Shown: in pieces, positions 1-35,816 of the stretch
How positions within the stretch are numbered: the first letter of the stretch is position 1
Layout of the letters: each line of letters opens with the position of its first letter
Origin: Syntrophomonadaceae bacterium
GTDB lineage: Bacteria; Bacillota; PH28-bin88
Length of the DNA stretch: 35,816 nt
NCBI GenBank assembly: GCA_018333865.1
Contig: JAGXSE010000050.1
Coordinates: forward strand, 1 to 35,816
Reading direction: 5' to 3'
Notes under the pieces: model-generated
The model's database searches: none
Seen by the model: only the letters and a program-made list of their open reading frames with translations
Told to the model about the DNA's origin: nothing
Position numbers and translations under genes: made by a program

Positions 1-2
1 TT

Positions 3-236
3 AACACCCTGGACGAAAAATTAAATGACTGTAGTGACACCAGGAGTGCGGTACAGGTACTGGAGCTGATGGGGAAATGCCTTTTGAACCGCATTGGATT
101 GAAGGGGGACGCTAAATACTCGGAGAGCATCACTTTAGTTACCGAAAATCAACGTGAAACATTGGCAGCATTGGGTTGCAGTTATCTTGTTGCGAAGAAA
201 TTCCTCGAACCGTTACTGGCAAACTCTAACATGTAG
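3..236 (+). CDS. C-terminal part of an unidentified protein (5' end outside window)
   Basis: An open frame enters from the left edge and ends at TAG 234-236, giving 77 residues with no start codon that can be trusted. The peptide is mixed helical sequence, with a stretch reading LELMGKCLLNRIGL and a tail ending LLANSNM. I do not recognise the family. It lies next to a broken transposase and could itself be the tail of a mobile-element gene, but nothing in it shows this. No hairpin terminator is obvious downstream. It may be a real gene end or a chance frame. Confidence 0.35.
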   Translation, partial: NTLDEKLNDCSDTRSAVQVLELMGKCLLNRIGLKGDAKYSESITLVTENQRETLAALGCSYLVAKKFLEPLLANSNM

Positions 237-382
237 TAGCGAAAATCACTTTTTCAGAAGCGGGAACCCTTGTCACTGTTGATATGGAAATATTTGTCGC
301 CAAACTCGGGATACATGGAAAAAAAGGACATCGCCTGCCACCACTCGACCCTTAACCAGGAGGCAAAACCTAAAATCATCGC

Positions 383-403
383 GGGAAGCACGGGGACGGC
401 ACC
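383..403 (+). repeat. Degenerate half-copy of the GGGGACGG hairpin repeat
   Basis: The sequence reads GGAAGCACGGGGACGGCACC. It keeps the GGAAGCA left arm and the GGGGACGG half of the core seen in the full copy at 2723-2751, but the right arm TGCTTCC is missing. It sits in the otherwise empty stretch 237-433 between the partial gene and the transposase remnant. Confidence 0.5.
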
Positions 404-433
404 CCAATGTCATAAAGCTAAACTAACATAAAT

Positions 434-1450
434 TTACATTGATCGCTTTCGGTTTAATGGGAACTTGTTTTTTCTTGAGGGTTCCTTACGAGAGAAACTT
501 CTATTAGGACGTACCGGAATGAGGTTTTTGGTGATAACACTCATCGCATCATCAAAGGTATTTTTCCTGATGTTTACATCATCAGTAAGCAAACACTTGA
601 TCAAAATCTGGCGTATGTGGGGTATAAGAATATTCATATTAACCTTGTATTCATATTTCAAGCCTGTTTTTTGTAGTTCGACTCTTTCATTAGCCTCATT
701 TTTTGCTAAAGTCATCATATTTGACAAGTATATTGCCGAATAAAAGTCTTGCATTATTGCGATAGGAGTTGAACCAGAAAAGTTTTCTAATTCATACCTA
801 CTCTTTAACTGATTATACTTGACCTCTACTCCCCAGCGCTTGAAATATATCTTTTTAAAATCTTCATTTGTAAAACTATCATCATGTATGTTGGTAATAA
901 GCTTTTCAATCTCACCTGATTGTAAAGCTACATTTATCACTCGTACATGCAGACTTTCATCTTTATGTTTCACCTTAATTGTTTGGTCGTTTTTGTTTGC
1001 ATTATCAAATTGTGTGGAAGATCTATTTCTTTTTATTCTTATAAGATATTTTAGACCCTTTCTCTCTAAAAATGATATGAAATCCCTTGATGGATAACCC
1101 CTGTCAAATATTATTAAATCATTTTGGAAACCTTTGGTCTCTAAACATTCAATTAGTTCTTTAGCTATAACACGTTCGGCTGCTTTCCAATTACAGATTT
1201 TAGATTCAAGTATAAGGTCATTTTCAACATCATAAATCACGCTAACCATTGATCTGGCCAATTTTCTTTCACTTTGATTATTGTAAGAGCCGAAGTATTC
1301 TCTTTTCCTGTCTGTATTTGGCACTTCTGTTATACTGCCATCAACAGCAAGCAATCTGTAACCTCGATATTTTTTAAAGTCACCATCTTCATAGAACCAG
1401 TTGATAAAGTTATCATTAATAAAATAGGTTGTATTTATCCTATTTCTGTT
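434..1450 (-). pseudogene. IS4-type DDE transposase, 5'-truncated remnant
   Basis: The readable frame contains the usual IS4-family landmarks: AVDGS with the first catalytic Asp, FDRGYPS with the second, and a Y-x2-R-x3-E-x6-K-like block (YFKRWGVEVKYNQLK) with the catalytic Glu. It ends in a basic tail. Family members are usually about 370-450 residues; this frame has roughly 306 residues from a TTG and about 340 up to where homology-like sequence fades near 1450 (YFIND...FYEDGDFKKYRGYRLLAVDGS precedes the first motif). No plausible start or Shine-Dalgarno lies upstream, and the next gene's promoter begins at 1429. The N-terminal third was therefore probably lost when this DNA was joined to the toxin-antitoxin locus. 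No terminal inverted repeats were found. Presumed inactive. Confidence 0.8.
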
Positions 1451-1456
1451 TATACT
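1429..1456 (+). promoter_or_regulatory. Promoter of the toxin-antitoxin pair
   Basis: A -35-like TTGTAT (1429-1434) and a -10 TATACT (1451-1456) are separated by 16 bp. They are followed by GGAGGTG (1464-1470) six bases before the antitoxin ATG. The -35 lies inside the residual coding sequence of the broken transposase, so part of this promoter may have been recruited from the insertion sequence. Confidence 0.5.
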
Positions 1457-1476
1457 AGAAGCAGGAGGTGCTTTGA

Positions 1477-1719
1477 ATGAATATTAACACTAACAGCCTG
1501 GTATCCATTACCGAGGCCAACCAGAATTTCTCAAAAGTGGCTCGCCTGGTTGATGAGAATGGTGTCGCGGTCATTATGAAAAACAATGTGCCGCGTTATG
1601 TTATCACCGAATTCAGCCAATACCAGGCGGAACAGGTGACTGATGACGAAGATGTGAAAAGCGTCGCCAAACGCCTGATTGCCAAGCACCGCGCCGCCTT
1701 CGAGGAACTGGCCAAGTGA
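1477..1719 (+). CDS. Type II antitoxin, Phd/YefM family
   Basis: 80 residues. The N-terminal half (ITEANQNFSKVARLVDENGVAVIMKNNVPRYV in segments) has the Phd/YefM fold signature: a short strand, the Asn-Phe-Ser helix and the 'vAVImKNnvPryVI' strand pair that binds DNA as a dimer. The charged C-terminal helix would wrap the toxin. Family members neutralise a Doc or YoeB toxin and repress their own promoter. The next gene is Doc-like and starts at GTG 1716, overlapping this stop by four bases (GTGA), the normal translational coupling for such pairs. The start is fixed by GGAGGTG six bases upstream. Confidence 0.9.
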   Translation: MNINTNSLVSITEANQNFSKVARLVDENGVAVIMKNNVPRYVITEFSQYQAEQVTDDEDVKSVAKRLIAKHRAAFEELAK

Positions 1720-2089
1720 AACGGTTGAGTGTCCCGCAGATTGTGCTGATGCACAGCGTATTAATTAAAGAAACCGGAGGCATGGGCGGGCTTCGTGATG
1801 AGAATTTGCTGGATTCGGCGGTCAACGCCCCGTTTCAGACCTGCGGCGGAGAATATCTGTATAAATCGCTGGAGGCGAAAGCGGCGCGGCTTTGCTATTC
1901 CATCATCAAAAACCATCCTTTGCGGACGGTAATAAAAGAATCGGGATGTTAGCCATGATGGTTTTCCTTGAGCTGAACGGCGCCGGTCTTATCTGTACGG
2001 ATCAAGACATAATTGAAACAGGCTTAATGATTGCCGCTGGCGAAATGGATGATAAAGAACTACTGGAGTGGATTCTAAGACATAATTAA
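1716..2089 (+). pseudogene. Doc-type (Fic-fold) toxin, frameshifted
   Basis: The first frame (GTG 1716) reads KRLSVPQIVLMHSVLIKETGG and continues through AKAARLCYSIIKNHP; it then turns into nonsense and stops at 1950-1952. The downstream frame carries FADGNKRIGMLAMMVFLELNG, the second half of the Fic/Doc active site HPFxDGNKR. Adding one base in the T-run near 1918-1920 would rejoin them into a 124-residue protein, the normal Doc length. Doc toxins phosphorylate EF-Tu; the motif His, Asp, Asn, Lys and Arg would all be present in the repaired protein. As given the toxin is dead. A sequencing error in a homopolymer or slippage during expression are alternatives. Confidence 0.85.
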
Positions 2090-2106
2090 ACAGCGCATAT
2101 TGTAAA

Positions 2107-2131
2107 GGACGGAGCGATCCGTTCTTTTTTT
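2107..2131 (+). terminator. Intrinsic terminator of the toxin-antitoxin pair
   Basis: GGACGGA (2107-2113) pairs with TCCGTTC (2118-2124), with one G-U pair, across a GCGA tetraloop of the GNRA type. Seven T residues (2125-2131) follow. It lies 18 bases past the toxin stop. Confidence 0.85.
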
Positions 2132-2170
2132 GTTGCGTGAAAGCAGATTTCCCTGACAAAAGAAGAAATT

Positions 2171-2195
2171 TTTAGGGAGCTTTTCGCTCCCTAAA
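2171..2195 (-). terminator. Hairpin between converging gene ends, probable terminator
   Basis: TTTAGGGAGC (2171-2180) and GCTCCCTAAA (2186-2195) form a perfect 10-bp stem with a 5-nt loop. It lies 13 bases beyond the stop of the leftward remnant at 2209-2403. The tract that follows on the minus strand is only moderately T-rich, so termination may be weak or bidirectional. Confidence 0.6.
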
Positions 2196-2208
2196 GTTTA
2201 AACATAAA

Positions 2209-2403
2209 CTAAGACAGTTTTAAAGCAGTGCCCCGGTTAATCCCTGTTAGTATAGCTGTCTGCCTGATTGAAAGGTTGTTTTCATCCTTGAGCTTTTTAA
2301 GATAAATATTCCTTTGCGTCTTCTCCATCTTTTGTAATTCAAACCCGTTTTTGATCTTATAAAGGGGCTGAATGATTTTCCCGGCCTCCTGGTCGGAGTT
2401 CAA
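2209..2403 (-). pseudogene. C-terminal remnant of a REP-associated/Y1 transposase
   Basis: Only about 64 residues remain. The end (KKLKDENNLSIRQTAILTG, then INRG) matches in pattern the last part of the intact RAYT at 34697-35482 (EFKEITNFSIRKIALITG, then MNKD). This is the small helix-turn-helix tail typical of these transposases. The HUH catalytic domain is absent and no start signal is seen. It therefore appears to be the stump of a second RAYT gene. It lies about 320 bp from a full hairpin repeat (2723-2751) whose arms differ from those around the intact RAYT. Confidence 0.65.
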
Positions 2404-2716
2404 AGATATCTCGCCGCCTTATTCCTATTAAAAAATGTGATACATTCCGCTATTGCTCTTTTCCCTGGCCTGTCTTGGCACAAACGACACCTCTTTGCTG
2501 CATTAATACAGAAATGGCAATGTGACAACAACCCCGTCCCCTCGACCCCCGCTGTAGACGATTAAACAATACCACAAAAAGGCGCATGCTTTTTCTTTTT
2601 TCTATTTTAATTCTTCCGTTGCTACACCCTTAAGCCATCGCGAAGCGATTTCGTTCTTCTCTTGCTTCCTTTAAGTTAGCGCAAATTTGGGTAAAAGCAA
2701 ACATCCGGCAATGGAT
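2404..2716. other. Non-coding stretch between transposase remnant and malQ
   Basis: No convincing gene. An A-run/T-run hairpin around GCGCATG (about 2576-2601) and a weak ATCGC/GCGAT hairpin (2637-2649) could help stop leftward malQ transcripts. A CCCCGTCCCC string near 2529 resembles the repeat core but lacks its AACC half and arms. Confidence 0.4.
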
Positions 2717-4774
2717 TTAGAAGGAAGCAGAAGAACCGTCCCCGTGCTTCCCCTGCAGGATTTCCTTAACGTGCGGTATCTGATCGAACTCCTCCAGGAA
2801 ATATAGTGCTTTGCGGCGCCAGTTGGGGTACTCATCCACGGTACCGGGAATATTCTGCGGAGCTGGCTCCAGCCACAGGTCCTCCAGGTTAATCAAAAGG
2901 AGACGCTTCCGGCTTCTGGACAGGTATTTTAGACAGGCCCGGAGGGCAGTTTTGGCACATGTCAGGGGTTGTCTGATTAAACCCTTCCGCATGAGGAAGG
3001 AACTAAGGGCTCTTTGCTCCCGCCAGCTTTTTCCCTGCCAGAAGGAGTTAAAGGTTGGCATGTCATGGGTGTTCAGTCCGGCTAGAGTTCGAGCAGGAAC
3101 TGGCCGCAGCACCTGGCGCCGTCCGGGCCGGAACTCTCCTGGCAGTATATACATCCGGGAAAGGTTGTGTTTGCCCATGGCTGTCCTCACCCCAGGCGGT
3201 ACTGTTCCCAGATCTTCCCCAATCAGCAGGGTCTGATGCCGATGGGATTCCAGGCTAAATATCGCATAAAGCTCTTCCGCACGGTAGCGGACGTAGATTC
3301 CTTCTCTTGCCGTCACCCCCTCAGGAATCCAGAATAGCCGATGGAGGCCCATCACATGGTCCAGGCGTAAAAATCCGGCGTGTCGTAAACTATGGCGCAG
3401 GCAGTCTATAAGATAGCGGTAACCCCCCTGCCTGATTCTTTCCGGGTGTAACGGGGGAAAGCCCCAGTCCTGTCCCATGGCAAAGAACAGGTCAGGCGGG
3501 GCGCCACTTCTGGCCCCCAAGGCAAACACCTCCCGGTGCCGCCAAACGTCATATCCGGCACCGTGGACTCCCAACGGGAAGTCCAGGTAAAGGCCGACGC
3601 CCCGCTCCCGGGCTGCTTTGGATATATTTTCTATCTGCTCATTGAATACCCACTGCACATAAAGGTGGTACCATTCCGATGCCGGGTCAAAATCCCCTTC
3701 TTCCAGTTGCCCATCCCGCAGCCGTTTAGGCCAGGCCGGCCAGCCACTGCCGGTTTTTTCCACAGCAGCCCGGAATCTGGCATAGTCCCTGGCCGCCGGG
3801 TTGGCCTCGGCCCATTTGAGCAGGAGATCCCGGCGCCGGCTCTCTTCCCATAAAACCTCCTGGGCAAATAGTTCCAGCACCTGCCGCTTTGCTGCCATCC
3901 CGCGCCGGTAATCCACCAGCGGAGCAGATCTTAGATCAGCAATTTCCGCTTGGAACCTTGGTGAGTTAAGTAATTCATTAGCCTGTTGACACATCTCCAA
4001 TTCCGGAATATCGGTCAGAGCCAGGTAAAATTCATTCCAGAAAAGCCTGCTCACAGGCGCATAGGGGCTAGGATCAAAGGGTTGATCCAGAAAGTTCGCA
4101 TAAAGGGGCAACATCCCCACCAGGCTGCCGCCTAGCCCTTGGCTCCACACAACCAGCTCCGCCAAGTCCGCCAGGTCTCCGGCCGCCCAACTGCGCCGCG
4201 AACGGAGAGCGTAAAGAGGAATAAAGACACCCCATGGGCTGGCGGCCTTGTCCCATGATCGCCCATAGGATCTTAAAGGGGCGACAATAAGCAGCCCGCT
4301 CTGGGTCTGGCCGCCGATGGCAATCGTTATTTCATGGTAGCCCCAGGGCAGTCCCCCAGGTAACGGCAAGCGTTTGCAGACATATGACTTCCCGTCCACA
4401 AAAGCCCCCCGCAAGTCTGGAAAATTATTCAGATCCAGTTGCCAAGCCATTTCTTCCCCATTCTCCAGCTGCAACAATAAGTCGACCTGCCCCCCGACCT
4501 GTTGTGCCGGAATCCGGATTAAGAGCCAGGCCGGATAACCTGCCCAGGCAACGGTCACCGGTTCCAGGCAACTTTGCCAGATCTGCCGCTGCCGTTCTTT
4601 CATTGCTTTTTCCAGACTATTCATACCTTCGACAGGAGTCCCCAGAGCCTGCAGGGCTGCCAGCAGTGAGTCCGGCGTTGCCTGATGCCGGATACCAGCC
4701 GCACTGCGATAACTTGTCTCAACACCGTAAGAACCGGCCAACCGCCTCAATTGAGCAGTATAACTTCCTTCCAT
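2717..4774 (-). CDS. malQ: 4-alpha-glucanotransferase (amylomaltase, GH77)
   Basis: 685 residues, the long form with an N-terminal accessory region of about 170 residues as in the E. coli enzyme rather than the roughly 500-residue form. It moves alpha-1,4-glucan segments between maltodextrins or glycogen chains in the cytoplasm. GH77 catalytic signatures are visible: nucleophile Asp472 in LDHVMG, acid/base Glu520 in IGEDLG, and Asp571 in NTHDMPT. The ATG at 4774 has GGAGGAAGG just upstream. It stands alone, with no glycogen or maltose genes nearby. The last residues (GDGSSASF) are encoded by the hairpin repeat at 2723-2751, so the natural C-terminus has been replaced or extended. Family assignment is secure; the in vivo substrate is unknown. 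Confidence 0.93.
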   Translation of the reverse strand: MEGSYTAQLRRLAGSYGVETSYRSAAGIRHQATPDSLLAALQALGTPVEGMNSLEKAMKERQRQIWQSCLEPVTVAWAGYPAWLLIRIPAQQVGGQVDLLLQLENGEEMAWQLDLNNFPDLRGAFVDGKSYVCKRLPLPGGLPWGYHEITIAIGGQTQSGLLIVAPLRSYGRSWDKAASPWGVFIPLYALRSRRSWAAGDLADLAELVVWSQGLGGSLVGMLPLYANFLDQPFDPSPYAPVSRLFWNEFYLALTDIPELEMCQQANELLNSPRFQAEIADLRSAPLVDYRRGMAAKRQVLELFAQEVLWEESRRRDLLLKWAEANPAARDYARFRAAVEKTGSGWPAWPKRLRDGQLEEGDFDPASEWYHLYVQWVFNEQIENISKAARERGVGLYLDFPLGVHGAGYDVWRHREVFALGARSGAPPDLFFAMGQDWGFPPLHPERIRQGGYRYLIDCLRHSLRHAGFLRLDHVMGLHRLFWIPEGVTAREGIYVRYRAEELYAIFSLESHRHQTLLIGEDLGTVPPGVRTAMGKHNLSRMYILPGEFRPGRRQVLRPVPARTLAGLNTHDMPTFNSFWQGKSWREQRALSSFLMRKGLIRQPLTCAKTALRACLKYLSRSRKRLLLINLEDLWLEPAPQNIPGTVDEYPNWRRKALYFLEEFDQIPHVKEILQGKHGDGSSASF
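2723..2751 (-). repeat. Hairpin repeat, GGAAGCA arms, inside the 3' end of malQ
   Basis: Left arm GGAAGCA (2723-2729), core AAGAACCGTCCCC (2731-2743), right arm TGCTTCC (2745-2751). The 7-bp arms are perfectly complementary. Read on the malQ strand it encodes residues of the C-terminal tail before the TAA. Confidence 0.85.
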
Positions 4775-4809
4775 GGGCCTTCCTCCCGTTTGCAGGAGCT
4801 GTCTCTTCC

Positions 4810-4838
4810 TTGCTTCTCCAGATGGTGTAGGCTATAAT
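4810..4838 (+). promoter_or_regulatory. Promoter upstream of the corrinoid activator gene
   Basis: TTGCTT (4810-4815) and a consensus TATAAT (4833-4838) are separated by 17 bp, about 130 bp before the activator start. The transcribed leader contains two broken hairpin repeats. Confidence 0.55.
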
Positions 4839-4840
4839 GA

Positions 4841-4860
4841 GCAAGTGGGGACGTTGCTTG
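4841..4860 (+). repeat. Shortened hairpin repeat, GCAA arms
   Basis: Reads GCAAGTGGGGACGTTGCTTG. The GGGGACG half-core remains, the GTTCTT half is lost, and GCAA/TTGC arms still pair. It lies just after the -10 box of the activator promoter. Confidence 0.6.
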
Positions 4861-4950
4861 TCTTTTTGCCATATCGTGCAGCAGCTTGAGCACCGTCTCC
4901 CTATCGCAGTATACCCTTAAAGATAATTTTTATCATACTTTGATGAGGAA

Positions 4951-4963
4951 CAAGTGGGGACGG
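4951..4963 (+). repeat. Truncated hairpin repeat at the activator start
   Basis: CAAGTGGGGACGG is the left half of the repeat. The right half is replaced by the start of the coding region. It provides both a possible GTG start (4954) and a GGGGA that could act as a ribosome site for ATG 4969. Confidence 0.5.
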
Positions 4964-4968
4964 AAATT

Positions 4969-6798
4969 ATGATTAATATCCATTTTTTACCCTCGAACAA
5001 GGCCGTTCAATTGCCCCCCGGGAGCACTGTCTTAGAAGCTGCTATTATAGCCGGAGTGCAGTTAGAAAGCACCTGCGGCGGCAAGGGTACCTGCGGCAAG
5101 TGCAAAGTGCAGATCAAGGCAAAAAAACTGCCCCCTTCTTCGCAGGTGGAGGAAAAATTTTTTACCTCGGACCAGTTGCAGAGCGGTTGGGCCTTGGCTT
5201 GCCTGCGCACCGTTACAGAAGACGCGGTGGTGGAGTTATGGGAGAAAAAGGATGTCCACAGCCGCAAGACCGGGACAACTGGGGTAACGGCTTTTGATGC
5301 CCTGGCGCCAAGTGTAGGGAAATACCCAGTAGCGCTCCCCCCGCCTATGGTAGATGACCAGATGCCGGACTGGGAACGATTGTTAAAAGCCTTGCCAGAT
5401 AAAGGTATCCGGTTCAACCGGCCGGTTGCGGCTTCACTGCCAGGTATCTTGCGGCAAGGCAACTTCCAGGTGACTGCGGTCGTAGACGGCGACCTCTTGC
5501 TGGCTGTGGAGCCCGGCCATACCAAAAATCGTTGCTTCGGCCTGGCGGTGGATATCGGCACCACCACTTTAGTAGCCTACCTGACCGACCTGAATACCGG
5601 AAGTGTAGTGGCCAAAGGGGCCACCACCAACCCCCAGAACATATGTGGCGCCGACGTAATCTCCAGGATTACCTACGCGGCCGGCGGATCTGAAAAGCTG
5701 GGCCTCTTGCAGGAAAAGGCGGTGGCTGGCATTAACGGCATTATCGACCGGGTGTGCCAGGAGGCAAGTGTTGCCCCTGCAGAAATTTACCAGGCAGTGG
5801 TGGTAGGCAACACCACCATGACCCACCTGTTCTTGGGTATCGACCCCACCTACCTGGCACCGGCCCCCTTTGTTCCCGTCTTCCGGCAGATGGTGGCAGT
5901 AGCGGCCAGAGAGGTAGGGCTGAAGATTTTGCCAACGGGAACTGTGATAGTATTGCCCAGTGTGGCAGGCTATGTGGGTTCAGACACTGTCGGTGTAATG
6001 CTGGCAGCAGGGGCGGACCGGCTGCCGGGGTTCAGCCTGATGGTGGATATTGGGACCAACGGGGAAATAGTCTTGGCCGGTAAAGGCAGGATCCTTACCT
6101 GTTCGACAGCCGCCGGACCCGCCTTTGAAGGTGCCGAAATAAAGTGGGGCATGCGGGCTGCTGAGGGAGCCATCGAAGGTGTACGCATCGCTGGCGACGT
6201 GGAGCTGGCTGTGATTGGCGGGGGCCAGCCTGTGGGTATCTGCGGTTCCGGCCTGATCGACGCAGTGGCAGAAATGCTGCAGGCAGGCCTGATCAACTCT
6301 ACCGGACGGCTGGTCAATACCAAAACCCTGATCGGCAGCCTGCCGCCACAAGTAGGCCGGCGCATACGCAGGGACGGCCAGGGAAATGAATTCGTCCTGG
6401 CATGGTCCCAGGAGACAACAGGAGGAGAAGATATTGTACTGTCGCAGAAAGACATCCGGGAGCTGCAGCTGGCTAAAGGCGCCATCAGGGCAGGGATTCA
6501 GGTTCTCTGCCGGGAAATGGGGATCAGCCCGGAGGATATCCACCGGGTGCTTTTAGCCGGGGCTTTCGGCAACCATATCAAAAAAGAAAAGGCGGTAGCC
6601 ATCGGGCTTTTGCCGCCTATCTCCCTCGACCGCATTACCTCTATCGGTAACGCAGCAGGTGACGGAGCAAGACTGGCCCTCTTGTCCGCCCAAGAGAGAG
6701 AACGGGCAGCCGTCCTGGCCAACCGGGCGGAACACGTCGAACTTTCCAGCCGTAAAGATTTTACAGAAGAATTTATTAAAGCCCTTTCTTTTGAGTAG
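4969..6798 (+). CDS. RACo-type reductive activator of corrinoid proteins (2Fe-2S ferredoxin + DUF4445 ASKHA ATPase)
   Basis: 609 residues from ATG 4969. An alternative GTG at 4954 adds five residues and has GAGGA four bases upstream; the ATG matches the expected family start (MINIHFLPS). Residues 1-90 are a plant-type 2Fe-2S domain with Cys36, Cys42, Cys45 and Cys78 (CGGKGTCGKCKV, then ALAC). After a linker comes an actin/Hsp70-like ATPase half with DIGTTT at 195-200 and a second phosphate loop MVDIGTNGE in the DUF4445 region. Known family members use ATP and an electron to return accidentally oxidised cob(II)amide to cob(I)amide on methyltransferase corrinoid proteins. Two such proteins are encoded at 11.5-16 kb, so this is their likely servicing enzyme. 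TAG 6796-6798 is immediately followed by repeat sequence. Confidence 0.88.
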   Translation: MINIHFLPSNKAVQLPPGSTVLEAAIIAGVQLESTCGGKGTCGKCKVQIKAKKLPPSSQVEEKFFTSDQLQSGWALACLRTVTEDAVVELWEKKDVHSRKTGTTGVTAFDALAPSVGKYPVALPPPMVDDQMPDWERLLKALPDKGIRFNRPVAASLPGILRQGNFQVTAVVDGDLLLAVEPGHTKNRCFGLAVDIGTTTLVAYLTDLNTGSVVAKGATTNPQNICGADVISRITYAAGGSEKLGLLQEKAVAGINGIIDRVCQEASVAPAEIYQAVVVGNTTMTHLFLGIDPTYLAPAPFVPVFRQMVAVAAREVGLKILPTGTVIVLPSVAGYVGSDTVGVMLAAGADRLPGFSLMVDIGTNGEIVLAGKGRILTCSTAAGPAFEGAEIKWGMRAAEGAIEGVRIAGDVELAVIGGGQPVGICGSGLIDAVAEMLQAGLINSTGRLVNTKTLIGSLPPQVGRRIRRDGQGNEFVLAWSQETTGGEDIVLSQKDIRELQLAKGAIRAGIQVLCREMGISPEDIHRVLLAGAFGNHIKKEKAVAIGLLPPISLDRITSIGNAAGDGARLALLSAQERERAAVLANRAEHVELSSRKDFTEEFIKALSFE

Positions 6799-6836
6799 CA
6801 AGTTGGGTAGCAAGTTGGGGACGGTTCTTGACTTGC
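6796..6836 (+). repeat. Hairpin repeat, GCAAGT arms, with a duplicated left arm
   Basis: The full unit is GCAAGT (6810-6815), TGGGGACGGTTCTTG, ACTTGC (6831-6836). A 12-bp direct repeat TAGCAAGTTGGG precedes it (6796-6807 and 6808-6819), and the first TAG is the activator's stop codon. Confidence 0.85.
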
Positions 6837-6903
6837 CAGCAAAATGGAGGCTCTAAACAGCTGCAGATTAACTAAACAGAATTAAATAACAAACATCAAA
6901 ACA

Positions 6904-6933
6904 TTGACACCAAACATATGTTCTTGTTATAAT
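6904..6933 (+). promoter_or_regulatory. Strong promoter of the structured leader / DUF1638 gene
   Basis: Consensus TTGACA (6904-6909) and TATAAT (6928-6933) with an 18-bp spacer. The spacer contains the perfect palindrome AACATATGTT (6913-6922), a possible operator. A 19-bp direct repeat CAGYTGYAGATTAACTAAA flanks the promoter at 6858-6876 and 6955-6973. Confidence 0.7.
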
Positions 6934-6939
6934 ATTAGT

Positions 6940-7290
6940 GGGGGGATGTGAAGGCAGTTGTAGATTAACTAAATAAAAAACAACAAAAAACGAAGAAAGG
7001 AAAAAGGTTTCTTGGCAGGCACATCCGATGATGCGTCGCAAAGACACGCTGTGAAAGTCGGGCGCGGAGGCTAGACAAGCAGGCGGTGGGTAACACCCCC
7101 TTCCGGGCAGAACGGTCAGCGATATGCTAACGGCGGCAGGCCGCAAGGCAAGCCACCCGGAATACGGACGAGAGTCCGTAGCTCAGCAGTTGAAACCTGT
7201 GATACTGCCTCCTGCTAGTCGGCGGGAGAGAAACCTGGAATAAATCTGGATATTTTCATGTGAATCAGATTTGTTTAGGTTTCAGAAACC
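6940..7290 (+). ncRNA. Long structured leader RNA, unidentified (possible group II intron domain I remnant)
   Basis: About 350 nt between the promoter and the DUF1638 start have no open frame but much pairing. TACGGAC/GTCCGTA closes a GAGA loop near 7164-7182, GGGT/ACCC closes a short loop near 7087-7099, and several GC-rich stems lie at 7016-7150. Near the 3' end AAATCTG (7242-7248) pairs with CAGATTT (7266-7272) inside a longer stem, and AAACCT (7231-7236) with AGGTTT (7277-7282). The purine-rich, stem-dense style and the block after ACGGACGAGAGTCCGT recall domain I of bacterial group II introns, but no domain V is present. I could not match it to a cobalamin, T-box, SAM, c-di-GMP or RNase P consensus. 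It could be a new riboswitch or a fossil intron. Confidence 0.45.
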
Positions 7291-7299
7291 AGGTGTATT

Positions 7300-7983
7300 G
7301 TGCGTACTGTTGCTATCGCTTGCCGCACCATTGAAGACGAGATCAACGCTGTCGCCAAGGCCTTGCCCGGCTCTTGCCCAATCCGCTGGGTGGAATCCGG
7401 CCTGCACAATTTTCCGGTCAAGCTAAAGGACAGGATCCAACAGGAAATTGATATCGCAGACGGAGCAGAGAATATCCTGCTGCTTTTTGGATATTGCGGC
7501 AACAGTGTTGAGGGCCTTCGGGCCAGCAGATCCCGGCTGGTGTTGCCTAAAGTAGATGACTGCATATCACTGTTATTGGGCAGCAATAAATCCCGCCTCG
7601 AGGTGGGCAATGAGGCCCACAGCTACTTTCTGACAGACGGCTGGCTAAGGTATGAAAACAATATTTACCGGGAGTACCTGCATTGTGTGCAAAAATACGG
7701 GCAGAAAAGGGCCTTGAGTATTTTCCGCACCATGCTGGCCAACTATTCTGCCCTGGCTTTCATCGACACCGGCACTTACGACCTGGACGACTTAATGGCA
7801 AAGACCAGCGAATTCGCAGCCAGTTTAAACCTGACCCAGATGGTGGTGCCGGGCAACCTGAGCCTGATTGGCAAGGCTTTCCGAGAAGAATGGGATGAGG
7901 ATTTTCTGAAAGTGCCACCTGGAGTGGTATTGCAAATCAACTACCATCCGATACCTTCACTCATTCAGCAAACCAGTGGGTAG
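7300..7983 (+). CDS. DUF1638 family protein
   Basis: 227 residues from GTG 7300, with AGGTG four bases upstream. The protein has the features of DUF1638: an N-terminal strand with a conserved Cys (AIACRTIEDE), LLFGYCGNS near residue 65, LPKVDDCISLLLGS near 85, and a tail with FREEWDEDFLKVPPG. No catalytic function is established in this family. It is often found beside corrinoid methyltransferase and activator genes, as here (activator directly upstream), so a role in methylamine or O-methyl metabolism is plausible but inferred. It is preceded by a long structured leader, so expression is probably controlled after initiation. A degenerate hairpin repeat follows the stop by 13 bp. Confidence 0.8.
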   Translation: MRTVAIACRTIEDEINAVAKALPGSCPIRWVESGLHNFPVKLKDRIQQEIDIADGAENILLLFGYCGNSVEGLRASRSRLVLPKVDDCISLLLGSNKSRLEVGNEAHSYFLTDGWLRYENNIYREYLHCVQKYGQKRALSIFRTMLANYSALAFIDTGTYDLDDLMAKTSEFAASLNLTQMVVPGNLSLIGKAFREEWDEDFLKVPPGVVLQINYHPIPSLIQQTSG

Positions 7984-7996
7984 ACGGCGAACAGGG

Positions 7997-8026
7997 TAGC
8001 AAAATAGTACCGTACCCTACTTGCTA
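7997..8026 (-). repeat. Degenerate hairpin repeat, TAGCAA arms
   Basis: Arms TAGCAA (7997-8002) and TTGCTA (8021-8026) are perfectly complementary around a decayed core (ACCGTACCC instead of ACCGTCCCC). The core has drifted while the arms still pair. An extra arm fragment GACTTGC follows at about 8031. Confidence 0.55.
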
Positions 8027-8047
8027 TCCTCGACTTGCTCTCAACTA

Positions 8048-8074
8048 GCAAGTCAAGAACCGTCCCCGACTTGC
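8048..8074 (-). repeat. Hairpin repeat, GCAAGTC arms, supplying the aroA stop
   Basis: GCAAGTC (8048-8054), AAGAACCGTCCCC (8055-8067), GACTTGC (8068-8074), with perfect 7-bp arms. The aroA stop TGA (8053-8055 on the minus strand) lies at the junction of core and arm. Confidence 0.9.
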
Positions 8075-9357
8075 GCACCAACTTTTTCCAGGCAGTCGTG
8101 GAAACCGGGGAAGGAGACGGCAATGCTTTCCGCCCCTTCGATCCGGGTTTCTCCCCTGGCCGCCATTCCGGCTACGGCTAGGGCCATGGCGATCCGGTGG
8201 TCCTCGTAAGCAAGGCAATGGGCACCGGCCAGGGTGCTGCCGCCTTGAATCACCATTCCGTCTGGCAGCTCCTCAATTTGGGCTCCCATCTTGCTCAGTT
8301 CTTTAGTCATCACTGCGATGCGGTCACTCTCTTTTACCCTTAGTTCGGCGGCATCACGGATTACCGTCTCCCCTTCGGCCAGGGCCGCAGCCACGGCTAA
8401 AACAGGGATTTCGTCAATCAGGCGGGGGATTATTTCTCCCTTAATTTCGGTCCCCTTTAAGGGCCGATGCCTGACCAAAAGGTCGGCAACCGGTTCCCCG
8501 GCCTCCAGCCGCTGGTTTTCCAGCCTGATCTCGGCTCCCATTGCCACCAGGACTTCCAGGATACCGGTGCGGGTTGGGTTTACCCCTACGCCTTTAATCA
8601 GGATTTCTGAACCGGGAATAATGGACCCGGCCACCAGGAAAAAAGCGGCTGAGGAAATATCCCCCGGCACCCGCAAAGTCTGGCCAAAGAGCCTGGGCCG
8701 GCCCTCCACCGAAGCAGTAAGCCCCGCTTTGGTCACCTTCGCGCCAAAGGCCTGCAGCATCCGCTCGGTATGGTCCCGGGAGGGTTCCGGCTCGGTAACC
8801 GAGGTGACGCCATCGGCCTTGAGGCCTGCCAGCAAAACGGCGGATTTTACCTGGGCGCTGGCTACCGGTGAGCGATAAGAAATGGGTTGTACCTGCCCGC
8901 CCTTTAGCACCAGCGGAGCCAACCGCCCGCCCTGCCGCCCGCTGATCTCCACTCCCATCTGCCGCAGGGGCTCAACTACTCTGCCCATGGGCCGGCGCCG
9001 CAGCGACCCATCCCCGGTCAGGACCGCCATTCCTTCCAATCCCGCCAGGACCCCCATTAAGAGGCGGATCGTGGTGCCGGAGTTGCCGCAGTCTAAGACC
9101 TGTCCTGGCTCCTGCAAGCCAAAGAGGCCCTTTCCTTCCACCTGTAATTCCCCGCCGGGCAGCCACTTAAACTCTGCGCCGCACTCCTCCAGACATTTAA
9201 GGGTGCTCAGGCAGTCCTCTCCCCGGAGAAACCCGCTGATCCTGGTCTGCCCTTCGGCTAATGCCCCCAGCATTGCCGACCGGTGGGAGATAGACTTGTC
9301 TCCCGGCACCATTATTTCCCCTTTTAGCCTTCTCACACCTGTAACCAGTAGTTCCAC
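8053..9357 (-). CDS. aroA: 3-phosphoshikimate 1-carboxyvinyltransferase (EPSP synthase)
   Basis: 434 residues, typical length. It joins phosphoenolpyruvate to shikimate-3-phosphate in the sixth step of the shikimate pathway. The N-terminal substrate loop [10 protein letters not shown] (residues 17-26) is intact; also visible are [15 protein letters not shown] near 88, [13 protein letters not shown] near 165, and [11 protein letters not shown] and [13 protein letters not shown] in the C-terminal half. GTG 9357 has GGGAGG seven bases upstream. It follows aroF by 83 bp in the same direction and is probably co-transcribed with it. The last residues (VGDGS) are encoded by the hairpin repeat 8048-8074, which also supplies the stop codon. 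Confidence 0.95.
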
Positions 9358-9399
9358 CTCGAAACCTCCCTATCTGAACCGCTATAGGACTATAGCGTC

Positions 9400-9465
9400 C
9401 ATTCAATTCAAGAACCGTCCCCGAATTTACTTCATTCAATTCAAGAACCGTCCCCGAATTTACTG
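9400..9465 (-). repeat. Tandem pair of hairpin repeats, AATTC arms, between aroF and aroA
   Basis: Two 33-bp direct repeats. Each contains AATTC (9405-9409; 9438-9442), core AAGAACCGTCCCC (9410-9422; 9443-9455) and GAATT (9423-9427; 9456-9460). The right copy reaches into aroF and supplies its TGA (9441-9443). The transcript between aroF and aroA would carry two hairpins. Confidence 0.9.
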
Positions 9466-10481
9466 AAATTTCGCCCCAGGGCCGGAGCCAGCTGACCCAA
9501 TTCCCGCATTAAAATAGCAAAGTTATCTGGTGTCAGTGATTGGGGTCCATCGGATAAAGCCTCGGCAGGGTTAGGATGCACCTCGATCAGAAGCCCGTCG
9601 CTGCCTGCTGCCAGGGCTGCCTTGGCCATCGGCATCACCAGCTTCCACCGCCCGGTGCCGTGGCTGGGGTCCACCATCACCGGCAGATGGCTAAGCTGTT
9701 TAGCCGCCGGCACGGCATTCAAGTCCAGGGTATTGCGGGTATAAGTCTCAAAAGTGCGGATGCCCCGTTCACACAAGATCACGTTATAGTTTCCACCGGA
9801 CAGGATATATTCTGCCGCCAGGATCCACTCTTCAATCGTGGCTGACGGTCCTCTTTTTAAGAGCACCGGTTTATCAGACTTACCCAACTCTCTTAAGAGA
9901 CGAAAGTTCTGCATGTTCCTGGCTCCCACCTGGAAGATATCCACATAATCCTTGGCCAGCTCCAAGGTATGTGTATCCATTACCTCTGATACCACCAAAA
10001 GTCCCGTCTCTGCTCCTGCTTCGGCCAGTAATTGCAGGGCTTTTTCCTCCAGCCCCTGGAAGGTATAAGGGGAAGTGCGGGGTTTGAAGGCGCCCCCCCG
10101 CAAAAGAGTTGCCCCCGCTTCTTTCACCCGGTGGGCGCACTCCATGAGCTGCTCCTTGCTCTCAACGGCACAGGGGCCGGCAGCTACGTGGACGGCTTTT
10201 CCTCCAATCTCGATGCCCTTGACCTTGATAATGGTATTTTCCGGTTTAAATTCCCGCCCTGCCAGTTGAAAAGGACGCTGCACCTGCAAAATTTTTTCCA
10301 CACCTTCCATTGCCTCGATAGCCATATCCGCCAACCTGGCCTCGGCATGGTCGCCGATCACCCCGATAATTGTCCTGGCTACTCCCTGAGAAAGGTGGAT
10401 CTGAAAACCTGCCTTGCTCAGGCGGGAGATAACGGCTTCCACCTGCGCACTGGCGGCCTGGTAGCTCATCACAACAATCAT
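9441..10481 (-). CDS. aroF: 3-deoxy-7-phosphoheptulonate synthase, type I beta with ferredoxin-like domain
   Basis: 346 residues. Residues 1-70 form the ferredoxin-like regulatory domain seen in the Thermotoga enzyme (MIVVMS..., with GVIGDHAE). The remainder is the TIM barrel that condenses PEP with erythrose-4-phosphate, the first shikimate step. Metal and substrate residues are visible in AAGPCAVES, RGGAFKPRTSPYTFQG, KRGPSATIEEW and DPSHGTGR. ATG 10481 is preceded by GGGTGA. The N-terminal domain suggests allosteric feedback by an aromatic amino acid, a family property. A long leader with an intrinsic terminator lies upstream. The C-terminal FGDGS and stop are encoded by a hairpin repeat. 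Confidence 0.95.
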   Translation of the reverse strand: MIVVMSYQAASAQVEAVISRLSKAGFQIHLSQGVARTIIGVIGDHAEARLADMAIEAMEGVEKILQVQRPFQLAGREFKPENTIIKVKGIEIGGKAVHVAAGPCAVESKEQLMECAHRVKEAGATLLRGGAFKPRTSPYTFQGLEEKALQLLAEAGAETGLLVVSEVMDTHTLELAKDYVDIFQVGARNMQNFRLLRELGKSDKPVLLKRGPSATIEEWILAAEYILSGGNYNVILCERGIRTFETYTRNTLDLNAVPAAKQLSHLPVMVDPSHGTGRWKLVMPMAKAALAAGSDGLLIEVHPNPAEALSDGPQSLTPDNFAILMRELGQLAPALGRNFSKFGDGS

Positions 10482-10609
10482 TTAGCTCACCCTTTTGTTT
10501 TTTGATAATTGTCAGTATATCCGTAACTATCCAGGTTTAGTTTACCTCTCCCCTCAGGTCATCTTTTGTCCCTCCTCATTGTCCAAGGAGCAGGCGGGTT
10601 TGCTGGGTT

Positions 10610-10641
10610 AAAAAAGGAAACACCACTCCTGCAGAGTGATG
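10610..10641 (-). terminator. Intrinsic terminator in the aroF leader, possible attenuator
   Basis: On the minus strand CATCACTC pairs with GAGTGGTG (plus 10634-10641 and 10621-10628, one G-U pair) around a 5-nt loop, followed by TTTCCTTTTTT. It lies about 130 bp before aroF and downstream of the promoter at 10764-10792. It could simply end the GntR gene transcript, or attenuate aroF-aroA. The rest of 10482-10814 shows no gene. Confidence 0.6.
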
Positions 10642-10763
10642 TCTTGTCTGCCACAACAAGTTACCTCCTGCCGTCCTACCCGTCTTTTTGTTTGGGACCC
10701 ACTACCATCCTGCCGGCCTCATGGCCCCTACCCCAGCCTCCTAAACAGGCTGGTTTAGGCAGT

Positions 10764-10792
10764 ATAATACCACAACTGATCATTTTTGGCAA
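10764..10792 (-). promoter_or_regulatory. Probable promoter of aroF-aroA
   Basis: On the minus strand TTGCCA (10792-10787), 17 bp, TATTAT (10769-10764). The -35 overlaps a perfect hairpin TTTTTGGC-ATT-GCCAAAAA (10783-10801), which may be an operator or the GntR gene's terminator. The leader to aroF would be about 275 nt. Confidence 0.5.
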
Positions 10793-10814
10793 TGCCAAAA
10801 AAGTCGGGGCTCAC

Positions 10815-11513
10815 TTATTGGCTACTTCCCTTAAGTTTAATATAGTCACCGCGGAAATACGTAATCCCAAGGCCCATGGATTTGTTTTCTTTGTTGAACA
10901 GTCTTTGTTCCACCACCAGTAGCGGTAGGCCATTATATATATTAAGATATTGTATTAAATCCTCATCGGGAACTTGCGCATAGATTAAAATTTCTTTTTT
11001 CAGGGCAAAAAGAGGGGTGCCTTTAGAAAACATTTCCGGAAAGGTGGCATGTTGAATTTCTTTTTCAACTATCGGCATCCCCCTGTGATACAGGAGATAT
11101 TTCACGTCATAAGCGACCGGCACCCCGTCTGTATAAAACAGACGGCGAATCAATACCACATTTTTATTCTTTGAAATCTGCAAACTGTCCGCCAGTTTTT
11201 CATCCGGCTTGATGATGTTAACTCCCAAAAGCTTCGCTCGATCTACACTGTTGATTAAATTGCTCTTTTCATCGTAATAAACGGTATACTTGGTAAAATC
11301 CGGGTTTTCAACAAAGTTGCCTTTGCCCGGGATAGAGTAGATATACCCTTCATTGGCTAAAATGGCAAGTCCTTTTCTTACCGTCATCCGGCTGGCGCAA
11401 AATTCCTTGCACAATGCGTTCTCTGAATCGATGGCGTCACCGGGTTTAAGTTCACCGCCGTTTATTTTATTTTTTATCCGCTCTGCAATTTGCGTATATA
11501 CCGGAAGCACCAT
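10815..11513 (-). CDS. GntR family regulator with UTRA effector domain (HutC type)
   Basis: 232 residues. Residues 1-70 are the winged helix (VYTQIAERIKNKI, then SENALCKEFCASRMTVRKGLAILANEGYI and the GKGNFV wing). Residues 80-230 are a UTRA domain, which binds a small ligand and controls DNA binding. ATG 11513 follows GGGGAGA and lies 12 bases after the corrinoid gene stop, so the two are co-transcribed. The obvious targets are the methyl-transfer genes at 11.5-17 kb; a palindrome ATACATGTAT in the 16978 gene promoter is a candidate operator. The ligand is unknown, perhaps the methylated substrate. Confidence 0.88.
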   Translation of the reverse strand: MVLPVYTQIAERIKNKINGGELKPGDAIDSENALCKEFCASRMTVRKGLAILANEGYIYSIPGKGNFVENPDFTKYTVYYDEKSNLINSVDRAKLLGVNIIKPDEKLADSLQISKNKNVVLIRRLFYTDGVPVAYDVKYLLYHRGMPIVEKEIQHATFPEMFSKGTPLFALKKEILIYAQVPDEDLIQYLNIYNGLPLLVVEQRLFNKENKSMGLGITYFRGDYIKLKGSSQ

Positions 11514-11525
11514 CTGACTTCTCCC

Positions 11526-12185
11526 CTAATCTTCCTGATTACTGATCCAAGACGCGCAGATCTTGGCGCCAAATGTGGCATCATTGGCATAGGCATCCGC
11601 CCCGACATACCGGCAGGATTCTGCTGTCAGGTGGCTGCCGCCGATAATTATCTTTACTTTATCCCGCAAACCCGCCGCTGTTAACGCGTCCACCACGTCT
11701 TTCATGGCGTCAGTCGTATATGTCAAAACGCCTCCCAGCCCCAGGATGTCAGGCTCATTTTCCACAACTTTTCTTACAAAAGCCTCCGGCGGCACATCTA
11801 CCCCCAGGTCGATCACTTCGAAACTGTTTGTTTCCATCATGCCGCGAAAAATATCTTTGCCAATGTCATGCAGGTCTCCTTTGACCGTGCCGACAACAAC
11901 ACAGCCGATTTTCCTGTTGGCATGGCTGCGGAAATACCGGGTCATGTGTTTTAGTTCCAATACTTCTTTAAATATAATCCCGGCCATGATCAGGTCGGCG
12001 ATAAAATATGTCTTGTCTTCATATAGTTTGCCAACCCTGCGCATCCCTTCATTTACCGCTTCCAACAAGGAAAGCAAATCCATTCCGGCGTGCAAGGCCT
12101 GTTCGGCCAGTGTAAGCGCGGCTTCTTCATGCAGCTGCTCTACCGCCTCAATAATCTGTTCTCGCAACGCTTTTGGTTCTTCCAT
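11526..12185 (-). CDS. Methyltransferase corrinoid protein (MtbC/MttC-like)
   Basis: 219 residues. Residues 1-90 are the four-helix cap (MtmC-type B12-binding-2 domain). The rest is a Rossmann-like cobalamin domain with the lower-ligand motif DLHDIGK near 107-113, GGVLTYT near 153 and IIIGG near 185. The His of DxHxxG binds cobalt base-off. The protein carries a methyl group between a substrate methyltransferase and a tetrahydrofolate methyltransferase. It differs clearly in sequence from the paralogue at 15386-16024, so the two may serve different methyl donors. Its own promoter is at 12225-12253, and the regulator follows in the same transcript. No substrate methyltransferase is directly attached. 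Confidence 0.9.
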   Translation of the reverse strand: MEEPKALREQIIEAVEQLHEEAALTLAEQALHAGMDLLSLLEAVNEGMRRVGKLYEDKTYFIADLIMAGIIFKEVLELKHMTRYFRSHANRKIGCVVVGTVKGDLHDIGKDIFRGMMETNSFEVIDLGVDVPPEAFVRKVVENEPDILGLGGVLTYTTDAMKDVVDALTAAGLRDKVKIIIGGSHLTAESCRYVGADAYANDATFGAKICASWISNQED

Positions 12186-12224
12186 GCAATCCCTGCTTTC
12201 ATGTACTTGTTGGACTATTTAGCC

Positions 12225-12253
12225 TATTTAGAAGAAAAACTTATTTCCGTCAA
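12225..12253 (-). promoter_or_regulatory. Promoter of corrinoid protein-GntR operon
   Basis: On the minus strand TTGACG (12253-12248), 17 bp, TAAATA (12230-12225), about 40 bp before the ATG at 12185. Confidence 0.6.
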
Positions 12254-12354
12254 CCATTTTATCACAGATGCCTGGCTGCTCCAAGGCCCTTGATTCTTTG
12301 CAGCGGCAGGATCTGTTTGACTGCGCCACGCTAAACAACTTTTTCAAAGTTTAA

Positions 12355-12381
12355 GCGGGGGCATTAATCCACCGCCCCCGC
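12355..12381 (-). terminator. GC-rich hairpin after the DASS transporter gene
   Basis: GCGGGGGC (12355-12362) and GCCCCCGC (12374-12381) form a perfect 8-bp stem with an 11-nt loop, 43 bp past the transporter stop. The following minus-strand tract is only TTAAAC, so it is a strong stem with a weak U-tract. Confidence 0.55.
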
Positions 12382-12423
12382 AAAAAGCCAGAACCCAATC
12401 CAGCAAGAGGTTCAATCCGGCTG

Positions 12424-13848
12424 CTACTTAATCAGCCCGACCATCTGCCAGTATGGGATGGATATCATTACTGCCAGGACGGAAATGGCAAGGAAGATAT
12501 AGCACAGTTTTCTTCCTTCGGCATGGGTATAGTACTTGCCTTCCAGGAGTGTGTATTGCACCAGATACCCGGTCGCATTCAGGTGAGGCATGATCCAGTG
12601 GTTGCCAACCGTAGCATAGGCCAAAAGCAGCAGGAACGGGTTAATCCCGATTTTAACGGCGACAGGGCTGATAGCAACTAAAAGGATAATCCCGGCGGCA
12701 CTGATCGATGGACTGAGCATTCTGAGCAACAAAGCCACCACCATGAACGCTAAAAAGAACAGATAGAGATTTCCGGCCAAAGGCTGAAAAACTGGCGTCA
12801 GGGCAGTGCCCAGCCACTTGTCAATGTTCACTCGCGCCATCACCGGGCCAATCTGGATTACAAAGGCAACGAAAATCCAGATCGGCCAGTTAACCGCCGC
12901 TACCAGGTCCTTGGAGGACATCACTCCAAGAATAAGCATCGCCAGCATAATCGCAACCGCACTGTGGGCAACGTCAATTTTAGTCAGCGGACTGGTAATA
13001 AAAAGGATAAACAACAAGATCACGAGGATCGCAACTGTCCGCTCCTTGGAGCTCAAGGGGCCAAGCTTGGCCAAATCTGCTCTGATCCCGTCCTTGTTTA
13101 CTACAATACGGCCAGGAGAATACATTTTTAACAGCACTAAAAACATGCCCACACCGATTACCACAGTCATCGGCAGTGCGTAAACAGTCCACATTACCCA
13201 GGGAATTCCCTGTCTGACCGGTTCAGGCAAGGCCCCGAAGATGGCCAGAGTCGGCGTACCGCCGGTCATAAAAGCAACACTGGCCAGGATATAGGGCGCG
13301 ATAAAGGCTGCAAAGACCAGGCCAATACTGGCCTTGCTGTTGTCGGCAAAGCCCATTGAACGGGTAACCCCTTGAATCGGCGGTGTAAATAAAGCCATCT
13401 TGCCTGCCAGGCTTGGTACTGTCGGACCAATCACAAAGAGCCCGCTCAGGAAAGTAGCCAGCATTTGGCCAAAGTAGTTAGCCGGCATTACCGATGCCAG
13501 CCAGAGACTGATCCTGCGCAATAAGCCGCTGTTCCCCAGGGCGAAGGCAAGGGCCATGGCAACCAAAAACAGCCAGGCCACGGTAGTGCCAAACCCGCCG
13601 AAGGCTACCCCCATCGGAATTGCTGCCAGCATCACAAACAATAAGCCCATCAGGATCACTGTTACCATCTCAGGCAGCACTCCGGTGATCAGATAAAAGA
13701 TTGTACCACCCAGGATGCCCAAAACCCGCATACTCTGCTGATTAAGTCCTTCAGGCGGAGTTATAAGTGCAATGGCAAACCCAATCACGACACCGATTAA
13801 AAGCAGAATTGCCATGCGGCCGGGAGAACTAGTAGTCGTATCTTGCAT
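12424..13848 (-). CDS. DASS (SLC13-like) divalent anion:sodium symporter family permease
   Basis: 474 residues from ATG 13848, chosen because AAGGAGAGG stands seven bases upstream; the frame is open 13 codons further but without a ribosome site. About 12 hydrophobic segments cover the whole chain. Signature-like turns include FVIGPTVPSLAG near residue 150, SVAFMTGGTPTLAIFG near 205, and MLSPSISAAGIILL and ANHWIMPHLN-like NHWIMPHL in the C-terminal half, in positions where DASS carriers bind the carboxylate and sodium. The substrate is probably a di- or tricarboxylate or an aromatic acid. Its place inside the methyl-transfer cluster suggests it imports the methylated compound, for example a methoxylated acid (inference). 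Confidence 0.8.
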   Translation of the reverse strand: MQDTTTSSPGRMAILLLIGVVIGFAIALITPPEGLNQQSMRVLGILGGTIFYLITGVLPEMVTVILMGLLFVMLAAIPMGVAFGGFGTTVAWLFLVAMALAFALGNSGLLRRISLWLASVMPANYFGQMLATFLSGLFVIGPTVPSLAGKMALFTPPIQGVTRSMGFADNSKASIGLVFAAFIAPYILASVAFMTGGTPTLAIFGALPEPVRQGIPWVMWTVYALPMTVVIGVGMFLVLLKMYSPGRIVVNKDGIRADLAKLGPLSSKERTVAILVILLFILFITSPLTKIDVAHSAVAIMLAMLILGVMSSKDLVAAVNWPIWIFVAFVIQIGPVMARVNIDKWLGTALTPVFQPLAGNLYLFFLAFMVVALLLRMLSPSISAAGIILLVAISPVAVKIGINPFLLLLAYATVGNHWIMPHLNATGYLVQYTLLEGKYYTHAEGRKLCYIFLAISVLAVMISIPYWQMVGLIK

Positions 13849-14053
13849 GATTTTCCTCTCCTTTATCATTTTTAAGCCGGTATGCAAACGTTCCTGACTT
13901 CCTCGCCATTGCTGCTGGCGATGATAGTCCCAAAATGAAGCCGTGCACCCCCTTTTTAATAATAGTCCGCAGCCTGGCCCGGTTCCAGCAGTACCCGGGC
14001 CAGACCTGCTCCCGGGCGACCATTTTCAAGCCCTATTCACACCTTTAGCTAAA

Positions 14054-14197
14054 CTAAAGGAGCAGCCCGATTACAAAATGAAACATGATGTCGTCATATT
14101 TTTGCAGTTTAGCAGCGATGATGGCATCTGGTTTTCCTGCCAGCTCCGGGTGATTTTCCTTATACTCTTCCCAATTAAGGTAATATTTTGAATTCAT
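14054..14197 (-). CDS. Small conserved-looking protein, 47 residues, in methyltransferase operon
   Basis: A short frame from ATG 14197 to TAG 14054, beginning MNSKYYLNWEEYKENHPELA and ending FHFVIGLLL. It has a very strong ribosome site, AGGGGGTGA, and starts 13 bases after the stop of the UroD-type gene, so it is clearly placed to be translated. The first 35 residues are charged and helical; the last ten are hydrophobic. I do not know a family for it. A perfect CCTTTAG/CTAAAGG hairpin spans the stop (14042-14060). It might be a small partner of the methyltransferase, or the start of a longer gene that was lost: the next 200 bp to the transporter contain no other gene. Confidence 0.7.
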   Translation of the reverse strand: MNSKYYLNWEEYKENHPELAGKPDAIIAAKLQKYDDIMFHFVIGLLL

Positions 14198-14210
14198 CGG
14201 CTCACCCCCT

Positions 14211-15383
14211 TCAATATGCGCCGTTTTCATACACGTACTGGTTAACCGCTATCAGGTTTGTGGCAATTTTGCCTGCTTTGTCCATGGCCAAAAGGCTCTT
14301 GTCCGGAATAAACCAGAACCTGCCGCCGGGTGCCAGAATATCTAACAGTTCTTTCGCCTTATCGATGCACTGTTCTTTTGTTCCGGTTTGCAAAAGCGTG
14401 ATCGGATAAAACCCTGCCAGGATATGTTTTTTGCCCAGTTTTTCTTTGAACAGCTTAGGATCGCCGAACTCAATCCGCATCAATGTATTTTCCGGCAGTT
14501 CGTACAGGTAATCCAGGAAACGGGTCCAATCATGCTCAACAAACAGGTAAATCCCCTGTCCCGCCTGATGCAGGGCCTCCAACAGCTCCTTGAAGGTAGG
14601 CCAGTAAAACTTTTCAAAGTCTTTTTCCCGCATATAGGGGGCCATGTGCAACGGAATGAAGGTAAAGCCTTCAACCAGGGATGGCGCCGGCGGCAGGCCC
14701 TTTTTAATCATCAGGGGGGTAACCGCCTCGCAGGCCGCCACAACCTTGTCCGGAATCCGCTTGATGTCTTTAGATATCCCTTTAAAACCACGCAGAAAAT
14801 CGGCAATGAAGTCATAGGGGGCAGCGGTAAAGCCAAAGGCTTGGGGAGTAGGGATGGCAGAATAACCGTACTTGGCCGCCATTTTGCCCCTCAGCATCCC
14901 CACATTGGCCATTTCATCCTGATGGGCCCGCATTGCCTTGGCCAGGACCAGAGCGTTTTGGTGGGGATTGTCTGTTGCCAGTTCAGGAAAGAGCCGGGGC
15001 AAAATCTTTTCAATAATGCAGTCATAAGGAGCGGCGATAAAGTAATCGTACTCCTCCGGCAAAAGCCCCTCTACCTCCGGATGCTGCATCAGGCCGCTGG
15101 AACTCATCACGATGGGCTTGGAACCAAGGATTTGATACCAGGAAGGAATCCTGAGGGCCGTAGCCGGAAAAGAATCTGAGAAAAAGTCGCTGCAGGTTTT
15201 CTCAAACACCTGTTCAAATTTGGCAGTATCCCAGAGGGTTTCAGCCAAATTCATACCTGCGTACTCAATGCAAAACTCTACGCCCATCGACGCTGAGACT
15301 GGCACCCGTTTAGGTATCTTCCCGCTTAACAGATCCCGGAACAGCTGGGTTCTCTCGTTTTGCAAGCCGGTTACAGAAGTCAA
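14211..15383 (-). CDS. UroD/MtaA-family methyltransferase (probable substrate methyltransferase)
   Basis: 390 residues from TTG 15383, which has GGTGAG six bases upstream. A GTG at 15398 overlaps the preceding corrinoid gene by 13 bp and has no spaced ribosome site. The fold is that of uroporphyrinogen decarboxylase, used by MtaA, MtbA and O-demethylase methyltransferases. Where MtaA has a zinc-binding H-x-C and a later Cys (PGC), this protein has EHDWTRF and APGGRFWF. The His remains but both Cys are absent, so it is unlikely to methylate a thiol such as coenzyme M. Its tight coupling to a corrinoid protein and a methyl-THF methyltransferase suggests it is MT-I, demethylating an O- or N-methyl compound. 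The substrate is unknown. Confidence 0.8.
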   Translation of the reverse strand: MTSVTGLQNERTQLFRDLLSGKIPKRVPVSASMGVEFCIEYAGMNLAETLWDTAKFEQVFEKTCSDFFSDSFPATALRIPSWYQILGSKPIVMSSSGLMQHPEVEGLLPEEYDYFIAAPYDCIIEKILPRLFPELATDNPHQNALVLAKAMRAHQDEMANVGMLRGKMAAKYGYSAIPTPQAFGFTAAPYDFIADFLRGFKGISKDIKRIPDKVVAACEAVTPLMIKKGLPPAPSLVEGFTFIPLHMAPYMREKDFEKFYWPTFKELLEALHQAGQGIYLFVEHDWTRFLDYLYELPENTLMRIEFGDPKLFKEKLGKKHILAGFYPITLLQTGTKEQCIDKAKELLDILAPGGRFWFIPDKSLLAMDKAGKIATNLIAVNQYVYENGAY

Positions 15384-15385
15384 TG

Positions 15386-16024
15386 CTAACTCACCCACCT
15401 TTGCACTATTTTTACCCCTTCCGCAGCGTTGGTGGTATAGGCATCGGCGCCGATCTGCTCACAGGCCTCCCTGGTAACAGGGTTGCCGCCAATAATGATT
15501 TTTACCCTGTCCCGCAGGCCGGCCTCTTTTAACGCAGTTACCGTCTCTTTCATTGAATCCAAAGCCAGAGTGAGGACACCGCTCATGCCGACAATATCCG
15601 GCTGCAGCTCTTTTGTCTTTTCCACAAAAGCGGTCGCCGATTGATCGATCCCCAAATCATATACCTTGAAGCCTGCTGCCTCCGACATGGTCTTGAAAAT
15701 ATTCTTGCCAATATCGTGCAGGTCACCGGCAACAGTCCCCAGCACGATGGAGCCGACTGTCGCACTCTTCCCGCCGCCCAGAACAGGCTTAATCAGGCTA
15801 GTGGCATCAGTCAGCAGTTCCCCCGCAAAGATCAGATCGCCAACAAAGTACTCTCCTTCCTCGAACAGTTCCCCCACCCTTGCCATCCCGTTTTGACAGG
15901 CTGCCACCACTTGCTGCCCTTCTTCGCCAGTAGGGTTCCCGGCAATAAACTCTTTTAGCAATGATAAAACCTTTTGTTCGTCCAGATTCCCCACGGCTGC
16001 CGTCAATTCCTTCAGATCGATCAC
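15386..16024 (-). CDS. Methyltransferase corrinoid protein
   Basis: 212 residues: a helical cap (1-85), then a B12-binding domain with DLHDIGKN near 104-111, MSGVLTLALDSMK near 148-160 and IIIGGNPVT near 180. It is the methyl carrier between the UroD-type enzyme just downstream (3-bp or overlapping junction) and the methyl-THF methyltransferase 144 bp upstream. The His in DxHxxG is the cobalt ligand. It would be reactivated by the RACo-like ATPase at 4969-6798 when cobalt is oxidised. ATG 16024 follows AAAGGGGGAAGAAG. Confidence 0.92.
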   Translation of the reverse strand: MIDLKELTAAVGNLDEQKVLSLLKEFIAGNPTGEEGQQVVAACQNGMARVGELFEEGEYFVGDLIFAGELLTDATSLIKPVLGGGKSATVGSIVLGTVAGDLHDIGKNIFKTMSEAAGFKVYDLGIDQSATAFVEKTKELQPDIVGMSGVLTLALDSMKETVTALKEAGLRDRVKIIIGGNPVTREACEQIGADAYTTNAAEGVKIVQRWVS

Positions 16025-16168
16025 AGGTCTTCTTCCCCCTTTAAGTAAACTAAATTGTGCACGGCCTTTGTAAGTGCTCAGGTATGTACAGGCGCTTGGC
16101 CTGGCAATTCGCTGCCCCTGGGATCAGATACGTTATCGGCAAAGGGAAAATTGCATTATCTGAAGATG

Positions 16169-16978
16169 CTATTGTTCCCTGACCGGACCGATTTTGTTTT
16201 TCCGGTAGGCATTCGCGAAATTTCGGCAGTGACGGTCTTTCCCAAGCAGCGCCTCAATTGTGAAGAGGGTGGCTGTCATCTCCCGGTTGAGGGGGTCCAT
16301 GATTGCCGAGTCCATCCCTTCATATATTGCCAGGGCGAAAAAATGCTGGTTGACGACTTTTCTCAGGGGCATGCCGAAGGAAATATTGCTCAAGCCAGAC
16401 GTCACTTTCACTGATGGGAATAGTCTTTTTATGGCCCGCATGGTTTCCACAAACTTCAGCATCGACTGGTTGTCGGTAGATAAAGCCATCACCAGCGGAT
16501 CGATATGTATTTTTTCCGGCCCGATGCCAAAGTCTGCTGCCTTCTCCACCAAAGACCTGGCGATATTTACCCGGGTGTTTACATCGGCGGGGATGCCTTT
16601 ATCGTCACAGGCCAAGGCTATTACCTGCCATTCTGTTCCCTGGATCAGCGGGTAGATCACAGCCCACTTGCCTTCTTCTTCGGAGACCGAATTGATGATG
16701 CCCGGCTCTTTTGCAAACTGGAAGACCTGCTCAATCACCCTGGCATTGGGGCTGTCGATACAAAGGGGTTTAGTTACGGAATCCTGCACTATATCCATCA
16801 GCCATTTTAAAGTCGCCAGCTCTTTTTCCGGCGCGGTACCTGCGCAAACATCGATATAATCCGCGCCGGCCTCAACCTGCCGGATGGCAAGAGACCGGAT
16901 ATACCCCTCGTCTTGCTCATCAATCGCCCGCTTTACAGCGGGAATGCTGCCGTTGATCTTTTCACCGATAATAATCAA
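16169..16978 (-). CDS. Methylcorrinoid:tetrahydrofolate methyltransferase (pterin-binding, MtgA/AcsE-like)
   Basis: 269 residues forming one pterin-binding TIM barrel (DHPS/MeTr family). IIIGEKINGSIP opens the barrel, AGADYIDVCAGT is at 38-49, and pterin residues lie in CIDSPN near 94, IHIDPLVMAL near 178 and VTSGLSNISFGMP near 213. Enzymes of this type (MtgA, MtvC, AcsE) move a methyl group between cobalamin and tetrahydrofolate. Here it is the likely MT-II that passes methyl groups into the Wood-Ljungdahl or methyl-oxidation route. It is the first gene of the methyltransferase operon, with a good promoter at 17035-17063. Confidence 0.9.
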   Translation of the reverse strand: MIIIGEKINGSIPAVKRAIDEQDEGYIRSLAIRQVEAGADYIDVCAGTAPEKELATLKWLMDIVQDSVTKPLCIDSPNARVIEQVFQFAKEPGIINSVSEEEGKWAVIYPLIQGTEWQVIALACDDKGIPADVNTRVNIARSLVEKAADFGIGPEKIHIDPLVMALSTDNQSMLKFVETMRAIKRLFPSVKVTSGLSNISFGMPLRKVVNQHFFALAIYEGMDSAIMDPLNREMTATLFTIEALLGKDRHCRNFANAYRKNKIGPVREQ

Positions 16979-17010
16979 AGAGATGCCTCCTTTCCATCAA
17001 TGCCTTTACA

Positions 17011-17030
17011 GGTATATACATGTATCTAAT
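17011..17030 (-). promoter_or_regulatory. Palindromic operator candidate
   Basis: Perfect ATACATGTAT (17016-17025) inside a longer imperfect inverted repeat, between the -10 box and the start of the MT-II gene. A HutC-type GntR protein encoded at 10815-11513 is the natural candidate to bind it. Confidence 0.4.
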
Positions 17031-17034
17031 AATG

Positions 17035-17063
17035 ATGATAAATTTAATATTGCAAACTGTCAA
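17035..17063 (-). promoter_or_regulatory. Promoter of the methyltransferase operon
   Basis: On the minus strand TTGACA (17063-17058), 17 bp, TATCAT (17040-17035), about 60 bp before ATG 16978. Confidence 0.7.
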
Positions 17064-17103
17064 TCCTTTTCTTAAAATTCTTTTAACTACCCGAAAGCAA
17101 AGA

Positions 17104-17132
17104 CGCAAGTTGGGGACGGTCCCCAACTTGCG
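17104..17132. repeat. Fully palindromic variant of the hairpin repeat
   Basis: CGCAAGTTGGGGAC (17104-17117), one central G, GTCCCCAACTTGCG (17119-17132). The arm is the GCAAGT type, but the asymmetric GTTCTT half of the core has been replaced by the complement of GGGGAC, giving a 14-bp perfect stem. It lies 20 bp past the CoA-transferase stop and probably acts as that operon's terminator. Confidence 0.85.
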
Positions 17133-17151
17133 CTTTTCGCACCTGTCCTCT

Positions 17152-18336
17152 TTAGACCACTTCAGCGGTTTTTAGGGCCTGAATGTCGGTCTCGGTATAA
17201 CCGAGGGCTTTTAGAATTTCCTCCGTGTTTTGCCCCAAAAGCGGCGGCGGATTCTTGACCTCTAACGGGGTGCCAGACATTTTGATGGGATTGCCCAAAA
17301 CCTTGATCGGGCCAGCCTTGGGGTGTGCCAGCTCCACAACCATCTCCCGGTGCTTTACCTGGGGATGGGCGGCCACCCGGGAAATACTGTTAATCGGGCC
17401 GCAAGGTATCCGGTGTTCATCCAGGATTTCGATCCACTCATCTGCCTCTTTTTGTCCCAGGAAATCGTCCAGCAGGCTATTCAGCTCATTCCGGTTTTGC
17501 ACCCGCAGCTCATTGGTGCGGAACTTGGGGTCATCCGCCAGGTCCAGACCTACTGCTTTGCAAAAACGCTGCCAGATAGCGTCATTGCCGACTGCCAAAA
17601 TGAAATACTGGTCTTTCGCCTTGTAGGCCTGGTAAGGTACGATATTGGGATGGGCTGAGCCTAAACGCTTGGGGTCTTTGCCAGATGCAAAATAGTTCGA
17701 TGCCATGTAAGTAAGCCAGGAGACCGCGGAATCCAGCAAGGAAATATCGATATACTGCCCCTGGCCTGTCTCTTGTTTTGCTTTTAAGGCCGCCAAAATG
17801 CCGATCACAGCATACATTCCGGCTCCGGCATCAATTAAGGCCGTCCCTATCCGGACCGGGGGCCGCTGGTCTTCGCCGGTAATTGCCATTAAGCCGCCTA
17901 CGCCCTGGATTAAGAGGTCATACCCGGGGAATTCCCTGTAGGGCCCATCCTGCCCGAAACCGGAGATTGAGCAGTAAACCATGCCCGGATTAATGCTTTT
18001 AATCTTTTCGTAGTCAATCCCCAGCCGCTCGGTGGTGCCAGGCAGAAAATTTTCTACCAGTACGTCGCATTCCTGAGCCAGCTTGTAAAATATTTCTTTG
18101 CCTTGCTCTTTTTTCAGGTTTAAAGTAATGCTTTTCTTATTCCTGTTGATGCTCAGAAAATATGCGCTTTCCCCTTCGATAAAGGGAGGGCCCCAGGACC
18201 TGGTATCATCGCCGACGCCGGGTGTCTCCACCTTGATTATTTCGGCTCCCATGTCGCCCAAGATCATTGTACAAAAAGGACCTGTCAATACCCGCGAAAC
18301 ATCCAAGACCTTAATGCCTGAAAGGGGGAAATTCAT
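17152..18336 (-). CDS. Class III CoA-transferase (CaiB/BaiF family)
   Basis: 394 residues, normal length. These enzymes swap CoA between a carboxylic acid and an acyl-CoA through an aspartyl-CoA intermediate. Family marks: GIKVLDVSRVLTGPFCTMILGDMGAEIIKVE at the N-terminus (in segments), RNKKSITLNLK near 75, ENFLPGTTERLG near 105, and the catalytic Asp region DAGAGMYAVIGILAAL near 170. ATG 18336 has GAGGTGA six bases upstream. It is the last gene of the leftward catabolic run, about 100 bp after the IlvD-type gene, with a hairpin repeat in between. The acid that receives CoA cannot be read from the sequence. Confidence 0.92.
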   Translation of the reverse strand: MNFPLSGIKVLDVSRVLTGPFCTMILGDMGAEIIKVETPGVGDDTRSWGPPFIEGESAYFLSINRNKKSITLNLKKEQGKEIFYKLAQECDVLVENFLPGTTERLGIDYEKIKSINPGMVYCSISGFGQDGPYREFPGYDLLIQGVGGLMAITGEDQRPPVRIGTALIDAGAGMYAVIGILAALKAKQETGQGQYIDISLLDSAVSWLTYMASNYFASGKDPKRLGSAHPNIVPYQAYKAKDQYFILAVGNDAIWQRFCKAVGLDLADDPKFRTNELRVQNRNELNSLLDDFLGQKEADEWIEILDEHRIPCGPINSISRVAAHPQVKHREMVVELAHPKAGPIKVLGNPIKMSGTPLEVKNPPPLLGQNTEEILKALGYTETDIQALKTAEVV

Positions 18337-18415
18337 CTTGATTCACCTCGCCTTTTTTGTTTTCGCGCTGTTTAAAGTACCAGTTTAAAATGCCCGCTGC
18401 TGCAACTATCACCTA

Positions 18416-18442
18416 GCAAGTTAAGAACCGTCCCCGACTTGC
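18416..18442 (-). repeat. Hairpin repeat, GCAAGT arms, abutting the IlvD-type stop
   Basis: GCAAGTT (18416-18422), AAGAACCGTCCCC (18423-18435), GACTTGC (18436-18442). Six pairs plus one T-G wobble. It begins immediately after the stop codon (18443-18445 on the minus strand). Confidence 0.9.
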
Positions 18443-20134
18443 TTACTCTTTCTTTAAAACTGCTCCTCTGTTGACAGGTCCCACCAGCATCCTGTACCGG
18501 GCCAGGTAGCTGCTGTTTACTTTTGGCGGCAACGGCTGCCAATTCTTAAACCTTGATTCGATTTCTTCCTTGCTCAGGGCCACTTCTAACTTCCGGTTGG
18601 GAATGTCAATAGTGATCAGATCCCCATCTTTAATTACCGCTATCGGGCCGCCTTCCGCTGCCTCTGGTCCTATATGCCCAACACAGGGACCTCTGGTTGC
18701 CCCGGAGAAACGGCCGTCAGTTATCAGAGCTGTGGTTTCACCGTAACCCATTCCCATTAAAACAGAGGTAGCTGCCAGCATTTCCCGCATGCCGGGACCG
18801 CCCTTGGGGCCTTCATAACGGATTACCAACACTTCCCCATGATTGATTTTTCCGGCCAGAATAGCCTCTACCACTTCTTCCTGAGATTCGAACACCCGGG
18901 CCGGGCCAGTATGCTTTTTCATGCTAGGGGCCACCGCAGTCTGTTTAACAGCAGCGCCCTCCGGAGCCAGGTTGCCCTTCAAAATGGCCATGCTGCCATA
19001 TGGATAAACCGGGTTATCTTTCGTGCGAATGATTTGGGGGTTTTTGTTTTTCACCTTGGTCAGGATTTCCCGCCAGGTTTTACCGGCAACAGTAGGCACA
19101 TCATAAGACAATAGATCTTCGCCCAGTTCCTGCATCACCACTGCCACCCCACCGGCCTCATCCATATCTTTCAAGACGTGCTTGCCGGAAGGCCTGATAT
19201 CGCAGAGGTGGGGTGTAGTTTTGCTGATCTCCTCAATGTCATCAGCGCTCAGGGAAATCCCCCGTTCGTGGGCAATCGCCGGCATGTGCAATAAGAGGTT
19301 GGAAGAGCCGCCGACAGCCAGATACACCCGCAGGGCATTTTTTAAGCTTTCCGGTGTAATTAAATCAGATGGACGGATATTCTCCTGCACCATCTTCACG
19401 GCCTGAATCCCGCTCTGTTTGGCTTCCCTCAGTTTCCGCGAATATACGGCATGGGTGGTGCCGCTCCCAGGTAAGGCCACGCCGAGGGCCTCAGCTACAC
19501 AACACATGGTGTTGGCAGTACCCATCATGGAGCAGGAGCCAAAGGTGGGACAGACGTTTTCCTCTATTTCCTCCAAATCCTCCAGGGTCAGATCTCCCCG
19601 GCGCACCCTGCCGACAGCCTCCCGGGACTCGTAAATGGCCATATCCTTCCCTTGGAAACGGCCCGGCAGCATGGGGCCAGAGGGGAGAAACACCGCCGGC
19701 AAATTCAGGCGGGCCATGGCCATAAGCATCCCGGGAACGATCTTATCGCAGCCCCCGATAAACACCAGCCCATCGTAGCGGTGGGCTTCCACCATCACCT
19801 CAATAGAATCAGCAACTATTTCCCGGCTGGGCAGAGAAAAGCAGATGCCTACATGGCCCTGGGCCAAGCCGTCGCAAACCGCGATGGTGTTGAACTCGAA
19901 GGGGACTCCCCCGGCCATGCGGATGCCGTGCTTAACTTCCTGGCTTAAGCGCAGGAGGTGGGCATGGCCCGGATGCATCTCGTTCCAGGAGTTGACGATG
20001 CCAATAAAGGGCTGGGATAACTCCTCGGCAATCAAGCCGATGGACCTCAGGAGAGTGCGCTGCCCGGCCCGGTCCAAACCGTTGACCAGGGTGCCGCTTC
20101 TCATTTCTTTTGGTTTATAGATAAGTTCACTCAT
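18443..20134 (-). CDS. IlvD/Edd family dehydratase
   Basis: 563 residues. The family removes water from dihydroxy acids or sugar acids using an Fe-S cluster and Mg. [11 protein letters not shown] (Cys129) and [16 protein letters not shown] (Cys201) supply two cluster cysteines. The usual first Cys in the motif after NSWNE is glycine here ([13 protein letters not shown]). C-terminal [19 protein letters not shown] is intact. The context is not branched-chain amino acid synthesis: it sits between a 2-hydroxyacid dehydrogenase and a CoA-transferase in a catabolic run, so a sugar- or hydroxy-acid dehydratase is more likely than IlvD itself. ATG 20134 follows GAGGTGA. Confidence 0.88.
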
Positions 20135-20159
20135 GAACTTTATTTCACCTCTTTAATAA

Positions 20160-21149
20160 TCAGTTTAGCTTGCGGCGGGCATCCCAGATTTGAGGATTGG
20201 CCAGGTGGGGCGGCCTTTCTCCCCGTAAAACCTGCAAGACCTGCTCGGCAGCCATCATCGCCATCATCCGCAAACCCTCCTCGCTGTGGGCAGCGGTGTG
20301 GGGGGTAACGACCACATTCGGCAGAGCAAACAAGGGGTTATCCGCCAGCGGCGGCTCCGGATCGAAAACATCGACTGCCGCACCGGCAATCTGGCCGTTA
20401 ACCAGGGCCTGATAGAGAGCCGCTTCGTCCACCAAAGTACCGCGGCCGGTATTGATCAGGTAGGCGGTCTTTTTCATCAGGGCCAGGGTGCGGGCGTTGA
20501 TCATCTGATAATTGTCATCGGTGGCAGGGGCATGCAGGGAAACAATATCCGCGGTTTTTAAGAGGTCGTCAACATTGTCGTACAGTTCCACATTCAATCC
20601 CGCTGCCTGCAGGGCTGCCTGGCTAAGATAGGGATCATAGCCGATAATCTTGGCGTCAAACCCATTCTGGCAGATGGCAGCAAAGCGCCGGCCGATTTGG
20701 CCTAACCCCACTACCCCGATGACCTTGTCTTTTACTTCCCTGGTCCTGGTCGTCAGGCGGACCTTGTAATCATTCAGCCTGGTGGTGGACTCGTGGCTGG
20801 GAATTATTATTTTCATCAAGGCCAGCATCAGGGCGACGGCATGTTCCGCAACCGCATTGGTGTTGGACCCAGGCCCGTAGATAACCGGAATATGGTGCTC
20901 TGTCGCAGCCTCCACATCGATGCTGTCAAGCCCTACTCCATGCCGGCCGATTACTTTCAGTTTCTCCCCAGCTTCGATAATCCCCCTGGTTAAAAGGGTT
21001 ACCCGCACGATGATCCCGTCACAGTCCTTCACAGCTTGTTTAACATAGTCTTCGGCAGTTTTCTCGGCAATAACTACTTCCACTTCTTCTTTCAGCCTGG
21101 CCACCGCATCGGCATGGATGGGCTGAACAAGCAATACTTTTTTGCTCAA
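20160..21149 (-). CDS. D-isomer-specific 2-hydroxyacid dehydrogenase (SerA/SlcC-like)
   Basis: 329 residues. The NAD-binding domain has GVVGLGQIGRRFA near 143-155. The catalytic Arg is in INTGRGTLVDEAAL, the Glu in VDVFDPEPP and the His in TPHTAAHS. There is no ACT-type C-terminal domain, so this is a short form, unlike biosynthetic SerA. It would interconvert a 2-hydroxy acid and a 2-oxo acid. TTG 21149 is used, with GAGGTGAG five bases upstream. It is 100 bp after the UxaA-type large subunit. (S)-sulfolactate dehydrogenase SlcC belongs to this family and is one candidate identity; glyoxylate/hydroxypyruvate reductase is another. Confidence 0.88.
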   Translation of the reverse strand: MSKKVLLVQPIHADAVARLKEEVEVVIAEKTAEDYVKQAVKDCDGIIVRVTLLTRGIIEAGEKLKVIGRHGVGLDSIDVEAATEHHIPVIYGPGSNTNAVAEHAVALMLALMKIIIPSHESTTRLNDYKVRLTTRTREVKDKVIGVVGLGQIGRRFAAICQNGFDAKIIGYDPYLSQAALQAAGLNVELYDNVDDLLKTADIVSLHAPATDDNYQMINARTLALMKKTAYLINTGRGTLVDEAALYQALVNGQIAGAAVDVFDPEPPLADNPLFALPNVVVTPHTAAHSEEGLRMMAMMAAEQVLQVLRGERPPHLANPQIWDARRKLN

Positions 21150-21248
21150 TTATCTCACCTCAAGCTCAATTATTTTGTCCGCTTATAAGTTTAAAGCCTG
21201 CGAGTACAGTTATAAACGGTATGATAAAGTTCCGGCTTAATTCCGGCG

Positions 21249-22406
21249 TTAGATGCTGGGGCCAATCCGGGTAATCGCAAACTCGTAATGCTTCAGGATT
21301 TCGGCCTTGACCAGCCGCCCGGCAGCTACCTCCTGCATTAAGCTGTAAATGCGCTTGCCGACAGATTCAATAGTTTCAATACCCTGCATCACCGTCCCCG
21401 CATTGATGTCCATGTTTTCTTCCATCTGCTGGTAGGTGCGGTGATTGCCGGTGATCTTGATTACGGGGGCGATCGGGCATCCTGCCGGTGTCCCCCGGCC
21501 GGTGGTAAATAGGACCATCTGGCAGCCGCCCGCTACCATCGCGCTGACCGATTCCACATCATGCCCCGGGGTATCCATCACAAACAGCCCTTTGCCCTCT
21601 ACCTGAGCTGCATAAGGAATTACCCCCTGCACTGTTTTGGTGCCGGCTTTCCTCAGGCAGCCCAATGATTTTTCCTCAATCGTAGTCAGGCCGCCGGCAA
21701 TATTTCCCGGTGTAGGCTGGGTGCCCCGCAGGTCAACCCCCATCTTTACCGCGCCCTCTTCAGCCAGCTTTACGATATGCAAAAGATCCTTGCTTACGTC
21801 AGGGTTTAAGCAGCGCTTGGACAGAAGATGCTCGGCGCCGATAATTTCCGGCGTCTCCGACAGGACTACCGTACCGCCGTCATTGATCAATAAATCGCTG
21901 GCTGCTCCTACCGCCGGGTTGGCAGCCAGGCCGGAGGTGGTGTCTGACCCGCCGCACTCCAAACCCAGGATCAGGTCGCTCATTTTAATCGGCACACTGG
22001 GTATCTTTTTGGCCTCCGCTACCAGGGCTTCGGCCATTCTGATCCCTTTTTCCACCGCCCTGGTGGTCCCCCCGGCATCCTGAATAATTAGTAACTCTAC
22101 CGGCTTGCCGCTTTTGGCGATCTCCTTAGCCAGGACCGGGGCTTCCATTTTTTCGCACCCTAAGCCAACCACAATTACCCCGGCCACGTTGGGGTTGGTG
22201 CCAAATCCGATTAATGTACGCTTGCTCTGTTCAAAGTCAGCGCCTAACTGCCCGCAGCCGTGCGGATGGGTAACCGGCACCGTGCCCTCCACCGCCCGGT
22301 AGATGCGGTCGGTCACCTCGTTGGCACAGACAATCACCGATATAATCAAAACGTGATTGCGGATACCAACCTTCCCGTCTGGCCGGCGATAGCCTAATAT
22401 TTCCAT
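21249..22406 (-). CDS. UxaA family lyase, large subunit (altronate dehydratase / SuyB type)
   Basis: 385 residues. The chain matches the C-terminal catalytic part of altronate and galactarate dehydratases: GYRRPDGKVGIRNHVLI at the start, THPHGCGQLGAD near 47, GLECGGSDTTSGLAANPA near 150, TPGNIAGGLTTIEEKSLG near 232, and FTTGRGTPAGCPIAPVIK near 300. These Cys and His residues bind the metal. The SAF small domain is a separate gene upstream (22501-22788). This split architecture is used by some altronate dehydratases and by (2R)-sulfolactate sulfo-lyase SuyAB. The substrate is not decided by sequence reading alone. ATG 22406 follows GAGAGAGGAAAG. Confidence 0.88.
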   Translation of the reverse strand: MEILGYRRPDGKVGIRNHVLIISVIVCANEVTDRIYRAVEGTVPVTHPHGCGQLGADFEQSKRTLIGFGTNPNVAGVIVVGLGCEKMEAPVLAKEIAKSGKPVELLIIQDAGGTTRAVEKGIRMAEALVAEAKKIPSVPIKMSDLILGLECGGSDTTSGLAANPAVGAASDLLINDGGTVVLSETPEIIGAEHLLSKRCLNPDVSKDLLHIVKLAEEGAVKMGVDLRGTQPTPGNIAGGLTTIEEKSLGCLRKAGTKTVQGVIPYAAQVEGKGLFVMDTPGHDVESVSAMVAGGCQMVLFTTGRGTPAGCPIAPVIKITGNHRTYQQMEENMDINAGTVMQGIETIESVGKRIYSLMQEVAAGRLVKAEILKHYEFAITRIGPSI

Positions 22407-22459
22407 CTTTCCTCTCTCCCTGCCTTTTATCTCTCCCTAGATAAATGTCTTGTTTCTTA

Positions 22460-22501
22460 CTCCTGCCTCCTGCCTCCTGCCTCCTGCTTCCTGCTTCCTG
22501 C
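22460..22501. repeat. Heptamer tandem repeat between the two lyase subunit genes
   Basis: Four CTCCTGC followed by two TTCCTGC units, six in all. On the coding strand it is a run of GCAGGAG/GCAGGAA starting immediately after the small-subunit stop, which makes six successive Shine-Dalgarno-like AGGA sequences about 55-95 bases before the large-subunit ATG. Confidence 0.9.
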
Positions 22502-22788
22502 TACGCCAGATCTCCACGGCCGCGGTTGCTGAGCAGGTTTTGCACATGCACATGTTCCCCCGGCCCGATATCCTGGGTAGCCGTACCGATGGACTCGCCG
22601 TACTTGATTACCTGGCTACCGCAGGGAATAGCTCTTACCGCCACCTTGTGCCCAAAGGGGATCACATGTTTAACCTGAAGGGCACCGGTTGTCCCGGCCA
22701 GATCAAGCACAATTTGCTCATCCGCCCTGATATCCTCCACCGATGTTGCCACATTGTCCAAGGGGTCGATCACTACTGCTTTAACCAC
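22501..22788 (-). CDS. UxaA family lyase, small SAF-domain subunit (SuyA type)
   Basis: 95 residues, a complete SAF domain: VVIDPLDNVATSVEDI, VIPFGHKVAVRAIPCGSQVIKYGESIG in segments, and IGPGEHVHVQNLLS, which is the substrate-binding His-x-His-x-x-Asn (EHVHVQN). In larger relatives this domain is fused to the N-terminus of the large subunit. GTG 22788 has GGAGGTG a few bases upstream. It lies 128 bp after the TRAP permease gene and 95 bp before the large subunit, in one run. A microsatellite begins right at its stop. Confidence 0.88.
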   Translation of the reverse strand: MVKAVVIDPLDNVATSVEDIRADEQIVLDLAGTTGALQVKHVIPFGHKVAVRAIPCGSQVIKYGESIGTATQDIGPGEHVHVQNLLSNRGRGDLA

Positions 22789-22915
22789 TTCCGCACCTCC
22801 CTCCCTGACAGCTTTCTGCCCGTTTCATGGTTGAAAAGGGAAGCCTGGGCAGCTTCCCTTTCTAAAAACTACTGCGGCAGCTATTTTGCACCAGGTGATC
22901 ACTGCCCTGTTCTTA

Positions 22916-24895
22916 TTAAGCTCCAATCCGGGGGGCTATCTCATTTTTTGCCCTGATTTTTTGCAGCGCAAGTACGATTACCATAAGCACAACCCCCATC
23001 ATGTCAGTGGTTAGGCTGCCCTCGATCAAAAGCAGTGCGCCGGCAAAAAGGAGAGCTCGTTCATAAAGTTTGGCATGGCTTAACAGAAAACCCTGCATGG
23101 CGCCGGCAAGGCAAACAACACCAACAGTCGCTGTGATAAAATTCCTGATGACTGTTAAGGCTGGGGCTTCCATCAACAGGCCGGGGGAAAAGACAAACAT
23201 GAACGGAACAATAAACCCGGCCAAACCTATCCGCACCGCAGTCCAGCCCACCTTGGCCGGGTCGGCCCCGGCGACACCGGCACCGGCATAGGCTGCCAGG
23301 GCCACCGGCGGGGTTATCGCTGACAGGCAGGCAAAATATAAAACAAACATATGGGCGACGATCGGCTCCACTCCCAGGTTAACCAAAGCCGGAGCAGCCA
23401 CAACACCGGCCACAATATAGGCAGCAGAAGTGGGCAGCCCCATCCCTAAAATGATGCAGGCGATCATGGTCAGAAACATGGTGGTGATTAATAAGCCTCC
23501 GGAAATAGCCACGATGGCGTTGGCCAGCATCAGACCGATCCCGGTCAGGGTTACCACCCCGATAATAAAGCCGACCACAGCGCAGGCAATGGCCACGCCC
23601 AAGGCTCCCCGGGCGCCGCCTTCCAGGGCCTTGATCAGGCTTAAGAGGTTTAATCTGGTATGCTTGCGGAAACTGCTGATAACGATCAGGCAGATAATGC
23701 TGTAAAACGCCGAGAAAGTAGGTGAAAACTCCTCCATGATCAGGTAAACCAGCACGATGATCGGGATGAACAGGTGCCAGTTTGCCTTGAGTATAGGGCC
23801 TAGCCTGGGCAGCTGGCTCCGGTCAAGCCCTTTTAAATTGAGTTTCCGGGCCTCCAGGTGAACCATCGCCCAGCAGGACACGTAGTAGAGAACAGCCGGA
23901 ATAATAGCCGCTATAATAATATCCCGGTATGGGATGCCTAAAAACTCCGCCATAATAAAGGCCGCCGCACCCATGATCGGCGGCATGATCTGCCCGCCGG
24001 TAGAAGCGACGGCTTCCACCGCCCCGGCAAAATAAGGCCGGTACCCCAGGCTTTTCATTAACGGAATGGTAAAAGCCCCTGTAGTAACAACGTTAGCGGC
24101 CGCGCTGCCACTGATCATGCCCATTAAGCCGGAGGCGAGCACCGCCACTTTGGCCGGCCCTCCGGGGGTATGTCCGGCGGCGGCCATGGATATGGAAGTG
24201 AAAAGCTGGGTCAAGCCGGTTTGGCCTAAGAAGGCACCGAATAAAATAAACAAGAAGATAAAGGTGGCGGAAACCCCCAAGGCAACGCCATAGACCCCTT
24301 CGGCGCTCAAAAACATGTGTTCAACGATCCGCTCGAAGCTAAACCCCCGGTGGCGAAGAGCCCCTGGCAGGTAAGGGCCTAAATAGGCATAAAGCATGAA
24401 GATCAAGGCCAGCACAGTAAGCTCCTTGCCGATGCACCGCCGGGCCGCCTCCAGCACCAGCAAGCCGCCGATCAGGCCCACCAGAACATCCATTTGGGTA
24501 ACATAGGCTCCCGGACGCATGGCAATAATATCGATCATAAAGAACATATAAAGATTTGTCCCTGCCCCCGCCAAAGCTAATAAATAGTCTAAGGGGCTGG
24601 GTTTTTTAGTATCCGACTTCTTACCGGCCGGGTACAGGATAAAGATTAAAAACAAGACAAAGGCCAGGTGAATCATCCGGAACTGCAGGGCAGGCATCAC
24701 GCCGATGCCGGCCATATAAAGGTGAAACAGCGACATAATAATAGCAGTGATCGCTACCAGCTTGCCTAACCAGCCATCCATCACCCGAAACCTTGCCTCG
24801 GAGTCATATTTTTTTGCAATCTCATTCAAATCAATTTGTTCATTCTTGCTTTCTTCGCTTGCCGGGACATTGGCCTGTTCAGGTTTTTTTTCCAC
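22916..24895 (-). CDS. TRAP transporter fused permease (small plus large membrane subunits, TAXI system)
   Basis: 659 residues with about 16-18 membrane segments. An N-terminal charged tail (1-38) precedes a four-helix small-subunit part. The large DctM-like part includes LFGAFLGQTGLTQLF, GMISGSAAANVVTTGAFTIPLMKSLGY near 260-285, GQIMPPIMGAAAFIMAEFLGIPY near 300, and GMGLPTSAAYIVAGVVAAPAL near 470, all typical of TRAP-T fused 4TM/12TM proteins. It uses a sodium gradient and the binding protein encoded just upstream. GTG 24895 has GGAGG about 12 bases upstream. Its position before the lyase and dehydrogenases marks it as the importer for their substrate. Confidence 0.92.
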   Translation of the reverse strand: MEKKPEQANVPASEESKNEQIDLNEIAKKYDSEARFRVMDGWLGKLVAITAIIMSLFHLYMAGIGVMPALQFRMIHLAFVLFLIFILYPAGKKSDTKKPSPLDYLLALAGAGTNLYMFFMIDIIAMRPGAYVTQMDVLVGLIGGLLVLEAARRCIGKELTVLALIFMLYAYLGPYLPGALRHRGFSFERIVEHMFLSAEGVYGVALGVSATFIFLFILFGAFLGQTGLTQLFTSISMAAAGHTPGGPAKVAVLASGLMGMISGSAAANVVTTGAFTIPLMKSLGYRPYFAGAVEAVASTGGQIMPPIMGAAAFIMAEFLGIPYRDIIIAAIIPAVLYYVSCWAMVHLEARKLNLKGLDRSQLPRLGPILKANWHLFIPIIVLVYLIMEEFSPTFSAFYSIICLIVISSFRKHTRLNLLSLIKALEGGARGALGVAIACAVVGFIIGVVTLTGIGLMLANAIVAISGGLLITTMFLTMIACIILGMGLPTSAAYIVAGVVAAPALVNLGVEPIVAHMFVLYFACLSAITPPVALAAYAGAGVAGADPAKVGWTAVRIGLAGFIVPFMFVFSPGLLMEAPALTVIRNFITATVGVVCLAGAMQGFLLSHAKLYERALLFAGALLLIEGSLTTDMMGVVLMVIVLALQKIRAKNEIAPRIGA

Positions 24896-25013
24896 AGAAC
24901 TTTTTAACCTCCTTATCTAGACCTAAAACGGAAATTTGCAAAGGGGGCGGTAAGTTGTCTTGCCGCCCCCGCCTGTAGTTCATCAGCCGTCAGCCGGATA
25001 TTGGTCCTGTGGG

Positions 25014-26351
25014 CTATCTAAGGACCCCGATTTCCCGGAAATACCTGGCAGCGCCGGGATGCAGCGGCACAGCCATACCGCGGAGGGCGTTTTCTCTCTT
25101 AATGTCAGCGGCGGCAACATGCACAGCTTGGAGCATAGGCTGGTTTTCGTAAATAGCTTTGGTTACCAGGTAAACAATATCCTCCGGCACCCTGTTTGCT
25201 ACATAAAGCCAGTTGGCTACCGCAGCGACAGCAACCGGTTCCGGCTGGTTCGGGTAGAAGTTGGCCGGGATTACAAACCTGTAATAAGCAGGGTTCAGCT
25301 TATTCAGTGCCAGTACCACTTCGTCGCTAAAGGGAAGGATCTCGTAACGGCCGGTAGCCATCAGGGTGCGCATGCTGGCCGAACCCAAGGCGCCGATTAA
25401 ATTGACGGCATCCACCTGGCGGTTTTGAATTAATTCAACCGAAGAGGCTTCACTGGTGAATTCAGGCACGAATTCTCTTTTGACCATGTAGTCCATATCA
25501 TGGACTCTGGCCAGGTCGCGGGCATTCAGCTCAGTGGCGCTGCCCGAGGCCCCCACGGCAACCCGCCGGCCTCTCAAGTCGGTGAAGGATTTCACCTTTA
25601 AATCTTTCGGGACTACAATCTGAAACACGTTGGGATACAGGTAGGTAACACCGGAAAAGGTTTTAGTGGCAGTTGCCGGGGTATAATTCCCCACTCCGTT
25701 AAACGCCTCAAAGGCTATCCCGGCCTGGCCGAAGGCAAACTCAACATCTCCGCGGTCCATCAGGCGGATATTGGCCGCGGTGCCGGCAGTAGCCTGGGCG
25801 GAAGCTTTGAAAAATTCGGGCAATCTGGTATTTAACATTTGGGCAATACCGTTGGCCAGCAAGAAATATGTCCCGCCCGCGGTGGCGCCTGCAATCTGGA
25901 TCAGGTGCGGGGAACGGGGTTTAACAACTTCAAACGGGGCTGCCGGAGCCGGTGCTGCCGGGGCCGGGGCTGCCGGGGCTGGAGCAGCTGGTGCCGCCGG
26001 GGCAGCGGGCACTGGTGCTGCCGGTCTGGCCGGAGCAGCCGGAGCAGTCGGCACTGGAGCTGCCGGAGCAGTCGGTACAGGAGCTGCCGGTGCCGCCGGT
26101 GCTGCCGGCGCAGTCGGCACAGGAGCTGCCGGAGCAGTCGGCACTGGGGCCGGAGCTGGAGCTGGTGCCGGAGCCGGAGCTGGTGCCGGAGCCGGAGCAG
26201 GAGCCGGAGCAGGGGCCGGAGCCGGAGCTGGGGCCGGAGCCTGGGTAACCGGCTGGCCGCAACCGCCCAATACTGACACCATCAACACCGCTACTAAGAC
26301 TAAGGCCAATATTCTGATAATTTTGCCAGATCTCTTTTTGTTCATGGACAT
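25014..26351 (-). CDS. TAXI family TRAP solute-binding lipoprotein with long Ala/Pro linker
   Basis: 445 residues from ATG 26351, eight bases after GGAGGGG; a TTG two codons earlier is too close to the ribosome site. Signal peptide 1-30 with lipobox LGGC (Cys31) anchors it outside the membrane. Residues 38 to about 140 are almost only Ala and Pro, with Val, Thr and one Arg: first a run of AP dipeptides, then VPTAPAAP-type octads. The TAXI domain follows (IQIAGATAGGTYFLLANGIAQ, FGQAGIAFEAFNG, VAVGASGSATELNARDL). It captures the substrate for the permease. Such a long linker is unusual and is encoded by near-perfect GC-rich hexamer repeats. Confidence 0.92.
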   Translation of the reverse strand: MSMNKKRSGKIIRILALVLVAVLMVSVLGGCGQPVTQAPAPAPAPAPAPAPAPAPAPAPAPAPAPAPAPVPTAPAAPVPTAPAAPAAPAAPVPTAPAAPVPTAPAAPARPAAPVPAAPAAPAAPAPAAPAPAAPAPAAPFEVVKPRSPHLIQIAGATAGGTYFLLANGIAQMLNTRLPEFFKASAQATAGTAANIRLMDRGDVEFAFGQAGIAFEAFNGVGNYTPATATKTFSGVTYLYPNVFQIVVPKDLKVKSFTDLRGRRVAVGASGSATELNARDLARVHDMDYMVKREFVPEFTSEASSVELIQNRQVDAVNLIGALGSASMRTLMATGRYEILPFSDEVVLALNKLNPAYYRFVIPANFYPNQPEPVAVAAVANWLYVANRVPEDIVYLVTKAIYENQPMLQAVHVAAADIKRENALRGMAVPLHPGAARYFREIGVLR

Positions 26352-26550
26352 TAACAATACCCCTCCTTAAGTTTAATAATAACGGTCGCAAGGCTCATTA
26401 ATTCTACTTGTTCGGGGCTTTCACCTCCTTAATAACAATAATAGTAGCCGGGTAATCAGACTTATTCCCGCAAACGGTAAAATTCTACGTAAACACCTGT
26501 TATTCCTGCCCGAAGCCCGATTGGTTATCGATTCCGGCCATCCGCCTATT

Positions 26551-26600
26551 GAGCGCGGCCGGCTGCAAAGAACTCCCTTGCCGGGCAGTTAGCCGCGCTC
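26551..26600. terminator. Long hairpin downstream of the ferredoxin oxidoreductase operon
   Basis: GAGCGCGGC (26551-26559) and GCCGCGCTC (26592-26600) are perfect complements, with CTGC/GCAG pairing inside. It sits 15 bp past the korC stop. There is no U-tract, so it may stabilise the mRNA end or pause polymerase rather than end transcription cleanly. The rest of 26370-26550 shows no gene, only an AAGGAGGTG at about 26430 with no start codon after it. Confidence 0.45.
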
Positions 26601-26615
26601 CCTGGGTTGGCAGCC

Positions 26616-27176
26616 CTATGCCAGGGCAGCGGCAAGCACTTCCTCGCCGGCCTTGAAACCGGCACGAAGAGCTACCCTGTTAAGTTCAACGGTCTTGGCC
26701 GGGACATGGTCCAGCACAGATTTCTCAATCGCCTCCCTGGTTACCACTCCGGTGGCTACGGTGAGAACTCCCAGTGCCACAATATTGGCCACAATTTCGT
26801 TGCCAAGTCCGCGGGCGATCTCCGTCAGGGGAATCCGGTATACCTTCTTCACACCTGCCAGGGCTTTTTCGTCAAAAACCATTCCGGGGTCAATAATAGC
26901 AATTCCGGTTTCCTTGACATTTTTACCGTATTTGGCAACCGCCTCCTGGGTCATCGCCAAAAAAACATCGGGATTCCTGATCTCCGGGAAACTGATTTCC
27001 ACATCGTCTGCAATTACCTCCGACTTGCTGGCGCCGCCCCTGGCTTCCGGGCCGTAGGACTGCTTGTGGGTGGCCTGCCGGTCGTCGTGGACCGCGACAG
27101 CTTCCGCCAGGATAATTCCGCCTAACACCAGGCCCTGGCCGCCGAAACCGCTTAACAATATTTCACACCTGGCCAT
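26616..27176 (-). CDS. korC: 2-oxoacid:ferredoxin oxidoreductase, gamma subunit
   Basis: 186 residues with the gamma-subunit hallmark SGFGGQGLVLGG at 9-20, SYGPEARGGASKSEV near 40-54, and LGVLTVATGVV near 137. It completes the four-subunit enzyme that oxidatively decarboxylates a 2-oxoacid to an acyl-CoA with ferredoxin. ATG 27176 follows the beta-subunit stop with no gap. The symbol reflects the 2-oxoglutarate-type gene order; a branched-chain or pyruvate enzyme is not excluded. Confidence 0.9.
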   Translation of the reverse strand: MARCEILLSGFGGQGLVLGGIILAEAVAVHDDRQATHKQSYGPEARGGASKSEVIADDVEISFPEIRNPDVFLAMTQEAVAKYGKNVKETGIAIIDPGMVFDEKALAGVKKVYRIPLTEIARGLGNEIVANIVALGVLTVATGVVTREAIEKSVLDHVPAKTVELNRVALRAGFKAGEEVLAAALA

Positions 27177-27998
27177 TTACTTACCCCCCTGTCCCAGACT
27201 GGATACCATTTTGCTGTACCGCTGGCAGAATTCTTCCCGGTCTGTCCGGCGGGCTAATTCGCCGATGAGGAACTTGCCCCCGATTTCTTCCGGCTTCATA
27301 TTTGCTGCCGCTTTTACATTGACGGAGTTGTCTCTTTGCCAGTAAAGCATATCGACGGTAGAACCCATGTTGTTCCGGCGGCCGTAGCCAACCGGGCACT
27401 GGGAAATAACTTCCACAAAGCTGAAGCCCGGGTGCTGGAGGGCATCCTTGATCAGCCGTTCGGTCAGGGTGTGATGATACACTGTCCCTCTGGCCACGTA
27501 GGTGGCCCCGGCTGCTTCCACCAGCTTGCACACATCCACTGGCTCCTCAATGTTGCCGAAGGGGGCCGAGGTTGCCCTGGCCTGCACCGGTGTCATGGGA
27601 GAGTGCTGACCCCCGGTCATCCCGTAAATGCTGTTATTGATGAGAATAGTGGTAATGTCAATATTGCGGCGAGCCGTGTGCAAGAGGTGATTGCCACCGA
27701 TACCGGCGCCGTCCCCGTCTCCGGTAACCACAATTACCTTCTGGCCTGGCATCACCATTTTGTATCCTGTGGCAAAACTCAAGGCCCGGCCATGAGTGGT
27801 CTGGAAGGTGTTAAAATCGGCAATGGCGTTGGTCCGGGCCGAACAGCCGATCCCGGTAACCATTGTAATATCGTCCTTGCTGTAGCCAAGCCCGGCCACC
27901 GCCCTGATCAGGGCGCCCATAATGGTGCCGTTGCCACAGCCGGAGCACCAGATGTGAGGAAGCTTCTTTTTGCGCAAATAATCCGTAACCCGCACCAC
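27177..27998 (-). CDS. korB: 2-oxoacid:ferredoxin oxidoreductase, beta (TPP-binding) subunit
   Basis: 273 residues. WCSGCGNG at 17-24 and GIGCSA near 49 are cluster and TPP-adjacent motifs. GDGDGAGIGGNHLLHTARRN near 93-112 and NNSIYGMTGGQ near 120 form the thiamine diphosphate/Mg site. GTG 27998 has GAGGTGA seven bases upstream and starts one base after the alpha stop. It forms the catalytic core with the alpha subunit. Confidence 0.93.
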   Translation of the reverse strand: MVRVTDYLRKKKLPHIWCSGCGNGTIMGALIRAVAGLGYSKDDITMVTGIGCSARTNAIADFNTFQTTHGRALSFATGYKMVMPGQKVIVVTGDGDGAGIGGNHLLHTARRNIDITTILINNSIYGMTGGQHSPMTPVQARATSAPFGNIEEPVDVCKLVEAAGATYVARGTVYHHTLTERLIKDALQHPGFSFVEVISQCPVGYGRRNNMGSTVDMLYWQRDNSVNVKAAANMKPEEIGGKFLIGELARRTDREEFCQRYSKMVSSLGQGGK

Positions 27999-27999
27999 G

Positions 28000-29142
28000 C
28001 TATATCACCTCTTTAATCTTGGTCATGATGTCCCAGGGCGGAATCATCCGGCCGTCAACCCGGTTCATGGGGAAGAGGTCTGCCTTGCCCTTCCGGGTAG
28101 CTCTGGCGACTTCGCCGACAACCTGGCCCATGTTCATTTCCGGCACAATTATTGCTTTGGCCTGGTCTCCCGCTTTTTTCACCATTTCATCCGGGAAAGG
28201 CCACAGGGTTTTCAGCTGCAACAGCCCGGCTTTAAGTCCCTCTTTCCTGGCATTGTTGACTGCTTCCCGGGCAGACCTGGCGGTACAGCCGTAAGCGACA
28301 ATAATTACCTCGGCATCGTCCAGGTAAAGTTGGTTCACAAAGGTAACCTGGTCCCGGTAATAATCCAGTTTTTTATGCAGGCGGCGCATTAATTTGTCGG
28401 CCACTTCGTGGTTGGTTACTGCCGGGTGCCCTTCCTCATCGTAAACATTGCTGGTGACATGGAACCGGTAACCAGTTCCCCTGGGAGCAAAAGGCGGCAC
28501 TCCGTCTGCATCCGCCCGGTATGGTATGTACTCTTCCGGCGGCACCTGGGTCATCTTCCGGTTGATCAGGACCAGACTTTCGGGATCCGGTACTACCACC
28601 TTCTCCCGCAAGTGTCCTACCAGAGCATCAGACAGGAGAATCACCGGTGTTCGCAGCAATTCGGAAATATTCACTGCCTGGATGGTAAGTTCAAAGGCTT
28701 CGTTAACTGACGAAGGTGAAAGAACCACGATGGGGTGATCTCCGTGGGTACCCCAACGGGCCTGCATTACGTCCCCTTGGGCCGGCAAGGTGGGAAGCCC
28801 GGTACTGGGCCCGCCCCGCTGCACATTCACCACCACACAGGGCATTTCTACCATTGCCGCATAGCCCAGGTTTTCCTGTTTCAACGTAAATCCGGGGCCG
28901 CTCGTAGCTGTCATGGCTTTCACACCGCCGATTGAAGCGCCGACGGCAGCAGCCATACTGGCTATCTCATCCTCCATTTGCATAAAATAACCACCCACCT
29001 GCGGCAGGCGCCTGGCCATTACCTCCAGGATCTCTGTCGCGGGAGTAATGGGGTAGCCGGCAAAAAAGCGGACACCCGCCAGCAGTGCTGCTTCCACTAC
29101 CGCCTCATTTCCTTGCATAAACCGCAATTGTTTAGCTGACAA
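28000..29142 (-). CDS. korA: 2-oxoacid:ferredoxin oxidoreductase, alpha subunit
   Basis: 380 residues from TTG 29142, which has GGAGG eight bases upstream and gives the family start (SAKQLRFMQGNEAVVEAAL); the frame is open further upstream but that would run deep into korD. AGVRFFAGYPITPATEI near 25-41 contacts TPP and substrate, and TATSGPGFTLKQENLGYA and QRGGPSTGLPT follow. It overlaps the delta stop by 11 bp. The enzyme is oxygen-sensitive and cytoplasmic, and links catabolism of the 2-oxoacids made by the surrounding genes to ferredoxin. Confidence 0.93.
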   Translation of the reverse strand: MSAKQLRFMQGNEAVVEAALLAGVRFFAGYPITPATEILEVMARRLPQVGGYFMQMEDEIASMAAAVGASIGGVKAMTATSGPGFTLKQENLGYAAMVEMPCVVVNVQRGGPSTGLPTLPAQGDVMQARWGTHGDHPIVVLSPSSVNEAFELTIQAVNISELLRTPVILLSDALVGHLREKVVVPDPESLVLINRKMTQVPPEEYIPYRADADGVPPFAPRGTGYRFHVTSNVYDEEGHPAVTNHEVADKLMRRLHKKLDYYRDQVTFVNQLYLDDAEVIIVAYGCTARSAREAVNNARKEGLKAGLLQLKTLWPFPDEMVKKAGDQAKAIIVPEMNMGQVVGEVARATRKGKADLFPMNRVDGRMIPPWDIMTKIKEVI

Positions 29143-29344
29143 CTTCCGTCCCTCCCACCGCAATAGCATAATCGGGGCACCTGGTCTCACAAATCCGGCA
29201 GCCGGTACATGCCGCCAGGTCAATAATCACCGGTTTCCCTTCCCGGTCCTTGTCAAAGACCTTTTGGGGGCAAAATTCCATGCAAATTCCACATGCCTTG
29301 CACCAGTTCATATTGATGTCAATGGTATGGACTTTTTTACTCAA
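29132..29344 (-). CDS. korD: 2-oxoacid:ferredoxin oxidoreductase, delta (2x[4Fe-4S] ferredoxin) subunit
   Basis: 70 residues. Two cluster motifs, CKACGICMEFCP (residues 15-26) and CTGCRICETRCP (45-56), carry electrons from the TPP site to ferredoxin. ATG 29344 lies just past GGAGGTG. It is first in the delta-alpha-beta-gamma order typical of KorDABC and begins 30 bp after the FadR-type regulator gene, so the regulator and the enzyme probably share a transcript. Confidence 0.92.
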   Translation of the reverse strand: MSKKVHTIDINMNWCKACGICMEFCPQKVFDKDREGKPVIIDLAACTGCRICETRCPDYAIAVGGTEVVS

Positions 29345-29374
29345 GGCTGCGCCACCTCCTTCATAAGTTAACTG

Positions 29375-30094
29375 CTAATTACTTCCTTCCATGCCGTTAT
29401 CTGACTGCAGTAGCTTTTCCTTGACCTTGCCTAAATGGGTGCGCAGGGCCAGCCGGGCTTCTTCCGGATCCCCTTTTTTAATAGCGTCAAATATTGCCCT
29501 GTGTTCAGCCAATACTACTCTTCGCCTTTCGGGATCCTGCTTAAGGATGCCGTGGCTGGTCTGCAGCCCCTGTTGAAAAGCTTCTCTCACAACCTGCAAG
29601 ACGGTGGTGAAGAAAGAATTGCCGGCGGCCACTGCCAGGGCAAAGTGAAACTGAAAATCTGCTTTATTTGGCACCCCGCCTTCTTTAATCTCCAGATCCA
29701 TCAGCTGCAGGGCTTCTTCCAGGGCGAAGTAATCATCGGGCCCGGCCCGCAGGGCTGCCAGGGCAGCAGCCTCGCTTTCCAATCCCATTCTCAGTTCCAG
29801 CAGGCCGACCAGATTCTCTTTTCTTGCAAAAAGCATCGTTGCCATGGGTTCCAGCCATGCCTTTTCATTCACATCTTTCAAATAAACCCCGGACCCGTGC
29901 CTGATTTCGATTAGCCCCACGTTTTCCATGGCGCTCATGGCCTCTCTGACGGCTGACCTGCTCACGCCGAAGATTTCGGCCATTTCTCGCTCTGAGGGAA
30001 AGCGGTCCCCTGAGGCCATCTTGTTCGTTACGACTAGTCCTTTAATCTGCTGGATTATTTCTTCGTAGAGCTTGCTGCGGCGAATGCGTTCCAA
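29375..30094 (-). CDS. GntR family regulator with FCD domain (FadR subfamily)
   Basis: 239 residues from TTG 30094, selected because GGGGGGAGG stands eight bases upstream; a TTG at 30121 would place an operator inside the gene. Residues 1-70 are the winged helix (FPSEREMAEIFGVSRSAVREAMSAMENVGLIEIRHGSGVYL in segments). Residues 90-235 are an all-helical FCD domain with metal-binding candidates in ELRMGLESEAAALAA, FHFALAVAAGN and EHRAIFDAIKKGD (Asp/His set). FCD regulators usually answer to small carboxylic acids. It sits between korDABC and the divergent FAH operon, flanked by two matched operators, and likely controls both directions including itself. Confidence 0.92.
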   Translation of the reverse strand: MERIRRSKLYEEIIQQIKGLVVTNKMASGDRFPSEREMAEIFGVSRSAVREAMSAMENVGLIEIRHGSGVYLKDVNEKAWLEPMATMLFARKENLVGLLELRMGLESEAAALAALRAGPDDYFALEEALQLMDLEIKEGGVPNKADFQFHFALAVAAGNSFFTTVLQVVREAFQQGLQTSHGILKQDPERRRVVLAEHRAIFDAIKKGDPEEARLALRTHLGKVKEKLLQSDNGMEGSN

Positions 30095-30122
30095 GGGACC
30101 TGCCTCCCCCCAAAGCGACAAG

Positions 30123-30149
30123 GTGACCTGGTGGTCTGATCACTTTTTC
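30123..30149 (-). promoter_or_regulatory. Operator 1 for the FCD regulator
   Basis: On the minus strand AAAAAGTGATCAGACCACC followed by AGGTCAC. It differs from operator 2 at only a few bases and faces the opposite way. It lies about 30 bp upstream of the regulator's TTG start, where binding would block its own promoter or early elongation. Confidence 0.65.
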
Positions 30150-30328
30150 GCCAAAAATACCCTTTCTCCTGCAATAGTCTCAGAAATATTTTTTTACGCT
30201 TTCGCTCCCCTCGAGGTTGTTCAATCGAAAAGCCTTGAGCTGCCTGCTTTTCAGCCCCACGGGCTTAAAAGACAAAATAATTCTCTTAACTAGCGGGCGA
30301 AACGGCAGGAAAATAATAATGAATGAAG

Positions 30329-30354
30329 AAAAAGTGACCAGACCATCTGGTCGC
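30329..30354 (+). promoter_or_regulatory. Operator 2 for the FCD regulator
   Basis: AAAAAGTG followed by the perfect palindrome GACCAGA-CCA-TCTGGTC (30336-30352). TATAAC at 30366-30371 is a plausible -10, so the palindrome would cover the -35 region of the rightward operon. The form resembles known FadR/LldR-type TGGTC-GACCA operators. Confidence 0.7.
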
Positions 30355-30366
30355 TCTATGCACTTT

Positions 30367-30396
30367 ATAACTTCATAACTTCATAACTTCATAACT
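30367..30396 (+). repeat. ATAACTTC octamer repeat in the rightward leader
   Basis: Three full and one partial copy of ATAACTTC, between operator 2 and the FAH-family start. The first unit overlaps the likely -10 box. Changes in copy number would change promoter-start spacing. The remainder of the divergent gap (30150-30328) shows no gene. Confidence 0.85.
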
Positions 30397-30431
30397 AGTG
30401 GCTCTGGCAGCCACCGAGGAGGGAACAGTTT

Positions 30432-31316
30432 ATGCGTTTAGCCACGATCAAGCTAAACGGATCAGAAACAGCGGCCGTTGTAACAAAAAGCGGACTGGTG
30501 CCAGTGTTGACGGTTAATCAGCATTTTGGTTCAGCCTATCCGGCGGACATGTTTACTTTGATTTGCTCCGGCCAGTTAGAGGCGATGAACAGCTGGTACA
30601 AAAGCGGCGGGCGGGAGAAGCTGGACCAGATTCACACCGGCGCAGTCATCCCCAGGGAAGAAGCCCAGTTTGCCCCCCTCTACCGTCATCCCAGGAAAAT
30701 CTGGGGTATCGGCTTAAACTATACGGAACACGCCGCAGACCTGTCGGAAAAAACTCCCAATGTCGCTCCGGCCAGTTTCATGAAGCCGGATACCACCATA
30801 ATCGGCCCCGGTGAAGCCATTAAGATCCCGCTGCAATCGGAGCGGACCACCGCCGAGTGCGAACTGGGTGTGATTATCGGCAAAACCTGCAAGGATGTGG
30901 AAGAAGAGGACGCCAGGAGCGTTATCGCCGGCTATACCGCCATTATCGACATGACCGCGGAAGACATCCTGCGGATAAACCCCCGCTACCTTACCCGGTC
31001 CAAGAGTTTTGACACTTTCTTCAGCTTTGGCCCCGAGCTGATAACTCCCGATGAGGTGGAAGACATACTGAAGCTCAAGGTGGCAACAATAATCAACAAC
31101 GAGGTATACCGGGAAAACGTGGTTGCCAATATGACATACCCGCCCTTTTTTCTGGTCTCCTTCCATTCCAAAGTAATGACCCTGCTGCCGGGAGATATAA
31201 TCTCCACCGGCACCCCAGGGGCAGCGGTGATTAAAGACGGCGACGAAATGGAGTGCCGCATCGACGGGTTTACTTCCCTCTTCAACCCGGTTATCGACTT
31301 GAAATTAAAAAAATAA
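30432..31316 (+). CDS. Fumarylacetoacetate hydrolase (FAH) family protein
   Basis: 294 residues. The N-terminal 75 residues form the small FAH_N-like domain; the rest is the FAH barrel with KIWGIGLNYTEHA near 90, FMKPDTTIIGPGEAI near 115, metal ligands in AECELGVIIGK near 138-148 (Glu-x-Glu) and an Asp in IIDMTAEDI near 172, and ISTGTPGA near 260. Family members hydrolyse or decarboxylate 2-oxo or diketo acids. ATG 30432 has GGAGGG eight bases upstream. It is the first gene of the rightward operon. With the adjoining SDR gene it recalls the 2,4-diketo-3-deoxy sugar acid hydrolase route, but this is inference. Confidence 0.9.
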   Translation: MRLATIKLNGSETAAVVTKSGLVPVLTVNQHFGSAYPADMFTLICSGQLEAMNSWYKSGGREKLDQIHTGAVIPREEAQFAPLYRHPRKIWGIGLNYTEHAADLSEKTPNVAPASFMKPDTTIIGPGEAIKIPLQSERTTAECELGVIIGKTCKDVEEEDARSVIAGYTAIIDMTAEDILRINPRYLTRSKSFDTFFSFGPELITPDEVEDILKLKVATIINNEVYRENVVANMTYPPFFLVSFHSKVMTLLPGDIISTGTPGAAVIKDGDEMECRIDGFTSLFNPVIDLKLKK

Positions 31317-31339
31317 CAACCAAGAGGAGGAACGGTCTA

Positions 31340-32128
31340 ATGGATTTAGGTTTAAAAGGCAAGGGAGCCCTGGTAATGGCCTCCAGCGCCGGCCTGGGCA
31401 AAGCCATGGCCCTGGAGCTGGCCCGGGAAGGGGCCAACGTGATGCTTTTCAGCCCCTTTGAGGAAGAGCTGAAGACAGCCCAGGCCGATATCAAGGCCGC
31501 CGCCGGGATCGAGCCGGCCTACACAGTCGGGGACATCACCGTTTATGACGACATTAAAAAAGCGGTGCAAAACACTGCCGCCAAATTCGGCAGCGTCGAT
31601 ATCCTGATCAACAACACCGGCGGTCCCCCGGCCGGACCATTTGACGGTTTTGACGACAATGTCTGGCAAAAAGCCTTCGAACTTACCCTGCTCTCTTATG
31701 TGCGGGCTATCAGAGAAGTGCTGCCATATATGCGGCAAAACCAGTGGGGTCGAATCCTGAACTCCACTTCCTCGTCAATCAAGGCCGTGCTGGATAACCT
31801 GGTATTGTCCAACACCCTCCGGGCCGGAGTAGTTGGTTTGAGCAAGACCCTGTCCCAGGAACTGGGCAAAGACGGCATTTTAGTAAACGTGATCGCACCC
31901 GGGCGCATCGGCACTGCCCGGACCATCTCCTTAGACCAGATGCGGGCCGACAAACAAGGGATCGCCCTGGAAGACCAAATTGCCCAGACAGCAAAGATCA
32001 TTCCTTTAGGCCGCTACGGCTCGCCGGAGGAGTACGGCAAACTGGCCGCTTTCCTCTGCTCGGGTGCCAATACTTACATCACCGGCCAGGCCATCCTGGT
32101 CGACGGCGGCATGGTCAAAGCCCTATAG
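31340..32128 (+). CDS. SDR family protein without the canonical YxxxK (BKR-like)
   Basis: 262 residues from ATG 31340, nine bases after GAGGAGG. The nucleotide-binding end reads ASSAGLGKAMALELAREG (instead of TGxxxGxG), with LINNTGGPPAGPF near 91. At the catalytic position the protein has NSTSSSIKAVLDNLVLSNTL in place of Ser...Tyr-x-x-x-Lys: the serines are present but the Tyr and Lys are not. This matches a known divergent 'BKR-like' SDR group whose chemistry is unsettled. The end, YITGQAILVDGGMVKAL, is standard. It follows the FAH gene by 23 bp and is co-transcribed with it. A dehydrogenase role is possible but cannot be assumed. Confidence 0.88.
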   Translation: MDLGLKGKGALVMASSAGLGKAMALELAREGANVMLFSPFEEELKTAQADIKAAAGIEPAYTVGDITVYDDIKKAVQNTAAKFGSVDILINNTGGPPAGPFDGFDDNVWQKAFELTLLSYVRAIREVLPYMRQNQWGRILNSTSSSIKAVLDNLVLSNTLRAGVVGLSKTLSQELGKDGILVNVIAPGRIGTARTISLDQMRADKQGIALEDQIAQTAKIIPLGRYGSPEEYGKLAAFLCSGANTYITGQAILVDGGMVKAL

Positions 32129-32138
32129 AAAACCTGGT

Positions 32139-32236
32139 AAACTTGGGGACGGGAAATTTGGGGACGGTTCTTGAATTGAATGATTACAGTGCTGGGAAAT
32201 TTGGGGACGGTTCTTGAATTGAATGATTACAGTGCT
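32139..32236 (+). repeat. Tandem array of hairpin repeats, AAATT arms
   Basis: Two 43-bp direct repeats (32151-32193 and 32194-32236), each with AAATTT, core GGGGACGGTTCTT (32160-32172; 32203-32215) and GAATT. They are preceded by a third, truncated unit AACTTGGGGACGGG (32140-32153). The array starts ten bases after the SDR stop. Confidence 0.9.
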
Positions 32237-32338
32237 GTAGCGGTTAATCGAGCTGCTATACCCCTAGATCCTAAAATAATTGGCATTAGGCTTCAGCGGG
32301 GGATTACTGCGCTCGTTAAAGCAAAAGAGGCTTTCTGA
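32237..32338 (+). pseudogene. Possible coding remnant
   Basis: The frame continues out of the repeat and reads about 33 residues, including AAIPLDPKIIGIRLQRGI and a tail ALVKAKEAF, before TGA 32336-32338. The composition is protein-like, but there is no start, ribosome site or recognised family. It may be the stub of a deleted gene, or chance. Confidence 0.25.
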
Positions 32339-32347
32339 CTTAATACC

Positions 32348-32382
32348 AATTCAATTCAAGAACCGTCCCCGTTGATTGAATT
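32348..32382 (-). repeat. Hairpin repeat, AATTCAAT arms
   Basis: AATTCAAT (32348-32355), core AAGAACCGTCCCC (32358-32370), ATTGAATT (32375-32382): 8-bp perfect arms, with the core in the opposite orientation to the array at 32139-32236. It ends 18 bp before the RraA-family start. Confidence 0.85.
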
Positions 32383-32399
32383 TTGAAAGGCGGTGCAAT

Positions 32400-33077
32400 A
32401 TGGCTAACGTAGGGTTTCGTATTTTCACCAAAATAACAAGACCCCCACAAGACCTGGTAGAGGCCTTCAGGGGCCTGGCAACTCCTAATATTGCCGACAA
32501 CATGAGCCGATTCTTTTGTGTCGACGCGGCCATCCGGCCCATGAGCAAAGGCCACATCCTGGGAACGGCCTTCACTGTCAGGGCCAGGCCCGGCGACAAC
32601 CTGTTGTTTCACAAAGCCCTGGACCTGGCCCAGCCCGGCGACGTGATCGTAGTGGACGGTCAGGGGGAAATGAGCAATTCCCTCTGCGGCGAAATCATGG
32701 TCCGCTATGCCATCAAAAGGAACCTGGCCGGCTTTTTAATCGACGGCGCCATCCGGGACTCCGGCCCCATCAGCGAAATGGATTTTCCTGTTTATGCCCG
32801 GGGAGCCCAGCCCAAAGGCCCCTATAAGGACGGCCCCGGTGAAATTAATGTCCCCGTGGCTATTGGCGGAGTAGTGATTAACCCCGGCGACATCCTGGTG
32901 GGAGACCAAGACGGCGTAGTGGTAATCTGCCCCGCAGACGCCGCCGAGATCCTGGCCAAAACAAAGGCCACCCAAGCCAAGGAAGCCGGCATTTTTCAAG
33001 CCATTGAAAACGGTGCCTGGGATCGGGCATGGGTAGACAAAACATTGCAGGAAAAAGGATGTGAAATCATTGAGTGA
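32400..33077 (+). CDS. RraA/HMG-aldolase family protein
   Basis: 225 residues from ATG 32400, six bases after AAAGGCGG; a TTG at 32376 lies in the hairpin repeat and is unlikely. The fold marks are TPNIADNMSR near 31, GHILGTAFTVRARPGDNLLFHKAL in segments near 52-75, GDVIVVDGQGEMSNSLCGEI near 82, and the metal site LIDGAIRDSGPI near 113. Members with the GxxxRD metal site (here DGAIRD) include 4-hydroxy-4-methyl-2-oxoglutarate aldolase and oxaloacetate decarboxylase, which release pyruvate. RNase E inhibitor function is not expected here. It overlaps the next gene by 17 bp, so translation is coupled. Confidence 0.9.
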   Translation: MANVGFRIFTKITRPPQDLVEAFRGLATPNIADNMSRFFCVDAAIRPMSKGHILGTAFTVRARPGDNLLFHKALDLAQPGDVIVVDGQGEMSNSLCGEIMVRYAIKRNLAGFLIDGAIRDSGPISEMDFPVYARGAQPKGPYKDGPGEINVPVAIGGVVINPGDILVGDQDGVVVICPADAAEILAKTKATQAKEAGIFQAIENGAWDRAWVDKTLQEKGCEIIE

Positions 33078-34125
33078 AGACGTGTTGATCAAGGCCGACC
33101 CCTTGCGTGCCTATTGCACGGATTTGTTTGTCAGCCAGGAGATGCCACGGGAAGATGCCCATATCATCGCCGACAGCCTGGTGGAAGCCAACTTAACCGG
33201 AGTGGACTCCCACGGCGTGAGCCGGATGGGCATTTACATCAAGCGGCTGCAGGAGAAAATGGTTAACACCAAAGCCCAGATCAAGCTGATCAGCGACTAC
33301 CCCGCCGCTGCCGCTATCGACGGCTTAAACAGCATGGGAGCCCCGATTTCGGTGCAAGCCATGGAAATAGCTATTGCCAAGGCCAGGACCACCGGCTGTG
33401 CTTTTGTCACCATTAACAACTCCAACCATAACGGCACCGCGGCTTACTTTGCCCGCAAGGCCTTAGCCCATGACATGATTGGTTTTTCCTGCACCAACGC
33501 CCCTTCCACCATGCCCCCCTGGGGCGGGATTACACCTTTCTTCGGCACCAACCCCTTTGCCGTGGCCATTCCGGCCGACAAGCAGCTGCCCATCGTAATG
33601 GATATGGCTACCAGCGTGGTGGCCCGGGGCAAGATCATCCTGGCTGGCAAAAACGGCAAAGAAATTCCCTTGGGCTGGGCCATCAGCAAAGACGGGGAGA
33701 TGACCACCGACCCCAAGACAGCCTTGGAAGGCGCAGTTCTGCCTTTTGGCGAGTACAAGGGCTCGGCTATCGCCCTCCTGGTCGACGTTTTAAGCGGTAT
33801 TCTCTCCGGCGCGGCCTTTGGTCCCCATATCGCCAGCCTGTACGAAAACTTTACCGACCCCCAGAATGTGGGCCACGCCTTCGGAGTTATTGATATCAGC
33901 AAGTTTGGCCCGGCAGACAAGTTTAAACAGCGGATTGACCAGATGATTTTAGAAATGAAAGCCCTGCGCCCAGCCAAGGGAGTAGACCAGATCAAACTCC
34001 CTGGCGAAATCGAGCACTTTACCAGAGAGCGCCGCCTGACCGAAGGCATCCCCTTATCCCGCCCGGTCCTTAAAGAGCTGAAAGAACTCGGCACCCTCTG
34101 CGGCGTCCCCTACACCCTGGAGTAG
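33061..34125 (+). CDS. Ldh2/MDH2 family oxidoreductase (malate, lactate or (R)-sulfolactate dehydrogenase type)
   Basis: 354 residues, usual length for the family that includes YiaK, ComC and ureidoglycolate dehydrogenase, unrelated to classical malate dehydrogenase. Marks: ANLTGVDSHGVSRMGIYI near 42-59 with the catalytic His, TINNSNHNGTAAYFARKAL near 118-137, GFSCTNAPSTMPPWGG and FFGTNPFAVAIP near 140-172. It reduces a 2-oxo acid or oxidises a 2-hydroxy acid with NAD(P)H. GTG 33061 is supported by AGGAA; a TTG at 33070 is an alternative. ComC in this family pairs with a SerA-type SlcC in sulfolactate racemisation, and a SerA-type gene is present at 20160-21149. The TAG overlaps a hairpin repeat. 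Confidence 0.9.
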   Translation: MKSLSEDVLIKADPLRAYCTDLFVSQEMPREDAHIIADSLVEANLTGVDSHGVSRMGIYIKRLQEKMVNTKAQIKLISDYPAAAAIDGLNSMGAPISVQAMEIAIAKARTTGCAFVTINNSNHNGTAAYFARKALAHDMIGFSCTNAPSTMPPWGGITPFFGTNPFAVAIPADKQLPIVMDMATSVVARGKIILAGKNGKEIPLGWAISKDGEMTTDPKTALEGAVLPFGEYKGSAIALLVDVLSGILSGAAFGPHIASLYENFTDPQNVGHAFGVIDISKFGPADKFKQRIDQMILEMKALRPAKGVDQIKLPGEIEHFTRERRLTEGIPLSRPVLKELKELGTLCGVPYTLE

Positions 34126-34148
34126 ACAAGGGGACGGTTCTCCTGTCT
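34124..34148 (+). repeat. Hairpin repeat, AGACA arms, overlapping a stop codon
   Basis: AGACA (34124-34128), AGGGGACGGTTCTCC, TGTCT (34144-34148). The first two bases of the arm are the last two of the preceding gene's TAG. The core carries TCTCC instead of TCTT. Confidence 0.85.
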
Positions 34149-34197
34149 GGGTTTTTGGATCTTACCCATCTACCCTAAGTTCATCCCGAAATATATC

Positions 34198-34238
34198 AAG
34201 GGGCAGGGAGTTATGCTTTTCGGCAACCCCTGCCCCTT
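34198..34238. terminator. Bidirectional hairpin between converging genes
   Basis: AAGGGGCAGGG (34198-34208) and CCCTGCCCCTT (34228-34238) form a perfect 11-bp stem with a 19-nt loop. It is between the rightward Ldh2 gene and the leftward zinc-ribbon gene (eight bases from the latter's stop). Confidence 0.7.
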
Positions 34239-34245
34239 TAATTAT

Positions 34246-34542
34246 TTAGAAATCAAAAAGATCGCCTAGCAAAGACTTGCGCTTGCGCTTGCCCCGATCC
34301 CGGTCGTCCCAATCGTCCCGATTCCGATTCCGGTCATCCCGATCCCGGTCAACCCAGTCATCGGCAGCAGTCTCAGGCCGGCGGGTGGCTGTGGCTGGCC
34401 GCTGGGATGCGGATAATTCGATAATCTTATCCAGCTCACCCCGATCAAGCCATATCCCCCGGCACTTGGAACAGTAGTCTATTTCCACACCTTGGCGCTC
34501 AGTCATCTTTAGTTCCACATTAACACAAACCGGACACATCAT
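34246..34542 (-). CDS. TFIIB-type zinc-ribbon protein with Asp/Arg-rich tail
   Basis: 98 residues. Residues 1-45 are the short zf-TFIIB domain: CPVC (3-6) and CSKC (24-27) bind one zinc, followed by RGIWLDRGELDKII. Residues about 63-92 are an alternating acidic and basic tail (DRDRDDRNRNRDDWDDRDRG), then KRKRKS and a hydrophobic end LLGDLFDF. Function is unknown; similar small zinc ribbons are common in bacteria. GGGAGG precedes ATG 34542; a second ATG follows directly. The tail is built on imperfect hexamer-like DNA repeats. It stands alone. Confidence 0.88.
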   Translation of the reverse strand: MMCPVCVNVELKMTERQGVEIDYCSKCRGIWLDRGELDKIIELSASQRPATATRRPETAADDWVDRDRDDRNRNRDDWDDRDRGKRKRKSLLGDLFDF

Positions 34543-34650
34543 AGTCTAAATTACCTCCCTTGAATGCGGCACCAGCGCAACAAACCATATGTTCCCCTGA
34601 TGCCTTTATTTATATTACTACCATAAATTGCCGATGAATGCAACTCCGAC

Positions 34651-34687
34651 AGACAAGGGGACAGACAAGGGGACGGTTCTCCTGTCT
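34651..34687 (+). repeat. Hairpin repeat, AGACA arms, at the 3' end of the RAYT gene
   Basis: Full unit 34663-34687: AGACA, AGGGGACGGTTCTCC, TGTCT. A broken left half, AGACAAGGGGAC, precedes it at 34651-34662. It is nine bases from the RAYT stop codon. Confidence 0.9.
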
Positions 34688-34696
34688 AACTCCTAT

Positions 34697-35482
34697 CTAA
34701 GTTTTCAGGATCTTGTTAACCTTATCCTTGTTCATACCGGTAATTAACGCAATTTTCCTGATTGAAAAGTTGGTTATTTCTTTGAACTCCTTGATTAATT
34801 CATCTGAAAGCTGTTCTTCAGACCAGTTATCTAATTTTATCTCTCGCTCCTGAAGCAATTTCCTAAAGATTTCTTTTGCTGAATACACATCTATATCTTC
34901 CTTTTCTTCAGGTAAATCAATGTATTCTTGGTCTACGTCCTGGCTCATAAACCTTATAAACTCTAGCTTAGAGGCTTCCTTGCCTGTCGCTAAAAGGGCA
35001 AGAATTAATTCCGTATCAACCATTTTTCTGTAATAATTGTTTTCGTCTAAATAGCATTCATAGCTGCTCCACCTATATTCTCCGGCTGACTTAACCTTGC
35101 CTGCTTTAACGGGGTTTTGATGTATATATCTTGCTAGTGAGAGAATATCCCTATCCTGCTCTACTACCTCACTCTTAAATCTGTCCTGAAATAGATGGCC
35201 TACTCTTTTATACTTATCATTAAAATAATAAACGTAGCTCACGGAAATACGTTTCATTATTGTAGCTATGTTCTCAGTACCTTCACTCAACATTAAATGG
35301 AAATGGTTATCCATGAGACAAAATGCATGAAGATAAAACCTGTCTCCATGTTTCTTATTGTTTAGGATCTCTAAAAAGCGGTGTTTATCATCATCGGCCA
35401 AAAAGATGTTTCTTTTCTCGTTCCCTCTAGCCATTACATGGTAATATCCGCTATCGCTTTTTATTCTCTGATGTCTTGGCAT
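34697..35482 (-). CDS. REP-associated tyrosine transposase (RAYT, Y1/HUH family)
   Basis: 261 residues. The Y1 HUH nuclease core has YYHVMARGN at 13-21, the metal-binding His60-x-His62 in LMDNHFHL, the catalytic Tyr among Tyr83/85/86 in SYVYYFN, and the family-specific FQDRFKSE and YIHQNPVKAG near 98-130. A C-terminal helix-turn-helix tail (NFSIRKIALITGMNKDKV) is kept. Enzymes of this group nick and move REP hairpins as single strands. The gene appears intact, and similar hairpins with AGACA arms lie 9 bp past its stop and 46 bp before its start, in opposite orientations. It is therefore the likely mobiliser of the repeat family in this window. Confidence 0.92.
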   Translation of the reverse strand: MPRHQRIKSDSGYYHVMARGNEKRNIFLADDDKHRFLEILNNKKHGDRFYLHAFCLMDNHFHLMLSEGTENIATIMKRISVSYVYYFNDKYKRVGHLFQDRFKSEVVEQDRDILSLARYIHQNPVKAGKVKSAGEYRWSSYECYLDENNYYRKMVDTELILALLATGKEASKLEFIRFMSQDVDQEYIDLPEEKEDIDVYSAKEIFRKLLQEREIKLDNWSEEQLSDELIKEFKEITNFSIRKIALITGMNKDKVNKILKT

Positions 35483-35505
35483 TCCACCACCCCAAACTTA
35501 TCATA

Positions 35506-35586
35506 CCAGCCAAGGGCAATTTCGTCAAGACAGAAGAACCGTCCCCATGTCTGCCACCAGCCAAGGGCAATTTCGTCAAGACAGAA
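35506..35586 (-). repeat. Hairpin repeat with AGACA arms between two 30-bp direct repeats
   Basis: The hairpin is AGACA (35528-35532), GAAGAACCGTCCCCA, TGTCT (35548-35552). A 30-bp sequence beginning CCAGCCAAGGGCAATTTCG occurs at 35506-35535 and again at 35557-35586 (period 51), the first overlapping the hairpin's left arm. The second copy ends at the group II intron junction. Confidence 0.88.
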
Positions 35587-35626
35587 ATCACGGTAGGAAC
35601 GCCCGTTACCGGGCGCCCCCCGCACA

Positions 35627-35659
35627 GATCCGTACGTGAGGAATTACCTCATACGGCTC
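35627..35659 (-). ncRNA. Group II intron domain V
   Basis: A 33-nt hairpin: GAGCCGTATGAGG and CCTCACGTACGGATC pair around a TAATT-like loop, with the two-base bulge expected between the stems. This is the catalytic core of the ribozyme. The AGC triad is present in GAGCC. Confidence 0.85.
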
Positions 35660-35815
35660 TTACCTCGGGTATGTGACGCAAAGCCTTTCGCTGGGATATG
35701 GATGCAGTATCCTTGCTTTGGGAACCCACGTTTCGATTAGTCGCTGAAACCTTCCCCATGTGAGGCGTCGGGCCTTTTGGCTTCTGCTCCTTAGTGCCTT
35801 AAACCAGCCCTTTAT
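35660..35815 (-). CDS. Group II intron reverse transcriptase/maturase, C-terminal end (partial)
   Basis: 51 residues up to TAA 35660-35662; the start lies beyond the window. The text GWFKALRSRSQKARRLTWGR, followed later by KARILHPYP, is the characteristic end of intron-encoded reverse transcriptases, the maturase/DNA-binding tail with the R-I-L-H-P-Y-P motif. No HNH endonuclease domain follows. The stop lies one base from domain V, the usual compact arrangement. Confidence 0.9.
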   Translation of the reverse strand: MKGWFKALRSRSQKARRLTWGRFQRLIETWVPKARILHPYPSERLCVTYPR

Positions 35816-35816
35816 T

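Follow-up and report, generated by a model that had tools for sequence, protein, structure and literature searches.

Arm sequences of the hairpins that flank subclass 2.1 RAYT genes covary with the C-terminal helix-turn-helix of the enzyme

In the stretch of DNA analysed here, a contig of 35,816 nucleotides from a Syntrophomonadaceae bacterium (the window), a RAYT gene is flanked by cognate palindromes that are also dispersed genome-wide, as read from its flanks and from the genome. When RAYT genes are compared across genomes, the view that the arm of such a hairpin goes with the enzyme is strongly supported. At the level of sequence, changes in the arm track changes in the recognition helix within the C-terminal helix-turn-helix (HTH; residues 241, 252, 253 and 256) beyond a phylogenetic null and not via linkage, and the HTH is a candidate reader of the arm. 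By its domain structure, the window RAYT is a member of RAYT subclass 2.1, or TIRYT (RAYT group 1).

A first-pass annotation, made from the sequence alone, had described the transposase gene as intact, and this was borne out by an open reading frame of 261 residues with a match to Y1_Tnp (E = 1.8e-14 in a profile search), the HUH residues H60 and H62, and Y119. Against the NCBIfam model REP_Tyr_transpos the protein scored 77.3 bits, just under the cut-off of 80; all 66 aligned RAYTs match this model, with E values up to 0.001. The top PDB match for the fold was 4er8, the E. coli RAYT bound to a REP hairpin. The AlphaFold model (pLDDT 91) predicts helices at 241-248 and 252-260 that together make up the HTH, with the second helix beginning at 252. 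HTH_23 was detected in 26 of the 66 aligned RAYTs, and other HTH models match others. A scan with defence-system models gave no match, and a weak sequence match between residues 102-177 of the RAYT profile A1 and Cas12X chains in the PDB (E 0.012) is probably due to chance.

Around this gene the hairpins lie much as had been reported. The AGACA hairpin described nine bases past the stop codon is present as AGACAAGGGGACGGTTCTCCTGTCT, its last base at 34687, and a second AGACA hairpin does precede the start, at a measured distance of 45 bases before the ATG and not the 46 given originally. The two are in opposite orientations, both reading toward the RAYT gene, and the third AGACA copy, which had been placed at 34124, was found there (Table 1). 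Tandem half units, consisting of a 5' arm plus GGGGAC and with break points that vary after the GGGGAC, occur next to the downstream hairpin and in many other RAYT flanks, e.g. L151, L183 and L147. On the upstream side, a 31-bp perfect direct repeat (35505-35535 and 35556-35586, 51 bp apart) includes the upstream hairpin's 3' arm together with its inner flank; two AGACA hairpins stand in tandem here, and a group II intron interrupts the outer copy. The genome has three strong copies of this intron (in the window; L348 on contig C1; L349 on contig C45), each directly before the 3' half of a RAYT hairpin, and the adjoining exons (CTGTCT, CTGTGTT and TTGTGTT) represent two hairpin classes, so that RAYT hairpins seem to be the insertion site. 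The end of the window contig falls near or inside the intron.

Table 1. Features of the window (positions counted from its first nucleotide)
Feature	Position	Strand	Remarks
DDE transposase, IS4 type	434..1354	-	
GAAGCA-class core	2732..2743	-	
GCAAGT-class core	6817..6828	+	
GCAAGT-class cores	8056..8067, 18424..18435	-	
Two AAATTC-class copies	9411..9455	-	
TRAP-type permease-like gene	22916..24895		By eye from translation; adjoins the gene at 25014..26357
Predicted exported protein	25014..26357	-	By eye from translation; long Pro-Ala repeat near N-terminus
AAATTC-class cores	32160..32171, 32203..32214	+	
AAATTC-class core	32359..32370	-	
Third AGACA copy	34124..34148	+	0.5 kb from the RAYT gene
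Half unit AGACAAGGGGAC	34651..34662	+	In tandem with and before the downstream AGACA hairpin
Downstream AGACA hairpin	34662..34688	+	5' arm 34662-34668; 13-nt loop GGGGACGGTTCTC 34669-34681; 3' arm 34682-34688
RAYT gene, 261 aa	34697..35482	-	HUH/Y1 transposase domain, residues ~1-140, and C-terminal extension ending in HTH
C-terminal HTH codons	34703..34762	-	First helix 241-248; recognition helix 252-260 (NKD..VNK)
Y119, presumed catalytic tyrosine	35126..35128	-	Within RYIHQNP; invariant in 66 aligned RAYTs
HUH metal site H60-F61-H62	35297..35305	-	Both histidines invariant in 66 aligned RAYTs
Upstream AGACA hairpin AGACATGGGGACGGTTCTTCTGTCT	35528..35552	-	5' arm 35552-35547; loop 35546-35534; 3' arm 35533-35528
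Outer AGACA hairpin, 3' half	35556..35586	-	Second copy of the 31-bp repeat; interrupted by group II intron
Group II intron 3' end, domains V-VI	35587..35661	-	

The exact 12-base core of these hairpins, GGGGACGGTTCT, occurs 11 times in the window, and with up to two mismatches there are 17 matches where 2.9 would be expected, a number reached in 0 of 100 shuffles. In the 3.2-Mb genome the exact core has 130 copies and a reversed control pattern has 1. When each of 142 distinct copies of the core, read across the genome, was put in the nearest arm class, five classes were found on the GGTTC core, namely AGACA (36 copies), AACACA (24), AAATTC (23), GAAGCA (19) and GCAAGT (16), while a sixth class, TGTCA/TGACA, uses the GGGGACGGGGTT core (24 copies). 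The first-pass annotation had held that copies further away from the gene use other arms. That is true inside the window only; genome-wide, AGACA is the commonest class among the 142 core copies and is widely scattered. Since the AGACA copies are dispersed in this way, proximity to the RAYT is not the rule, the difference in arms between near and more distant copies is an accident of this locality, and local proximity was discarded as a signal. Within 80 bp of each other there are 9 head-to-head pairs and 26 tandem pairs, i.e. REPIN-type inverted doublets are present and tandems too. No conserved base was found upstream of the AGACA arm in 37 copies, an unpaired GTAG 5' of the stem is absent, and so is an unpaired CGTC outside the stem, CGTC being seen only as the complement of the loop bases GACG. 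Assignment to the GTAG-tagged REPs (groups 2/3) or to the CGTC-tagged REPs was rejected because neither tag is found next to the stem. Pairing within the 13-nt loop, in the form of a conserved helix of GGGGA with TTCTC, is possible for the AGACA class; it too was rejected, since the GGGGACGGGGTT and GGGGACAGG loops cannot form it.

One check proposed at the outset was to compare arm classes near the RAYT genes of the genome, and every class with a recoverable RAYT or remnant turned out to have its own enzyme there. The window RAYT (contig C50) goes with AGACA, the RAYT or remnant of C28 with AAATTC, and that of C29 with GAAGCA; the RAYTs or remnants of C44, C7, C20 and the start of C27 go with AACACA, and the TGACA class has RAYTs or remnants on C23, C27 (two), C3 and C52 (two). 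For the GCAAGT class, with its three copies in the window and about 12 others in the genome, no RAYT was found in the assembly, and it may be lost or unassembled. In some RAYT copies, e.g. C23 of this genome and L223, the outer (5') arms have diverged such that the two sides differ. A copy on contig C10 (L029) is a chimera, with a GCAAGT 5' arm joined to an AGACA loop and 3' arm. At locus L098 of Dethiobacter SURF_39, which has a RAYT 74% identical, both ends retain the inner 3' arm, with neither the GGGGAC core nor the outer arm.

For a wider comparison, RAYT loci were gathered, for the most part within the same phylum, and yielded 185 distinct full-length proteins; flanking hairpins were called with the GGGAC motif as seed and at least 5 of 7 arm pairs. 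At least one flanking hairpin was present in 150 of the 185 RAYTs, and the pairing criterion gave none in the remaining 35. The geometry of these hairpins is fixed, with arms of about 7 nt; in 209 of 237 elements the loop measures exactly 13 nt, and it starts with NGGGAC, usually GGGGAC. The median distance from the upstream hairpin core to the start codon is 70 bp, and the downstream hairpin lies at a median of 31 bp past the stop. Among 477 GGGAC sites near RAYT ends, 286 have at least 5 of 7 arm pairs, where about 8% would be expected by chance according to our own calculation (0.25 per pair, six loop lengths); since the hairpin criterion itself selects for pairing, we do not claim pairing as independent evidence beyond this comparison. 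A motif-free alignment of the upstream flank with the reverse-complemented downstream flank exceeded the 95th percentile of other-gene controls for 90 of 130 genes, and GGGAC is common to 84 of these 90.

What varies is the arm. In the 87 RAYTs with both hairpins, the upstream and downstream 5' arms of one gene agree at 85% of positions. Agreement with the nearest relative below 70% protein identity (mean 57%) is 56%, and in 10,000 shuffles it reached at most 47%. Those relatives that are 51-61% identical to the window RAYT and possess a hairpin retain AGACA, and more distant relatives mostly have other arms, e.g. TGTCA or GGACA. Where one genome encodes several RAYTs, these mostly have different arms. 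The earlier suggestion that the arm is the specificity determinant thus stands insofar as the arm goes with the enzyme; it does not stand insofar as it drew on the closeness of the AGACA copies, which is not a rule, and it left out the core. The constant core is common to all the enzymes, and specificity would therefore lie in arm plus core.

The covariation between arm and protein is centred on the HTH. By mutual information corrected for column averages, K252/-5, D253/-6, N256/-4 and M250/-7 are four of the top five residue-base pairs. In the contingency tables, V252 occurs with A at -5 in 14 of 14 cases, F252 with C in 9 of 9, and P252 with A at -5 and G at -4 in 8 of 8, and K or R at 252 is mostly found with G. 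As a phylogenetic null, arms were simulated in 600 runs on a tree built from residues 1-235, i.e. without the HTH. For residues 251-258 against arm positions -7 to -4, the mean Z is 2.09, to be compared with null maxima whose 95th percentile is 0.86 and which do not exceed 1.29 overall. The single pair 252/-5 has a family-wise p of 0.022; after this correction 252 (with -5 and -4) is the only single residue to survive, and the regional test carries the rest. Between RAYTs at 34-46% identity, columns 241, 252 and 253 are the best predictors of a shared arm among 194 variable columns. With neighbours below 50% identity, eight helix residues predict the arm at 0.56, as against 0.48 for the whole protein, 0.44 for the catalytic domain and 0.43 for eight random residues. 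The explanation that the HTH codons are simply in physical linkage with the downstream hairpin was considered and rejected, because the upstream arm, about 0.8 kb from these codons, is predicted equally well (0.58, against 0.55 for the downstream arm), and the N-terminus, which is adjacent to the upstream arm, reaches 0.32. Remnants outside the fit agree as well, the C7 helix having SFG with AACACA and the C29 helix SPN with GAAGCA. In a held-out set of 19 RAYTs, taken within the same phylum and too small to decide the matter, for arm positions -6 to -4 and neighbours below 60%, the helix scored 0.50, the non-HTH part 0.37 and the whole protein 0.42, but with all neighbours allowed the helix was no better than the whole protein (0.49 vs 0.51).

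We consider it probable that the window gene is a subclass 2.1 RAYT with cognate hairpins, whose HUH/Y1 domain would act on the NGGGAC loop while the HTH, on the stem, would read the arm, with one arm per enzyme. The fixed geometry of the hairpin, the agreement of a gene's two arms and the covariation of arm and HTH are established by comparison of sequences. By analogy with the biochemistry of the family (PMC8266576), the HUH/Y1 domain would act on the single-stranded hairpin with the shared NGGGAC at the start of the 13-nt loop, and would cut at or near this constant loop. The HTH in the tail would sit on the double-stranded stem, and the covariation suggests a physical contact in which the start of the recognition helix (252, 253 and 256, together with 241) reads the outer arm bases, -7 to -4. 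If the HTH does read these bases, it follows that each enzyme would recognise only hairpins with its own arm. We infer that cleavage specificity and the mobilisation of the dispersed copies would be set in this manner, such that several RAYT families could coexist in one genome, each spreading a separate hairpin population, with AGACA as the family of the window RAYT.

Other readings of the covariation have to be weighed against this one. Arm distance rises with overall protein distance (Spearman 0.35), and it could be argued that descent alone made the arms and all parts of the protein diverge in parallel, the HTH making no contact with the arm. We regard this as very improbable, considering that the association is concentrated in the recognition helix beyond the phylogenetic null, that residues 241, 252 and 253 come first of all variable columns, that linkage is not the cause, and that the two arms of a gene stay matched while those of relatives differ. 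It could also be envisioned that the HTH, being similar to sigma-4 HTHs and those of common regulators, takes the hairpin or the duplex inverted repeat as an operator upstream of its own gene, a role for which the position of the upstream core before the start codon would be suitable. The arms would then have co-evolved with the HTH for autoregulation, and transposition specificity would reside in the catalytic domain and the core. Such an operator would need neither matching hairpins past the stop codon nor more than 100 dispersed copies of the same classes, and we find this explanation improbable.

A different possibility would extend the reading that we prefer instead of replacing it. As in IS608, the moving unit might consist of the loop and 3' arm only, with the 5' arm being target DNA that pairs with the 3' arm and the HTH checking the resulting duplex. 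In 19 copies of this genome the 3' arm is perfect while the 5' arm has at least two mismatches, and the reverse kind is represented by 1 copy, itself a tandem partial; the junction in the L029 chimera lies at the GGGGAC border, and copies of the NRG RAYT retain the 3' arm and vary in the 5' arm. On the other hand, a comparison of the two hairpins in 78 RAYTs gave an agreement for the 5' arms that is almost as good as for the 3' arms (0.87 vs 0.91, the 5' arms better in 18 genes and the 3' arms in 27), and no empty site was found. We regard target pairing of this kind as a possible, though unlikely, addition to arm reading by the HTH.

Returning to arm reading by the HTH, we lean towards a modular code in which a few HTH residues (the equivalents of 252, 253 and 256) would specify the outer arm bases of a constant-loop hairpin. 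Such a code would be readable from sequence and swappable by exchange of the helix, and the families of enzymes and hairpins would diversify in step. Arm reading by the HTH would account for at least six hairpin populations staying distinct side by side in a single genome. It also draws attention to a naturally occurring single-strand nuclease in which a few residues may suffice to reassign the hairpin specificity. Subclass 2.1 is one of the commonest RAYT subclasses (PMC6006769). The biochemistry of RAYTs has so far concerned groups with GTAG-tagged REPs, and for subclass 2.1 the present comparison adds a hairpin of fixed geometry and a candidate code for its specificity.

Among the known systems, the IS200/IS605 elements (IS608, ISDra2) have the same catalytic fold and likewise recognise a single-stranded hairpin, and the cleavage site in that family is picked by base pairing. 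Their end hairpins are not inverted, and the solved transposases are short and align to the catalytic part only of the window RAYT. The classical REP/RAYT systems of groups 2 and 3 (E. coli TnpAREP, 4er8; PMC8266576) are alike in having a HUH/Y1 enzyme, cognate hairpins that are both flanking and dispersed, and co-evolution of enzyme and hairpin. They differ in having GTAG 5' of the stem and contacts to a bulge or loop, whereas here there is no GTAG and the loop motif is constant; moreover, the solved E. coli RAYT protein has 165 residues and no HTH described, whereas the window RAYT is longer and has a C-terminal HTH.

The closest precedents are the TIRYTs and TIRtrons of Di Nocera et al. 2013, Y1 transposase genes between inverted repeats, many of which have GGGGWSAS and some of which form dispersed families; in one Stenotrophomonas strain, two TIR families were matched to two TIRYT genes (PMC3733652). 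The core in the window, GGGGACGG, differs from GGGGWSAS at the seventh base, and the GGGGACAG and GGGGTCAC of relatives fit. The TIRYT repeats were described mostly as long terminal inverted repeats; at the genes compared here, each end forms a hairpin of its own, in which the 13-nt loop is constant and the arms are specific to the enzyme. No paper in the open-access library searched has the core sequence in this context. The geometry of the hairpin, the specificity of its arms for the enzyme and the covariation of arm and HTH are new with respect to this library, and a report elsewhere may have gone undetected. TnpAREP subclass 2.1, which equals RAYT group 1, comprises long RAYTs with a C-terminal HTH and includes 20 of 26 TIRYTs; no REP-like sequences were reported near its genes, and it was judged that the HTH might play no part in recognising the target, or that it might have evolved towards a new one (PMC6006769). 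Where the published account of this subclass thus had no REP-like sequence and left the role of the HTH open, the genes compared here have a hairpin, and the HTH covaries with its arm.
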